Positions 1-64,000 of a DNA stretch of 64,000 nucleotides are shown here, one piece after another; positions within the stretch are counted from its first letter, which is position 1; every line of letters starts with the position of its first letter. The stretch covers positions 62,001-126,000 of the forward strand of contig NZ_SMAF01000008.1 of NCBI RefSeq assembly GCF_004343305.1, read 5' to 3'. The DNA is from Pseudofulvimonas gallinarii (GTDB lineage Bacteria; Pseudomonadota; Gammaproteobacteria; Xanthomonadales; UBA2363). A model generated the notes under the pieces. That model was not told where the DNA came from. It did no database searches and worked only from the letters and a program-made list of their open reading frames with translations. Position numbers and translations under genes: made by a program.

Positions 1-483
1 ATCGTCAAGGTCGCCACGACCAAGGCGCAGCGCAAGCTTTTCTTCAACCTGCGCAAGGCGAAGAAGCGCCTGGGCTGGCTGACGCACGAGGAAGTGAACA
101 CGGTCGCCCGCGAACTGAACGTGACGCCGGCCGATGTGATGGAAATGGAGTCGCGCCTCAATGGTCGTGACATCGGTTTCGACGCACCGGACGATGGTGA
201 TGACGACGCACCGCCGGCACCGGTCGCCTACCTCGTCGACGAGTCGCAGGATCCGGAATCCGCCGCCATCAGCAGCGACCAGGATGACCGCGCCCTCAGC
301 GCGCTGCACGAAGGCCTGGAGCGGCTCGACGCGCGCAGCAAGGACATCGTCGTGCGCCGCTGGCTCGCCGAGCCCAAGGCCACGCTGCAGGAACTGGCCG
401 ACGAGTACGGCGTCTCCGCCGAACGCGTGCGACAGATCGAAGCCGCCGCCATGAAGAAGATGCGGTCGCTGTTCGAAGCCTGA
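1..483 (+). CDS. rpoH: RNA polymerase sigma-32 factor RpoH, 3' part
   Basis: The open frame runs in from the left edge, so the start lies outside the window. The first residues read IVKVATTKAQRKLFFNLRK, the conserved segment of sigma-32 that precedes region 3. Region 4 follows (about codons 100-160), with a helix-turn-helix ending in SAERVRQIEAAAMKKMRS, which binds the -35 element. RpoH directs core polymerase to heat-shock promoters and is controlled in enterobacteria by DnaK and FtsH. An acidic stretch rich in Asp lies between regions 3 and 4. The stop is followed at once by a strong hairpin. The family call is firm; the N-terminal half cannot be judged. Confidence 0.93.
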   Translation: MVKVATTKAQRKLFFNLRKAKKRLGWLTHEEVNTVARELNVTPADVMEMESRLNGRDIGFDAPDDGDDDAPPAPVAYLVDESQDPESAAISSDQDDRALSALHEGLERLDARSKDIVVRRWLAEPKATLQELADEYGVSAERVRQIEAAAMKKMRSLFEA

Positions 484-505
484 TCCGCCCTGTTCAACGC
501 AACAC

Positions 506-534
506 CACATGGCCCGGCACGTCCGGGCCATGTG
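506..534 (+). terminator. Hairpin after rpoH
   Basis: A perfect 12-bp inverted repeat (506-517 with 523-534) with loop CACGT starts 22 bases after the rpoH stop. No T-run follows, so it may act as a Rho-assisted terminator or protect the 3' end. Between it and the hicA promoter (535-776) I see no gene. Confidence 0.6.
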
Positions 535-776
535 CATTCTGCCGATCCCGTTCGGCACATGCGTCAACGCAATTCGGAGCGACGCGATTCCTCCCTGGTG
601 TGCGTGCTCTTGTAGGCGGGTAGCTTGCTGCCCGCTGCGGCCGCCAGGCCGCTTTCCACCGCCACCCGAATGCAACCAGCAAGCCCGACAAATCAGCGTG
701 CGCAGCAAGCAGGGAGCGGACAAGGTCCGGCTCAGCCCATCCGGATCTTGATCAGCCAGCCGGAGACCGGGCGGAC

Positions 777-805
777 TTGATTGTGTGTATTTGTGTGTAT
801 AGAAT
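777..805 (+). promoter_or_regulatory. hicAB promoter with repeated operator-like motif
   Basis: A -35-like TTGATT (777-782) and a -10-like TAGAAT (800-805) are 17 bases apart. The spacer is made almost wholly of the direct repeat TTGTGTGTAT (781-790 and 791-800). HicB proteins with a ribbon-helix-helix domain autoregulate from sites overlapping their promoters, so this repeat is a natural candidate operator. The expected transcription start is within a few bases of the hicA GTG. Confidence 0.55.
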
Positions 806-812
806 TGCCGGC

Positions 813-995
813 GTGAACAGCGGCGAATTGATCAGGCGCATTCAGGCCGATGGATGGTTTCCTGTCCACACTGTCGGCTCCCATCGTCAATTCAAACATC
901 CCGTGAAACCGGGCAAGGTCACCGTACCTCACCCGAAAAAGGACCTGCCACTGGCCACCGTGCGCAGCATCCTCAGGCAAGCCGGACTGCGTTGA
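813..995 (+). CDS. hicA: HicA-type mRNA interferase toxin
   Basis: A 60-residue protein covering the whole HicA fold: NSGELIRRIQADGW, then GSHRQFKHP holding the presumed catalytic His, then VPHPKKDLPLATV and a final RQAGL. HicA cleaves mRNA on a dsRNA-binding-like fold and is neutralised by HicB. The GTG at 813 is chosen because homologues begin with the same (M)NSxELI; an upstream TTG at 777 would add 12 unrelated residues inside the promoter. No Shine-Dalgarno sequence precedes the GTG. hicB follows after 23 bases. Confidence 0.85.
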   Translation: MNSGELIRRIQADGWFPVHTVGSHRQFKHPVKPGKVTVPHPKKDLPLATVRSILRQAGLR

Positions 996-1018
996 ATCAA
1001 CGCAAGGAGACAGAACCC

Positions 1019-1402
1019 ATGTTGTACCCGATCCATGTTCACAAGGACGAACACAGCGCCTACGGCGCCAGCTTCCCCGACTTTCCCGGATGTTTTGCAG
1101 CCGCCGACGAACTGCAAGCTCTGCCGCTTGCCGCCCAGGAAGCGGTTGAAGCCCATTTCGGCGCCGACAGCGATCCGGTTCCGGCACCCAGTTCGCCGGA
1201 CCGCTGGACGCACAACGACGACTATTCGGATGGATTCTGGATGCTGGTCGACATCGATCTGCGTCGCATCCGGCCACGGGCCGTTCGTTTGAACATCAGC
1301 CTGCCGGAAGACTTGCTGACGCGGATCGACGAAGCCGCCAAGGCACGCGGCGCCACCCGCAGCGGCTTCCTCGCCGAAGCGGCGCGACGGGCGATCCCGT
1401 AA
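1019..1402 (+). CDS. hicB: HicB-type antitoxin
   Basis: A 127-residue protein. The N-terminal part (MLYPIHVHKDEHSAYGASFPDFPGCF) is the degenerate RNase H-like HicB domain that masks HicA. The C-terminal part (VRLNISLPEDLLTRIDEAAK, then ATRSGFLAEAARR) is a ribbon-helix-helix DNA-binding domain, so the protein probably represses its own operon at 781-800. The ATG has a good ribosome site, AAGGAGA at 1004-1010. The pair is complete and looks functional. Confidence 0.88.
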   Translation: MLYPIHVHKDEHSAYGASFPDFPGCFAAADELQALPLAAQEAVEAHFGADSDPVPAPSSPDRWTHNDDYSDGFWMLVDIDLRRIRPRAVRLNISLPEDLLTRIDEAAKARGATRSGFLAEAARRAIP

Positions 1403-1724
1403 TCCCCGGATGATCCGTGTTCAACCAGCTTGCGGTATCGCCGGCGAGTGGGCCGGGGTTGCCCGCGATCCGCCTTTGGCGCGGCCATCTCGCAAAGAAG
1501 CACCGGCCGTGCCGGAGACAACGGTTTTCGAAAGCTGGCGGCGCAACGGCAAAGCCTCCGTCTTGTAGTGACATTCTTGAACCGTGCGCATCAAAGATAT
1601 CAAGGGGATACGCGGTTAGCTGCAGAACTTGCGGTCCGCATGAACATCATGCCTGCCGGAAAACCTTCTGGCTTTAACATGGCCGCTACGACGACATTTA
1701 TAAAATTCTTTTGCTATTAATAAT
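1403..1724. other. Gene-free stretch, start of A/T-rich patch
   Basis: No supported gene. Base composition shifts here from G/C-rich to visibly A/T-rich (for example 1680-1730). This continues through the DUF1566-type gene and up to about 2830, unlike all flanking genes, and suggests acquired DNA. No inverted-repeat ends, integrase or tRNA fragment was found. Confidence 0.5.
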
Positions 1725-2549
1725 CTATTCACAAACCCGCCAATTGCTTGGTCTATCCCAAATTACCTCTGGGCTCGGACTACCGGGGACAATGCCGTGA
1801 GCATCTGCTACAGAATTCACAAGGATTCGAATACGTGCGCGATCCTCACTAACGTCATCGACATAGCCGGTGAACGTGTATGGAGCAACGACTTTGCATA
1901 TCCGCGTACCGCGAGATGTCAAAAGCGGGAGCTCCACGTCGAGCCTGACACGTTCCCTCTCAAGCCTTTCCTGTTCTACTTGCTCGATAAATGCCTGTCG
2001 TTGAGCGCGCTCACGCTCCCTTTTCATCGCGACGACACCCCCCGGAGTGGGTCTAACGCATAACACTTCGGCCCATGAGTGCCCAATTACTCCCCACCCA
2101 CTTTTCCCACCGTATCTTCCGGATGAAAGATTATATTTTGCCGCATGATTCCATCGACGTGTTCCGTATGACACCCTGGTCTCATCCGCCCAAATCTCGT
2201 CCCATCCAATATTAAAATGACCCGGAACTACGCACGTCCTTCTCCCCCTACATGGAACCCTACTATCACCCGCACCCACGTATAACTCGGAAAGCTGATC
2301 AACGGACGGCAACTCCCAACCACCACCTTCCAGCGTCAATCGAGCACAATAATTACGGGCCAGGTTCCAGTTCTTATGATCGAACGCGCCAATCCTATAC
2401 GTCCCGTTCTGTGTCCACTGCAGCCCAGACAAAACATCTTCCACAACACCTGAAGCGGCCAGCTGCCACCGGTCACGGTCCTGCGCCATCGCCCCGCCCA
2501 CCATGAGTGAAAATAACGCCATAACTCCACCTAAAATGCATCTGCCCAT
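1725..2549 (-). CDS. Secreted DUF1566 (Lcl C-terminal-like) protein
   Basis: A 274-residue protein with a clear signal peptide (hydrophobic core to VGGAMA, cut before QDRDRW). Residues about 35-160 carry the DUF1566 pattern: DVLSGLQWTQNG, WNLARNYC, GGWELPSVDQLSELY, and later SWAEVLCVRP. This domain occurs in exported and lipoprotein-like proteins; its activity is unknown. The C-terminal 100 residues begin with a Glu/Arg-rich, probably helical stretch and are unassigned. The start is supported by AGGAGA (2555-2560). Base composition is more A/T-rich than the neighbours and it sits directly beyond gspE, where gspF would often lie, so transfer into this site is plausible. Confidence 0.7.
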   Translation of the reverse strand: MGRCILGGVMALFSLMVGGAMAQDRDRWQLAASGVVEDVLSGLQWTQNGTYRIGAFDHKNWNLARNYCARLTLEGGGWELPSVDQLSELYVGAGDSRVPCRGRRTCVVPGHFNIGWDEIWADETRVSYGTRRWNHAAKYNLSSGRYGGKSGWGVIGHSWAEVLCVRPTPGGVVAMKRERERAQRQAFIEQVEQERLERERVRLDVELPLLTSRGTRICKVVAPYTFTGYVDDVSEDRARIRILVNSVADAHGIVPGSPSPEVIWDRPSNWRVCE

Positions 2550-2833
2550 ACCGCTCTCCTAAGGCAACTCTGATTGGCCGCAGCTGTACCCGCCAGTTGT
2601 TGACGCGAGTGTGTGCGATGACGCCATCATAGATAAATTTGGTTATGAATGCGGGTTTCGAGAAGTACTGCACGACCATTCGCAATGTCCTTCTTCCGGC
2701 GAGAACGGACGAGGTGGCGCTTCGGAATCAACTTCTCAATGTCGACGCACCTAGCCCAAGCCGCGCGCCCATGTCGACCGTCAATCGATTGGTGTGGATG
2801 TTACGGACCCACATTATAAGTCTCTTATAGAAC

Positions 2834-4318
2834 TCACCCTTCGCGGGTGACGCGGAGGACTTCCTCGACGCTGGTCTGGCCGGTGATGCACTTGGCCCAG
2901 CCGTCGGCGAGGATGCTCGGCGTGCGGGTGCGGGCCTGGCGGTCGAGGTCGGCCTCGGCGGCGTTGTCGTGGATGAGGCCGCGCATGGCCTCGTCGATGA
3001 CGACAAGCTCGTGGATACCGCTGCGGCCGCGATAGCCGGGCAGGCCTTCGCGCGGACGGTAGAGCGTCGGCCTCGGATCGACGGGCGCGATGCCGAAAGC
3101 GGCGAAGTCGGCGGCGCTGGCGGTATAGGCGTCACGCTGCGCGGGATCGAGCAGGCGCACCAGGCGCTGCGCGAGGACGCCGAGCAGGCTGGAGGCGAGC
3201 AGGAAGGGTTCGACGCCCATGTCACGCAGACGGGTCACTGCACCGACCGCCGTGTTGGTGTGCAGCGTCGACAGCACGAGATGACCGGTGAGCGAGGCCT
3301 GCACGGCGATCTGCGCCGTTTCCAGGTCGCGGATTTCGCCGACCATGACCACGTCCGGGTCCTGGCGCAGGATGGCGCGCAGTCCGCGCGCGAAGCTCAT
3401 GTCGATCTTCGGGTTGACCTGGGTCTGGCCGATGCCCTCGATGTCGTACTCGATCGGATCCTCGACGGTGAGGATGTTGCGGCTGGCGTCGTTGAGACGT
3501 TCCAGCGCGGCGTACAGCGTGGTGGTCTTGCCGGAGCCGGTAGGACCGGTGACCAGCAGGATGCCGTGCGGGCGATGGATCAGCGCGTCGATGCCTTCGC
3601 GCACGGCCTGCACCATGCCGAGCTGTTCGAGGTCGAGGCGTCCGGCCTGCTTGTCGAGCAGTCGAAGCACGACGCGTTCGCCGTGGCCGGACGGCAGCGT
3701 CGAGACGCGCACGTCGACCGGGCGGCCGGCGATGCGCAGGGCGATGCGACCATCCTGTGGCAGGCGCTTCTCGGCGATGTCCAGGCGCGCCATGACCTTG
3801 ACGCGCGAGGCCAGTGCCGGCGCCCAGCCGCGCGCCAGGCTCAGCACTTCGCGCAGCACGCCATCGACGCGCAGGCGCACGGCGACACGCTGTTCGAAGG
3901 GTTCGACATGGATGTCGGAGGCGTTTTCCTTCACCGCCTGCGTGAGCAGCGCGTTGAGCAGGCGGATGACCGGCGCCTCGTCGGCGCTTTCCAGCAGGTC
4001 TTCGGGTTCCGGCAGCGCTTCGGCCAGCGTACTCAGCGAGGCGTCCTCGCCGGCCATGGATGCGGCTTCCTGGTTGGCGTCACCGGCGGCGTAGACCTGC
4101 CTCAGGTGGCGCTCGAAGTCGGCTTCGGAACACGGCTCCAGTTGCAGCGGCGCGGCATAGGCGCGCTGCAGTTCCGCCAGTGTCGCCAGCGTCACGCCGG
4201 GCTTGTGCGCGATCTGCACGCGACCGTCGACCAGTCCCAGCGGCACGACGCCGTGCCGCCGCGCGAAGGCGTACGGCGGGCGGTTGAAGCCAGGCGCGCT
4301 GTGCGGATCAGCGGCCAC
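2834..4318 (-). CDS. gspE: Type II secretion ATPase GspE
   Basis: A hexameric cytoplasmic ATPase that powers pseudopilus assembly, 494 residues from the GTG at 4318. Visible parts are the N2 domain with RLLNALLTQAVKENASDIHVEP, the Walker A loop GPTGSGKTTT (K about 264), the Asp box, and the Walker B/His region DPDVVMVGEIRDLETAQIA (about 320-333). The tetracysteine zinc module that normally lies between the LVRL segment and YRGRSGIHEL is present in length but has no cysteines. The start overlaps the end of gspD by 11 bases, which implies translational coupling. No gspF follows. Confidence 0.9.
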   Translation of the reverse strand: MAADPHSAPGFNRPPYAFARRHGVVPLGLVDGRVQIAHKPGVTLATLAELQRAYAAPLQLEPCSEADFERHLRQVYAAGDANQEAASMAGEDASLSTLAEALPEPEDLLESADEAPVIRLLNALLTQAVKENASDIHVEPFEQRVAVRLRVDGVLREVLSLARGWAPALASRVKVMARLDIAEKRLPQDGRIALRIAGRPVDVRVSTLPSGHGERVVLRLLDKQAGRLDLEQLGMVQAVREGIDALIHRPHGILLVTGPTGSGKTTTLYAALERLNDASRNILTVEDPIEYDIEGIGQTQVNPKIDMSFARGLRAILRQDPDVVMVGEIRDLETAQIAVQASLTGHLVLSTLHTNTAVGAVTRLRDMGVEPFLLASSLLGVLAQRLVRLLDPAQRDAYTASAADFAAFGIAPVDPRPTLYRPREGLPGYRGRSGIHELVVIDEAMRGLIHDNAAEADLDRQARTRTPSILADGWAKCITGQTSVEEVLRVTREG

Positions 4319-6368
4319 GGCGACGACGTTTGCCCTCGGCAGCCGGTTCCGGCGCCGGCAGCGGCATCGGTGCGGCGACGCCCGGACCCGGCACCGCTTC
4401 CAGTTCCGGCAGCACCGGCTTCTCTTCCGGTTGCAGCAGGCCATCGGCCTGGTCACGCATGCGCAGCTGTTCACCGCGGATGTAGTTGTAGCGGTTGCCG
4501 GAGATCGCCGTCTCGGCATGGCCGTCGCGCAGGATCACCGGGCGCAGGAACACCATCAGGTTGCGCCGGATGCGATTGGAGCTGCGGTACTTGAACAGGT
4601 TGCCGAGCACCGGGATGCGACCCAGGCCGGGCACCATGTTGACGCGCTCGTTCTGGTCCTCGGTGACCAGGCCACCCAGCACCAGCATCTGGCCGTCGCC
4701 GACCAGAACGGTGGTCTTGAGGATGCGCTGGTTGGTGATCAGGTCGGCGGCGCCCTGCACCTGCGGCGCCAGGCTGGAGACTTCCTGCTCCAGCGTCAGC
4801 ACCACGGCATCGCCCTCGTTGATCTGCGGCGTCACCTTCAACTTCAGTCCGATGCTCTTGCGCTCCAGCGTGCGGAACGGATTGACCAGCGTGTTGCTGC
4901 TGCCCGTCGTGCTGCCGCTGGCGACCGGCGTGGTGAACTCACCCTGGATGAAAGGGACTTCCTGGCCGACTTCCAGCACCGCTTCCTGGTTGTCCAGCGT
5001 GACGATGGAGGGCGTCGAGAGGATGTTGGTGCCGGTGTCGGCGTTGAGCGCGCGGACCAGTGCGCCCATGTTGAGGATGGTGATGTCGCGTCCGTTCGGA
5101 CCGGGCACGGTGATGGTGCCGTCCAGCCAGCCCAGGTTGAGTCCGCCGGGCAGGCTGAAGGGATCGGCCAGCGCGCCGATGATGTTGCCGCCGTTGGGTC
5201 CGGTGAAGTTGGTGCCGCCGAACACGCCGCGACCGATCTGGTCGTCGCCGGGCACGGCCTGCCACTGGATGCCGAATTCCTTGGCCTTTTCCTCGGCGAC
5301 CTCGGCGATCACGGCTTCGATCAGCACCTGGGCACGGCGGATGTCGAGCTGGCGGATCACCGAACGCAGCGAATCCATCACCGCCGAGGGCGCCGAGATG
5401 ACCAGGGAGTTGGTGGATTCGTGCGCCTGGATCGACGTCGCGGACACGGCGTTCTCACCGCCCTCGGTGCCTTCCAGCGACTTCGCCAGCGAGCTGAGCA
5501 CCGGCACCAGGTCGGCGGCCGCGGCGTAGTGCAGGTACACGACCTGCGTGGTGTCGCCGGATTCCAGCGGCGTATCCAGGTGCGCGATCAGCGTACGCAG
5601 GTGCAGGCGGCCGCGACGGTCGCCGCTGAGCAGCAGCGAATTGGTGCGGCCGTCGGCGACCAGTCGCGGACCGCGATCACCGGACACCGTGCCCAGCGTG
5701 CGCGCGAGCTCGGTGGCATTGGCGTGGCGCAGCGCGATCACCTCGACCTGTTCGTCGGTGGCGGTGTCGATGCGGCGCAGCAGCCGTTCGATGCGGTCGA
5801 TGTTGCCGGCACGGTCGGCGACGACGATGGCGTTGCTGCCTTCATGAACCGAGACCTGGGCCGCCTGCGGCAGCAACGGCTTAAGGAGCTCCGCCAGTTC
5901 GCGCGCCGAGACGTTGTTGACCACCAGCACGCGGGTGACGATGGTATTGCTGTCGGTGCTGCCCGCCACTTCCGGCGGCGAGTCGAACTGCCGCGCGATG
6001 GCATCGGGGACGATGCGGATCAGCTTGCCGTTCGGCACCGCGGCATAGCCGTTGATGCGCAGCACCGACAGGAAGGTGTGGTAGACATCCTCGGGCGTCA
6101 TCGGCTCACTGGTGATGACGGTGACCTTGCCTTCGACGCGCGGATCGACGATGAAGTTCTTGCCGGTGATCTCCGCCACCGTCGCGATGAGCACGTTGAT
6201 GTCGGCATTCTTGAGGTTGAGCACCTGGCGGCCATCGGCGGTCGCCGTCGCCGTCGCGGTGCCGTCGGGCACGGGCTCCTGCGCGCTGGCCGGGGCGATT
6301 CCCAGAGCCAGCGACAGCAGCACTGCCGCGGCGGCTCCACTCAGTATCGTTGCAGGCAGACGCATCAT
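4308..6368 (-). CDS. gspD: Type II secretion secretin GspD
   Basis: Outer-membrane secretin, 686 residues, within the family range. The signal peptide ends near ALGIAPASA. N0 begins with LNLKNADINVLIATVAEITGK; N1-N3 repeats follow (VLVVNNVSARELAELLKPLL, VIALRHANATELARTLG, VVYLHYAAAADLVPVLSSL). The secretin core has VPFIQGEFTTPVAS and the C-terminal GGLVTEDQNERVNMVPGLGRIPVLGNLFK. The tail after it is Pro/Glu-rich and ends in a basic run (KRRRRGR). The first ATG overlaps the gspC stop (ATGA). It is the channel through which folded periplasmic proteins leave the cell. Confidence 0.95.
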   Translation of the reverse strand: MMRLPATILSGAAAAVLLSLALGIAPASAQEPVPDGTATATATADGRQVLNLKNADINVLIATVAEITGKNFIVDPRVEGKVTVITSEPMTPEDVYHTFLSVLRINGYAAVPNGKLIRIVPDAIARQFDSPPEVAGSTDSNTIVTRVLVVNNVSARELAELLKPLLPQAAQVSVHEGSNAIVVADRAGNIDRIERLLRRIDTATDEQVEVIALRHANATELARTLGTVSGDRGPRLVADGRTNSLLLSGDRRGRLHLRTLIAHLDTPLESGDTTQVVYLHYAAAADLVPVLSSLAKSLEGTEGGENAVSATSIQAHESTNSLVISAPSAVMDSLRSVIRQLDIRRAQVLIEAVIAEVAEEKAKEFGIQWQAVPGDDQIGRGVFGGTNFTGPNGGNIIGALADPFSLPGGLNLGWLDGTITVPGPNGRDITILNMGALVRALNADTGTNILSTPSIVTLDNQEAVLEVGQEVPFIQGEFTTPVASGSTTGSSNTLVNPFRTLERKSIGLKLKVTPQINEGDAVVLTLEQEVSSLAPQVQGAADLITNQRILKTTVLVGDGQMLVLGGLVTEDQNERVNMVPGLGRIPVLGNLFKYRSSNRIRRNLMVFLRPVILRDGHAETAISGNRYNYIRGEQLRMRDQADGLLQPEEKPVLPELEAVPGPGVAAPMPLPAPEPAAEGKRRRRGR

Positions 6369-7231
6369 TTCAGGCTCACATCCAGGGTTTCTTCACGTCC
6401 GTTGCGGCGCACGGTGACGGATACACGGTCGGCATCGCGCACCGCATCGATCACCTGCCGCGCGCGGCCGACGTCCTTCACGGAAATGCCGTTGACGGCG
6501 GTCACGACGTCGTCCGGGCGCAGGCCGACGCGGGCCAGCAGCTGCGACTGCGCACCACCCAGGCGCATGCCGACGACGGCGCCGTTCTCGATGACGGGCA
6601 GCACGTTGATATGCCGCGCAAGCTCCGCCGGGTCGGCCTGCGCCTGGCGCTGCACGGCCTGCCAGTCCACGCTTTCAAGGCCGGCGATGTTGACCGGCGC
6701 GACCGGCTGTCCGGGCTGCACCGGCGACGACTGCAGGCGCGCGCCACCATCGTTGGCCAGCTCGCGCGGGAGCCGCAGGGTTTCGTCGCGGCCATTGCTA
6801 ACCAGCAGGACGTGGTCGATGTAGACGCCTTTCAGGCGGGCGCCGCCGGGCAGCACGTCGCCCGCCTTGTAGGCGGCCTGCGTGCCGCTGCCATCGGCGA
6901 TCAGGGCGATGCCGGCCGCAGGATCGTTGTCGGCCAGGATGCCGGTGAGCCGCAGGTCCAGCGTCGTCTCAGGCGCCGTTGCCGCATTGCGCAGGTCCGG
7001 GCTGGACATCGCGCTGCCGAACAGATGCCACTGCGCCAGCGTCGGCGCCGACTGCGCGGCGAGCGGATCGAACAGCGCTGGCGCGGGGCCGGTTGACGCC
7101 GGCGCATCACCGGCGGCGAGCACCGTCATCAGCAGGCGCAGGCCAAGCCACAGGCACAACGCACCCGCTACGGCCACCGCCAGCGACGGCAGCCAACGCG
7201 GGTACTCAATGCTGTGTGCGCCTGCGCGCAT
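6365..7231 (-). CDS. gspC: Type II secretion inner-membrane protein GspC
   Basis: A 288-residue bitopic protein. One membrane helix (about residues 15-38, LAVAVAGALCLWLGLRLLM) is followed by the HR domain (LRLTGILADNDPAAGIALIADG) that contacts the secretin N0 domain. A C-terminal PDZ-like domain ends with GLRPDDVVTAVNGISVKD. GGAGGG-like Shine-Dalgarno bases precede the ATG. It is the first gene of a tightly overlapping gspC-gspD-gspE operon. Confidence 0.9.
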   Translation of the reverse strand: MRAGAHSIEYPRWLPSLAVAVAGALCLWLGLRLLMTVLAAGDAPASTGPAPALFDPLAAQSAPTLAQWHLFGSAMSSPDLRNAATAPETTLDLRLTGILADNDPAAGIALIADGSGTQAAYKAGDVLPGGARLKGVYIDHVLLVSNGRDETLRLPRELANDGGARLQSSPVQPGQPVAPVNIAGLESVDWQAVQRQAQADPAELARHINVLPVIENGAVVGMRLGGAQSQLLARVGLRPDDVVTAVNGISVKDVGRARQVIDAVRDADRVSVTVRRNGREETLDVSLK

Positions 7232-7286
7232 CGCCTGCCCTCCGGAAACCGCGCAAGCCTAGCAGAAAGCGGCCTGCGCTCCGTGG

Positions 7287-7311
7287 CTGTTCCGGCTCAG
7301 CGCCGGAACAG
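7287..7311 (-). terminator. Hairpin enclosing the helicase stop codon
   Basis: A perfect 10-bp stem (7287-7296 with 7302-7311) with the 5-base loop GCTGA on the minus strand; the TGA stop of the helicase gene lies inside the loop. No T-run follows toward gspC. Confidence 0.5.
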
Positions 7312-9045
7312 ATTGCGGATGCGACGGACCAGGCTCTTCAGGCCGGATTCCTTGCGATGCACCTGCTCGTGATCGCGCTGCGCCGGTTTCGGACGCGAGT
7401 CGTGGCGACCGCGCGGCGAGACATCGACGGCGCCCGCCCTGCCCTCGCGCGTACCCGGTTCCGGCGTGGCTGCCGCATCGCCATCGCGGCGGCGGTTGCG
7501 ACCCCCACGACGGCGGCGCTTCTTCTTCGCGTCGCCACCGGCTGGCGGCGCGCCTTCGGCAACCGGCCCGGCGCCGGCCACCGCGACATCGGCCTGCTCG
7601 CCGGCCGGCTTGTCGGCGTCGCGACGCGGGCGGCGTCCGCCCTCGCCGTCGCGGCGTTCGCCGCGACCTGCGCCGCTTTCACCGCTGCGCCCGCCACGAC
7701 CACCGCTGCGGCCACCTGCACTGCTACGGCCACCTGCGCCGCTGCGGCCACGACCATCGCGACCACCTCCTTCGCGCTGCGGGCGCGGCGGTCGGTCGTG
7801 GGCGGCGCTGTCGGCGTCGGCGTCGTCTTCCTCGGTCGGCTGGCCCGGCAACGATTCCCGCGGCGGCGGCGTCGGCATGACCAGCCAGGCCGGATCGATG
7901 TCACCACGCGGGATCGACTGGCCGATATAGGCCTCGATGTCCGGCAGCGAGATGGCGTAGGTTTCACAGGCGAAGCTGATCGCGTCGCCCTCGGCGCCCA
8001 GGCGCGCGGTACGGCCGATGCGGTGGACGTAATCCTCGGCGTCCTGCGGCAGGTCGAAGTTGATGACGTGGCTGACCGCAGGGATGTGCAGGCCGCGCGC
8101 GGCCACGTCGGTGGCGACGACCAGGTCGATCTCGCCGGCCTGGAAGCGGCGCAGCAGGCTCTCGCGCTTCTTCTGCGGCACGTCGCCGGACAGCGCGCCG
8201 ACGCGGTAGCCATAGCGCTTCAGCCATTCGGTGACGCGTTCGACCCAGTGCCGGGTGTTGATGAAGATGATGCCGCGCTCGACGTTGTTGGCCTTGAGCA
8301 GGTTCAGCAGCAGCGCCTTCTTTTCGTCGCTGGCCGGGAAATAGACGATCTGGCGCACGCGGTCGGCGGTGACGTTGTCCGTTTCCACCTTCAGTTCCAC
8401 CGGGCTGTTCATGTGCTCGTAGGCCAGCTCGCGGACACGGTGGCTGAGCGTCGCCGAATACAGCAGGCCCTGGCGGCGCTCGCGCTCCGGCAGGCGGCGC
8501 ATGATGTAGCGGATGTCCTTGATGAACCCGAGGTCGAACATGCGGTCCGCCTCGTCGATCACCAGCACCTCGATGCCGCGGAAATCGACGGCGCCCTGCT
8601 TGTAATAGTCGATCAGGCGGCCGGGCGTGGCGATGAGCACGTCGATGCCCTTCTCCAGCACGGCGCGCTGCTTGTCGTAATCGGTGCCGCCGTAGGCCAG
8701 CGCCATGCGCAGGCCGGTGTTGCGACCGATGTTCATGGCGTCCTTGTGGATCTGGATCGCCAGTTCGCGGGTCGGCGCCAGCACGAGCGCGCGCGGGTCA
8801 CCGGTGCGGCGCTCGGTCAGGGCTTCGCGGGTGAGCAGTCGCTGGAAGGTCGCGACCAGGAAGGCGCCGGTCTTGCCGGTGCCGGTCTGCGCCTGTCCGG
8901 CGACATCGACGCCCTTGAGGGCCTCGGGAAGGGTGAGCGCCTGGATCGGCGTGCAGCGGGTGAAGCCGGTGGCTTCAAGACCGGACAGCAAGTCCGGATG
9001 CAGGTCGAAACTCGCGAAGAATACGTCGGTGAGTGGTTGTTGCAT
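7297..9045 (-). CDS. rhlB: DEAD-box RNA helicase RhlB
   Basis: A 582-residue helicase. In order: the Q motif (GFTRCTPIQ), motif [18 protein letters not shown], motif II DEAD ([15 protein letters not shown]), SATLS, then the second RecA lobe with [24 protein letters not shown] and [10 protein letters not shown]. This is the RhlB pattern; in enterobacteria RhlB works with the RNA degradosome. The last 200 or so residues are a low-complexity basic tail rich in Arg-Gly and Ser-Gly runs, ending in [12 protein letters not shown]; such tails bind RNA. The ATG at 9045 is preceded by GGAGA. It is divergent from trx, as in other gammaproteobacteria. Confidence 0.9.
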
Positions 9046-9215
9046 GAAGGTCTCCGGTGCCATGTGCGGCACCGATGGTGGGCGGCATTCTTGAATTGCC
9101 GGGAGGGCGGCCCCACAATCTTCGGGACCCGTGGCGCGCCGGAATGCGCGTCCAATCGCGCGAAATGTTAACGCAAATGGCGCCACAGCGCGCGCCGCCA
9201 GCAGGAGCACCCCTC

Positions 9216-9554
9216 ATGAGTGAACACATCGTCCACGTCGGCGACGACGATTTCCAGGACAAGGTCCTGAACGCCGCCGAGCCGGTCCTGGTGGACTTCT
9301 GGGCCGAGTGGTGCGGCCCCTGCAAGGCCATCGCGCCATTGCTGGACGAGCTGGCGAGCGAATACGCCGGCCGCCTGAAGGTCGCCAAGGTGAACATCGA
9401 GCAGGCGCAGCGCACACCGCTGAGCTATGGCGTGCGCAGCATTCCGACGCTGATCGTGTTCCGTGGCGGCAAGCCGCACGCGACCCAGATCGGCCTGGCT
9501 GCCGGCAACGCCCGTGCCGCGCTGCGCCAGTTCGTCGACAAGGCCATCGCCTGA
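9216..9554 (+). CDS. trxA: Thioredoxin 1
   Basis: A 112-residue single-domain thioredoxin with active site WCGPC (C33, C36), the buried Asp in VLVDFW and the cis-proline loop RSIPTL. It is the general cytosolic disulfide reductase, recharged by thioredoxin reductase. AGGAG (9203-9207) supports the ATG at 9216. It is divergent from rhlB, sharing the 170-base spacer, and upstream of rho; this trx-rho order is common in gammaproteobacteria. Confidence 0.95.
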   Translation: MSEHIVHVGDDDFQDKVLNAAEPVLVDFWAEWCGPCKAIAPLLDELASEYAGRLKVAKVNIEQAQRTPLSYGVRSIPTLIVFRGGKPHATQIGLAAGNARAALRQFVDKAIA

Positions 9555-9631
9555 GTCAGCGACCTCGGGGCGCCGTCACGCGCGCCGCGACCGTGAATCC
9601 GCCGCCCGGCCAATACTGGACACGGGCGGCC

Positions 9632-9674
9632 CGGACGGGTAAGTTATCCGTCCGATGGCCGTCATCCCGGCCAT
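9632..9674 (+). promoter_or_regulatory. Tandem hairpins in the rho leader
   Basis: Two hairpins follow directly on each other: CGGACGG/CCGTCCG (9632-9638 with 9648-9654) and ATGGCCG/CGGCCAT (9655-9661 with 9668-9674). They lie in the 209-base gap between trx and rho, about 90 bases before the rho start. The rho leader is the site of autogenous Rho-dependent attenuation in E. coli, so a role here is plausible but unproven. Confidence 0.35.
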
Positions 9675-9763
9675 TCGACCTCTGAGTCTCCTGCCGCGCC
9701 GTTCCGGCCGTGGCCTTTCCCGAACTCGATCATCGTGCCCCGCTGCGGGCGACGAGTGCTTGC

Positions 9764-11020
9764 ATGAATCTGACCGAAATCAAGAGAAAATCGCCAGCCG
9801 AGCTGGTCGCCTGGGCTGAAGAGCTGGGCATCGAAGGCGTCGCCCGCGCACGCAAGAACGACGTCATCTTCGCGCTGCTGAAGCATCTGGCGAAGACCGA
9901 CGAAGGCATCGACGCCGAAGGCGTGCTCGAGATCCTGCCCGACGGTTTCGGATTCCTGCGCGGCGCCGACGCCAGCTACCTGGCCGGGCCGGACGACGTC
10001 TACGTGTCGCCGAGCCAGATCCGCCGCTTCAACCTGCGCACCGGCGACTACATCCGCGGCAAGGTGCGCAGCCCGAAGGAAGGCGAGCGCTACTTCGCGC
10101 TGCTGAAAGTCGACGACATCAACGACGAGAAGCCGGAAGCGACCAAGAACAAGGTCCTGTTCGAGAACCTGACGCCGCTGTTCCCGCGTCAGCGTTTCGT
10201 GCTGGAGCGCGGCAACGGCTCGACCGAGGACATCACCGGCCGCATCCTCGACCTGTTCGCACCCATCGGAAAGGGCCAGCGTGGCCTGATCGTCTCGCCG
10301 CCGAAGGCCGGCAAGACGATGATGATGCAGCAGATCGCCACCGCGATCACGACCAACCATCCCGATGTCCACATGATGGTGCTGCTCATCGACGAGCGCC
10401 CGGAAGAAGTCACCGAAATGCAGCGCACCGTCCGCGCCGAGGTGATTTCCTCCACCTTCGATGAACCCGCCACCCGCCACGTCCAGGTCGCCGAAATGGT
10501 GATCGAGCGTGCCAAGCGCCTGGTCGAGCACAAGAAGGACGTCGTCATCCTGCTCGACTCCATCACCCGCCTGGCGCGCGCCTACAACACCGTCGTGCCC
10601 AGCTCCGGCAAGGTGCTCACCGGTGGTGTCGACGCCAACGCCCTGCAGCGCCCGAAGCGTTTCTTCGGCGCCGCGCGCAACGTCGAGGAAGGCGGTTCGC
10701 TGACGATCATCGCGACGACGCTGGTCGACACCGGCTCGAAGATGGACGAGGTGATCTACGAGGAGTTCAAGGGCACCGGCAACATGGAAGTGCACCTGAA
10801 CCGCCGCATCGCCGAGAAGCGCGTCTATCCGGCCATCGACATCAACCGCTCCGGCACCCGTCGCGAGGACCTGCTGATCGACGCCGACCTGCTGCAGAAG
10901 ATCTGGATCCTGCGCAAGCTGGTGCATCCGATGGACGAAATCGCCGCCAGCGAATTCATCCTCGACAAGATGAAGACCACCAAGACCAACGAGGAATTCT
11001 TCGCCTCGATGCGTCGCTGA
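9764..11020 (+). CDS. rho: Transcription termination factor Rho
   Basis: A 418-residue protein, almost exactly the length of the E. coli protein (419). It has the N-terminal helical domain ([19 protein letters not shown]), the RNA-binding cold-shock-like domain (LPDGFGFLR), the Walker A loop SPPKAGKT with K184, Walker [17 protein letters not shown], the Q/R loops and the ending [10 protein letters not shown]. The hexameric ATPase moves along nascent RNA and releases polymerase. The start matches the universal MNLTE N-terminus. Confidence 0.97.
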
Positions 11021-11118
11021 TCCGCCGGATCAGCCTCCGGCGCCGCGCCTGCCAGGCCGGCGCCATGATGCAGCGCTTGCCGCTACACTTCCGTTTCCAT
11101 ACGGACCCGTGATGCGCC

Positions 11119-11415
11119 ATGCCTGCCCTGCATGAACTGCCTGCCGAGGATTTCGAAGCCCTGGTCGACCAGACCGTGGTCCTTTCCTGGGACAGTGGCA
11201 GCCTCGACTGTCGCGTCGAAAGCGTCTGGCGCAGCCCCTATCCCACCGGCCGTGCGCTGCCGGGGTTTTCCGTCTTCCTGCGGGGTCCCGGCGACCGGCA
11301 ACTGCGCCAGGGCGTCTACACCCTGAGCCACGCCAGCCTGGGCGAGCTGGACCTGTTCCTCACGCCGATCGCCCTCGACGCCGAGGGCATGCGCTACGAG
11401 ATCGTCTTCAACTGA
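11119..11415 (+). CDS. DUF6916-type small protein
   Basis: A 98-residue protein with no signal peptide or membrane segment. The pattern is a short N-terminal helix (LPAEDFEALVDQTV), then beta strands with LPGFSVFLRGP, and an ending MRYEIVFN. The same layout ([11 protein letters not shown], then RRFQVVFN) occurs in the protein at 56890-57312. I place both in DUF6916, a family I associate with tail-collar cassettes; function unknown. It reads toward the adjacent operon and its last 8 bases overlap the end of the glycosyltransferase gene. Confidence 0.6.
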   Translation: MPALHELPAEDFEALVDQTVVLSWDSGSLDCRVESVWRSPYPTGRALPGFSVFLRGPGDRQLRQGVYTLSHASLGELDLFLTPIALDAEGMRYEIVFN

Positions 11416-12622
11416 GCGACGGTCGCGGCGCCATGCCGCGCAGCAACGCCCGGGCGCTCGTCTCCCATCGCAGGTCCGCGCTCAGGCATCGCCCCAGGGC
11501 GGCCTCCGCCTTCTGCCGGTACAGCTGCGGATCGTCGTGCAGGTGCCGCAGCAGCAAGCCGGCCGCGTCCACGTCCACCTGTCCCAGGCGCAGCGGCGAG
11601 TAGTCGCTTACTGCCGGCCGAACCGGCAGAAGCAGCGCGGCATCGCCCCACAATTCGCGCAGCGCTGGATGGGCGGGCAGCAACTGCGGCGCACCGGTCG
11701 CGGCATGCTCGAAACTGACCAGCCCGAATCCTTCGCCCAGGCTGGTGTTGAGCCCGACCGCGCAGGCGTTGTACAGGCGGTCGAGATCTTCGTCGGCGAT
11801 CGGTCCCGACTGCGGCGGCCACCACAGCACGCGGTCGGCGATTCCAAGGTTCCGGGCCTGCTCGCGCAGTGGCAGCACGAATTGCGGGAACGACCACGCC
11901 TGGTGCAGGCACAGGAAAACGTTGGCGGGCAGCCCGGCCGCGGCACGCGCGAACAGTTCAAGGCTGAGGTCGATGCGCTTGCGCGGATCCGGACGGCTGG
12001 CGTTGAGGACGACGAATGCCGGTTCCGGCAGGTCGAACAGCTGCTGCGCGCGCCGCATGCGGACATCGAGACCATGCCCGCACGCTGCCGGCTTGAACGC
12101 CGCCAGGTCGATGCCGTGCCCCGCCACTTCGACCGGGATGTCCAGATCGACCGCGGCCAGTGCACGCCGCAATTCGCCAACCGCATGTCGGGTGTAGGTG
12201 AACAGGCCCGCGAAACCGCGCAGCCCGGCAAGGATCGACGGATCGATGACGTCGCCGTCCAGCGGCATGTAGCCGTACAGCGGCGCGGACGGATCCACCG
12301 CCAGCAGTTCGCGCGGGTAGTGCTCCAGATACCAGGGATCGTTCAGCGCCAGCACAATGTCCGGGGCCAGCGACCGCCATGACTGGCGCGCGGCATAGGC
12401 ACCCATCATGTCGCCGCCATTGGGATTGGTCGGCAACAGGCGCACGCCCTCGGCCAGCCGCTGCGGATCACCCCGGTAGCCAACGCCCATCCAGGTGACG
12501 CGGTATCGCTGTGCCAGCCATGGCAGCAGTGCCTGCAGCACGCGGGTGAAACCGGTGCCCGGCCGGTACCAGCCGAACAGCAGCAGGTGCGGCCGATCGC
12601 GGACGGGTCGGTTGTGCTCCAT
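11408..12622 (-). CDS. Glycosyltransferase, GT4-like (group 1)
   Basis: A 404-residue cytoplasmic protein of GT-B type. The C-terminal half has the sugar-nucleotide domain: FVVLNASRPDPRKRIDLSLELF, then DRVLWWPP and GEGFGLVSFEHAATGAPQL, which is the E-x7-E-like donor site of GT4 enzymes. The N-terminal acceptor domain starts LLLFGWYRPGTGF. Donor and acceptor cannot be told. It is the last gene of the tail-collar operon, 27 bases after the preceding gene. It may glycosylate the collar proteins or a surface glycan they bind; that is inference. The ATG at 12622 is preferred to a GTG at 12631. Confidence 0.75.
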   Translation of the reverse strand: MEHNRPVRDRPHLLLFGWYRPGTGFTRVLQALLPWLAQRYRVTWMGVGYRGDPQRLAEGVRLLPTNPNGGDMMGAYAARQSWRSLAPDIVLALNDPWYLEHYPRELLAVDPSAPLYGYMPLDGDVIDPSILAGLRGFAGLFTYTRHAVGELRRALAAVDLDIPVEVAGHGIDLAAFKPAACGHGLDVRMRRAQQLFDLPEPAFVVLNASRPDPRKRIDLSLELFARAAAGLPANVFLCLHQAWSFPQFVLPLREQARNLGIADRVLWWPPQSGPIADEDLDRLYNACAVGLNTSLGEGFGLVSFEHAATGAPQLLPAHPALRELWGDAALLLPVRPAVSDYSPLRLGQVDVDAAGLLLRHLHDDPQLYRQKAEAALGRCLSADLRWETSARALLRGMAPRPSLS

Positions 12623-12649
12623 GCAAGGCACCGGCCCGTCCGGTCTCCC

Positions 12650-13180
12650 TCAGGCGTTGTCGATCTGGACCGGCGTGTACACCGTTTTGCCGCCGATGTT
12701 CATCGGCATCAGCTGCACGGTGAGGATGGGGCCGACCCCGGACAGGCCGACCTGGCTGGCTTCGAACCCGGGCTGGTTGGTATTGCCCAGGATGCCGACC
12801 AGGGCATAACCGAACGTGCCCAGCGAGCCGCAGTTGAACTGGAAGGCGATCTGCTCGATGCGACGCAGCTCGCGTCCGCCGCCGTTGACATCGAGGAACT
12901 GGAACAGGTCGCCTTGCGGCGGATTGTTAAGGCCGACGCCCAGGGTGGCCACGATCAGGAGGTAGTCCGGGGTGTTGAAGTTGCCGATGTCGGGTGCCTG
13001 TGACGGCGAGCCCTGCACCTGGTTGTACACCACCTGCAAGCTGCTGCGGTCGACCACCAGGATCCAGTACCCGCCCTTCTGGGACTGGGTGGTGACGTTG
13101 TTGCCGATCCCCACCTGGCCCCAGTAGTACTGGTTGTTGGGATTGGCGATGACTGAAAGCGGTACGGAGTTGTTGCTCAT
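12650..13180 (-). CDS. Unknown protein of the tail-collar operon
   Basis: A 176-residue soluble protein with no signal peptide. Notable strings are NNQYYWGQVGIGNN, GGYWILVVDRSSLQVVYN, a strand YLLIVATLGVG, and FGYALVGILGN. The alternation of 'own-property' strands and a late L-G-S-G-Y-A-L block faintly recalls interleukin-like (ILEI/PANDER) domains, but I do not claim that family. AAGGA precedes the ATG at 13180. It lies between the GNAT gene (111-base gap) and the glycosyltransferase (27-base gap) on the same strand. Confidence 0.55.
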   Translation of the reverse strand: MSNNSVPLSVIANPNNQYYWGQVGIGNNVTTQSQKGGYWILVVDRSSLQVVYNQVQGSPSQAPDIGNFNTPDYLLIVATLGVGLNNPPQGDLFQFLDVNGGGRELRRIEQIAFQFNCGSLGTFGYALVGILGNTNQPGFEASQVGLSGVGPILTVQLMPMNIGGKTVYTPVQIDNA

Positions 13181-13291
13181 GGGATTGTCCTTGAAAGTTG
13201 CCATTGCAACACCGCGCACGGGCGCGGACCAGGGAGGCGATGTCCGGTGCGACGCGCCGTCCAGCCGGCACGTCACCACGGGTTCCCGGTT

Positions 13292-13885
13292 TCAGCCGGA
13301 ACCGGTCGGGTCGGACGCGATCCCCGGGGGCGCGTCGCAACACATGAAGTGGTAGATCCCGCGCACCTCGCGCGTGACGAATCCCAGCCGCTGGTAAAGG
13401 CGCTGGGCCGGATTGAACGGTTCCACATGCAACGTCATGGGCAGCTTCAGCTGCCGGCTCCACGCCAGCAGGGCCGCCATCAGCCGTGTTCCCAACCCCT
13501 GTCCCCGCAACGCCGGCAGCAGGGTCACCTCCATCAGCCGGACCTCGTGTCGCGTGTGGTGCAGGTAGAGGCGGCCAACCGCGTCGCCCTCTCGCTCGAT
13601 CACCAGGAAGGCTGCCCCCGGATAATGCTGGCGGTACTGCTCGCGCTGTGCGGAAAACTGCTGCTGGATGAAGGCCTGCTTCAACTCCTCCGGCCAGTCC
13701 ACCTGCTGCAGCTCGGCCTCGCGCGTGGTCCTGTACAGGTCGCACAACCAGGGCACGTCCGCATCGGTCTCGGTGCGGTAAGTGATGCCTTCCGGAGCCG
13801 GAGGCCAGTACCCGGCCAGCAACGGCAGGTCTTCGCCCGCACCCTGGCCCGCACCACCTGCCGCTGTCGGATCCATGCCATCCAT
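13292..13885 (-). CDS. GNAT family N-acetyltransferase
   Basis: About 197 residues. The acetyl-CoA fold is seen as ITYRTETDADVPWLCDLYRTT (alpha1), AFLVIEREGDAVGRLYLH, VRLMEVTLLPALRGQGLGTRLMAALL (motif A, R/Q-x-x-G-x-G), and NPAQRLYQRLGFV (motif B). The substrate is unknown; the operon context suggests an amine on a partner protein or sugar. Start choice is uncertain: ATG at 13885 or 13876, or a TTG at 13915 overlapping the stop of the upstream collar gene as TTGA. Confidence 0.75.
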   Translation of the reverse strand: MDGMDPTAAGGAGQGAGEDLPLLAGYWPPAPEGITYRTETDADVPWLCDLYRTTREAELQQVDWPEELKQAFIQQQFSAQREQYRQHYPGAAFLVIEREGDAVGRLYLHHTRHEVRLMEVTLLPALRGQGLGTRLMAALLAWSRQLKLPMTLHVEPFNPAQRLYQRLGFVTREVRGIYHFMCCDAPPGIASDPTGSG

Positions 13886-13911
13886 CACAGCTTTGCCGGT
13901 CCGTTCCGTGT

Positions 13912-14430
13912 TCAAGAGCGCGGCGGGAACACGCCCTGCAGGGCGATGCAGAAGTAGAGGGTCAGATACGGCTGCATGTTGTTGTGCGGCAGGCTGCCGC
14001 CAGTGGGCACGAGCGCCTGAGTCGCCATGGGTGCCACCGCCGTGGGCGCGCCGTACATGCCCAGGCCGATTCCCGTCGCGAACATCTCGTCGACCGGCGA
14101 GGTCGAGTTGCCATCGCCCGCGGACACCACGACCGCGTGACTGTGGGCAGGGATCTCCGACTCGATCAGCGTGACCGTTTCCTGGCCGCCCTGTTCGCCC
14201 AGGTTGCGATAGGTCAGCCCCGGACCCTGTCCCCAGTGCATCGGAGCCCGTCCCTGCAGGTCCGGCAGGGCGAAGTTCGATTGGCCGTTGCCGCCGTAGG
14301 TCGTGCCGAGCAGGGAGAACAGTGCGGTGTTCTGCGCCAGCGGCATCAGCTGACCGTCACACCATGCCCAGCCGCGTGGGGCGAAGTTGAAGGGGAATAT
14401 CCGGATTTCGGCGACAAATGGATCAGCCAT
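13912..14430 (-). CDS. Phage tail-collar (Mdp-type) protein, copy 3
   Basis: A 172-residue protein of the tail-collar/microcystin-dependent protein family: FAPRGWAWCDGQL, then LFSLLGTTYGGNGQSNFALPDLQGR and the closing HNNMQPYLTLYFCIALQGVFP. The N-terminal collar fold is that of phage short tail-fibre tips; the middle third is variable (DEMFATGIGLGMYG). No signal peptide. An AGGAG box precedes the ATG. It is the third of three paralogues in a row; no other phage tail genes are nearby, so this is not a prophage remnant in the usual sense. Confidence 0.85.
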   Translation of the reverse strand: MADPFVAEIRIFPFNFAPRGWAWCDGQLMPLAQNTALFSLLGTTYGGNGQSNFALPDLQGRAPMHWGQGPGLTYRNLGEQGGQETVTLIESEIPAHSHAVVVSAGDGNSTSPVDEMFATGIGLGMYGAPTAVAPMATQALVPTGGSLPHNNMQPYLTLYFCIALQGVFPPRS

Positions 14431-14506
14431 GGGAAAGCTCCTGGAAACCGTCAGTGGAATGCCGCGCGCCTGGCGCTGCGGCGTGGATCGAGGGTCCGCC
14501 CATCAT

Positions 14507-15016
14507 TCATGTCGGCGACGGGAAGATGCCGAACAGCGAGATGATGAAGCTCACGCACAGGTAGGGCTGCATGTTCGTGTGCGGCTGACTGCCTCCAATC
14601 GGGCCGATCGTGGAAGGAACGAGGCTGGTCCGGGGATTGTCCTGGCCATACGGCGATATCGTCGCACCGGTGGCCTGTGCCGCGACCGCTCCTGCTGGCG
14701 ACGTGGCTGTCGCGGCTGCGGCCTGGGCCAGCAGCGTGTGCGTATGCGCCGGAATCTGGTTCGTCGTCAGGGTGATGCTCTCGGCACCGCCGGTCTCGGC
14801 CAGGATGAAACTGTTGCCCTGGTGGATGGGAATGCGGCCGCGCAGGTCGGGCAATGCGAAAGTACTCTGGCCATCGCCGCCGTAAGTCGTGCCGATGAGC
14901 TGGAACAGGGTCTCGTTCTCGGAAATCGCCAGCAGCTGGCCTTCGCAGAACATCCAGCCCGCGGGTGCGAAGTTGCCCCCGAACATCCGGATTTCGCCAA
15001 CGTAGGGTTGTGCCAT
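14507..15016 (-). CDS. Phage tail-collar (Mdp-type) protein, copy 2
   Basis: A 169-residue paralogue: EIRMFGGNFAPAGWMFCEGQLLAI, then LFQLIGTTYGGDGQSTFALPDLRGR, IPAHTHTLLA, and HTNMQPYLCVSFIISLFGIFP. The variable middle is Ala/Thr-rich. GAGGAG precedes the ATG. Only 15 bases separate it from the stop of copy 1, so the two are surely co-transcribed. The 76-base gap to copy 3 holds no clear terminator. Confidence 0.87.
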   Translation of the reverse strand: MAQPYVGEIRMFGGNFAPAGWMFCEGQLLAISENETLFQLIGTTYGGDGQSTFALPDLRGRIPIHQGNSFILAETGGAESITLTTNQIPAHTHTLLAQAAAATATSPAGAVAAQATGATISPYGQDNPRTSLVPSTIGPIGGSQPHTNMQPYLCVSFIISLFGIFPSPT

Positions 15017-15031
15017 GTCGGTGCTCCTCGG

Positions 15032-15538
15032 TCAGGTCGGCGAAGGGAAGATGCCCTGCAGGGCGATGGAGAAATTGAGGGTCAGGAACGGTTGCATGTT
15101 CAGGTGCGCCTGCGAGCCGCCCGTGGTGCCGATGGCGGCCGGCGACATGGGCTGGAGATTGGTCGGCGGACCATAGGCGTTTGAACCGGACGAAGCCGCG
15201 AGGCCCAGCGACGTGGTGGGCGTGTTCTCCGTCGCGGTGTCCTTGCTCGCCTGCACGACGTGTGCGTGCTGGGGAATTTCATTGATCGACAACGTATGCG
15301 CCTGCTCGCCACCCCGCTCGCCCAGTGTGTGGGCGGCACCGACGTGGATGGGCGTGCGGCCTCGCAGATCCGGCAGCGCGAAGTTCACCCGCCCATCACC
15401 ACCGAACGTCGTGCCGAGCAGTGAGAACAGCGCCTGGTTCTGGTTGATCGGCAGCAACTGTCCGTTGCACAGCGCCCATCCCCGGGGCGCGAAGTTGAAG
15501 CTGAACAAACGGACTTCGGAAAGGAATGGTTCGGCCAT
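15032..15538 (-). CDS. Phage tail-collar (Mdp-type) protein, copy 1
   Basis: A 168-residue paralogue and first gene of the cassette: EVRLFSFNFAPRGWALCNGQLLPI, LFSLLGTTFGGDGRVNFALPDLRGR, IPQHAHVVQA, and HLNMQPFLTLNFSIALQGIFP. AAGGAG lies 6 bases before the ATG at 15538. The middle segment differs from those of copies 2 and 3, as expected if each copy presents a different binding face. Export, if any, cannot rely on a classical signal peptide. Function in bacteria is unknown. Confidence 0.87.
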   Translation of the reverse strand: MAEPFLSEVRLFSFNFAPRGWALCNGQLLPINQNQALFSLLGTTFGGDGRVNFALPDLRGRTPIHVGAAHTLGERGGEQAHTLSINEIPQHAHVVQASKDTATENTPTTSLGLAASSGSNAYGPPTNLQPMSPAAIGTTGGSQAHLNMQPFLTLNFSIALQGIFPSPT

Positions 15539-15682
15539 GGCGTACTCCTTTTGGATCGCGTCGACGGAAGCCGCCGGGCCTGGACGTGTCAACGCGCCGG
15601 CGCGGCAGCCTGGTGTGTACGTCTGTTACTGCAAGCTTGTTGTCCCGATTCGCCTCCCCAAGGCATCACCTGTGCGGGCCTA

Positions 15683-15709
15683 CCCTGCCGGCGCTCGGCG
15701 CCGGCAGGG
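15683..15709 (-). terminator. Hairpin after the giant surface gene
   Basis: A perfect 12-bp stem (15683-15694 with 15698-15709) with a 3-base loop lies just beyond the stop of the giant gene and ahead of the tail-collar operon. There is no T-run. It probably separates the two transcription units. Confidence 0.6.
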
Positions 15710-18489
15710 ACTTGGGCTCACGGAAACAGGCAGTTGCTGAATCCGCTGGTGGCCGAGATCAACAGGGTTCCGTTTCCGCCCGGGTTCAGACCGTTGACGT
15801 AGGTCTCCACGCCTGGCGTGGCGCTGGCGGCCATGTTGACAATGCCGAAGGCGAACTGGTTTGGCACCGCGCCCTGCTTGCGCAGGCCGATGCCGTTGGT
15901 TCCACCGCTGCCGGCGGAGGTGTTGCCGCTGATGTCGAGGCAGACGGTATCGTTGCCGCCGTCCTGCGTATTGCCGGAATCAATACGGATGCCCGGCCGC
16001 ATGCCAGTCAACGGCGCGGCAACCGTGTTGTTCTGAACACGCGCATTGAGCCGGCCATTGGTATCCCGTGCAACCAGAAGGATGCCGTTGCCGTCGACCT
16101 GGCTGATGTTGTTGTTCCGCACCGTCACGGTCATCAGCGGCTGGTCTGTCTTGGCGTAACTGAAGCCAAGGCCACCACCGATACCCTGCGATCCAAAACT
16201 GTTGTTGGCAACAATGACGTTGTTCTCGATGACCGACGTCACGGTGACCTGTCCGAACGCCGAATTGCTGATGCCGGTGCCGGTGATGCGGGCGATCGGA
16301 TCGGCAAGCGTGCCGTTGTTGGAAATGTTGAAGTTACCCTGGCCGCGCCCGTTGACCAGGGCGATGATCGCTTCGGCACCCATCCGGTTGACCGGACTGG
16401 CGCCGGCGATCCGGTTGCCCGAGATGCGGATCACGTCGGTGGGATGCCCAGCCGTGCCGAAGACACCGACCGGGCCGGCGGCCGACGGATTGCCGCCCTG
16501 CGCCTGGATCCCGCCACCACCCGGGAAGTTAGTGATGACATTGGCGTTGATGTCGGCGCGGGTGACGCTGGCCGCCGTCGTCGCGGAGCCGTAGGCGATC
16601 AGGCTGATGCCCCAGCCGCTCGACTGGGCCGCCGACGTCGAACTGGTCAACTGGTTGTTGCTGATGTTGGCGTGGCTGACCGTGCCGTTGAAGTTGTACA
16701 GCTCGACGCCGAATCCGCTGGATGTCTGCAGCGTGTTGCCAGTGATCGTCACCACCCCATACAGGTTGCGCTCGGTACCGGAACTGGCCTCGTTGAAGCC
16801 GATGTTGGCCCGCCGCGGCAGCATGTCGGTGCCGGAACGGGCGATATGGCTGTTGGTGAGACTGAAGCCGTTGACTTCCGTGCCACCCACACCATGGCCG
16901 CGGGTATTGTCGATGAACATCCGGTCGATCGACGGTTCGGTCGTGGACCGCAGCCAGATGCCATGGGTGCCGGCATTCTGGATGGCGCCACCCGTACAGC
17001 TCGCCGCGCTCGAGCAGGTTCCGCCATTGCCGGTCACCATCAGCGAACCGAGGTTGCCGGTATTGTCCAGAATGATGCCGGCGGACGGCGAGTTGGTGGA
17101 GCTGATGCTTCGGAACGTCACGTCGGCTGCCGCAATGGTCGCATCGGTGAGGTTGAGGGCGACGCCCGCTGCCGCGGACAGCATGTTGGCGTTCGTTCCG
17201 GTGGTCACCGACACCGTGCCACTGTCGGCGTGGAAAGCCGCGCCCGTCAGGGTGGTGACGGCAAGGCCGCCATTGACGAAGTGCACGGCGGTGGCGGCGC
17301 TGTTTCCGGTCAGGCTGACGCCTGGATTGGAACCACTGCTGGAAACCGTCTTGTTCGCGCCACTGAACGTGTAGGTGCCGCCCGTGCGGCCGCTCACCCG
17401 GATGCCGGCATTGCCTGACCCGGTGCCGCAGTTGCCCGTGCAGGACAGGTTGCCCGACAGGCTGAGGGTCGCCGCCCCCGCACCGCTGATGTCGACGAGC
17501 GTGCCGGCAGCGGTCTTGACGATATCTCCCGAGTAGGTAAGCGTCGCCGAGCCGGTACTGAACGAGAACGCGGTCCCGCTGGCGCCACTGAGGGTGCCGC
17601 CGCCCAGGCTGGCAGCACCACCCACCGCCGAGAGGGCGATATTGGAGGCTCCGCTGGTCGAGGTGACCTGGTCGAAGGCATCGAATCCGGCGAGCTGTGC
17701 CAGGGTGCCGTTGGAAAGGTTCAATGCCTGGCCAGCGCCGCTGATCCGGTTCTCACCCAGCGTCAGTGTTCCGAACCCGCTTCCGTTCAATGCAGCGCCG
17801 GTGGTGGCGCCGATCTCGATGGCGCGGATGGTGTTGTTGCTGGCCAGGGTGAAGGCGTGGGTAGCGGCCGCGGTCGTCGTGATGAGCGGCCTGCTGCCAC
17901 CCAGGGCCGGACGCGCCACGCTCAACGCCGGCGGGCTGATCCCGAACAGCGTGTCGAAACTGCTGGCGGTGGCCGCCTGGCCGATGACCTGCTGCCCGTT
18001 GAGCAGGGTGACGCCCCCGGTATGGCTGCCGCTGTACAGGAAGATGCGGCTGTTGATGCCGGCGGCCGACGCCGCCTGGGCCAGCGTCTGGAAGGGACGG
18101 GACAGCGTGCCGGTACCACCGGCCGGTGCACTCGGATCGACGAACCAGATGGCCGTACCCGACAGCGCGACAGTGACGGTGGCGGTGGTGCAGGCCGACG
18201 GCAACGGCACGCCGGAGTCACACACCTGGACATCGAAACTGTCGGTGGTGGCGGTATTGCTGGCCGGCGGATCGTAGGTCCAGGCGCCGTCGCTGTCGAC
18301 CGTGTAGCGACCCCCTGCCGTACTCGCGGCGCCGGTGACCGCCGTCAGCGAGAACGGCTGCGCGCCCGGCCCGTCGACATCCGTCACGTCGGCCAGCAGG
18401 TTGTACGCATGCGCTGCCGGCACGACGATGCCGATATTGCGATGCACCGGTACGTTGGCCGGCACCACGACCACGGGCGGATCGTTGAC

Positions 18490-21400
18490 GGCTTCCACGG
18501 TGATGGTGAACGACGCCGGTGCCGAGGTATCGACGCCGCCATTGGCGGTGCCCCCGTTGTCCACCAGGGTCACCGTGACGTTGGCCACGCCGAACGCGTT
18601 CGGCGCCGGAATGAAGCTGAGGTTGCCGGTCGCTGGACTGATCGCCGGCGGCGCGGAGAACAGCGTCGGATTGTCATTGCCGACATTGAAGTCCAGCACC
18701 TGCGTACCGCCATCGCCGTCGTCCATGCCCGTGGCCCAGGCCTGGTTCTGCGCGCCGGCGTCCTCCTGCACGGTGACGTTGCCACCCGGGGTGAAGCTGG
18801 GCGGATCGTTGACGCCGTTCACGGTGATCGTGAAGGTGCGGCTGAAACTGTCGACGCCACCATTGGCGGTACCGCCGTCATCACGCAAGGTCGCCTTCAG
18901 CGTCGCCGTGCCGAAGGCATTGGCGGCGGCGGCATAGGTCAAGGTGCCGGTGGACGCGTCGATCGCCGGCGCCGTCGTGAAGCCCAGCGTCGAGTCGATG
19001 GCGTCGATGCTGACGTCGAAGCCGAGCAAGGCCTGCGAGGACTCGTTGGCCGGACCGGCGGACAGGTTGCTGGCAAAAGCCACAATCGTCTGGGCACCGG
19101 CGTCCTCCAGCACGGCCGGCGCGCTGGCAGGCATGTCGAAGCCGGGCGCGTCGTTGACCGCTTCGGCGGTGATGGTGAAGGTCACCGGCGCGGACGTGTC
19201 GACGCCCCCATTCGCCGTGCCCGCATCATCGCGCAACACCAGCGTGATGTCGGCGCTGCCGAAGGCGTCGGCGGTCAGCGTGAAGCTGAGGTTGCCGGTG
19301 GCGGCGTCCACCGCCGGCGGCGTTGCGAACAGCGCGGCATTGGTGTTCGACTGGACGATGAACTCAAGACCCTGGACCTCGTCGGCGTCTCCGTCGTCAA
19401 TGCCGGTGGCCCAGGCCTGGCTGTAGGGCGCGGCGTCCTCGTAGACCGTCACGTCGCTGCCCGGCGTGAACACCGGTGCGGAGTTCACGCCTTCGACGGT
19501 GATCGTGAAACTCTGCACCGCGGAGGTGTCGACGCCACCGTTTGCGGTACCGCCATCGTCGCCAAGCTGCACGTTGACCGTCGCGGTACCCGACGTGTCG
19601 GCCTGCGGCGTGTAGGTCAGCGTGCCGGTCGTGGCATCGATGGCCGGCGCCGAGGAAAAAGCCAGCGTGCCGGTGGTGCCGGCGAGCGACACCGAGAAAG
19701 TCAATGCCTGGCCTGACTCGTTCGCCGGGCCGGCGACGATGTCCTGGGCAAAACCAGCCACCGTCTGCGCACCGCTGTTTTCCAGTGCCACAGGCGCCTG
19801 GGACGGCACGGTGAAGCTGGGCGCGTCGTTGACCGGGGTGACGGAGATCTGCAGCGTTGCCGATGGCGAGGTGTCGTTTCCGCCATTGGCGTTGCCGCCA
19901 TCATCCTGCAACGCAATCGTGATGGTGGCGTTGCCGAAGGCGTCCGCTGCCGGCGTGAAGCTCAACGTGCCGTCCGCAGCCACGGACGGCCCGGCGGAGA
20001 ACAGCGACGGATTGGTGTTGTCCTGGATGACGAAGGTCAGCGCCTGCGTGCCATCGTCGCCATCGCCGATGCCGGTGGCCCAGGCGGTGACGGTCTGCGC
20101 ACCGGCATCTTCCAGCACCGCCTGGTCGCTTCCTGGCACGAACTGCGGGGGTGAGTTGACACCGGCCACCGCCACCGTCGCCACGGCCGGGGCCGACACG
20201 CCACCGCCGTCGTCCTCGACGAGGAAGGCGATCTGGCGCGGCGTCTCGTCCGGGTTGTTGGACACATTGGAATAGGTCGCGGTGCGCAACACGGCCTGGT
20301 AGTCGGCGACGCTGGCATTGCCGGTGAGGGTGAGCACGCCACCGGCGTAGGCGGCGCTGAGGCCACTTCCACCGACGTTGACCGCCAGCACCTCGTCGCT
20401 GCCGTCAGGCGCACTCGCCAGTGTCAACGTGGCTTCAACCAGCACGTTCGAATCGATGTCGGTCACGGTCATGGCCGCGGCATCGACGATCGGGACGGGC
20501 ACGCCGCCCTCGATGAAGCTGGCGTCGTAGCCGGTGCCGGCTGCCGGCCCGTTGAGATCCACCGCCGGCGGATCATTCACCGGCGTCACGGTAAGGGTGA
20601 AGGTCTCCGGCGCCGACAGGTCGACGCCGCCGTTGGCCGTACCGCCGTTGTCGCGGACGCGCACGGTGAACTGCGAGGTACCGTGCTGGTCCGCCGCCGC
20701 CGTGTAGGTCAGCGTGCCATCGGCCGCCACCGCGGGCGCCACCGCGAACAGCGACGGGTTGGTCACGTTGGCGACCTGGTATTCGGCCACGGCCTGGGCG
20801 GCTTCGTTCGGACCCGGATCGAACGTGGTCACCCATCCAGCCACCGTCTGCGCACCGGCATCCTCGGCGGAGGCAGGCGGGTTGGCGGCCGTGAAGGACG
20901 GCATGTCGTTGACTGCCGTGACGGTGATGGTCAGCACCTGAGCCGGCGAGGTGTCGACGCCGCCGTCGGCCGTCCCGCCATCGTCCTGCGCCACGACGCT
21001 GAAAGTCGCGGTGCCCCAGGCGTTGGTGTCCGCGGAATAGCTCAGCACGCCGCTGCTCGAAATCGCCGGTACCGCCGCAAAGCTCAGGGTCGGATCACTG
21101 GACACCGGCGTCAGGATGAAAGTCACGGCCTGCGATGACTCGTCGGCCGGACCGGCGCTGATCGCCGTTGCGACGCTCACCGACTGCGCACCGGCATCCT
21201 CGAGGCCCGGCGCCGGATCCTGCAGGGTGAACGACGGTGATCGTGAGCACGTGCGGCGCCGACGTGTCGGTGCCGCCATTGGCGGTACCACCGTCATCCT
21301 GCAACACCACGGTGACCTGCGCGCTGCCGTTGGCGTCGACCGCCGGGGTGAAGGTCAGCGTGCCGGTACCGGCATCGATGGCGGGGGCGGTGGCGAACAG

Positions 21401-22543
21401 CGCCGGATTGCTGTTGGCCTGCACGAGGAAGCCCAGCACCTGCGTGCCGCCATCGTTGTCGTCCATGCCGGTTGCCCAGTTGGCAACCGACTGCGCGCCG
21501 GCGTCTTCCAGCACGTTGACATCCGGACCCGGCGTGAAGACCGGTGCGTTGTTGACCGCTTCCACGTCGATGGTGAAAGTCTGCGGCGTCGACAGGTCGA
21601 CGCCTCCATCGCTGGTACCACCGTCATCGCGCACGCGCACGGTGAACTGGGACGTGCCGCGCGCGCCGGCAGCCGGCGTGTACCGCAACGTGCCGCTGTC
21701 GTCGACCGTCGGCGCGGCACTGAACAGCGCGGGATTGCTGATGGCCGACACCTGGTATTCGGCGACGGCCTGGCTGGATTCGTTGGCCGGACCGGCGGTG
21801 AACGTCGCCCAGCCAGTGACTTCGGCCGGCCCGCTGTCCTGGAAGACCGGCGGTGGATTGGCGGCGGTGAACGAAGGCGCATCGTTCACCGGCGTCACGA
21901 GGATCGTGAATGTATGGGGCGCGGAAGTATCGACGCCGCCATTCGCGGTGCCGCCATCATCGCTGAGGGTGATGGTGATGTCGGCGCTGCCATTGGCATC
22001 GTCGGCGGTCGTGAACGTCAGCGTGCCGCTGGCGTCGAGCGCAGGCGCGGCGCTGAACAGGGCCGGGTTGCTGTTCGCCTGCACGGTGAAGGTCAGCGTC
22101 TGCCCGCCGCCGTCGCCGTCGTCGATCGCGGTCGCCCAGTTGGCGATGGACTGCGCACCGGCGTCTTCGAGCACGACCGGATCGGCGCCAGGCGTGAAGC
22201 CGGGTGCGTCGTTCACGTCATCGACCGTGACCATGATCGACTGCGGCGCCGATTCGTCGACGCCACCGTTGGCGGTGCCGCCGCTGTCGCGCATCACGAC
22301 GGTCAACGTCGCCGAACCGAGCATGCCCGGGGCCGGCGTCGCGGTCAGCACGCCTGCCGGGGAAATCGTCGGCGTACCCGAAAACAGGGTGGAATTGTCG
22401 TTGCCGGTGATTTCAAACGAAAACGACTGGCCGGACTCGTCGGCGGGCCCTGCTGACAGCGCCGTGGCGACCACCGCAGTTTGCGGGCCAGCATCCTCGT
22501 AGAGGGTCGCGTTCTGCGGCGAGAACGACGGCGCGTCGTTGAC
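18490..22543 (-). repeat. Tandem cadherin-like repeat region
   Basis: About twelve diverged tandem units of roughly 340 bases within the giant gene, most encoding an EDAGAQ strand, a DDGGTANGGVDTSAP turn and a VNDAPSFT-type linker. One unit, near 20160-20580, is a different Ig-like type (FIEGGVPVPIVD, NVSNNPDETPRQIAFLVEDDGGG). Units are similar enough at DNA level to favour slippage or mis-assembly. Confidence 0.8.
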
Positions 22544-23059
22544 CGGCTGGATGTCGAGGCTGACCAGCGCGGCGGGCGAGGTCAGATCGCCATCGCTGAC
22601 GGTGAAGGTGAAGGCGTCCGTGCCATTGCTGTCGGCCGCCGGCGTGTAGGTCACTTCCGCGGTCGTCGGCGACGTCTGGATGATCGCTCCCAGCGTGCCG
22701 GAAGCCGGCGGCGAAGCGATGGCGAAGGAGATGGCCGGCGACTCGTTGTCGCTGCCGCTGAGCGTCACCACCAGCGGCGTGTCTTCCAGGCCGCTGGCGG
22801 CAACAGGATTGGCGACCGGCGCATTGTTCTGCACATCGCGCACATCGACGCGGAAGAACAGCCGGCCATTCTCGATGGCGACGAACGCGGCGGTCAGGTC
22901 GATGGCGCTCTGCCCCGAGGTGCTGTCGCCCGCAGGATCCGTTGCCTGCGGCGACTGGCTGCCCCAGTCGCCGACGTTGCCGTCGAGCGCGAAATTGGCC
23001 GCGATCACCAGTCCGCTGCCGAGGACCAGCAGCGCCAGGCTGCCGTTGCGCAGCATCGG

Positions 23060-23137
23060 CCGCAGGCGGCGGCTGCGCAGGATCAGGATGGAGGCGAGGA
23101 TGAGGACCGCAAGCCCCGCCCAGCCGAGGCCGGGTAC
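23060..23137 (-). other. IPTL-CTERM-like segment in an internal position
   Basis: Codes for VPGLGWAGLAVLILAS then an Arg cluster (RSRRLR). This is the motif, hydrophobic helix and basic stop of an IPTL-CTERM sorting tail, but some 2,400 residues of protein follow it. A second hydrophobic helix (SLALLVLGSGLVIAA) comes 5 residues after the Arg cluster. Confidence 0.5.
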
Positions 23138-23802
23138 GGGCGCGGCCGGGGCGCCGACCACGATCGGACCACCACCGGCTCCGCTGCCGATCAGGTCGCT
23201 GCCCGCCGCGCTTTCCGCGGCGAAATAGACGCGGAACGGCGCCGGGTAGGCCGAGCCGGTGAGCTGCTCGATGGTGGCGCCGAGTTCGACGACGTCCGCA
23301 CCTCCCAGACCGTTGTCGAGGCCGATGGGGTACGGGCCGCCGACACCGGTCGGTGGGCCGAAACTGCCGCCGGCGCAGGTTTCCACCGTGAGGCTGGAAA
23401 CCTGGAAGACGCCGCTGCCAGACAGGGCGCTGAGACGGCGCTCGACGCCGGTGACGACGTTTCCGCCACCCAGATCGACGGTGCAACCGGACCCTGACTG
23501 GCGATCGACGTCGATCAGCACGCTGTAGGCGTATAATCCTGTGCCATCACTGGCGCGGCACACAGCGTCACGGCGCCCAGCAGCACGCTACGCAGCATTC
23601 CCTTCAACATCGTTGTCCCCTATCGCCCGCTCACCGGGCCACTGTTGCCACAGGATGCGCTGGAAGCGCGGTTGTCCCGCCTGTCCGAAAGGATCGCGAC
23701 CAGGATCGGAGCCGGGCGTCCCGCTGTCCCCCCGAACAGCGGGACGCCCCGCGCCGACATTCTCCGGGTATCCATCCCCGACGGCTACGCAACCTTGGAT
23801 GC

Positions 23803-23831
23803 CTTATACGCGAATCCGTCCTGCAATCCAA
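23803..23831 (-). promoter_or_regulatory. Promoter of the giant surface gene
   Basis: Read on the minus strand: -35-like TTGGAT (23831-23826), 17-base spacer, -10-like TATAAG (23808-23803). Transcription would begin near 23796 and give a leader of about 185 bases before the ATG at 23610. The CRP-type palindrome lies immediately upstream of the -35. Confidence 0.5.
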
Positions 23832-23836
23832 TTTTT

Positions 23837-23852
23837 TGTGATCCATGTCACA
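23837..23852. promoter_or_regulatory. CRP/Clp-type binding site
   Basis: TGTGATCCATGTCACA is a perfect match to TGTGA-N6-TCACA, the consensus of CRP, Vfr and the c-di-GMP-responsive Clp of xanthomonads. The inverted repeat extends to 9 bp (TTTTTGTGA at 23833-23841, TCACAAAAA at 23848-23856). It lies between divergent genes: 227 bases from the giant gene start and 136 bases before the membrane glycosyltransferase ATG. The rest of 23611-23987 holds no gene. Confidence 0.65.
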
Positions 23853-23987
23853 AAAAGCAAGGATCTGCTCCAATACCCGTCCCCAAATCATGTCATCGGG
23901 ACATCGGCGGGACACAGGGCGCCAGGGCCGCCGGCGACATTTCCGGATGACCTACACTCGCTGCCCAGCGCACCCACCGATGCAAAC

Positions 23988-25406
23988 ATGCCCGACCATC
24001 CGACCCGGCCGAAGCCGTACGTCCTGAATTTCGCAGCGGCCTACCTGCTGTTGTCCGGGCTGCTGCTGGCGCTGTACTGGTTTCCCGAGGCCAAGCAGCT
24101 GGCTGGCGACGAGCACTACTACCATCATACGGCGCTGGCGCTGCTGGCCGGCGGCGACTGGTTCGACGGCAACCTGATCTGGCCGCCCCTGCAGGCGCTG
24201 ATCCTGGCCGGGATCTACGGCCTGGCGGGACCCTCCGTGCTGGCCGTGCAACTGCTGCAGCTGCTCATGCTGGCCGGAGGCGGCCTGTTGCTGGCCGACA
24301 TCTGGCGCCGCCTGGGCGGCAGCCGGGAAGCCGCCGCCTGGGCGGCGGCCCTGCTGTGCATCAATCCGCTGACGGTCGGCTTCGCGACCTACCTGTGGCC
24401 GGAGATCCCGCACCTGGTGCTGTGCCTGCTGCTGGCCTGGTGCCTGCTGCGCAGCCGCGAGGCCGGTACGCCCGGCGTGTGCTGGGCGGCCGGCGCCGGC
24501 GCCGCGCTTGGGCTGTGTCTGCTCGCAAAGAGCCTGCTCACCGGCTTCTGGCCGCTGCTCCTGCTGCCGCTGTGGCAGCGCGGGCGCCGCAACGGAAACC
24601 TGCTGCGGATCGTCGCGTTCCTCGCCGCCACCCTACTGGTGACGGCGCCGGCGTTGTATCGCGGCATGCAGGTGACCGGCAAGCCGCAGATCGCCGACTC
24701 TTCGTGGTTCAACCTGTGGGTCGGCCTGGGTGATCGCTGGCGCAACGACTTCGTGTTCGACGAGACCGGCCAGCGCATGCACGAATACCTGACGCACAGC
24801 CCGGATCCGCGCGCGCGCAACGCCTTCGCCCGCGAGCAGGCGGAAGCGATCGTCGCCGGACAAGGGCTGGTCGGCACCTTCACGGCGCAGCTGGGCAAGC
24901 AGTATTTCCGCCTCTTCAGTGCCCGGCACTTCGTCGTGTCGCAACTGCATGGCCGCATCTGCGACGGTTACACCAGCCGATACGGCAGCGAAAGTTTCGT
25001 CGTGAACCGCGGCGGCGCCTGGTTGATGCAGGCCTGGCATGTCGCGCTGCTTGCCATGGCGGCGTTCGGGCTGGCGGCCTGGCGGCAATGGCGACAACCC
25101 TGGCTGTGGCTGGCGGCCGCGTTCGTGGCTTACCAGATGGCACTGTTCTTCGGCCTGCACGTCAAGTCGCGCTTCCTCGTGCCCATGCTGCCACTCCTGT
25201 GCCTGTTCGCCGGACACTGGCTGGCGATGCCGCGTCGCGAACGCCGACCGCGCGCAGCCGGCTGGCTGCTGGCGGGCCTGCTCGCTTTCCTGGCCCTGGC
25301 CGGCCCCTGGCTGGACGATGCCTGCGATCAGGCCGGGCGCAGCGGCAGCGAAGGACTGGCGGCCGGCGCGACCGGCATCCGCAACGCCTGCGCGACATCG
25401 GTGTAA
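23988..25406 (+). CDS. GT-C type membrane glycosyltransferase (ArnT/PMT-like)
   Basis: A 472-residue polytopic membrane protein with about ten hydrophobic helices. The first loop has AGDEHYYHHTALALL, matching the acidic D-E loop that coordinates the lipid-linked sugar in GT-C enzymes, and the next loop has WPPLQALI. Such enzymes move sugar from a polyprenyl phosphate donor to lipid or protein on the outer face of the inner membrane. Acceptor unknown. The ATG at 23988 lacks a clear Shine-Dalgarno. Its 3' end runs 79 bases into the opposite-strand ankyrin gene. Context suggests surface glycosylation. Confidence 0.7.
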   Translation: MPDHPTRPKPYVLNFAAAYLLLSGLLLALYWFPEAKQLAGDEHYYHHTALALLAGGDWFDGNLIWPPLQALILAGIYGLAGPSVLAVQLLQLLMLAGGGLLLADIWRRLGGSREAAAWAAALLCINPLTVGFATYLWPEIPHLVLCLLLAWCLLRSREAGTPGVCWAAGAGAALGLCLLAKSLLTGFWPLLLLPLWQRGRRNGNLLRIVAFLAATLLVTAPALYRGMQVTGKPQIADSSWFNLWVGLGDRWRNDFVFDETGQRMHEYLTHSPDPRARNAFAREQAEAIVAGQGLVGTFTAQLGKQYFRLFSARHFVVSQLHGRICDGYTSRYGSESFVVNRGGAWLMQAWHVALLAMAAFGLAAWRQWRQPWLWLAAAFVAYQMALFFGLHVKSRFLVPMLPLLCLFAGHWLAMPRRERRPRAAGWLLAGLLAFLALAGPWLDDACDQAGRSGSEGLAAGATGIRNACATSV

Positions 25407-28400
25407 CCGGACTGCACCGCGTAGTCCTCGGCGCGCCAGCCTCCGCTGTCGCGCAGATCGCGCTGGGCACCGTTGCCGAGCAGACGGCGCACGGCGCCGG
25501 CCTGGCCATGCGCCGCCGCGTAATGCAGCGGCGTGCAGCCATGGCGGTCCGGCAGGTTCACCGCGCGTGAGCGCGACAGCAGGACATCAAGCCCCGCATC
25601 GATGCCGTCCGCGTGCGCTGCGCTGACGGCAGCGGCGCCGCAGGCCACGTGCAGTGCGGTCAGGCCGGCATCGTTGACGGCATCGACCTCGCTGCCGGCG
25701 CTGACCAGCGCAAGCAGCATCGCCCGCGCGGCATCGCCATCGGCAGCGCCGAAGGCATGCCCGGCGGCGGCGTGCAGCGCGCGGTTGCCGGCGGCATCGC
25801 GGGCGGTGACATCGGCGCCTGCGGCAAGCAGCCGGGTGACGCCTTCCCGGTTGCCACAGGCGGCAGCCACCATCAGTGCCGTAGTGTCGTTCGCCAGCCG
25901 CTGCTCGACGGCGGCGCCGTGTTCGAGCAGGGTCTCGACGATGGCCATGTGACCGGCGACCAGGGCCGCGCTCAGTGCGGTCACGCCGGATGGAGTACAG
26001 GCATCGACGGCGGCGCCATGAACCAGCAGTTCGCCGAGGACGGGCCGATGCCCGCCGCCGGCGGCGCGGATCAGCGCGGTGCAGCCCTGGCGATCACGGG
26101 CGGCGGTGTCGAGGCCCAGCGTCAGCAGGCGGCGCACGGCGGCCAGGTCCCCCAGGCGCGCGGCGGCGACCAGGTCGGCGCCAATCAGGCGGCGTCCCGG
26201 CAGGTGCCAGCCGCGCCAGCGCAGCCATTCCACCAGCGCCGGGCGGTCGGCATCCAGCGCCAGCGCCAGCGGCGTTTCACCACTGCCGGCCGCCGCATGC
26301 GGCTTGCCGCCATGCCGCAACAGCTGCCTGCACAATCTCAGCGCGCGTTCGTTGTTGTGCCGTAGCGCCAGATGCAAAGGCGTCATGCCGGCCCGGTCGG
26401 CACGCGACGGATCGGCACCGCGCTCGAGCAGCCGTTCGACCAGCGTCTCCATGCCATGGCCGACCGCGTGGTGAAGCGGGCTGGAACCGGCGGCGTCGAA
26501 GAACGGGTCGGCACCGGCGTCCAGCCAGGCCAGTGCCAGCCGTTCGTAGCTGGCGATATCGCCAAGCGCCGTCGACAGCAGGGCGGACAGCCGACCCGTC
26601 CCGCAGCCCGCCGTCGGCGGCAGGGCGGCAAGCAGCGACAGTCCGGTCGGGCCGAGCCGGATCGCGGCATCGACCAGGTGGCGCCCGTCGGGCAGCTTCT
26701 GGTCGATGGGCAAAGGCAGCGCTGTCGCGGCGCGCAAAGCCGGCCAGGCGCCTTGCGATGCGGCTTCCATTGCCAGCGCGGCACGCTCGGCTTCGCCGGC
26801 ATTGCTTCGCCACGCCAGAAGCACCGCGGGCCGGACCGCCGACAGCAGCGTCGCGGTCGATGGCGCCCCCGTCCCGCCGTCCGTCTCGACGCCGGCAGCA
26901 GGCCGCGACTGCGCCAGCTCGGCCGCATCGGCCCCCGCCGCGAGCAGCACGGCGAACATCGACGCGTCCGCCGGCAGCTTGCGGCAGGCATGCTGCAGCG
27001 GCGACTGGCCGTCGTGGTCGCGCAGGCCGGGATCCGCGCCGGCGGCGACCAGTGCCTTGACCACGGCTTCATGGCCGTTGCCGGCGGCATGATGGAGCGC
27101 GCTGCGACCTTGTGCGTCGACCGCGTCCGGCTGTGCCCTCGCACGCAGCAGCACTTCGACCAGCACCGGCAGGTCGTCGCTGGCCGACGCCGCCGCGCAT
27201 AGTGGCGGCACCGTGCCGGCGCCGGCGACGGACGCGCGATGGGACAGCAACAGGCGGGCGGCACCGATATTGCCATGCGCGCAGGCCCAGGCCAGCGGCG
27301 TGTAGCCTTCGTCATCGACGGCGTCGACCTGGGCGCCGGCATCCAGCAACATCGCGAGCACCGCGGGCTCGCTGCTCAGGGCGGCGTGATGCAGCGCCGT
27401 GCGCCCGGCCTCGTCGCGGACATGGATGTCGGCACCGTTGGCGATCAGCGCCAGTACGATTTCCGGACGCCCGTAGTAGCTGTCGCGCGTCGCCAGCAGC
27501 AGCGGCGTCAAGCCGACGCAGCGATGGTTGACGTCAACGCCGGCGGCGATCATGGCGCGCAACGGGCGTGAGTCGTTCAGGGTCGCTGCGATATGCAGCG
27601 CATCACGCTGGTCGGCCTCGTCCGGCAGCGCCAGCGAACAGGGATCGACGCCGGCCTCGAGGATCGCCAGGGCGTCATCGACCTGGCCCGAGCGCAGCGC
27701 CGAGCGCAGGGCCGCGGCGCGCAGCACCGGATTCGCCGGGATATCCAGCGTCCGTGCAGGGGCCGGCGAGTCCTCTTCGACCAACGCTGCCGGCGTCGGA
27801 GCCAGTGCGTCCAGAGCGCGCAGGTGGATGATCCGGTAGATCGCGGCACCGGCTGTCACCGCAAGCAGCCACACCAGCACGCTGGTTGCCGGCTGCGGAA
27901 GCCGCCAGGCGAAGATGGCCGGCGCGATGACCAGCAGCGTGTGCAGGACCAGCACCGGCAGCCCGTGGGTCGGAAAGACATCGCGACTGCCGGTCAGCGC
28001 GCTTGCCGCGCGCAGGCCGCGCTGGATCCGCCGCTGCGACGAAGGGGGCTCGCCATCGGCCTCGCGGAGGGCCAGCGTCAGCGCCGGCCAGTAGCGCCAC
28101 GGCCACAGCACCGACACCGCGCAGGCCAGTCCGAGCAGCAATGCCGCCGGCAGTGCCGGCGCCTGCATCAGGCGCAACAGGGGCCAGCCGACGAGCAGCA
28201 CCACGCCGAGGGCGTGCATCCCCACCAGCTGCAGCGCGGCGTGGAATCGACGCGCGGTCGAAGCCGGCGGACAGTGCGAAGGCAGCGAGATGACGGCAAG
28301 GACGGGCAGCACCAGCAGCCAGGTGGAAAGCGGCGCGGCGACGCGCGCCCACGCCGGCAATCCCGCGGAAAACCAGGCCACCGCCGCCATGATCGCCAGG

Positions 28401-28456
28401 GCGCCCGCGAGCAGCGGCAGGGCGACCGGGGCGCGAGTCCCTTCATCCAAGCTCAT
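25328..28456 (-). CDS. Membrane-anchored ankyrin-repeat protein
   Basis: A 1,042-residue protein. Residues about 10-220 hold several hydrophobic helices (LLAGALAIMAAVAWF, WLLVLPVLAVISL, LVLHTLLVIAPAIFAW, VLVWLLAVTAGAAIY). After a short linker come about 20 ankyrin repeats, many of clean G-x-T-A/P-L-H-x-A-A form (GRTALHHAAL, GCTPLHYAAAHG), broken by a less regular block at about 500-640. The fold suggests a protein-binding scaffold on the cytoplasmic side of the inner membrane. Proteins of this size and layout occur in xanthomonads; partner unknown. It is divergent from the S9 peptidase gene. Confidence 0.85.
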   Translation of the reverse strand: MSLDEGTRAPVALPLLAGALAIMAAVAWFSAGLPAWARVAAPLSTWLLVLPVLAVISLPSHCPPASTARRFHAALQLVGMHALGVVLLVGWPLLRLMQAPALPAALLLGLACAVSVLWPWRYWPALTLALREADGEPPSSQRRIQRGLRAASALTGSRDVFPTHGLPVLVLHTLLVIAPAIFAWRLPQPATSVLVWLLAVTAGAAIYRIIHLRALDALAPTPAALVEEDSPAPARTLDIPANPVLRAAALRSALRSGQVDDALAILEAGVDPCSLALPDEADQRDALHIAATLNDSRPLRAMIAAGVDVNHRCVGLTPLLLATRDSYYGRPEIVLALIANGADIHVRDEAGRTALHHAALSSEPAVLAMLLDAGAQVDAVDDEGYTPLAWACAHGNIGAARLLLSHRASVAGAGTVPPLCAAASASDDLPVLVEVLLRARAQPDAVDAQGRSALHHAAGNGHEAVVKALVAAGADPGLRDHDGQSPLQHACRKLPADASMFAVLLAAGADAAELAQSRPAAGVETDGGTGAPSTATLLSAVRPAVLLAWRSNAGEAERAALAMEAASQGAWPALRAATALPLPIDQKLPDGRHLVDAAIRLGPTGLSLLAALPPTAGCGTGRLSALLSTALGDIASYERLALAWLDAGADPFFDAAGSSPLHHAVGHGMETLVERLLERGADPSRADRAGMTPLHLALRHNNERALRLCRQLLRHGGKPHAAAGSGETPLALALDADRPALVEWLRWRGWHLPGRRLIGADLVAAARLGDLAAVRRLLTLGLDTAARDRQGCTALIRAAGGGHRPVLGELLVHGAAVDACTPSGVTALSAALVAGHMAIVETLLEHGAAVEQRLANDTTALMVAAACGNREGVTRLLAAGADVTARDAAGNRALHAAAGHAFGAADGDAARAMLLALVSAGSEVDAVNDAGLTALHVACGAAAVSAAHADGIDAGLDVLLSRSRAVNLPDRHGCTPLHYAAAHGQAGAVRRLLGNGAQRDLRDSGGWRAEDYAVQSGYTDVAQALRMPVAPAASPSLPLRPA

Positions 28457-28539
28457 GGGGCAAGTTTACGTCACCCCGGCCCCGCACCCGCGTGGCTGCC
28501 GTATCCTCGCCTGTTCCGCCCACCTGTCCGAATTTCCCC

Positions 28540-30897
28540 ATGCCCCGTTTCCGCCTGCTCTCCGCGCTGTCCCTGTTGCTGCTGGCAACGCTCGCCTTCG
28601 CCGCGCCGCCGCTCGAACGCATCATGTCCGACCCCGACTGGATCGGCCCGCCCGTGGAGGCGGCCTGGCCGAGCCTCGATGGCCGCCACGTCTATTACCG
28701 CGTCAAGAAGGCCGGATCGTCGCTGCGCGACCTGCACCGGATCGACCTGGCCAGCCTGCGCGACGAGATCGTCAGTGACACGGAACGCGCCGGGGTCGAT
28801 GGCGAACAGCCCGTCTTCGATCGCCAGCGGCGCCAGGCGCTGTTCCTTCGCAATGGCGAGCTGTTCCTGCGCGACCTGGGCACCGGCGCGCTGAAGCGCC
28901 TTGCCGGCGGCTTCGGCGACCTTGCCGACCCGCGCTTCGCAGCCAATGGCGGCGTCCATGTCCGCGCCGGCGACCGCTGGCTGAGGGTGGATCCCGTCAG
29001 CGGCGCCGTCGCACCGCTGGCCGACCTGCGTTTCGACAGCGAGCCGGACGCCGAGACGAAGGACGAACTGGCCGCCGTGCAGCTGCGCCTGTTCGAGACC
29101 CTGCGCCGCCAGCGCGACGACCGCATCGCCGCGCGCGAGGAGGACAGCCGGCTGCGCGCCGCCGACCCGCAGCGGGCGCCGGCACCGTGGTTCCTCGGCA
29201 AGGACCGACGGCCGGTGGCCAGCATTCCCTCAGCCGACGGTCGCTGGCTGCTGCTGGTCACGCGCGCCGCCTCGGAAGAACGCGGCGACAGCGGCAAGAT
29301 GCCGATGTATGTCACCGAATCCGGTTACACGGAAATCGAGGACGTGCGTACGCGCGTCGGTCGCAAGGAGCCGGCCGGACACCGGTTCGAACTGCTCGAC
29401 CTGCAGGCGCGCAGCCGCCATCCGCTGGACCTGAAGGCGTTGCCAGGCATCGACAGCGACCCGTTGGCGGACCTGCGCAGCGCCCGCGGCGACGCCGCGC
29501 CGAAAGCACCGGAACAACGGCCGGTCACCCTGATGGGCGCGCAGTGGAACGCGGCCGGCACCCGCCTGGCGCTGCAGTTCCGCGCCGTCGACAACAAGGA
29601 CCGCTGGCTGGTCAGCGTCGAACCGGGCCGCGACCCGGGCGCGCTGCGCGTGCAGCACCAGCTCACCGACGCGGCATGGATCAACTGGTCGTTCAACGAT
29701 TTCGGCTGGCTCCCGGACGACCGCACGCTGTGGTTCCTGTCCGAGGAAAGCGGCTGGTCGCATCTCTATACCAAAGCCGTCGATGGCCGCACGGCGCGCC
29801 AGCTCACGCGCGGCGAATGGGAGGTCCATGACCCGGTGCTGCGCGCCGACGGCAGTGGTTTCTGGTTCATCGCCAATGCCAGCCACAGTGCCGAGTTCGA
29901 TGTCTACAGCGTTGACGTCGCGGGTGGCCCGCCGAAGCGGCTGACTTCGCTGCTCGGTGTCGAAAGCTTCCAGCCGACCGCCGACGAGCGCCAGCTGGTG
30001 CTTGTGCACTCGTCGTCGTATGTGCCCGCGCAGGCCGCCATCGTCGCGGCGAACGGCGGCGAAACGCGCCGGCTGACCGACACCCGTAGCGCCGACTACC
30101 GGGCGCTGGAATGGCCTGAGCTGGAGATCGTCGCGGTGCCGTCAAGCACGCAGGCGCGGCCGGTCTGGTCGAAGCTCTACCGGCCCGCCAGCATGGAACA
30201 GGGCAAGCGCTATCCGGCCGTGCTGTTCGTCCATGGCGCCGGCTACACGCAGAATACCCATCGCCGCTTTCCGTACTACTTCCGGGAACAGATGTTCCAC
30301 CAGCTGCTGGCCGATCGCGGCTTCGTGGTGCTGGACATGGACTACCGCGCCTCCGCCGGCTACGGCCGCGACTGGCGAACGGCGATCTACCGCAACATGG
30401 GGCACCCGGAACTGGAAGACCTGGTCGACGGCGTCGACTGGCTGGTCGCCCACCACCAGGTCGATGGCGAACGTATCGGCGTCTATGGCGGATCGTACGG
30501 TGGCTTCATGACGCTCATGGCCCTGTTCCGCGAACCCGGCCGGTTCCATGCCGGCGCGGCGCTGCGGCCGGTGACCGACTGGCGGCACTACAACCACGGC
30601 TACACGGCCAACATCCTCAACACGCCGCAGCTGGATCCGGACGCCCACCGCATCAGCTCGCCGATCGAATATGCCGAGAACCTCAAGGGCCACCTGCTCA
30701 TCGCCCACGGCATGCTCGACGACAACGTGTTCTACCAGGACGCGGTCATGCTGGCGCAGCGGCTGATCGAGCTGAAGAAGGAGAACTGGGAACTGGCCAG
30801 CTATCCGCTTGAACGCCACGGCTACGTCCATCCGGAAAGCTGGCTCGACCAGTACCGGCGCATCCTCAAACTGTTCGAGCGCAACCTGCTCGACTGA
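28540..30897 (+). CDS. S9 family prolyl oligopeptidase-type peptidase
   Basis: A 785-residue exported peptidase. The signal peptide ends near TLAFAAPP. The N-terminal two thirds form a WD-like beta-propeller (repeated W-S, D-G-R elements such as WLPDDRTLWFLSEESGWSHLY) that gates access. The C-terminal alpha/beta-hydrolase domain has GGSYGGF with Ser652, LDDNV with Asp727 or 728, and ERHGYVH with His760, giving a complete triad. It probably removes short peptides N-terminally or after Pro in the periplasm. The ATG at 28540 is the one that starts the signal peptide. Confidence 0.9.
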   Translation: MPRFRLLSALSLLLLATLAFAAPPLERIMSDPDWIGPPVEAAWPSLDGRHVYYRVKKAGSSLRDLHRIDLASLRDEIVSDTERAGVDGEQPVFDRQRRQALFLRNGELFLRDLGTGALKRLAGGFGDLADPRFAANGGVHVRAGDRWLRVDPVSGAVAPLADLRFDSEPDAETKDELAAVQLRLFETLRRQRDDRIAAREEDSRLRAADPQRAPAPWFLGKDRRPVASIPSADGRWLLLVTRAASEERGDSGKMPMYVTESGYTEIEDVRTRVGRKEPAGHRFELLDLQARSRHPLDLKALPGIDSDPLADLRSARGDAAPKAPEQRPVTLMGAQWNAAGTRLALQFRAVDNKDRWLVSVEPGRDPGALRVQHQLTDAAWINWSFNDFGWLPDDRTLWFLSEESGWSHLYTKAVDGRTARQLTRGEWEVHDPVLRADGSGFWFIANASHSAEFDVYSVDVAGGPPKRLTSLLGVESFQPTADERQLVLVHSSSYVPAQAAIVAANGGETRRLTDTRSADYRALEWPELEIVAVPSSTQARPVWSKLYRPASMEQGKRYPAVLFVHGAGYTQNTHRRFPYYFREQMFHQLLADRGFVVLDMDYRASAGYGRDWRTAIYRNMGHPELEDLVDGVDWLVAHHQVDGERIGVYGGSYGGFMTLMALFREPGRFHAGAALRPVTDWRHYNHGYTANILNTPQLDPDAHRISSPIEYAENLKGHLLIAHGMLDDNVFYQDAVMLAQRLIELKKENWELASYPLERHGYVHPESWLDQYRRILKLFERNLLD

Positions 30898-30969
30898 CAA
30901 ACCCGCCCGTTCGGGCACAGCGACGCGGCGGTGTGCAAAGCACCGCCCCGGCCCAGCCCCCAAATGAAG

Positions 30970-30992
30970 ACGGCCGGCATCAAGCCGGCCGT
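30970..30992. terminator. Bidirectional hairpin between S9 peptidase and rcnB-like gene
   Basis: Perfect 9-bp stem ACGGCCGGC/GCCGGCCGT (30970-30978 with 30984-30992), loop ATCAA, between two convergent genes. The T-run is weak on either side. Confidence 0.65.
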
Positions 30993-31015
30993 CCATCCAA
31001 CGCAACCGAAGCGGA

Positions 31016-31507
31016 TCAGTAGAACAGGCCGTAGACGGCGTCGGCGATCAGGCCGGTCGCAACGGCGACCAGGAACACGTCACCATCCACGCGCACCCAG
31101 CGATGGCCATACGGCGGCGGCGCCAGTCGGTACGGGCGGTAGTCCACGTAGTAGGTCGGACCATAGTAGGCGGCCGGCAGGTAGTGGCCTGACGCCCAGC
31201 GGTACGGGCGGTACCCATGCGGACGCACGTAGTGCGGCGCGCGGTAGCGATGGGCGTGCGGCGGCGGGACATGCACCGGCGGACGATGGCCGTGGTGGTG
31301 GCGGTCGTCGCGGCTGTAGCGACGGCTGTCGTGGCGACGATCGCCACCGCGGCGGTTGTCATGGCGTGCGGAATTGTGGTGGCCACGGTCGTACTGACTG
31401 TGGCGGGCGTGTCCGTCACGCCCACCGCCATCGCGCGGCGCCGCCTCGACCAGAGTCGATGTACCGGCCAGCAGCGTGACCAGGGCAAGGCTCAGCAACT
31501 TGTTCAT
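31016..31507 (-). CDS. RcnB-like periplasmic protein
   Basis: A 163-residue protein with a signal peptide (MNKLLSLALVTLLAGTS to VEA). It has a long Arg/His/Asp-rich low-complexity segment, a Pro-Tyr-Arg segment, and an RcnB-like ending HRWVRVDGDVFLVAVATGLIADAVYGLF. RcnB affects nickel and cobalt homeostasis in E. coli; the His-rich middle would suit metal binding, but this is inferred. The ATG at 31507 follows a GAGG box. No nickel transporter is next to it. Confidence 0.75.
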   Translation of the reverse strand: MNKLLSLALVTLLAGTSTLVEAAPRDGGGRDGHARHSQYDRGHHNSARHDNRRGGDRRHDSRRYSRDDRHHHGHRPPVHVPPPHAHRYRAPHYVRPHGYRPYRWASGHYLPAAYYGPTYYVDYRPYRLAPPPYGHRWVRVDGDVFLVAVATGLIADAVYGLFY

Positions 31508-31673
31508 GTCATACCTCAACGTTGGAACAGGACACGGCGCCATCAGCACCGACCACGCGTGACGTCGGCCACGCAGGGCGAATGATTGCGTTCGCGGCAC
31601 TGAATTTGCGTTGAATCCGCCCCGCCCGGAGGCCGGCCTGTTCAGCCATCCGGGCCCTCGGCGCCCGGCTTGT

Positions 31674-32570
31674 TCAGCTTTCGGCGGCTGCCGTACGCGC
31701 GGCCACTTTCTCGCGCCACGCCAGGTAGAGGCCACTGACGACGATGACAGCGGCACCCAACCACGTCATCACGCCTGGCAGCACACCCCAAAGCGCCAGG
31801 TCGAGGGCTGCACCCCATGCCAGCGCGGTGTATTCGAAGGGCGCGATCGCCGACGCTTCACCTTCGCGGAAGGCCTCGGTCACCGCCCACTGGCCCAGTG
31901 CGCCGGTGACGCCGATGCCGGCAATGATCCAGGCATGCGATGGCGCGATGGCCTGCCATTCCGGCGCCGCAAGCGTGGTGGCACCGATGGCCAGGAAGGA
32001 CACCAGCCAGAACACCATCGCCTGCGTGCTGTCGGTGCGGCCGAGCAGGCGCACGGTCACCGCGGACAGCGCGTAGCCGAATGCGGCCGCGAGCACCGCC
32101 AGGCCGGACAACGACAGCATGCCCTCGCCGCTGGGACGCAGGATCACCACCACGCCCAGCAGGCCGAGGATGATCGCGGCCCAGCGCCGCGGGCCGACGC
32201 GCTCGCCGAGGAAGGGCACCGACAGCGCCGTGATCATCAGCGGCGCCACGAAGAACAGTGCGTACGCCGTCGACAGCGGCAAGGCACGCAGGCCGTAGGC
32301 GAAGCAGGAGAGCATCCCGATCGCCAGGGCACCACGCATCAGGTGCAGCGACCAGCGCACGCGCAGCAGGGACCGCGGCGGCACACTGAGGAGGGCCCAG
32401 ACAGCGATCAACGGCCAAGATGCCAGGCCGCGCAGCGCGGCGACCTGCATCGGCGGATAGTGCGGCGCCAGCAGTTTCAGGCCGGCATCCATCACCGACA
32501 GCGTGCCGACCGCGAACAGCATGACCAGAATGCCGCGCAACGTGCGGCCGACCTCTCCCGGCGGCGACAT
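31674..32570 (-). CDS. EamA/DMT family transporter
   Basis: A 298-residue protein with ten hydrophobic helices in two EamA repeats. The first repeat carries RGLASWPLIAVWALL, PLSTAYALFFVAPLMITALSVPFLGERVGPRRW, the typical E-R helix-5 signature. The second ends AIAPFEYTALAWGAALDLALWG. Members export amino acids, metabolites or drugs; the substrate cannot be told. The ATG at 32570 is chosen because upstream codons are Pro/Arg/Ser-rich and not conserved-looking. Confidence 0.85.
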   Translation of the reverse strand: MSPPGEVGRTLRGILVMLFAVGTLSVMDAGLKLLAPHYPPMQVAALRGLASWPLIAVWALLSVPPRSLLRVRWSLHLMRGALAIGMLSCFAYGLRALPLSTAYALFFVAPLMITALSVPFLGERVGPRRWAAIILGLLGVVVILRPSGEGMLSLSGLAVLAAAFGYALSAVTVRLLGRTDSTQAMVFWLVSFLAIGATTLAAPEWQAIAPSHAWIIAGIGVTGALGQWAVTEAFREGEASAIAPFEYTALAWGAALDLALWGVLPGVMTWLGAAVIVVSGLYLAWREKVAARTAAAES

Positions 32571-32659
32571 CGCGGCGGAACCCTTGCCGCTTGATCCGCT
32601 TGGCGTCTGCCCAGCAGCCGCGACGGACGCGTGCGGCCTCGCCGATGTCCTCGCCTCGC

Positions 32660-33748
32660 TCACGCTGCCAGGACCACCACGCGATTGCCGCCTTCCGCCT
32701 TCGCCTGGCGCAGTGCGCGGTCGGCGACCCGCAGGAGGTATTCGACCGGCTTGTTGCAGACGGAGGCGCAGCTGGAGGCGCCGACGCTGATGGTCAGGTG
32801 GGAAGACACCGGCGATGCGGGATGATTCATGCGCACCGATTCGACTGCCGCACGCAGCCGTTCCGCTTCCTCCTGCACGCTGGCCTCGTCGCGGCCAGGA
32901 AGCAGGATCACCAGCTGGCCGTCGCCCAGGCGTGCCGCCACGTCGTCGTCGCGACGCAGAAGCGACTGGCATTGCCGGGCCAGCTCGCGCAGGCAGTCGT
33001 CGCCATAGGGACGACCGCAGGCCTCGTTGAGCGCGCAGAACCCGTCGATATCCACGCGCAGGATCGCCAGGGCGGCGCCACTGTCAGCGGCGTCGGCCCA
33101 GCTTTTCGCCAGCGCCCGCTCGAAGCGTGCGCGGTTGCCGACGCCGGTAAGGCCGTCGAGCATGGACAGCTCTTCGATGCGCCGGCGCGAGGCCTCAAGT
33201 TCGCGTTCGACACGTGCCAGGTGGATGGCGCCACCGATCTGCTCGGCAATGGCGTCGAAGACCGCGCAGAACGCCGGAGTGAACAGGTCGGCGCGGGGAC
33301 TTTCGAGGTTGAGTACGCCCTGCATGCGGCCGCCGTGGCGGATCGGGACCAGGTATTCCGATCGCACCGATGGATGGCCGGGCACGTAGTCGATGTCGTG
33401 CGCGACGTCATCGATCAGCACCGGTTCGCCGCTGCGCACGCAGCGGCCGGCGGCGCCGACGGTGACCGGCCAGGGCAACTCGGCTGGCAGCGCCAGATCG
33501 AATGCACCCGCTGCGACTTCGTGAACGAAGTGCCGCGCCTCGGCATCGAGCAGGATGATGCTGGCGACCGCGACCGGGAGGCGTGCGACCAGGCAATCGA
33601 CGATGCACCGGAGGACCGCGTCCAGCCCCTGGCTGCGCAGCGCGTCACGCGACACCTGGGCAAGGATTTCGGTGAGCAGGATGCGGCGTCCGCCGTCATC
33701 GAGCCGGGCCCACTCGGCACCCTGGTCCACGTGCGGGATCCGCGTCAC
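32660..33748 (-). CDS. GAF domain protein with degenerate GGDEF domain
   Basis: About 362 residues. The first 185 residues form a GAF domain (LRCIVDCLVARLPVAVASIILLDAEA, then VGAAGRCVRSGEPVLIDDVAHD and EYLVPIRHGGRMQGVLNLE). A GGDEF domain follows (LSMLDGLTGVGNRARFERAL, RVDIDGFCALNEACG, ISVGAS). The active-site loop reads RLGDGQL where active cyclases have R-x-G-G-[DE]-E-F, so cyclic di-GMP synthesis is unlikely; it may bind GTP or c-di-GMP or act through partners. The only plausible start is the GTG at 33748, just beyond the aceE hairpin. Confidence 0.8.
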   Translation of the reverse strand: MTRIPHVDQGAEWARLDDGGRRILLTEILAQVSRDALRSQGLDAVLRCIVDCLVARLPVAVASIILLDAEARHFVHEVAAGAFDLALPAELPWPVTVGAAGRCVRSGEPVLIDDVAHDIDYVPGHPSVRSEYLVPIRHGGRMQGVLNLESPRADLFTPAFCAVFDAIAEQIGGAIHLARVERELEASRRRIEELSMLDGLTGVGNRARFERALAKSWADAADSGAALAILRVDIDGFCALNEACGRPYGDDCLRELARQCQSLLRRDDDVAARLGDGQLVILLPGRDEASVQEEAERLRAAVESVRMNHPASPVSSHLTISVGASSCASVCNKPVEYLLRVADRALRQAKAEGGNRVVVLAA

Positions 33749-33752
33749 CGCA

Positions 33753-33780
33753 GGCCCGCCTCCGGCGTTGGAGGCGGGCC
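33753..33780 (-). terminator. Strong hairpin after aceE
   Basis: A perfect 11-bp stem (33753-33763 with 33770-33780), loop of 6. It lies 30 bases after the aceE stop. No T-run follows. The 3' arm contains GGAGG, the probable ribosome site of the next gene. Confidence 0.65.
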
Positions 33781-33810
33781 CGGATGCGCTGCGCTGGCGG
33801 CGGTCGTGCT

Positions 33811-36519
33811 TCAGACGGTGGCCGGATTGGGCTTGTCGGGATCGATGCCGAATTCGCGGATCGCACGGGCCACATCCGCAGGCGTCTTCTTGCCTTCGGC
33901 TGCGAGCGCGGCGATGGCCGCGTGCGCGATCCAGTAGCGGTCGACTTCGAAGAAGCGGCGCAGGTTGCTGCGCGTGTCGGAACGGCCATAGCCATCCGTA
34001 CCCAGCACCGTGTACGGCATCGGCACCCACTCGCGGATCTGGTCGGCGACCTGGCGTACGTAGTCGGTGGCGGCGATCGCCGGGCCGCTGCAGCCTTCCA
34101 GCAGCTGGCGCACGTAAGGGACGCGCTTCGACTTCGCTTCCGGATGCAGGCGGTTCCAGCGGTCGGCATCGACGCCGTCGCGGCGCAGTTCGGGGAAGCT
34201 GGTGCAGGACCAGATGTCGGACGTCACCCCGAATTCCTTTTCCAGCAGCTCGGCGGCGGCAATCACCTCGCGCAGGATCGTGCCGCTGCCCATCAGCTGC
34301 ACGTGCGCGCCCTTGCTGCGGCCCTTGCTCTTGCCTTCCTGGCTGCCGGCGCCGCTGTCGCGCAGCAGGTACATGCCCTTGACGATGCCCTCTTCCGCGC
34401 CCTCCGGCATGTCCGGGTGCGCGTAGTTCTCGTTCATCAGCGTGATGTACCAGTAGGCGTCCTCCTGCTCGGCCATCATGCGGCGCATGCCGTCCTGCAG
34501 GATCACCGCGACTTCGAACGAGAAGGTCGGGTCATAGGCGTGGCAGTTCGGGATGTTGCCGGCCAGCAGGTGCGAATGGCCGTCCTCGTGCTGCAGGCCT
34601 TCGCCGTTGAGCGTGGTCCGGCCGGCGGTCGCGCCGAGCAGGAAACCGCGCGCGCGCATGTCTCCGGCGGCCCAGGCCAGGTCGCCGATGCGCTGCATGC
34701 CGAACATCGAATAGAAGATGAAGAACGGCAGCATGGGCAGGTTGTTGGTGCTGTAGCTGGTCGCCGCGGCGATCCAGCTGGAGAACGCGCCCGCCTCGGT
34801 GATGCCTTCCTGCAGCACCTGGCCGGCCTGGTCCTCGCGGTAGTACATGAGCTGGTCGGCATCGACCGGCTTGTACTTCTGGCCTTCCGGCGCGTAGATG
34901 CCGATCTGGCGGAACAGGCCTTCCATGCCGAAGGTGCGCGCCTCGTCGGCGACGATGGGCACGCAGCGCGGGCCGATCTGCTTGTCGCGCAGGATGATGT
35001 TCAGCGCCTGGACGAACGACATGGTGGTCGAGATCTCGCGTTCGCCGGACGACTTCAGCAGGCGCTCGAAGGCCGACAGCGCCGGCACCTCGAACACTTC
35101 GTCGGCCTTGGGGCGACGCTGCGGCAGTGAGCCGCCGAGCGCTTCGCGACGCGCCTTCATGTACTGCACTTCGGGCGAATCCGGGCCGGGGTGGAAGTAC
35201 GGGACCTCGTCCACCTTCTCGTCCGGGATCGGCACCGCGAAACGGTCGCGGAACGCGCGCACCGCCTCGTTGTCGAGCTTCTTGGTCTGGTGGGTCGGGT
35301 TCAGCGACTCGCCGGCCTTGCCCATGCCGTAGCCCTTGACCGTCTTGGCCAGGATCACGGTCGGCATGCCTTCGGTGTTGACCGCCGCGTGGTAGGCGGC
35401 ATAGACCTTGTGCGGGTCGTGGCCACCGCGGTTGAGGCGCCAGATGTCCTCGTCCGACATCGAGGCGACCATCTCGCGGGTCTCCGGATACTTGCCGAAG
35501 AAATGCTCGCGCGTGTACGCGCCGCCGAAGGCCTTGCAGTTCTGGTACTCGCCGTCGACGGTTTCCATCATCAGCTTGCGCAGCACGCCCTTGTGGTCGC
35601 GCGCGAGAAGCGGATCCCAGTAGCTGCCCCAGATCACCTTGAGCACGTTCCAGCCGGCGCCGCGGAAGGCGCCTTCCAGTTCCTGGATGATCTTGCCGTT
35701 GCCACGGACCGGGCCGTCGAGGCGCTGCAGGTTGCAGTTGATGACGAAGACCAGGTTGTCGAGCTTCTCGCGGCCGGCCAGCGTGATGGCGCCCAGCGAT
35801 TCGGGCTCGTCGGTCTCGCCGTCGCCCATGAAGCACCAGATCTTGCGATCGGTCTTCGGCATCAGGCCGCGGTGTTCGAGGTACTTCCAGAAGCGCGCCT
35901 GGTAGATCGCCATGATCGGGCCCAGGCCCATGGACACCGTCGGTGTCTGCCAGAACTCCGGCATCAGCCAGGGATGCGGATAGGAACTGAGGCCGCCGCC
36001 ATCGACCTCCATGCGCAGGCGGTCGAGCTCGGCTTCGCCGATGCGGCCTTCGAGGAAGGCGCGCGCATAGACGCCGGGGCTGGAATGGCCCTGGATGTAG
36101 AGCAGGTCGCCCGGATGGTTGGCGCTGGGCGCGCGCCAGAAATGGTTGAAGCCGACGTCGTACAGCGTCGCCGCCGAGGCGAAGCTGGCGATGTGGCCGC
36201 CGAGGTCGCCAGGGCGGCGGTTGGCACGCACCACCATGGCCAGGGCGTTCCAGCGGATGATCGAGCGGATGCGCCATTCCATCGCCTGGTCGCCGGGGCT
36301 GCGGGCCTCCTGGCCGGGCGGAATGGTGTTGTAGTAACCGGTGGTCAGGCGGAATGGCAGGTTGCCGCCGGAGCGCCGGGCGGCCTCGATCATGCTTTCG
36401 AGCAGGTAGTGCGCACGCTCGTGGCCGTCGTTGCCGAGCACCGCCTGGATGGCTTCCAGCCACTCCTGGGTTTCGGTCGGATCGAGGTCGTTGCGGGTCG
36501 GGTCCTGCATCAGGTTCAT
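33811..36519 (-). CDS. aceE: Pyruvate dehydrogenase E1 component (homodimeric)
   Basis: A 902-residue thiamine-diphosphate enzyme that decarboxylates pyruvate and acetylates the lipoyl domain of E2. It has the AceE N-terminus (TQEWLEAIQAVLGNDGHERAHYLLE), SFATAATLYDVGFNHFW and the ThDP motif GDGETDEPESLGAI onward to NCNLQRLDGPVRGN. The transketolase-like middle (EARTFGMEGLFRQIGIYAP) and C-terminal TYVLGTDGYGRSD-type segment are present. The two ATGs at 36519 and 36510 are both possible. aceF and lpd are not in the window. Confidence 0.96.
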   Translation of the reverse strand: MNLMQDPTRNDLDPTETQEWLEAIQAVLGNDGHERAHYLLESMIEAARRSGGNLPFRLTTGYYNTIPPGQEARSPGDQAMEWRIRSIIRWNALAMVVRANRRPGDLGGHIASFASAATLYDVGFNHFWRAPSANHPGDLLYIQGHSSPGVYARAFLEGRIGEAELDRLRMEVDGGGLSSYPHPWLMPEFWQTPTVSMGLGPIMAIYQARFWKYLEHRGLMPKTDRKIWCFMGDGETDEPESLGAITLAGREKLDNLVFVINCNLQRLDGPVRGNGKIIQELEGAFRGAGWNVLKVIWGSYWDPLLARDHKGVLRKLMMETVDGEYQNCKAFGGAYTREHFFGKYPETREMVASMSDEDIWRLNRGGHDPHKVYAAYHAAVNTEGMPTVILAKTVKGYGMGKAGESLNPTHQTKKLDNEAVRAFRDRFAVPIPDEKVDEVPYFHPGPDSPEVQYMKARREALGGSLPQRRPKADEVFEVPALSAFERLLKSSGEREISTTMSFVQALNIILRDKQIGPRCVPIVADEARTFGMEGLFRQIGIYAPEGQKYKPVDADQLMYYREDQAGQVLQEGITEAGAFSSWIAAATSYSTNNLPMLPFFIFYSMFGMQRIGDLAWAAGDMRARGFLLGATAGRTTLNGEGLQHEDGHSHLLAGNIPNCHAYDPTFSFEVAVILQDGMRRMMAEQEDAYWYITLMNENYAHPDMPEGAEEGIVKGMYLLRDSGAGSQEGKSKGRSKGAHVQLMGSGTILREVIAAAELLEKEFGVTSDIWSCTSFPELRRDGVDADRWNRLHPEAKSKRVPYVRQLLEGCSGPAIAATDYVRQVADQIREWVPMPYTVLGTDGYGRSDTRSNLRRFFEVDRYWIAHAAIAALAAEGKKTPADVARAIREFGIDPDKPNPATV

Positions 36520-36634
36520 GGCGCTGTTCTCGCGTCGTAGTGCGCCGCCGCGGCGGTCGCTGGAGTCGGTCGTGAAGCGTGCCAGTCTACCCCATGGCCG
36601 CGCCTGCCTTCCCCTGTCCGCCGCCGACGCCCTG

Positions 36635-37816
36635 CTAGGCCTCGAACACGCCGCCGTCGTCGGCCAGGATCACGTGCGGGATGAACCGGGCGCTGTCACG
36701 GGTGATGACAGAGCGGTCGGCGCGCAGGCCGATGCCACAGGCGCGGTCGCCCACCACCCAGCTGCCGAGGACGACGTTGTCGTCGCCGAATCGCGGCAGC
36801 GGATGGAAGGCCTGGCGGATCTGCGGGCCGGCGTACGGTCCGGCGGCTTCTTCGCTGCGGCCATCGGGCAGGTGGATGCGGACGTTGGCCCCTTCGCGCG
36901 AGTGCAGCGGCTTGCGTACCCAGCCGGGCGGCAACGGCCCGTTGCCGTCGTCGAAATGCGCTTCGAGCAGATTCGGATGGCCGTGGTGGCGCTGCCACAG
37001 CAGCGGCAGGATGCCCTTGTTGCTGAGCACGGCTTTCCAGGGCGGCTCCAGCAGCTGCATGCCCGCGCTCGGCAGGTACTGGCCAAACGGCTCGCGGAAG
37101 AGGTCTTCCAGCGGATAGAGCTTGCACAGCGTGCCGATGGCGCGGTCATCGAGGTCCGTGTAGCGGCCATCGTCGGTCACGCCGATGTCCTCGATGGCGA
37201 TGGCGGCGCATTCGATGCCGGCCTGTACGGCGCAGTCACGCAGGTAGTCGATGGTGCCCTGGTCCTCTGCGCTGTCGCGCACGGCGGCGAAATACAACGG
37301 CCGCTGCAGGTCCTTGGCGATGGTTCCGAAGGCTTCGACCAGCGATTCGTAGATCGAGTTGAACTGGTCCGTGGCCAGGGGAAACGTGCCCGCGGCCATG
37401 TGGTCGTCCAGCCATTGCCACTGGAAGAACGCCGCCTCGAACAGCGAGGTCGGCGTGTCGTAGTTCAGCTCAAGCAGCTTCGCCGGACCGCGGCCGGCGT
37501 AGGCCAGGTCCATGCGACCGTACAGGTGCGGATCACGACGACGCCAGCTTTCAGCGATCCAGTCCCAGTACGCGGCCGGGATGTCGAGCTGGCGAAGCAG
37601 CGACTCGTCGCGCAGGACATCGTCGACCAGGTCCAGCGCCATGTCGTGCAGCTTCTCGGTCGGCGCTTCGATGTCTTCCTCGATCTGCGCCAGCGTGAAC
37701 GCGTAGCAGTGCGTTTCGTCCCAGTACGGCTCGCCGCCGATGGTGTGGAAGGCGAAACCGCACTCGTCGGCGCGTTGGCGCCAGTTCGGCCTTTCGGCCA
37801 GCGGCAGTCGGCGCAT
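36635..37816 (-). CDS. ygiC: Glutathionylspermidine synthase-like protein YgiC
   Basis: A 393-residue ATP-grasp enzyme of the GSP synthase family. Seen are MDLAYAGRGPAKLLELNYDTPTSLFEA, YPLEDLFREPFGQYL, LEPPWKAVLSNKGILPLLW, and GSWVVGDRACGIGLRAD, matching the YgiC/YjfC group without the amidase half of E. coli Gss. The exact ligation is not known for YgiC proteins. The ATG at 37816 overlaps the ygiB stop as TGATG, so the two are coupled. Confidence 0.9.
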   Translation of the reverse strand: MRRLPLAERPNWRQRADECGFAFHTIGGEPYWDETHCYAFTLAQIEEDIEAPTEKLHDMALDLVDDVLRDESLLRQLDIPAAYWDWIAESWRRRDPHLYGRMDLAYAGRGPAKLLELNYDTPTSLFEAAFFQWQWLDDHMAAGTFPLATDQFNSIYESLVEAFGTIAKDLQRPLYFAAVRDSAEDQGTIDYLRDCAVQAGIECAAIAIEDIGVTDDGRYTDLDDRAIGTLCKLYPLEDLFREPFGQYLPSAGMQLLEPPWKAVLSNKGILPLLWQRHHGHPNLLEAHFDDGNGPLPPGWVRKPLHSREGANVRIHLPDGRSEEAAGPYAGPQIRQAFHPLPRFGDDNVVLGSWVVGDRACGIGLRADRSVITRDSARFIPHVILADDGGVFEA

Positions 37817-38349
37817 CAGCCGCCGCTGCTGCGCTGGCTGCCCTGTCCGCCGAAGCCGCCGCGGCTGGCGGTCGGCTTCTGGTTGGCGGCCATCTGCACC
37901 GGCGCCATGGCCGGGCGGCCCAGGCTGCCGGCGCGATAGACGCCGTTGGCACCTGCGACCGGGCGCTGGAAGCCGCCGGCGCGGTCCCGGAATGCCGGTG
38001 TGCCGGCCAGGCCGGAGACCCGGTTGCCGCTGAGCATGCGGCCCATGATGTAGCCGGCCATCATCGGCATGAAGATCGAGCTGCCCTGCTGCTGGCGGAC
38101 CACCTGGCACTGGTCGGCGCCATGTGCGGCGACGCATTCCTCGCGCGTCGCGTACTGCGGCGCCGCCTGCGCATACTCGCGCTGCGCCTGCTCGAACGCC
38201 TGGTTGCAGCTGTAGGAATCGTTGGTCTGCTCGATGCAGGCCTGCGCCGAGGTGTACAGCCCTTCGTCGGCGCTCTCGCGGCTGCAGGCAGTGAGCAGGA
38301 GCGGGCTGGTGCCCATCAGCACCAGGGCGATGTGGCTGGAACGTTTCAT
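37816..38349 (-). CDS. ygiB: YgiB (DUF1190) lipoprotein
   Basis: A 177-residue lipoprotein with lipobox LLTAC (Cys about 21). The DUF1190 part has ACIEQTNDSYSCNQAFEQAQREYAQAAPQY and EECVAAHGADQCQVV. The second half is Gly/Pro/Arg-rich and flexible, ending GGFGGQGSQRSSGG. It is the first gene of the ygiB-ygiC operon, a pair conserved in many gammaproteobacteria. A gap of 112 bases separates it from the divergent benE-type gene. Confidence 0.88.
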   Translation of the reverse strand: MKRSSHIALVLMGTSPLLLTACSRESADEGLYTSAQACIEQTNDSYSCNQAFEQAQREYAQAAPQYATREECVAAHGADQCQVVRQQQGSSIFMPMMAGYIMGRMLSGNRVSGLAGTPAFRDRAGGFQRPVAGANGVYRAGSLGRPAMAPVQMAANQKPTASRGGFGGQGSQRSSGG

Positions 38350-38461
38350 GGCGGGTCCATTCGTTGGGTCGCCGCCATTCTGCCGCAAGCGGAGGGGGTC
38401 CGACAGCGCGCGTGGCCCGTGACCCCTGTCCGACAGCCGCCGCGGCATCGACAATGGCGCC

Positions 38462-39634
38462 ATGAGCGACACTGCCCGGCGCCTGGGACGCGACCTTTCC
38501 CTGTCCGCCATCGTCGCCGGCGCCGTCGCCGTGCTGGTCGGATTCACCAGCTCCGTGGCCCTGGTGTTCCAGGCGGCGCAGTCGCTGGGCGCCACCCGCG
38601 CACAGACCGGTTCCTGGCTGTGGGCGCTGGGCATCGGCATGGGCGTCACCTGCATCGGCCTGTCGCTGCGTTACCGGCAGCCGGTGGTGACGGCCTGGTC
38701 CACGCCGGGCGCCGCCATGCTGATCGCGGTCGGTGGCGGCCTGCCGATGGCGGAGGTCGTCGGTGCCTTCGTGCTCTGCGCGGCGCTGACAATGGTCGCC
38801 GGCTTCTCGGGCCTGTTCGAGCGCATGATCGACCGCATCCCGGTGGCGCTGGCCGCCGCCATGCTGGCCGGCGTCTTGCTGCGTTTCGGCCTGGATGTCT
38901 TCGTTTCCGCGCAGGTACAGCCGGCGCTGGTCCTGGTGATGTTGGCCACCTACCTGGTGGCGCGACGGGGGTCGCCGCGTTACGCGGTGCCGCTGACGCT
39001 GCTGGCCGGGCTGCTCGCAGCCGGCTTCGGCGGCCAGATCCGCGGCGAACAGCTGGCCCTGAGCTGGGCGGTACCGGAATTCGTGATGCCGTCCCTGTCG
39101 CTGGCAGCGGTCGTCGGCATCGCCATTCCGCTGTTCGTGGTGACAATGACCTCGCAGAACGTACCGGGCGTGGCCGTGCAGCGCGCGTCCGGCTTCGATC
39201 CGCCGCTGTCGCCGAGCATTGGCTGGATCGGCACCGTGAACATCGTGCTGGCACCGTTCGGCGCCTACGCACTGAACCTCGCCGCCATCACCGCCGCGAT
39301 CTGCATGGGCCGCGAAGCCCACGAGGACCCATCGCGCCGTTACATGGCGGCGGTGGCCGCCGGTGCCTTCTACCTGCTGGTCGGCGTGTTCGGGGCGACG
39401 GTCGCCAGCGTGTTCGCCGCCTTCCCGACCGAGCTGGTCATGGCGATCGCCGGCATCGCCCTGTTCGGGACTCTCGGCAATGCGCTGGCGACGGCGATGC
39501 GCGAGGAGCCGGCCCGGGAGGCGGCGCTGGTCGCGTTCCTGGTCACCGCCTCCGGGCTGCAGCTGTGGGGCATCGGTGGCGCGTTCTGGGGACTGGTTGC
39601 CGGCGCCATCGTGCTGCAGCTGCGCCCGCGCTGA
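38462..39634 (+). CDS. benE: BenE family benzoate/H+ symporter-like transporter
   Basis: A 390-residue transporter with about 12 membrane helices. The sequence has VTAWSTPGAAML, a BenE-typical half-helix, the MTSQNVPGVAVQRASGFDPP loop and AICMGREAHEDPSRRYMAAV, both diagnostic. BenE imports benzoate with protons, but no benzoate catabolic gene lies nearby, so the true substrate is uncertain. It is followed by a hairpin shared with the convergent gene. Confidence 0.88.
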   Translation: MSDTARRLGRDLSLSAIVAGAVAVLVGFTSSVALVFQAAQSLGATRAQTGSWLWALGIGMGVTCIGLSLRYRQPVVTAWSTPGAAMLIAVGGGLPMAEVVGAFVLCAALTMVAGFSGLFERMIDRIPVALAAAMLAGVLLRFGLDVFVSAQVQPALVLVMLATYLVARRGSPRYAVPLTLLAGLLAAGFGGQIRGEQLALSWAVPEFVMPSLSLAAVVGIAIPLFVVTMTSQNVPGVAVQRASGFDPPLSPSIGWIGTVNIVLAPFGAYALNLAAITAAICMGREAHEDPSRRYMAAVAAGAFYLLVGVFGATVASVFAAFPTELVMAIAGIALFGTLGNALATAMREEPAREAALVAFLVTASGLQLWGIGGAFWGLVAGAIVLQLRPR

Positions 39635-39657
39635 GGCGGCCCGGGGATCCGGGAACA

Positions 39658-39686
39658 GGATGACCGGGCTGCCTGCCCGGCCATCC
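39658..39686. terminator. Hairpin between benE and the convergent exported-protein gene
   Basis: Stem GGATG-a-CCGGGC (39658-39669) pairs with GCCCGG-c-CATCC (39675-39686) with one mismatch; loop TGCCT. It sits between convergent genes. Confidence 0.55.
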
Positions 39687-39696
39687 CTTGTGACAC

Positions 39697-40491
39697 TTAC
39701 CAGCGCGGCGGATCGGGAACGAAGCCGGCCGGGAAGGCGCGCGGACGTCCCGGGCGCCAGGGTGGCGCATCGATCACGCCCATCGCGACGAGGTTGGCTT
39801 CGCTGTCGTACCAGATCTCGATCACTTCGTCAGGCTGCGAGGAACGACGCTGGAAGCTGGTGTAACGGGCGCTGGAGTATTCGCTGCGGCCGTGGCCGGT
39901 GCCGAGTTTCTCCTGGGCCCGCGCTGCCGAACCGGCTGCGCTGTCCGCCGGCGCGCGCGCGGCAGGTGCCGCCGGTGCGTCTTCGCCACGCCGGAACTGC
40001 GGCTCCATGGCGATCTGAGGCGGACGGTACGGCTGCGCCTCCGTGAACAGCGCAACGCCGATCACGCCGACATCATGCGGGCGCCCGGTGCGTGCCGCGT
40101 AGCTGTCCGGCAGCGAAGTGAAGTAGAACGCGGCCGTGCGCTCCATGCTCTTGCGCCAGCCGGCGATGCTCTGGCTCGCAAAGGGCTCGAGCACGTAGCC
40201 GCCTTGCCCAGGCGATGCGGTCTGGCCGGTGACGACATTGACCCCGTCAACGCTGGTCACCGCCAACACGCGGGAGCCGGTGCGGCTGCGCACGCGGATT
40301 TCGTATTCGTTGCCCGGCTGGCCGGCGACATAGTGCCGGCCCTCGTGCCGGTACACCGGCAGGACCCGGCCGCTGCTGCGGTCGTAGATCTCGATGTCGG
40401 CGAGGCGGCCGACGCTGGCCTGCACCTGAGGCGCGGCAGCGCCGGTGAGGAGGACGGGGAGCATCCAGCGGATCAGTGAGGTGCGACGCAT
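39697..40491 (-). CDS. Unknown exported protein
   Basis: A 264-residue protein with a signal peptide (SLIRWMLPVLLTGAAAPQVQA). Residues about 25-90 look like a beta domain (ADIEIYDRSSGRVLPVY, NEYEIRVRSRTGSRVLAVTSVDGVNVVTG). Then come GYVLEPFASQSIAGWRKS and an aromatic stretch (AAFYFTSLPDSYAARTGRP). The C-terminal third is Ala/Pro-rich and ends GFVPDPPRW. I do not recognise a characterised family. GGAGA precedes the ATG at 40491. It lies downstream of ffh but is separated by an intrinsic terminator. Confidence 0.7.
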   Translation of the reverse strand: MRRTSLIRWMLPVLLTGAAAPQVQASVGRLADIEIYDRSSGRVLPVYRHEGRHYVAGQPGNEYEIRVRSRTGSRVLAVTSVDGVNVVTGQTASPGQGGYVLEPFASQSIAGWRKSMERTAAFYFTSLPDSYAARTGRPHDVGVIGVALFTEAQPYRPPQIAMEPQFRRGEDAPAAPAARAPADSAAGSAARAQEKLGTGHGRSEYSSARYTSFQRRSSQPDEVIEIWYDSEANLVAMGVIDAPPWRPGRPRAFPAGFVPDPPRW

Positions 40492-40549
40492 GTCGGTGTC
40501 TCCAGTCGATGCAACCATCCGGCTGCATCGATGGAACGGCGTCCGCTGG

Positions 40550-40567
40550 AAAACGGGGTCGGCCCCG
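40550..40567 (-). terminator. Intrinsic terminator of ffh
   Basis: On the minus strand CGGGG-CCGA-CCCCG followed by TTTT (stem 40554-40558 with 40563-40567; T-run 40553-40550), 13 bases after the ffh stop. Confidence 0.65.
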
Positions 40568-40579
40568 GAAAGCGTCCGT

Positions 40580-41959
40580 TCAGCGCGGAGGGAAGCCGCC
40601 CATGCCGCCGAGTCCACCCATGGCGCCCTTCAGGCCGCGCAGCATGCCCTTCATGCCGCCGCCCTTGAGCTTGCCCATCATCTTTTCCATCTGCTGGTAC
40701 TGCTTCAGCAGGCGGTTGACGTCGGCCGGCTGCGTGCCGGAACCGCGCGCGACGCGCGCGCGGCGGCTGCCGTTGAGCAGGTCGGGATGACGGCGCTCCT
40801 TTTTGGTCATCGAGTCGATGATGGCGATCATGCGCTTGATCTCCTTGTCGTTGACCTTGCTCTTGATCTGCTCCGACATGCCGCCCATGCCTGGCAGCTT
40901 GTCGATCAGGCCGCCCAGACCGCCCATGTTGGTCATCTGCTCGAGCTGGTCGCGGAAGTCCTTCAGCGTGAAGCGCTTGCCCGTGGCCATCTTCTCGGCC
41001 AGCTTCGTCGCCTTGTCCTTGTCGACCTTGCGCTCGACCTCCTCGACCAGGCTGAGCACGTCGCCCATGCCGAGGATGCGCCCGGCGATGCGGTCCGGGT
41101 GGAACGGTTCGAGCGCGTCGGTCTTCTCGCCAAGTCCGATGAACTTGATCGGCCGGCCGGTGACATAGCGGACGCTCAGCGCGGCACCACCGCGGGCGTC
41201 ACCGTCCGCCTTGGTCAGCACGACGCCGGTCAGCGGCAGGGCCTCGGCGAAGGCCTTCGCAGTGGTCGCGGCGTCCTGGCCGGTCATGGCATCGACCACG
41301 AACAGCGTCTCGGTCGGCTTGACGGCGGCGTGCAGGGCCTTGATCTCGGCCATCATCGCCTCGTCCACCGCAAGGCGACCGGCGGTATCGACGATGAGGA
41401 CGTCGGCGAAGCTCTTGCGCGCGGCGTCGATGGCGCCGTTGACGATGTCCACCGGCTTCTGCTCGCCACTGGATGGATGGAACAGCGCGCCGACCTGGCC
41501 GGCCAGCGTTTCCAGCTGGGCGATGGCCGCCGGACGATAGACGTCGGCCGATACCACCATGACCTTCTTCTTGTGGCGTTCCTTCAGCGTGCGTGCCAGC
41601 TTGGCGACCGTGGTCGTCTTGCCCGCGCCCTGCAGGCCGGCCATCAGGATCACCACCGGCGACGGCGCATTGAGGTTCAGCGGCTGCGCGCCGGCACCGC
41701 CCATCACGGCAACCAGTTCGTCGCGCACCACGCGCACCAGCGCCTGGCCCGGCGTCAGGCTCTTGAGCACGTCCTGGCCGACGGCGCGTACCTTCACGCG
41801 CTGGATGAAGGCCTGCACCACCGGCAGGGCGACGTCACCCTCGAGCAGCGCGATGCGCACTTCACGCAGCGCCTCGCGGATGTTTTCCTCGGACAGGCGG
41901 GCCTTGCCGCGCAGGCGGTCGAGCGTGTGGCCGAGACGTTCGGTCAGGGACTGAAACAT
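40580..41959 (-). CDS. ffh: Signal recognition particle protein Ffh
   Basis: A 459-residue GTPase that binds 4.5S RNA and hydrophobic signal sequences of nascent chains and delivers them to FtsY. It has the N domain (LTERLGHTLDRLRGKARLSEENI), G-domain loops GLQGAGKTTT, DTAGRLAVDEAMM and TKADGDARGG, and the Met-rich M domain ending in MGKLKGGGMKGML. Length is normal. GGAG precedes the ATG. The 4.5S RNA gene is not in the window. Confidence 0.97.
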   Translation of the reverse strand: MFQSLTERLGHTLDRLRGKARLSEENIREALREVRIALLEGDVALPVVQAFIQRVKVRAVGQDVLKSLTPGQALVRVVRDELVAVMGGAGAQPLNLNAPSPVVILMAGLQGAGKTTTVAKLARTLKERHKKKVMVVSADVYRPAAIAQLETLAGQVGALFHPSSGEQKPVDIVNGAIDAARKSFADVLIVDTAGRLAVDEAMMAEIKALHAAVKPTETLFVVDAMTGQDAATTAKAFAEALPLTGVVLTKADGDARGGAALSVRYVTGRPIKFIGLGEKTDALEPFHPDRIAGRILGMGDVLSLVEEVERKVDKDKATKLAEKMATGKRFTLKDFRDQLEQMTNMGGLGGLIDKLPGMGGMSEQIKSKVNDKEIKRMIAIIDSMTKKERRHPDLLNGSRRARVARGSGTQPADVNRLLKQYQQMEKMMGKLKGGGMKGMLRGLKGAMGGLGGMGGFPPR

Positions 41960-42091
41960 GGATGGCTCCGGAAAGACAGGGGCCGCGCGCCGGACAAAGG
42001 CGCCGTGGCGAAACCCCGATTATAGGCGAGCGCCGCCAGCGGCATCGGGGCGCGCCTTGTCTGGACGGGAACCGGCGGTTAGGGTTGGGCC

Positions 42092-42796
42092 ATGAACGCA
42101 CGCACCCCTACCCTGTTTTTCCTCGCCTTCTCGGCCGCCCTGGCCGGGTGCGACCGACCCGGCGACGCGCCGGAACCGGCTGCCACCGCTTCCGAAACCG
42201 CCGCCCAGGCGCCGGCACCGGTGCCGCCGCCGTCCGCCGCGCCGGCTGCCGCGACCGCACCGGCCGATGCCTTCCTGGCGCGGATCGCCAGCCACTGCGG
42301 CCAGGCCTTCGCCGGTCGCATCGTCGCCAACGAGCCGGCGCAGGGCGACGACCCGTTCGACGGCAAGCCACTGGTGATGCACGTGCGCGAATGCGACGAA
42401 CGCGAAGTGAGGATTCCCTTCCACGTCGGCGATGACCACAGCCGTACCTGGGTGCTCACGCGCACCGTATCGGGGCTGCGCCTCAAGCACGACCACCGCC
42501 ACGAGGATGGCAGCGTGGACGCCGTCACCATGTATGGCGGCGACACCACCGGCGAAGGCTCGCCGCTGCGCCAGGAATTCCCGGTCGATGCCGAATCGGT
42601 CGCGACCTTCGAACGCGAAGGCCTGAATGCGTCGGTCACCAACACCTGGGCGATGGAGATCGACACCGGCCGGCGTTTCCTCTACGAGCTGTCCCGGCCG
42701 GGCGGCCGCCTGTTCCAGGTCGAGTTCGACCTGACGGCGCCGGTAGCGACGCCGCCGACGCCGTGGGGCCACGACGACGTCAGCGAAACGCGCTGA
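42092..42796 (+). CDS. Unknown lipoprotein
   Basis: A 234-residue protein with a lipobox (SAALAGC, Cys about 20), then an Ala/Pro-rich linker of about 45 residues. The folded domain has SHCGQAFAGRIVANEP, PLVMHVREC, GDDHSRTWVLTRT, LRLKHDHRHEDGSVDAVTMYGG and an ending RLFQVEFDL. Conserved Cys and His-Asp-His-Arg-His residues stand out. I know of no function; similar proteins appear in related genomes as hypothetical secreted proteins. It is divergent from ffh. Confidence 0.75.
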   Translation: MNARTPTLFFLAFSAALAGCDRPGDAPEPAATASETAAQAPAPVPPPSAAPAAATAPADAFLARIASHCGQAFAGRIVANEPAQGDDPFDGKPLVMHVRECDEREVRIPFHVGDDHSRTWVLTRTVSGLRLKHDHRHEDGSVDAVTMYGGDTTGEGSPLRQEFPVDAESVATFEREGLNASVTNTWAMEIDTGRRFLYELSRPGGRLFQVEFDLTAPVATPPTPWGHDDVSETR

Positions 42797-43475
42797 CGTC
42801 CAGCACGACCCCTGCTCACCGGCCGCGGTGCATCGCGGCCCCGAACCCGGGCGCTCCGGGAGTCAGCCGCCAGCTCGGCGGAATCCGCACAGCTCCCGAC
42901 GCAGCTTGCGCGGGTACGCCTTCCCTCTGCATGGCCGCGCGCACGCTGCCGGGAGGAACGGGTGTGTTGACCCGAACCGTCACCGCCAGCACCTGTCGGG
43001 CTGCCGGGCGCCATGTCCGCGCGTCCGGTTTTCGCCGCTGACTACGGTTGCGCAGGTTCCAGCGCCAACGGGTTGACTGCGACCGTCGTCGTCGCTGTCG
43101 CGGAGGAGGCGTCACGCGGTCGAGCCGGGCGAAGAGACACCGTTCCGGATGGGGTTGCCTGCAGTGGCCCCGGTCCGTCCGGCGCGCACCGACAAGGCGC
43201 GGCCCGGTTGCGGACCTTGGCGCCCTACCCGTCCAGCTGCCCGCCCGGGGGAGAACGGACCGGACGCCGGCAACGTGCCTTGCACCGAGGCTCGAACACC
43301 ATGGGCCTGTCCAGTCCAGATCGTCTGCAGAATATCGCCGGCCTGGTCTCGTGCCCGCTGAGTCCCGTGCCGACCATGCCGCCCGCCCGTATCGCCCCGG
43401 TCGCGGCTCGCGTCAAACGCCCGTCCCTTGCCTGCAGAGGTTTTCGCGCTGGACACGATCTGCGAGACTGCGCGC
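42797..43475. other. Long gene-free stretch
   Basis: 679 G/C-rich bases between the lipoprotein gene and ypjD. The frames open here have neither a ribosome site nor family resemblance. I see no tRNA cloverleaf, no 4.5S-like core and no clear promoter. Confidence 0.4.
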
Positions 43476-44258
43476 ATGTCGATCATCCTTGCCGTGGCCG
43501 CGTTCCTTTACCTCGCGGCCGCCTCAGTCACGGCGCTGCGTCTTCGCCAGGGTGGCGCCCGCATCGGCCGCGCGCCCGTCATCGCCTTCGCCATGCTGGC
43601 AGTCCTTGCCCATGCCGCCGGTGTCGCCATTGGCATCCGTGTACACCACGGCCTGGTGTTGAATTTCGGCAATGCGCTGTCGCTGGTCGGCCTCGGCATG
43701 GCGCTGGTCTTCAGCCTGGCCGGACGCCGCAGTTCGCTGGATCCGGTCGGCGTACTGGTGTATCCGATCGCGGCCGCCTGCTGCCTGGCCGCCCTGCTGC
43801 TCGCGCCGGCGGCCACCGCGACGGCGCCGGAAAGCTGGCAGATCGGCCTGCACGGCATCATCTCGCTGCTCGCCTATTCGACGCTCAGCGTCGCCAGCCT
43901 GGTCGCCATCCTGATGGCGGTGCAGGAACACGCCCTCCGCAACCATCGTCCGCTGCCTTTCCTGCACGCCTTGCCACTGACCCTGACCGAGGCACTGCTG
44001 TTCCAGCTCATCGGGGTCGGCTTCATCCTGCTCGGACTGAGCCTGGTGACCGGCGTGCTGTTCGTCGAGGACATGCTGGCCCAGCATCTGGTGCACAAGA
44101 CCGTGCTCACTGTCGCCGCCTGGGTGGTGTTTGGCGTACTGCTTGTCGCCCGCTGGCGCTTCGGCCTGCGAGGCCGCCGCGCCGCCTGGCTGACGCTGGC
44201 CGGCATGGTCCTGCTGCTGGTCGGCTACTTCGGCGTGAAGCTGATTCTGGCCAACTGA
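43476..44258 (+). CDS. ypjD: YpjD/CcsA-like inner-membrane protein
   Basis: A 260-residue protein with eight hydrophobic helices. Features are HHGLVLNFGNALSLVGLGMAL, PLTLTEALLFQLIGVGFILLGLSLVTG, and VHKTVLTVAAWVVFGVLLVARWRFGLRGRRAAW, as in the YpjD (HemX/CcsA-like cytochrome c assembly) family. YpjD lies near ffh in many gammaproteobacteria, as here. The WWD haem motif of true CcsA is not seen; its role is unsettled. The ATG at 43476 begins the first helix. Confidence 0.85.
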   Translation: MSIILAVAAFLYLAAASVTALRLRQGGARIGRAPVIAFAMLAVLAHAAGVAIGIRVHHGLVLNFGNALSLVGLGMALVFSLAGRRSSLDPVGVLVYPIAAACCLAALLLAPAATATAPESWQIGLHGIISLLAYSTLSVASLVAILMAVQEHALRNHRPLPFLHALPLTLTEALLFQLIGVGFILLGLSLVTGVLFVEDMLAQHLVHKTVLTVAAWVVFGVLLVARWRFGLRGRRAAWLTLAGMVLLLVGYFGVKLILAN

Positions 44259-44282
44259 TCCCCAGGCTGCCGCGGCAGGCGT

Positions 44283-44314
44283 GGTCCGGTCGGTGCGGTG
44301 GCACCCACCGGACC
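44283..44314. terminator. Hairpin between ypjD and the delta-60 gene
   Basis: GGTCCGGT-c-GGTG (44283-44295) pairs with CACC-c-ACCGGACC (44302-44314), with one mismatch and a 6-base loop, between convergent genes. No T-run. Confidence 0.5.
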
Positions 44315-44324
44315 CCCTGGTCGA

Positions 44325-46658
44325 TCAGATGTACGGATCGAAGCCGTCCGAGAAGATGCGGTCAGCGAGGGGCGCAGGCAGGCGTGCCAGGCCGAGGCGG
44401 GGCTGTCCGCCCACCTCGAAGTAGTAACCGCCGACATGGAGATCGCCGGTGCCGGCCAGGAGGGCGTACGGGATCCCGGTCACGCCGGCATTCCAGTTCA
44501 TGTCGACCGGGTCGATGATGCTGGCCAGCAGCCGGGCCAGCCCTGCACGCGGCTGCCCGCCCATCTGGGTGAACAGTCCGGCGGCAAACACCGCACCGTC
44601 GCTGGTCCGTGCAAGGGCGAGCACAGGATTGTTGGGGGCGGGATTCCAGTTGCTGACGACCTCCACGTTCGTACTCAGCCGCGCCAGGTAGGAGCGGTTC
44701 TGGCCACCGATCGACTGGAAGAAGCCACCGACATGGATGGAGCTGGTGCCGGTAAGCTGCAGCGCCCGGACCTCGCCGTTGGCCGCGGGATGCCATCCGT
44801 CCAGCACGCCCGTACTGCTGATCTTGGCGATGTTGCTGCGGTTCTGGCCGGCCACACTGGTGAACAGACCGCCCACGAAGACCCACTCCCCGTCCGCGGA
44901 CACCGCAATGCTGCGAACGGTTCCGGCGGCAGCGCTACCCTCGTTGACCGCAGGCGCCCAGCTGTCCGCGGTGCCCACCCCTGTCGTGGAGAGTCGGGCC
45001 AGGCTGTTGCGCGGCACATTGCCGATGATCATGGACGGCCCGATTCCGGTGAAGTGTCCACCCACATAGAGCGCGCCATTGTGTGCCAGGGCCAGGGCGT
45101 TGACCTGGCTGGGACTGATGCTGCCGCCCCAGGCGCCCTGGTTCCACGTCGGATCGATGCCACCGGAAGCCGTGATGCGCGCCAGGCGCATGCGCATGAG
45201 GTCGTTGGCCCGATTGAACGCGCCGCCCGCGAACACGGCGCCATCGGCAGCGGCTGCCAGCGCCAGCACCGGCCGGTTGAAGCGCGGCGACCAGGCCAGA
45301 TCGAGATTGCCGTTGGGCAGAAGCTTGAGAATGTTGCGGCGCCCGTGTTGCCCGTTGACCAGATTGAATTCGCCACCGGCGACCACGCCGCCATCGGCGT
45401 GCCGTGCCAGGGCGTACACCTGGCCGGCGTCACCGCCCAGGTTCGCCACCCGGTCCAGCGGTTGGCCGACATGGTTGAGGGCCGCATGGCCCATGCGCAG
45501 TTGGCCGTTCGCGTTCTCGAAGCGGCCGCCGATGAAGACGACGGACGTACCGGCCACCGGCTCCACGGCATGGACTGCCCCATCCAGTCCGGCATCCCAT
45601 TGCAGATCCACGGCGGAACTGCCCAGGAAAACCCGCGCGATGTTGTTTCGGGTTGTCGATGCGACGCTGGCGAACTGGCCGGCCACGATGACGCCACCAT
45701 TACTGTCGACGCCCAGGGCCCTCACTTCCGGCTCGGTATCGAACTCGCCCACCAGTTGTGGCGCCCAGGAACTGACCACCGCAGTGTCGCCCGTGCCCAC
45801 GCTTCCCAGGCCCCGGCGGGACAGACCGTCCATCTGGCGGAAAGCGCCGCCTACCAGCAGGGAGCTGCCTGACTGCGCCAGCGCATAGACGCCAGGCACT
45901 GCCATTGGATCAATACCGGCAATGTCGATGTGGGCGTTCCAGCCGCGGGTGATCCCGGTGTTGAGATCCACCCTGGCCAGGAAACGCCGTTGATGGGCGG
46001 CCATGGTGCTGAAGCGGCCGCCGATGAAGATGGATGTGTCGTCCTGGGCGAAGAGCAGGGCGTAGACCGGGCCGTCTGTACCTGCGGCCGGCCAGAACAG
46101 GTCGGTCTGGGCGGTCGTGCCGTCCAGCCGGGCCAGGTAGCGCTGGGCCAGGCCACCGATTTCCTGGAAGGTGCCGCCGGCATACACGCGCGGGTTTTCG
46201 CCGGACTCCACGGCCAGGGCGTGAACCGGACCGTCCGGCTGCGGCGCCCAACTGCTGTCAACGACGCCACTGCCGACGATGCGTACCAGGTTCATGCGTA
46301 CAGGGTTACCCGTGCCGCTGAAGCTGCCACCGGCGTAAATGCGACCCTCGCTGTCGCGCGCCAGGGCGTAGATACCCTCGCCCGGCAGGTCGGGATTCCA
46401 GCCCGGGTCGAGCAGGCCGGACGGCAACAGGCGCGCGATGTTGTGGCGCTCCACGCCATTCACCTGGGTAAAACTGCCAGCGATGATCAGGCGCAGGTCG
46501 GGCTGCAGGAGCATGGCGTGCACCTGGCCATTGGTGCGCAGGTCCAGGTCGGGCAGCGGAAACGGTGCCGGTGCCTGCGCGCGGACCTGCGTGCCGCCCA
46601 GCAGCAGGCAGACGCAGGCCAGACGCAGGACCAGGCCGATGACAGGATGTATGGACAT
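44325..46658 (-). CDS. Secreted delta-60 repeat (DUF5122) beta-propeller protein
   Basis: A 777-residue protein with a signal peptide (VIGLVLRLACVCLLLGG to VRA). The body is a long run of delta-60-type repeats, each with a core such as VYAGGTFQEIGGLAQRYLARL, about 50-60 residues apart. Such repeats form beta-propellers in secreted or surface proteins. The C-terminus is DRIFSDGFDPYI; the unrelated beta-helix protein at 58314-59888 ends LIFADGVEG. GGAGG lies ahead of the ATG at 46658. It is 56 bases downstream of the IPTL-CTERM-like gene and probably in one operon. Confidence 0.83.
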   Translation of the reverse strand: MSIHPVIGLVLRLACVCLLLGGTQVRAQAPAPFPLPDLDLRTNGQVHAMLLQPDLRLIIAGSFTQVNGVERHNIARLLPSGLLDPGWNPDLPGEGIYALARDSEGRIYAGGSFSGTGNPVRMNLVRIVGSGVVDSSWAPQPDGPVHALAVESGENPRVYAGGTFQEIGGLAQRYLARLDGTTAQTDLFWPAAGTDGPVYALLFAQDDTSIFIGGRFSTMAAHQRRFLARVDLNTGITRGWNAHIDIAGIDPMAVPGVYALAQSGSSLLVGGAFRQMDGLSRRGLGSVGTGDTAVVSSWAPQLVGEFDTEPEVRALGVDSNGGVIVAGQFASVASTTRNNIARVFLGSSAVDLQWDAGLDGAVHAVEPVAGTSVVFIGGRFENANGQLRMGHAALNHVGQPLDRVANLGGDAGQVYALARHADGGVVAGGEFNLVNGQHGRRNILKLLPNGNLDLAWSPRFNRPVLALAAAADGAVFAGGAFNRANDLMRMRLARITASGGIDPTWNQGAWGGSISPSQVNALALAHNGALYVGGHFTGIGPSMIIGNVPRNSLARLSTTGVGTADSWAPAVNEGSAAAGTVRSIAVSADGEWVFVGGLFTSVAGQNRSNIAKISSTGVLDGWHPAANGEVRALQLTGTSSIHVGGFFQSIGGQNRSYLARLSTNVEVVSNWNPAPNNPVLALARTSDGAVFAAGLFTQMGGQPRAGLARLLASIIDPVDMNWNAGVTGIPYALLAGTGDLHVGGYYFEVGGQPRLGLARLPAPLADRIFSDGFDPYI

Positions 46659-46714
46659 GTTTTTCCTCCAGATGGATGGCCACCGCAATCCGGTGACGGC
46701 GGATAAGGCAACGG

Positions 46715-47326
46715 TCAGGGCCGCGGGGCCACGTACGGCAGCAGCAGGAGCAGCCCCAGAACCAGAAGCACCAGGCTGGACAATGAGAGCGCCGGCACGG
46801 GCTTCGCCGGTTGCGGCGAGGAGCCCCCCGGCAGGTTCTGCAGCGAGAACGCCGCGTTGGCATTTGCAAACCCCTTCCCCCGGGCCTGCGCGCGGACGGT
46901 GAAGGGGCCGGGCACGCTGTTGGCCTGCAAGGAGACAGCGGCGATGCCATCGCCATCGGTTGCCACCTCCACCAGCGCCGGCGTGGCTCCGGCGCCATTG
47001 CGGCCAGGGATAACCTGGAACTGGATCGGCACACCCACCAGCGAGGTGCCCGCCGGGCCGTGTGTGGGCAGCACGGCATCGGTCAGGCGCACGACCAGCG
47101 CCTGTTCGAACGGCTGGCCCACCACGGCCTGCTGGGCATTTCCAGCGCAGATTTCCATCCGGATCGGCGTGCCTTCCGGCGCCTGTGCCTGCCTCGGGCA
47201 GCCGCCAGCCGGTGCCGCCACGGCCAGCGCCGGCAGCAACAGGAGGGAAGACAGTGCCGTGAGCCACCGGCGCGTGCGGGTGGCTGACGTCTCATGGGAT
47301 GGACGGGCGGCAGTCTGGGTTTTCAT
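46715..47326 (-). CDS. Exported Ig-like protein with IPTL-CTERM-like tail
   Basis: A 203-residue protein. The signal peptide ends LLLPALAVA-AP. The middle is one Ig-like/big-type domain (GQPFEQALVVRLTDA, GVPIQFQVIPGRNGAGATP, DGDGIAAVSLQANSVPGPFTVRAQ). The tail KPVPALSLSSLVLLVLGLLLLLPYVAP has the VP(T/A)LS motif and membrane helix of an IPTL-CTERM sorting signal, though the final basic cluster is reduced to a single Arg. It is probably processed and displayed at the surface. The ATG at 47326 is preferred over a GTG 12 bases earlier. Confidence 0.75.
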   Translation of the reverse strand: MKTQTAARPSHETSATRTRRWLTALSSLLLLPALAVAAPAGGCPRQAQAPEGTPIRMEICAGNAQQAVVGQPFEQALVVRLTDAVLPTHGPAGTSLVGVPIQFQVIPGRNGAGATPALVEVATDGDGIAAVSLQANSVPGPFTVRAQARGKGFANANAAFSLQNLPGGSSPQPAKPVPALSLSSLVLLVLGLLLLLPYVAPRP

Positions 47327-47707
47327 GTTCAGGGTCACTCCAGGCAGGTGTGCGGTGGGTCCTGCTGGCCGCGGATGGCGTTGACGGGTTGGGGACGCTG
47401 CAGCCGCGACCAGGCCGCCCGAAGCGTGCGCCTGGTCACCATCGCTGTCCTCACCAAAGCCTCACCATGTGCTGACGGTTGGATGATTTTTCCTTTCGGG
47501 ACAGCGGATTGACGGAAGATCCGGTCGTCCGCGGCGGACGCCGGAGCCGGTTCGCGGCTGGCCTGCCCCGGCGCATGCCGATACCATCCGGCCAGGGCGC
47601 GCGGTCGCCTGCTGGCTCCCCGCCACCCTCCGCGCCGCCCGATGGCGCCCGCCGGCAACGCGGCGCGGACCCGCCTTGTCATCCGGGAGACGTGCAGCCC
47701 TACCGAC
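47327..47707. other. Divergent control region
   Basis: 381 bases between the IPTL-CTERM-like gene (minus) and the winged-helix/TPR regulator (plus). It must hold both promoters. An A/T-rich stretch at about 47480-47500 stands out from the surrounding G/C-rich sequence, but I could not fix convincing -35/-10 pairs. Confidence 0.35.
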
Positions 47708-50146
47708 ATGAGCAGCGACACGACAGCACCCGAACGCGCATTCGACGAGGCCTCGACCCTGGCGTTCGGCGACTGCGAGCTGGACCGGCGGCGCCGCGAG
47801 CTGCGCCGGAGTGGCCAGGTGGTCGCCCTGGAGCCCAAGGTCTTCGAGCTGCTGGTATTCCTGGCCTCGCGCCCGGAGGAGGCACTGTCGAAGGACGCGT
47901 TGCAGGCCGCCGTGTGGCCTGGCCTGGTGGTGAGTGACTCGGTGTTCTCGCAAGCGATCATGAAGGCGCGGCGCGCCGTCGGTGACGACGGCCAGCAGCA
48001 GTCGGTGATCGCCACCGTTCATGGTTACGGCTACCGTTTCGTCGCACCGGTGCGGACTGCCGCCCCGTCGCCCGACGCTGCAACGGAGGCCCTGTCCCGG
48101 CACCGTTCGGGTGCACCGGCAAGCGGGCACGCCGGATCAAGGCGCATGCCGAGGCCCGCCGCCGCCCATGCGCTGCTGGCCCTGCTGGCGCTGGCCGCGA
48201 TCTGGCTCTTCACTCGCGGCACGGGCGCCGGTCCCACCGCCATCATTGCCGTGCTGCCCAGTGCGCAGGCGGTGGAAGAGGGGCAGGAGGGCACGCTGCG
48301 GCTGGTTACCCGCGCCCTTGACCTGCCCGGGTCCGTGAACCTTGTTCCCGCCGAGAACGTGAAGCGGCTGCTGGACGCGAACGGTGTGCAACCCGACGAC
48401 GACGCACGCATCCTCGAGGTCCTGCACCAGACGATGGGCGTGGACTACCTGCTGCGCACCGACATCCGGCGACGCGGCGACCACTGGAGCACCCATGCAG
48501 TGCTCATCGACCGCGACCTGCATCGCACCGAGCTGGATCCGGGCCCCGGCAGCATGGTGGCCATGGTGACCGGCCTGGGACGCGAGCTGGGGCGCACGCT
48601 GGGACGGACCTGGCCGGAGGTGCTCCCGCCATCTGTCCTGTCCGTGGACGAATTCGCCAACCAGGCCATGGCGCGTGGCCTGCAGGCACTGCTCGGCGGC
48701 GACTCCGCAGCCGCGGCGGCGCTGTTCCAGTCCGCCCTCAGCCAGGATCCCGGCCTGCTGTGGGCGCGCTACGAGCTGGCCCAGGCCTACCTGGGCATGG
48801 GGCAGGCCGAGCGTGCCCGGCCGCTGCTGGAAGAGGTGCGTGACCTGGGCGTCAATGGCGACCCCCGGCTCGGCGCACACGCCTTGACCAGCCTGGGCAT
48901 CATGGCCTGGCGGGCGGGCGACCTGCAGGAGGCCGACACGCTGTTCCAGCAGGCGGCCGCCGTCTACCAGCGCATCGGCCATGACCATGGCATGGCCTCG
49001 GTGCTGGGCAACCTGGGCATCCTGGCCGAGAACCGTGGCGACTTCGACCGGGCCGAGGAGCTCTATGGCCAGGCACTGGTCCGCTTCCGTCGTGCGCATG
49101 ATCTGGTCGGCGAATCGGCCGTGTACACCAACACCGCCGTGCTGGCCAAGCAGCGCGGCCGTACCACCGATGCCTGGCGCGACCAGATGCGCGCCGTCGG
49201 CCTGCAGCGTCGTCTGGGAATCGGCTCCATGCTGGTGCTGAGCCTGACCCAGCAGGCCGAACTGGAACTGGAACTGGGCATGGTCACCCAGGCGGCACAG
49301 ACGCTGGCAGAAGCCCGGCAGCGCGCCGAAGCCCAGGAAGACACGGCCGGACTGGCCGGAGTCCAGCTGGCGGAAGCCCGGCGCGCGCTGGATGACCTGG
49401 ACGCGACCCGGGCCGCGCAGTGGGCGGCGGCAGCGCGTGACCGCTACCGCGAGCTCGGCCACGGCCCCTACGAGGCCCGCGCCGGCCAGCTGCAGGCGTT
49501 GGCGCTGCTGGAGCTTGGCCAGGCCGATGCCGCCCTCGCGCTGCTGCAAGATCTGCCCGCCGACGGCGGCCGCGAGCAGTTGCGCATGCAGCGCGGGCTG
49601 CTGCTGGCACTGGGCGAGGCGACCAGTGCTGCCGCCGCGCAGGAACAGGCGGCGCGTCTGGCCGATGTCCTGGCTGGGCTCTCCGATCCGGTCAGCGCCG
49701 CCTACACCGGCGACGCCATCGCCCGGCTGTTGCGGCAGGCGGGCGATGATGCCGGCGCCATCGGACACTGGCGCGAAGCGATACGTGCACTGGCCCCCAC
49801 CGATGAGCCGCACCGCCGGGCCTGGATGCAGACACGCCTGGCCGCGGCGCTGATCGACCAGCGCGATTACGACGGCGCCGAGGCGCTTCTGGCACAGGTG
49901 GAGAAATGGAATGCGGACTTCGTGCCGGCGCGGTTGCAACGCCTGCGTCTGGCCCGCGCCTTGGGCGATGAAGTCATGGCCGGTCGCCTGGCGCGCGAGC
50001 TGGCGGAACTGCCCGGCGCCGTTGACGGACCGCTGTCACGCGAACTCGCTGTTTCTGGTGTGAACGAGGAAACGGACGCAGCCGTCCCGGGCACGGAAGC
50101 GATCCGGGACAGGGACGGTAACCACCCGGCAGCACCGGCCGCCTGA
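47708..50146 (+). CDS. Membrane transcriptional regulator: winged helix, TM, TPR
   Basis: An 812-residue protein of CadC-like topology. Residues about 15-115 are an OmpR/PhoB-type winged helix (FGDCELDRRRREL, LEPKVFELLVFLASRPEEALSKDAL, SVIATVHGYGYRFVAPV). One membrane helix follows (about 154-171, AHALLALLALAAIWLF). The periplasmic part starts with an adenylate-cyclase/TolB-like domain (TAIIAVLPSA) and continues with about ten TPR-type helices (LGIMAWRAGDLQEADTLFQQAA, LGNLGILAENRGDFDRAEELYGQAL). It lacks a receiver domain. The position opposite the delta-60/IPTL-CTERM-like pair makes those genes likely targets. Confidence 0.83.
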   Translation: MSSDTTAPERAFDEASTLAFGDCELDRRRRELRRSGQVVALEPKVFELLVFLASRPEEALSKDALQAAVWPGLVVSDSVFSQAIMKARRAVGDDGQQQSVIATVHGYGYRFVAPVRTAAPSPDAATEALSRHRSGAPASGHAGSRRMPRPAAAHALLALLALAAIWLFTRGTGAGPTAIIAVLPSAQAVEEGQEGTLRLVTRALDLPGSVNLVPAENVKRLLDANGVQPDDDARILEVLHQTMGVDYLLRTDIRRRGDHWSTHAVLIDRDLHRTELDPGPGSMVAMVTGLGRELGRTLGRTWPEVLPPSVLSVDEFANQAMARGLQALLGGDSAAAAALFQSALSQDPGLLWARYELAQAYLGMGQAERARPLLEEVRDLGVNGDPRLGAHALTSLGIMAWRAGDLQEADTLFQQAAAVYQRIGHDHGMASVLGNLGILAENRGDFDRAEELYGQALVRFRRAHDLVGESAVYTNTAVLAKQRGRTTDAWRDQMRAVGLQRRLGIGSMLVLSLTQQAELELELGMVTQAAQTLAEARQRAEAQEDTAGLAGVQLAEARRALDDLDATRAAQWAAAARDRYRELGHGPYEARAGQLQALALLELGQADAALALLQDLPADGGREQLRMQRGLLLALGEATSAAAAQEQAARLADVLAGLSDPVSAAYTGDAIARLLRQAGDDAGAIGHWREAIRALAPTDEPHRRAWMQTRLAAALIDQRDYDGAEALLAQVEKWNADFVPARLQRLRLARALGDEVMAGRLARELAELPGAVDGPLSRELAVSGVNEETDAAVPGTEAIRDRDGNHPAAPAA

Positions 50147-50444
50147 CAAGAACGGAAGCCGCGCCACGCGGCCCCCGACGTGGCTCTGCCAGGCGACGGC
50201 GTGGATCGGCGGCCGGGTGGTGGGCGCGACGGTGGCGTCCACCCTCGGCGTGCCAGCCCCTCAACGCCGTCATCGCCACGTGGATTGAGGGCAGACCCGC
50301 CGGCCCCGGACCGGTTACGAATGCCGCCTACTGTCACGGAGGCAGAGCCCCTTGCCGCAGGTGGTCCGAGGCCGGCGCCGCCTCGCCATGTCGACAGCAG
50401 GCCGGGTGCCATTGGCGGCACCTGGCCCGCGGTGCCGTTACGCC

Positions 50445-52553
<2,109 letters not shown>

Positions 52554-52755
52554 ACCTTCTCCCTGTACTGGAAACCGGTTTCCACCTTAGCGCGGAACTC
52601 CGATCGCGACGGCTTGAAAGCCCTCGGCCAGCCGCGAACAACGGGTATCCGACCGGATCGCGGGCCGCCACGACCGACGGCAACAGGTTGATCGAAAAGG
52701 GCATAGGGCGCACACTTGCCGCAGCCAGATCGCAAATCGCGAAAGAGGAGGTCGT

Positions 52756-54258
52756 GTGCGCGGCTTTGGGCTATTCCGGAACCTGTTCAAGAGCGAGACC
52801 AAGGAGCCGACGGAACGGCGACAGGAAGCCCGTGTCGACGCCCGCGAAGGTCTGCGCATCCTGATCGTCGACGACTCGGCGACGGTCGTGGCCGTGCTCG
52901 GCCGCATGCTGACCCAGGCCCGCTACGAAACCTATTCGACGGACAGCGGCGAGGCGGCGCTTGAATCGCTCAATACCTGCGTCCCCGAACTCATCTTCCT
53001 GGACATCGTGCTGCCGGGCATGAGCGGCTTCGCCGCGCTGCGCGCGCTGCGCCGCGATCCGCGCACCGCACAGGTGCCGGTCATCATGATCAGCGGCAAT
53101 CTCAAGGCCACCGAGGAGTTCTACGGCCAGCGCATCGGTGCCGACGACTTCATGAAGAAGCCGTTTGGCCGCACGGAAGTCTTCAGCCGCATCCAGCGCC
53201 TGATCGAAAAGGGCCGCCTGCCGCGGCGCGAAGCGCCGGCAGAGCCGCTCGATGACGAGTTGCTGGCGGAAGAAACCGTTCCGTCCGATCACCCGGGCGG
53301 CCCTTCGCCCGACGGCATGGATGACGTTGCGCAGCATGGCTTCGCTCCGGCGCAAGCCGCTGATGCATCCACGCCATCGCCCGACCCGGCCGGCGAGCCT
53401 GGTGAAGACGCGACGGCCACGACATCGGCAGGCATGGAGGCCGACGAAACGGAGCAGGCGGCGGTCGGGCAAGGCGATGAAGCCACACCGGGCGCTGGAA
53501 CCGTCGCCTTTGCCGCCGCGGCATTGCTCGTCGAGGTCGGGCACACCGGCGGTCACGGGGATGTCGTCGACGCCACCGCGGTTTCGGCGATCGACGACGC
53601 CGGAGAGAATGTCGACGTCACCGAAGCCATCACCGCCACCGCGATCGACGCCGGCGAAGACACGGCAGGTGCCGTGGAGGGCGCGAGCCCGGCCAACGAC
53701 GAACCGGAAAACCTCGCCAGTGGTCCGAAAGCCGACGCGGACGGGACGCGCGCACCCGGTACACCGGAGTCCGGCGACAGCGGCCTCCCGGCCAGCATCG
53801 ATGACCCGGTCGCCGCAGACGAAGACGTAGCGCCGGTGCAGCACGGCACCGGGCTCGACGACGGCGCGCCCGACCTGTCGGCGAACGAAGGTCCGGGCGA
53901 GTCCGCGCACGCGGAGCCGGTGGAGTCCAGCGTGGATGCCACGCCCCTGTCCGACGCGCAGCACGAGATCGTGGAGCGCGAACCGATCCTCAGCACGCCG
54001 CAATTCGACGACTCGCCGTTCCCGGATCCGTTTGAGACCACAACCGGACAGGACAGTACAGAGGTAACGCGCGGCAATGGCGCCAGCGCAGCGGACCTGC
54101 CGTCGACCGCGGACTCGATTCCGTTGCCGGATGAAGGCGAGGTCCCCGTGTTCACGCCGGCACCAGTGGATGATGGCGAGGTGCATCCGGCGCTGCGTCC
54201 GGAGCTGCGCGATCCGGATTCCAAGATCATCTACGAGCCACCCTGGGAACGCGACTGA
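52756..54258 (+). CDS. Response regulator with very long acidic tail
   Basis: A 500-residue protein. Residues 33-150 form a complete receiver domain: DD at 39-40, phospho-acceptor Asp83 (LIFLDIVLPGM), Ser113 (MISGN) and Lys134/135 (DFMKKPFG); it resembles PilG/PilH-type stand-alone regulators. From about 160 to 470 the chain is low-complexity, rich in Asp, Glu, Ala, Thr and Pro, with no predicted fold. It ends in a hydrophobic/charged DPDSKIIYEPPWERD. The start is GTG 52756, 5 bases after GAGGAGG. No kinase is adjacent. Confidence 0.82.
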   Translation: MRGFGLFRNLFKSETKEPTERRQEARVDAREGLRILIVDDSATVVAVLGRMLTQARYETYSTDSGEAALESLNTCVPELIFLDIVLPGMSGFAALRALRRDPRTAQVPVIMISGNLKATEEFYGQRIGADDFMKKPFGRTEVFSRIQRLIEKGRLPRREAPAEPLDDELLAEETVPSDHPGGPSPDGMDDVAQHGFAPAQAADASTPSPDPAGEPGEDATATTSAGMEADETEQAAVGQGDEATPGAGTVAFAAAALLVEVGHTGGHGDVVDATAVSAIDDAGENVDVTEAITATAIDAGEDTAGAVEGASPANDEPENLASGPKADADGTRAPGTPESGDSGLPASIDDPVAADEDVAPVQHGTGLDDGAPDLSANEGPGESAHAEPVESSVDATPLSDAQHEIVEREPILSTPQFDDSPFPDPFETTTGQDSTEVTRGNGASAADLPSTADSIPLPDEGEVPVFTPAPVDDGEVHPALRPELRDPDSKIIYEPPWERD

Positions 54259-54542
54259 CGCCGGACGTCGGCACCGGGACGCGGTGTCGCTGTCACGCCC
54301 GTTCGATCCCTGCGCCACCCCATCGTTCACGCCGGTGACCGCGGCAGGATTGCCGGCCCCGCTTGCAACCGTCTGCATGAGTTCAAGCCCCGCTAATTCA
54401 AGCCGCGCGTCCGCCTGACAATGCGAGCGCGCGGTCCCGAATCGCGCGCCGCTGCGGTGGCGTGTTGTCGAACGGGTTGGCGGTGTCATGGCCACGTCGC
54501 TCGTGCTACCGTCGCCGCGCCCCTCACCTGCATCGTCTGCCC

Positions 54543-55223
54543 GTGATCGAAGCCGAATCGCTCAGCCTGCGCTATCCCGGTGGTCGCGAAGCCCTGGGCG
54601 ACCTGAGCTTCCGCATCGACGCCGGCGAAATGGTGTTCATCACCGGCCGCTCCGGTGCCGGCAAGAGCACGCTGGTCAAACTGATCGCCAACCTCCTGCT
54701 GCCTTCGCGCGGCGTGCTGCGTGTCCTGGACTGCGAGCCGTCCCGGCTCGCCCGTCGCCATCGTCCCGGGCTACGGCGACGCATCGGCATGGTGTTCCAG
54801 GACCATCGCCTGCTGCCCAGCCTCAGTGCCGCGGACAACGTCGCACTACCGCTGCGCATCCAGGGTGCCCCCGATGGCGAGATCGAACGTCGCGTGCGCG
54901 CCGCGCTCGACCTGGTCGGACTCGGCCAGCGCGCGCGCGCCTTGCCGGCCACGCTCTCCGGCGGCGAGCAGCAGCGCGTCGGCATCGCGCGCGCGATCGT
55001 GCATCGCCCACCTTTGCTGCTGGCCGACGAGCCCACCGGCAACCTCGACCCGCAGCTGTCCGTCGAGATCATGGCCCTGTTCGAACGACTGGGCGCACAC
55101 GGGACCACCGTGCTGATCGCCAGCCACGACCTGCCGCTGATCCGCCAGATGCGCAAGCGCGTCCTTGTCCTGGAGCAGGGACGACTGCAGGAAGACTTCC
55201 GGCCGCAGGCGGAACCGGCATGA
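54543..55223 (+). CDS. ftsE: Cell division ATP-binding protein FtsE
   Basis: A 226-residue ABC ATPase. Walker [10 protein letters not shown] (K41), Q-loop FQDHRLLP, signature LSGGEQQR (138-145), Walker [13 protein letters not shown] and switch His (ASHD). FtsE with FtsX couples division to peptidoglycan hydrolase activation (EnvC or analogous) at the septum. The GTG at 54543 gives a normal length and [14 protein letters not shown]. It overlaps ftsX as ATGA. Confidence 0.93.
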
Positions 55224-56155
55224 GTCGCGCCAACCTGCGTGGCGAATCACGGCTGCGGCGCCTGCGCTGGCGGCACCAGCGCGCGCGCAAGGACGCCCTG
55301 CTGCACCTGTCGCGGCAGCCGGCGGGCCACGCCTTCGCCCTGCTGCTGCTCGCACTGGCCCTGCTTGCGCTGCTGCTGCTCAAGACCGGCATCGACCAGT
55401 TCCGCCACCTGGGCGCACCGCTTCAGCAGGCACACGCGCTCAGCCTGTTCCTGGACGAATCCATCGACGGCACCGCTGCCGCTGCGCTGCGCGAACAGTT
55501 GCAGGACGACCCGCGGGTCGTGCTGGCGCAGGCCATCAGCCCCGACGCCGGCCTGGCGGAACTCCTGCACGCCGAAGGCAGCGAGGAAGCGTTGTCCGCG
55601 CTGCCCGGCAATCCCCTGCCCTGGGTCATCGTCATCGAACCGCGAGACCGCGATGCGGCGGCGACGCTGGCCCGCGACTGGCGCGGTCGTGCGCAGGTGT
55701 CGGATATCGCCGAGGAATCGCAGTGGCGGGATCGCGCCGACGCGGTGGTGCGGACAGCGCGCGCGGTCCTCACCGGACTGGCCCTGCTGGTGATCGGCGG
55801 CGTCGTGCTGCTGGTCGCCAACGCGGTGCGGACGATCCGCGTCGAAGGCGCCGAAGAGCGCGCGCTTCAGCGCATCTTCGGCGCCAGCGAAGCCGACCTG
55901 CGCCGGCCCTACCTCTATCTCGGCGCGCTGTACGGGCTGATCGCCAGCGTGGCAGCGGTCGTGCTGGCACTGGTCGTGTTCCTGCTGCTTGGACCGGCGC
56001 TGGCCGAACTGACGGCGGCGTTCGCCCTGGACCCGGCCGGCAGTCGTCCAGACTGGCCGTGGCTGGTCGGCATGATCCCGGCAGCGGTCGTGATGGGCAC
56101 CGCCGGCGCATGGCTGGCCTGCCTGTTCGAGAAGGACGTGGAGGCGTCGGCGTGA
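55220..56155 (+). CDS. ftsX: Cell division permease-like protein FtsX
   Basis: A 311-residue membrane protein. A cytoplasmic N-terminal basic stretch is followed by helix 1 ([20 protein letters not shown]), the periplasmic domain ([20 protein letters not shown] and [20 protein letters not shown]), and three C-terminal helices ([60 protein letters not shown]) with the FtsX motif [21 protein letters not shown]. It works with FtsE. Its stop overlaps the GTG of ung. Confidence 0.93.
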
Positions 56156-56877
56156 ACGGCGAAGCCGGACAGGCCACGGACCGGATCCGCCTGCACGACA
56201 GCTGGAAATCGCGCCTGGTCGATGTCTTCACGACATCGCCCATGCCGGAACTGCGCGCGTTCCTGCGCGACGAACTGGCCGCCGGCAAGACGATCTACCC
56301 GCCGCCATCGCAGATCTTCTCCGCACTGGACGCGACGCCCTTCGACGACGTCAAGGTGGTGATCCTCGGCCAGGATCCGTACCACGGACCCGGGCAGGCG
56401 CATGGTCTGTGCTTCTCGGTGCAGCCAGGGGTCGCAGTGCCGCCGTCGCTGGCCAACATCTTCAAGGAAATCCAGGACGACCTCGGCCTTGCACCGCCCC
56501 GCCATGGCTACCTCATGCACTGGGCGCGCCAGGGCGTGCTGCTGCTCAACGCGGTGCTGACGGTCGAGCGCGGACGCGCCGGCGCCCACCAGGGCCGCGG
56601 CTGGGAAGTGTTCACCGATGCGGTCATCGACCGTCTGAACCGGGAACGCGAGAATCTCGTGTTCCTGCTCTGGGGCTCACCGGCGCAGAACAAGGGTCGC
56701 CTGCTGGATACGCGGCGCCATCTCGTCCTCAAGGCACCGCATCCTTCGCCGCTGTCGGCCTATCGCGGCTTTTTCGGCTGCCGCCATTTCTCGCGCGCCA
56801 ATGCCTGGCTGCGCGAACACGGCCAGCCCGGCATCGACTGGTCGCTGCCGCCGCTCACGGCGGACACGGCGGCATGA
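56152..56877 (+). CDS. ung: Uracil-DNA glycosylase
   Basis: A 241-residue enzyme that removes uracil from DNA. It has the catalytic water-activating loop GQDPYHGP (Asp75), the Asn in [10 protein letters not shown], and the Leu intercalation loop [17 protein letters not shown] (His197). Family 1 UNG throughout. The GTG at 56152 overlaps the ftsX stop (GTGA), so it is co-translated with a division operon; only 12 bases separate its stop from the convergent DUF6916-type gene. Confidence 0.95.
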
Positions 56878-56889
56878 GTCGCCGACGCG

Positions 56890-57312
56890 CTAGATGCGGT
56901 TGAACACCACCTGGAAGCGGCGCCCGTCGTTGCCAAGCGGTGAGACCAGCGCTGCGAAGGTATCGCCCTCTGGCGTGAGGATGGCGTGAATGGCTTCGAC
57001 CAGATCGACCGCCTGTTCGGATTCGAAGACCAACGTGAAACAACCGGAAAGCGTCTGCCGCGGCCGCGGATAGCCTTCAAGCGTGGGCGCGGCGACAACT
57101 TCCCGCAGGCGCAGGGAAACCGGCTCGTCGGTCTGTACGGCGACCATGAAGTCGCGACCTTCGCAGGCGCGGAAATGCTCGTAGCTGATGCCGAACGCCG
57201 GCCTGGACGCCGACGCCGACGCCGCTTCCACGGCACCCGCCCGACCTCCCGTCACGCACGCTGCGGTGCCCACGCCTGCAAGCTGCAGGAACCCACGCCG
57301 GTCCCAGGCCAT
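56890..57312 (-). CDS. Exported DUF6916-type protein with Tat-like signal
   Basis: A 140-residue protein. The N-terminus [17 protein letters not shown] resembles a twin-arginine signal (R-R-x-F-L). The mature part ([41 protein letters not shown], then [10 protein letters not shown]) parallels the 98-residue protein at 11119-11415. A GGGAGAG box supports the ATG at 57312. Function unknown; the twin pair in one window, one cytoplasmic and one exported, is notable. Confidence 0.6.
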
Positions 57313-57471
57313 TTTTCTCTCCCTTGTTCCCCTGCACGCAAGTCTAGCAGCGCGTTGCCGCCGGATGCGGCGATCCGCTGCATCAGCACCTGGGCTGACG
57401 AAAGATCGGATGCCGGCGGCGGCTCTCCGTTAACATCCCCGTCCTGCCGGTCAGCCAATACGGATAACACC

Positions 57472-58056
57472 ATGCAACGCGTCTGTGTCTACTGCGGATC
57501 GAGTCCGGGCAACAGTCCCGTCCACGCCGGCGCCGCACGCGCGCTCGGCCGTCGACTGGCGGAGCGCGGACTGGGTCTGGTCTATGGTGGCGGCCACGTC
57601 GGCGTCATGGGCATCATCGCCGACAGCGTCCTCGCTGCCGGTGGCGAAGTGACCGGCGTGATCCCGCAACGCCTGGTCGATGCCGAAGTCGCGCACCTGG
57701 GCCTGACACGACTTGAAGTGGTCGACTCCATGCACACCCGCAAGGCGCGGATGGCTGAACTTTCCGATGCCTTCATCGCGCTGCCCGGCGGCTTCGGCAC
57801 CCTGGATGAACTCTTCGAGATCCTCACCTGGGCGCAGCTGGGCCTGCATGGAAAACCCTGCGGCCTGTTGAACGTCGACGGTTACTACACGTCACTGGTG
57901 CAGTGGATCGACCATGCGGTGGGCGAAGGCTTCGTGCGGCCGCGGCATCGCGACCTTGTGATGCTCGACGACGACATCGACCGGCTGCTGGACAGGCTGT
58001 CCGCGCATGAACCGGTCGCCATCAGCAAGTGGGTGGACGTCGCCCTGCACGGCTGA
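57472..58056 (+). CDS. LOG family protein (TIGR00730)
   Basis: A 194-residue Rossmann-like protein: [28 protein letters not shown], then the LOG signature [12 protein letters not shown]. Characterised members hydrolyse nucleoside 5'-monophosphates (cytokinin riboside monophosphate phosphoribohydrolase; lysine decarboxylase is a mis-assignment in older databases). The ATG at 57472 begins a standard [10 protein letters not shown] start. It is divergent from the DUF6916-type gene. Confidence 0.9.
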
Positions 58057-58313
58057 CGGATGGCGAACGGCGTCGGCAAGACGCGTTGCATAGCGCCGAC
58101 GCCGGTGGCGGGTCCTGTTGCCGCTACCGGGACGTGCACCGTAGGGGCATGCCCGCGTGCAGCCGTTCTGACAGCGTGGAAGGCAGGACATACACACGGG
58201 ACACGCCGGCAGCGCGCGCCAGGCCCGGAATCGACGGCATGGGAACCCGCACTTTGGCCCCTCCCGGGCGTTAATTGCGTGGGCGCGGACATCACTTCAA
58301 GTGGCCCACGACC

Positions 58314-59888
58314 ATGCGCCTGGTATCCCGACCCCGCTTCCGCCCGGTTTTCGGCAGCTTCCTCCTTGCCATGCTGGCATTGCCGGTGTACCCCGCCGAT
58401 TTCCATGTCACCCGCGCCGATGATCCGGCGCCCGACGGTTGCCAGCCCGGCGACTGTTCGCTGCGTGAGGCCATCGCGGCGGCCGGCGCAACGCCCGAAG
58501 CCGACCGCATCCACCTGGGCAGTGGCCTGTTCCACGTCACCCAGGGCCAGATCCAGGTGCTGGGAACGGTGGAGATTTCCGGCGTCGGCAGCGACCAGAC
58601 GCGCATCGTCGGCGCCACATCCGAACCGGTGCTGGCCATGTCGGCCCTGACCGCCCTTACCGTGCGCGGCATGGAGATCGTCAACGCCGGCAACTGGGCG
58701 GTGTCCGCAAACGGTTCCGGCGCGGTGGAGTTCGAGGACGTCGTCGTGCCGGATGGCAGCCGGAACGTCTCGACTTCCGGCGCCGTGGGACTGTCCTTCG
58801 ACGTCGTGATCCGCAACAGCCGCTTCGGCATCGACGATCATGTCGCCTGCCGCCAGGCATCCGGCAAGTGCCACGTCTACGATTCCGAGATTTCCGGTGG
58901 CGTCGCCACCGACGGCGCGGAAGTGTCCCTGAAGGTGGTGCGTTCGGTCATCGGCCCGGCCACGGGCGCCACCCTCAACGGTATTGCCGCGCATGGCACG
59001 GCCGCCATCCAGGTCGAGGACAGCATCGTCCGACGCGCACTCAGGCCGCTTTATCTGCTCGCCGACGGCCCGGCCGTGGCGCCTGCCGCATACGTTTCCA
59101 GGACACGCTTTCTCCACAACCATGGCCCCCTTACGGGTGACCGGCCGGGCATCGTCAACCTCGACGAAGTCGAAATCTTCGGTCATGAAGCGGCGCCGAA
59201 CCAGCAGCTTCCTGCGGCGATGATGATCCATGAAGGCCCGACCTGGTTCCTGCGCCGCAGTCTGGTGCACGGCAACCGCGGCAGCGGCCTTGAAGGCGGC
59301 GCCATCCTGGTGCTGGCCGGCGGCCGGCTGGGAATCGCCAACAGCACGTTCCATGACAACGGTTTCCAGGACAGCAATGGTTTCGGCCATACGATTGCCG
59401 TGTACAACGCGGGCTCCACCCCGGCCATCCTGACGATCCTGCACAGCACGTTCCATCGCGGACCCGGCCTGGCGGCCAATGCCGCCGGTTCGGTGTTGAC
59501 GGTGCGCGGCCCGGCGGCCCAGGTGGTCCTGGGCAACAATGTCCTGCGCGGTACCTGCGAGTTCGGAGGTGGCGCGTCGATCACTTCCGCCATCGGCAAC
59601 GTGGAGGCGCCCGGTGGTTCCTGCGTTCCCGACAATGGCACCAACTTCCATGTCGGCGAGGTTGGACTGCGTATGGGCTCACTGGCCGACCACGGCGGAT
59701 TCACGCACAGTTTCGAGCCGGATCCGGGCAGCTTCCTGCGCGACCGCGCCGATCCGGCCATCTGCCAACTGGGCGGGCTTGACCAGCGTCGCTACATACG
59801 ACCGGGCAACGGCGAGCCTTGCGATGTCGGCGCCATCGAGGCCGGGGCCATTCCCGACCTGATTTTCGCGGACGGCGTCGAGGGCTGA
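58314..59888 (+). CDS. CSLREA-type secreted right-handed beta-helix protein
   Basis: A 524-residue protein. After the signal peptide (GSFLLAMLALPVYPA) comes VTRADDPAPDGCQPGDCSLREAIAAAGATPEADRI, the CSLREA N-terminal domain. A parallel beta-helix follows, with repeats such as LTVRGMEIVNAG, LKVVRSVIGPATG, and LGIANSTFHDNGFQD. The C-terminal CDVGAIEAG resembles a choice-of-anchor type ending, and LIFADGVEG echoes the end of the delta-60 protein. Probably displayed or released outside the cell; no enzyme residues seen. A GTG at 58275 is a less likely start. Confidence 0.82.
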   Translation: MRLVSRPRFRPVFGSFLLAMLALPVYPADFHVTRADDPAPDGCQPGDCSLREAIAAAGATPEADRIHLGSGLFHVTQGQIQVLGTVEISGVGSDQTRIVGATSEPVLAMSALTALTVRGMEIVNAGNWAVSANGSGAVEFEDVVVPDGSRNVSTSGAVGLSFDVVIRNSRFGIDDHVACRQASGKCHVYDSEISGGVATDGAEVSLKVVRSVIGPATGATLNGIAAHGTAAIQVEDSIVRRALRPLYLLADGPAVAPAAYVSRTRFLHNHGPLTGDRPGIVNLDEVEIFGHEAAPNQQLPAAMMIHEGPTWFLRRSLVHGNRGSGLEGGAILVLAGGRLGIANSTFHDNGFQDSNGFGHTIAVYNAGSTPAILTILHSTFHRGPGLAANAAGSVLTVRGPAAQVVLGNNVLRGTCEFGGGASITSAIGNVEAPGGSCVPDNGTNFHVGEVGLRMGSLADHGGFTHSFEPDPGSFLRDRADPAICQLGGLDQRRYIRPGNGEPCDVGAIEAGAIPDLIFADGVEG

Positions 59889-59944
59889 GTGCCTGGCCCG
59901 CCGTGGCCAGCCCGGCAGCGCGCTCCGGTGCCGGCGGTTTCGCC

Positions 59945-61330
59945 TTACGCGCCGAGCTGGCGGCGCTTGCGGACGATGAGCATCGCCAGTTCCAGCGACT
60001 GCTCGTAGTTGAGGCGCGGATCGACGGTTGAACGGTAGGCGCGCTGCAGATCGGCCTCGCTCAGGTCGCGCGCGCCACCCATGCACTCGGTGACGTTGTC
60101 GCCAGTCATTTCCAGGTGCACGCCACCCAGGCGCGTACCAGCTTCGGCGTGCAGGTCGAACGCGCGTTCCAGCTCTGCACGGATGTTGTCGAAGCGGCGC
60201 GTCTTGATGCCGCCGGCCACGCTTTCGGTATTGCCGTGCATCGGGTCGCAGCTCCACAGCACGGTACGGCCACTGGCCCGGACCGCGCGCAGCAGCGGCG
60301 GCAGCTTATCAGCGATGGCCGCGGCGCCCATGCGATGGATCAGCGTCAGGCGGCCGGGCTCGTTGTCCGGATCCAGCCGCTCAACCAGGCGCATCAGCTG
60401 GTCCGGGGTCACCGACGGGCCGATCTTGACAGCGACCGGATTGCGGATGCCGCGGAAATACTCGACATGCGCGCCATCGAGGTCTGCCGTGCGCATGCCG
60501 ATCCAGGGGAAATGCGTGGCCAGGTTGAACCAGCCCCACTGTCGCGGCACTTCGCGCGTCAGCGCCTGCTCGTAATCGAGCAGGAGGGCCTCGTGCGAAA
60601 TGTAGAACTCTGCGCGATTCAGCGCGCCGATCTGCTTGCCGACCAGCGTTTCCATGAAACGAACCGACTGGCCGATGCTCTCGACCAGGCGATGGTATTC
60701 GTCCGCCAGCGGCGAATGCTGCACCCAGGCCAGATCCCAGTACTCGGGATGGTGCAGGTCGGCGAAGCCGCCATCGATCAGCGCACGCACGAAGTTGAGC
60801 GTCAGCGCCGAGCGCGAGTGCGCCTGGATCAGCCGCCGCGGATCGGGCTGCCGTGCTGCGGCATCGAAGGCGACGCCATTGACGATGTCGCCGCGATAGC
60901 TCGGCAGCGTCTGACCATCACGGGTCTCGGTATCGGTCGAGCGCGGCTTGGCGTACTGGCCGGCAAAGCGGCCGACGCGCACCACCGGAATCTCCAGCCC
61001 GTGCACCAGCACCAGGCTCATCTGCAGCAGGATCTTCAGGCGATCGGCAACACGGTCGGAGCGGCAGTCGCCGAAGCTCTCCGCACAGTCACCGCCCTGC
61101 AGCAGGAAGCGCCGACCGGCGGCGGCATCGGCCAGCTGCTGTTTCAGCGCCATGATCTCCCACGACGTCACCAGGGGCGGCAGCTGCGCCAGCGTTGCCA
61201 GCGCCTCTTCCAGCGCCGCCCTGTCGGGATAAGACGGCTGTTGCGCGGCCGCATGCGCCCGCCAGCTGTCCGGCCGCCAGTTTTCGGGGGAACGGACGGC
61301 AGTGACGGGAGGCGGGGCGGAAGCGGTCAT
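59945..61330 (-). CDS. aroG: 3-deoxy-7-phosphoheptulonate synthase, class II
   Basis: A 461-residue class II DAHP synthase, the first step of the shikimate pathway (PEP plus erythrose 4-phosphate). Shown by WRPDSWRAHAAAQQPSYPD, LLQGGDCAESFGDC, RVGRFAGQYAKPRS, FYISHEALLLDYE, TRLTLIHRMGA-type and SCDPMHGNT segments, and GGVHLEMTGDNVTECMGG. Class II enzymes are common in xanthomonads and actinobacteria. The ATG at 61330 has GGAG 11 bases upstream. The gene symbol is a family label only. Confidence 0.93.
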   Translation of the reverse strand: MTASAPPPVTAVRSPENWRPDSWRAHAAAQQPSYPDRAALEEALATLAQLPPLVTSWEIMALKQQLADAAAGRRFLLQGGDCAESFGDCRSDRVADRLKILLQMSLVLVHGLEIPVVRVGRFAGQYAKPRSTDTETRDGQTLPSYRGDIVNGVAFDAAARQPDPRRLIQAHSRSALTLNFVRALIDGGFADLHHPEYWDLAWVQHSPLADEYHRLVESIGQSVRFMETLVGKQIGALNRAEFYISHEALLLDYEQALTREVPRQWGWFNLATHFPWIGMRTADLDGAHVEYFRGIRNPVAVKIGPSVTPDQLMRLVERLDPDNEPGRLTLIHRMGAAAIADKLPPLLRAVRASGRTVLWSCDPMHGNTESVAGGIKTRRFDNIRAELERAFDLHAEAGTRLGGVHLEMTGDNVTECMGGARDLSEADLQRAYRSTVDPRLNYEQSLELAMLIVRKRRQLGA

Positions 61331-61382
61331 TCGGGGCAACTCCGGTTGTTGCTTCGCAGCATCGCGCGCTTGGCGGGAGCGG

Positions 61383-61883
61383 TCAAGCGCGACGGTGGCG
61401 CGCTGCAGCGGCGGCAACCAGCGCCCACAGGGCGAGGCCGATGAATGCAAACAGCGTCCACCAGGGCATGCTCAGGCCCAGCAGCTGCCAGTCCACTTCG
61501 GCACATTCACCGGAGCCGGTGAAGATCATCGACAGCGCCTTGGTCAGCGGGAACGCCTCCATCATGTACTCGTAGCCCGGACCACAGGCCGGCACCTGGT
61601 CCGGCGGCAGCGACTGCAGCCAGACGTGGCGTCCGGCCACGCCGGCACCCGCGGCTGCGGCAACGGTGGCCAGCCCGCCGTACACCCATCGGCCGAAGCC
61701 CGCGGGACCGTGCAAGGCGGCGACAAGGAATACGATGCCAGTGGCGATCACCGCCATGCGCTGAAGGATGCACAGCGGGCAGGGCTCAAGGCCGAGTACG
61801 TGCTGCGCGTACAGCGCATAGCCCATCAGGCCGGCACAGGCCAGGAATCCGAGCAGGCAGGCGGAACGGAAGGTCAGCGGCAT
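61383..61883 (-). CDS. dsbB: Disulfide bond formation protein DsbB
   Basis: A 166-residue inner-membrane oxidase with four helices. The first cysteine pair is CPLC (C35, C38) in the first periplasmic loop; the second pair is C100 and C127 in the large second loop. DsbB re-oxidises DsbA and passes electrons to quinone. The ATG at 61883 follows GAGGTG. Its location between aroG and rplQ is unusual for dsbB, but the spacing shows no damage. Confidence 0.93.
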   Translation of the reverse strand: MPLTFRSACLLGFLACAGLMGYALYAQHVLGLEPCPLCILQRMAVIATGIVFLVAALHGPAGFGRWVYGGLATVAAAAGAGVAGRHVWLQSLPPDQVPACGPGYEYMMEAFPLTKALSMIFTGSGECAEVDWQLLGLSMPWWTLFAFIGLALWALVAAAAARHRRA

Positions 61884-61964
61884 GGAATCACCTCAAGGAC
61901 GAAGCCACACAGGGACCGGCGCGGCGTGGCCGGGTTCCCTGGATTCGGGAAAATCGGAACCTGT

Positions 61965-61999
61965 AAAACGAAAAGGCCCGGACGCTGCCGCCCAGGCCT
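61965..61999 (-). terminator. Intrinsic terminator of the alpha operon
   Basis: On the minus strand an 11-bp stem with two G-T pairs (61989-61999 with 61974-61984), loop GCAG, then TTTTCGTTTT (61974-61965). It starts 30 bases after the rplQ stop. Confidence 0.8.
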
Positions 62000-62028
62000 C
62001 TTGACCATACGTCGTGAGGGTACCGCGA

Positions 62029-62421
62029 TCAGGCGGCATCCACCTCGACGGCGGCCTCGACCTGAGGACGGTCAACCAGTTCGACATAGGCCATCGGCGC
62101 ATTGTCGCCAGCGCGGAAACCGCACTTCAGGATACGCAGGTAACCACCGGGACGCTCGCGGTAACGCGGGCCCAGTTCGACGAACAGCTTGCCGACGGCG
62201 ACGTCGTCGCGCAGGCGGGCGAACGCGAGGCGGCGGTTGGCTACGCCATCCTTCTTGGCCAGCGTGATCAGCGGCTCGGCGACGCGGCGCAGTTCCTTGG
62301 CCTTCGGCAGGGTGGTCTTGATCAGCTCGTGCTTGATCAGGCTGGCAGCCATGTTGCGGAACATCGCTTCGCGATGGCTGCTGGTGCGGTTGAGCTTGCG
62401 ACCGGATTTGCGGTGACGCAT
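62029..62421 (-). CDS. rplQ: 50S ribosomal protein L17
   Basis: A 130-residue protein: [28 protein letters not shown], then [27 protein letters not shown], both standard for L17, which lines the large-subunit tunnel exit region. The last gene of the alpha operon, 131 bases after rpoA. Confidence 0.97.
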
Positions 62422-62552
62422 GACGGTGATTCCTGGTTCTGGACGTCCTGTCCGTGAAAACCGGCCGTTCCCTGACCGGAGCGAATGCGAGGTTTGTTAT
62501 GGACCCACTGCAAACCCGGCCCGCAGCGCGGACCGGGTCAGGGATCGGTTTC

Positions 62553-63548
62553 TCAGCCGGCCATCATGCCGGAACCCAGTCCGGACGGTGGCCAGTTTTC
62601 CAGCTTCATGCCCAGGGAAAGGCCATGGGCAGCGAGAACATCCTTGATCTCGGTAAGCGACTTCTTGCCCAGGTTCGGGGTCTTGAGCAGCTCGACTTCC
62701 GAACGCTGGATGAGGTCGCCGATGTAGTAGATGCTTTCGGCCTTCAGGCAGTTGGCCGAACGCACCGTCAGCTCCAGATCGTCGATCGGGCGCAGCAGCA
62801 GCGGATCGAAACCCGCGGTCTCGGCACGCGACTTCTCCGGCTCGACGCGGGCGAAGTCACCGAACACCGAGATCTGCTCGGCAAGGATGCCGGCGGCCTG
62901 GCGCACCGCGTCCTCGGCCTCGATCGTGCCGTTGGTCTCGACGTCCAGGATGAGGCGATCCAGGTCGGTACGCTGCTCGACGCGCGCGGCGTCGACTTCA
63001 TAGGCAACGCGGCGGACCGGGCAGAACGAGGCATCCAGCTGCAGCTTGCCGATCGCGCGAGGCTCGTCGCCGACCAGGCGCGCGGTCGCGGGCTGGTAGC
63101 CCATGCCACGGCTGATGCGCAGGCGCATGCTGAACTCGATGTCCTTGGTCAGGTTGGCGATGACGTGGTCGGGATTGACGATCTCGACACTGGCGTCGCC
63201 CTGGATGTCACCGGCGGTGATGACACCACGACCCTTGCGGCTGAGCTGCACCGTGGTCTCGTCGCGGCCGTTCAGGCGGATCGCGACATCCTTGAGATTG
63301 AGCAGGACATCAAGGACGTCCTCCTGCAGACCCTCGACCGTGGTGTACTCGTGAAGTACGCCGTCGATCTCGGCTTCCACGATGGCGGCACCGGGGATCG
63401 ACGACAGCAGGACGCGGCGAAGCGCGTTGCCGAGCGTATGGCCGAAGCCACGCTCCAGCGGCTCGACCACGACTTTCGCGCGGTGAGCACTGATCTTTTC
63501 CACGGTGACGCCGCGCGGGCGCAGCACGCTGATGGAGGCGCTTGCCAT
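62553..63548 (-). CDS. rpoA: RNA polymerase alpha subunit
   Basis: A 331-residue protein. The N-terminal dimerisation domain has [28 protein letters not shown]; the C-terminal domain has [29 protein letters not shown], the UP-element and activator contact surface (helix with NCLKAE), and [23 protein letters not shown]. Length and spacing from rpsD (16 bases) are ordinary. Confidence 0.98.
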
Positions 63549-63564
63549 TCAGGCTTTCTCCGAA

Positions 63565-64000
63565 TTACTTGGAATACAACTCGATGATGAGGCTTTCGTT
63601 GATGTCGGCCGGCAGATCCGCGCGCTCAGGCAGGGCCTTGAACACGCCGGTCAGCTTCTTGCCATCGACATCGATCCAGCTCGGGACCAGATCCATCTGG
63701 TCGGCCAGGGCAACAGCTTCCTGGATGCGCAGCTGGCTCTTCGCGCGCTCATGCACGGCGATCTCATCACCCGGCTTGACGGCGTAGGACGGCAGGTTGA
63801 CGCTCTTGCCGTTCACCACGATGCCCTTGTGCGACACCAGCTGGCGGGCCTGCGCGCGGGTGACCGCGAAACCCATGCGATAGACAACGTTGTCCAGGCG
63901 GGTTTCGAGCAACTGCAGCAGGTTCTCGCCGGCATTGCCCTTGCGGGCGGTCGCCTTGGCGTAATAGTTGCGGAACTGGCGCTCGAGCAAGCCGTAGATG
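63565..64000 (-). CDS. rpsD: 30S ribosomal protein S4, 3' part
   Basis: The gene enters from the right edge; the N-terminal zinc-like region is missing from the window. Seen are [21 protein letters not shown], the S4 RNA-binding domain [32 protein letters not shown], and the ending [10 protein letters not shown]4 nucleates the 30S body and, in E. coli, represses the alpha operon translationally. Confidence 0.96.

Follow-up and report, generated by a model that had tools for sequence, protein, structure and literature searches.

The 377-nt, AT-rich spacer between a giant surface-protein gene and a divergently oriented membrane glycosyltransferase gene of Pseudofulvimonas gallinarii contains a TGTGA-N6-TCACA palindrome, which raises the question of which protein would read it, which of the flanking genes would respond and to what signal. 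We analyzed the locus within the window (the whole stretch of DNA studied, 64,000 nucleotides or 64 kb), in the genome as a whole (G000), in two congeners (G001 and G002) and in further genomes. A sequence-only reading had described a perfect core, an inverted repeat with 9-bp arms and a spacer shared with a divergent membrane glycosyltransferase. On re-reading, the core matched letter for letter, both arms were found, and a gene of the PMT_2 family does lie opposite the giant gene (Table 1).

Table 1. Features of the divergent spacer and its surroundings (window positions)
Feature	Position	Strand	Remarks
Core TGTGATCCATGTCACA	23837-23852		TGTGA-N6-TCACA, both arms exact; candidate Clp/CRP operator
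Palindrome TTTTTGTGA-TCCATG-TCACAAAAA	23833-23856	.	9-bp arms
TTGGAT (23831-23826) -17- TATAAG (23808-23803)	23803..23831	-	8/12 matches, toward giant gene
TACCCG	23874..23879	+	TA at the spacing giving -41.5 for the glycosyltransferase; weak
Divergent membrane glycosyltransferase	23988..25406	+	PMT_2 family, 472 aa
Leader hairpin	23714..23749	-	arms 23714-23727 and 23736-23749; 14 bp, perfect, longer in the fold
Giant gene, signal-peptide start	23515..23610	-	ATG at 23610 (signal peptide by eye); stop after 31 codons
Giant gene, second frame	21098..23563	-	N-terminal domain, two hydrophobic stretches (by eye), Big_9/cadherin-like repeats
Giant gene, third frame	15721..21297	-	Big_9 repeats and C-terminal region
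Cassette	11119..23610	DUF6916 +; others -	DUF6916; GT4 glycosyltransferase, 184-aa protein, GNAT, three PF07484 collar proteins, giant gene

We favour, with moderate confidence, the view that the palindrome serves as operator for the single regulator of Clp/CRP type in this bacterium and that from the divergent spacer it controls at least one of the flanking genes. The analysis yielded an exact site, a gene for a regulator whose DNA-reading helix is conserved, and near-consensus sites that in this genus lie mostly between genes; binding, target and sign of regulation are predictions from these sequences. In the proposed mechanism, a Clp dimer would bind TGTGA-N6-TCACA between the surface-protein and glycosyltransferase genes and, once bound, would regulate at least one of them, within a regulon that comprises many secreted and surface functions. 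The favoured target would be the promoter of the surface-protein cassette, possibly together with the glycosyltransferase, and a likely Clp-controlled surface-protein locus would thereby be added outside the studied xanthomonads. Two other readings of the letters were set aside. An FNR-type operator (TTGAT-N4-ATCAA) fits the site worse by eye than does the CRP motif, despite the presence of two FNR-like proteins, and no terminator-like site is found within 23560-24060.

Rarity and genomic placement of the motif

The exact motif occurs three times in the 3.45-Mb genome and its reversed pattern not at all. The Markov-1 expectation is 0.03 exact copies per window and about 1.7 per genome, and the motif appeared in one of 5000 dinucleotide shuffles of the spacer. 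Symmetry of the arms alone is less special, since the window holds two gap-6 repeats with 9-bp arms. There is no overall excess of sites, and near matches are depleted overall: 19 sites with at most one mismatch were seen in this genome against ~58 expected (Markov-1), and the window, with up to two mismatches allowed, has 2 sites where 16 are expected. Relative to the reversed pattern, sites with at most one mismatch numbered 19 versus 9 in this genome, and 26 versus 7 and 20 versus 3 in G001 and G002, respectively. These figures bear on the possibility that the palindrome arose by chance in an AT-rich spacer and has no regulatory role. The genome-wide expectation speaks for it, as does the position of one of the three exact copies, which lies inside an RpfF-like coding sequence (L003), whereas the shuffled spacers speak against it.

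A chance origin is also opposed by the placement of sites across the genus. Among the sites with at most one mismatch in the three genomes, 54 of 65 were intergenic, compared with 40 of the 258 positions that served as controls within these loci, a bias that AT-richness and the avoidance of TGA in coding frames explain in part. By genome, the intergenic sites amounted to 15/19 (G000), 21/26 and 18/20 (congeners) and the intergenic control positions to 12/76, 17/103 and 11/79, the counts of the two congeners not being independent because many of their sites are common by descent. Intergenic status was assigned by crude gene calling with the window as training set; over the whole window, this caller overlooks the glycosyltransferase and the giant gene's second frame. 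As the near-consensus sites are mostly intergenic, and several precede genes for secreted proteins, polysaccharide export or c-di-GMP functions, the motif resembles a working operator.

In this genome, a subtilase gene is associated with two near-consensus sites 62 bp apart, one intergenic (L037) and the other scored as coding in the preceding gene (L038); altogether 4 of the 19 sites with at most one mismatch were scored as coding. Other near-consensus sites neighbour a DcaP porin gene (L045) and two GGDEF genes, encoding PAS-GGDEF-EAL and PAS-GGDEF proteins (L041, L042). A one-mismatch Clp-type site ~165 nt upstream of csrA (L044:1133-1516) hints at a Clp-CsrA link in this species. The second exact site (L002) precedes a putative secreted protein (secretion judged by eye) without a Pfam match. 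Sites that fit less well are L035, before a 3-hydroxyacyl-CoA dehydrogenase gene, and L040 and L106, for which no downstream gene was called. By eye, the gene after the second exact site (L002:1543-1700) is apparently frame-shifted, the break falling just after the signal peptide. The RpfF-like protein is encoded beside part of a hybrid histidine kinase (L003:46-2319).

Genes for polysaccharide export follow exact sites in the relatives (L029 and L020 were scanned; L028 is the G002 counterpart of L029), and genes behind some near-consensus sites there were judged by eye to be pilin-like (L126, L099) or RpfF-like (L110). Polysaccharide export as a target common to this genome and its relatives was discarded, G000 having no PF02563 match. 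Matching the site loci of this genome to those of the congeners gave five rows, from which two shared sites were counted. One is present in all three genomes (L036, L121, L119) beside a single conserved gene (87% identity, SmpB-like by eye), and the other, in G000 and G001, lies in the DcaP-side spacer (L045, L125). L003 and L110 have an RpfF-like gene in common with the sites at different places and were not counted as shared, nor was the pair L040/L023, with a 39% match.

Conservation of the site beside homologous genes

Homologues of the PMT_2 glycosyltransferase are present in 5 of the 40 other genomes, and those of the N-terminal part of the giant protein in 12 of the 40, the congeners not among them. 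In the congeners, where the giant gene is absent, the spacers between rho and the glycosyltransferase gene contain no operator (best matches with 4 and 5 mismatches), and no site was found in the 400 nt upstream of six glycosyltransferase homologues (best match 4 or 5 mismatches). The scan upstream of giant-gene homologues covered 11 of the 16 other matches, namely those with a locus: the best match had 2 mismatches in one (G013) and 3 in seven, nothing within 3 mismatches was found in the remaining three, and no conserved footprint emerged from the 11 loci. With no site beside the homologues scanned beyond the two-mismatch match in G013, the operator is seen only in this species within the sample. 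This is a further point in favour of a chance palindrome, which we nevertheless regard as quite unlikely in view of the shuffled spacers and the genus-wide intergenic placement.

The regulator and its ligand

Four proteins of this genome match the PF00027 profile. One of them, at C38, is a Clp/CRP orthologue: its best PDB match is 3iwz (E-value = 4e-81), which we take to be Xanthomonas Clp, its score of 303 bits lies above the NCBIfam CRP cut-off of 266, and its DNA-reading helix, VGCSREMVGR, is intact. The Clp orthologue that the sequence-only reading called for is thus present, and the objection that the genome might have no crp/clp-type gene fails. The remaining three comprise two FNR-like proteins (L005, L007), whose scores fall short of the NCBIfam cut-off for Fnr, and one protein with a GGDEF motif by eye.

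The same reading took Clp of xanthomonads to be turned off by c-di-GMP and expected the surface-protein and glycosylation genes here to respond to cAMP or c-di-GMP. Under c-di-GMP control, Clp would be released from DNA by this ligand, which would switch the surface genes as in Xanthomonas. According to the excerpted text of PMC10333796, E99 is a signature of c-di-GMP-binding Clp. The excerpts of PMC6637768 give D70, R154, R166 and D170 as c-di-GMP sites of Clp, and for Clpxoo name D70 and E99 as key residues, E99 being also among those that bind the promoter. The C38 Clp aligns to 3iwz without gaps. Clp orthologues were found in 34 of the 41 genomes, and 30 of them were read for residues. Position 99 is Glu in 25 of these 30, Ser in G000, G006 and G025, and Ala in G001 and G002. 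At position 166, Gln is confined to G000, G001, G002 and G006; every other orthologue read has Arg or Lys, the 25 that bear E99 dividing into 20 with Arg and 5 with Lys. R154 and D170 are kept in G000 Clp, while the residue corresponding to D70 is uninformative, being Glu in G000 as well as in 16 of the 25 E99-bearing orthologues.

With both Glu99 and Arg166 replaced in the Clp of G000, G001 and G002, c-di-GMP is unlikely to act as an 'off' switch here, and this part of the sequence-only reading is not supported. Release of Clp by c-di-GMP would agree with the presence of the RpfF-like protein and the adjoining hybrid-kinase fragment, with the near-consensus sites at two GGDEF genes and with the retention of R154 and D170. 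However, the RpfF-like protein scores 410 bits, under the NCBIfam equivalog cut-off of 550, and the replaced residues are those tied to c-di-GMP binding in the excerpts of PMC6637768 (both) and PMC10333796 (E99), so that we consider this explanation highly improbable. Control by c-di-GMP does not follow from a Clp operator by itself, since the regulator of this genus is without the residues tied to this ligand. Judging by these positions, the signal of the regulator is probably not c-di-GMP, and the protein would be either of the cAMP type or ligand-free.

Following the numbering of E. coli CRP for the residues of the cAMP pocket, the pattern E..RS..TS is present in G000 Clp as GELG, QRS and ATSRK; the pocket Ser of G000 is Ala in the congeners. 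The E. coli CRP consensus core matches TGTGA-N6-TCACA, and the system described here is like that of E. coli both in this core and in the CRP-like pocket residues (GELG, RS, TS) of the regulator. Unlike in E. coli, no dedicated adenylate cyclase was identified in the search for the class I enzyme, which gave no PF01295 match in the genome. The sole PF00211 protein belongs to TIGR04510, the 'peptide modification system cyclase' family. The E..RS..TS pattern also occurs in a table in the excerpted part of PMC10333796.

We tentatively suggest, with somewhat less than even confidence, that a family without the Clp c-di-GMP switch (E99 and R166 replaced in all three genomes) has kept a TGTGA-N6-TCACA regulon whose members have surface, polysaccharide and c-di-GMP functions. 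If true, this would be a natural experiment in which the ligand of a global regulator was changed or dropped and the operators were not rewired. Purified proteins from sister families would allow a change of Clp ligand within the order to be tested directly. The tree is compatible both with loss of E99 here and with the residue never having been gained: the E99 label needs two changes, and the host family joins G006 weakly (47/88).

Promoter spacing and the choice of target

The sequence-only reading had also placed a sigma70-like promoter for the giant gene next to the palindrome. The letters are present but their quality is not above chance, given that pairs with at least 8/12 matches arose in 231 of 300 shuffled spacers, and in 80 of the 300 when the -10 element also had to match at 5/6 or better. 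The palindrome is overlapped on the plus strand by pairs of equal score, GTCACA-16-TCCAAT and a shifted version of it, and a stricter promoter scan of the spacer found none. The predicted +1 at ~23796 puts the centre of the site (23844.5) at -48.5, in agreement with the value near -48 given earlier. Among the E. coli CRP placements in the excerpts of PMC2859248 (class I, -61.5; class II, -41.5; aer, -49.5), this spacing nears only that of the sigma28-dependent aer promoter. In the same excerpts, CRP activates a sigma28 promoter from -49.5, and from near -50 activates sigma70 promoters very weakly.

Alternatively, the palindrome could be mainly a class II site of the glycosyltransferase, with +1 near 23886 and an incidental position before the giant gene. 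On that side the TACCCG hexamer has its TA exactly at -41.5, whereas the giant-gene side has no TA at this spacing. When the genus's intergenic sites were oriented (25 sites), TAnnnT hexamers were most frequent at offsets 18-21, corresponding to site centres of -38.5 to -41.5; 5 of the 25 lie there, the largest count among the 120 four-base windows, for which the mean is 0.5. The -48.5 of the giant side is outside this range, and the bin that begins with it is empty. The class II window was, however, chosen after seeing the results of a weighted -10 score, in which -20.5 and -21.5 ranked ahead of -41.5. By analogy with CBS II of engXCA, this cluster could be regarded as class II-like. On the other hand, TACCCG is without the final T, and a TA in any of four positions is a common accident. 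Moreover, a rival -10-like hexamer, TACACT at 23953-23958 (by eye), lies closer to the start codon of the glycosyltransferase, and the homologues of this gene have no site. We regard a primary role at the glycosyltransferase as rather unlikely. The promoter assignment is tentative, and neither the giant-side -48.5 nor the glycosyltransferase-side -41.5 spacing is decisive.

Besides the E. coli sites, the closest parallels to the proposed operator are in Xanthomonas campestris. In the excerpts of PMC6430473 and PMC3528676, the Clp sites of engXCA (CBS I and CBS II) and xagA likewise have TGTGA-type half-sites, a regulator of the CRP family and secreted or surface-related targets, with use as activator or repressor; xagA exemplifies repression (PMC3528676). 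The footprint of engXCA CBS II extends from -53 to -32 and overlaps the -35 element (PMC6430473, excerpt), compared with the predicted centre at -48.5 here. The regulators differ as well, E99 and R166 being missing from the Clp here.

The giant surface gene and its cassette

The giant gene has a signal-peptide start (by eye) and Big_9/cadherin-like repeats, but it is not a single open frame, being split over three. In homologues, a start resembling a signal peptide is joined in one frame to the N-terminal domain, and open frames reach 3489 aa. Since these frames read through, the giant gene of G000 is broken as sequenced. The breaks (23515-23610 and ~21100-21300) may reflect sequencing error, decay or something else. 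The first falls just after the signal peptide, as does the apparent break in the secreted-protein gene at L002.

A mid-protein hydrophobic stretch followed by Arg residues lies in the giant protein's N-terminal part (22916-23161, minus strand). The same segment gives a weak match to the NCBIfam family NF033207, midcut-by-XrtH, below its cut-off (18.6 of 45 bits, E-value = 0.0016), and from these features the protein may possibly be cut by an exosortase. Neither XrtH nor midcut was found in connection with the cassette among the literature matches listed. The presumed leader of the giant gene has a folding z of -3.59. Its strong hairpin was considered as a repeat element, a reading that was rejected, the only second match in the genome being its own reverse complement, which makes it single-copy.

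The cassette of the giant gene and three tail-collar proteins occurs in several families of the order. In this genome it separates rho from the glycosyltransferase gene; in G001 and G002 these two genes are direct neighbours. A PF07484-like collar trio follows the giant-gene homologue in six of seven chosen flanks (L138, L140-L144) and is absent from the G036 flank (L139). Within ~9 kb, the six flanks with the trio also contain GNAT (five), DUF6916 (four), GT4 (two) and the 184-aa protein (two).
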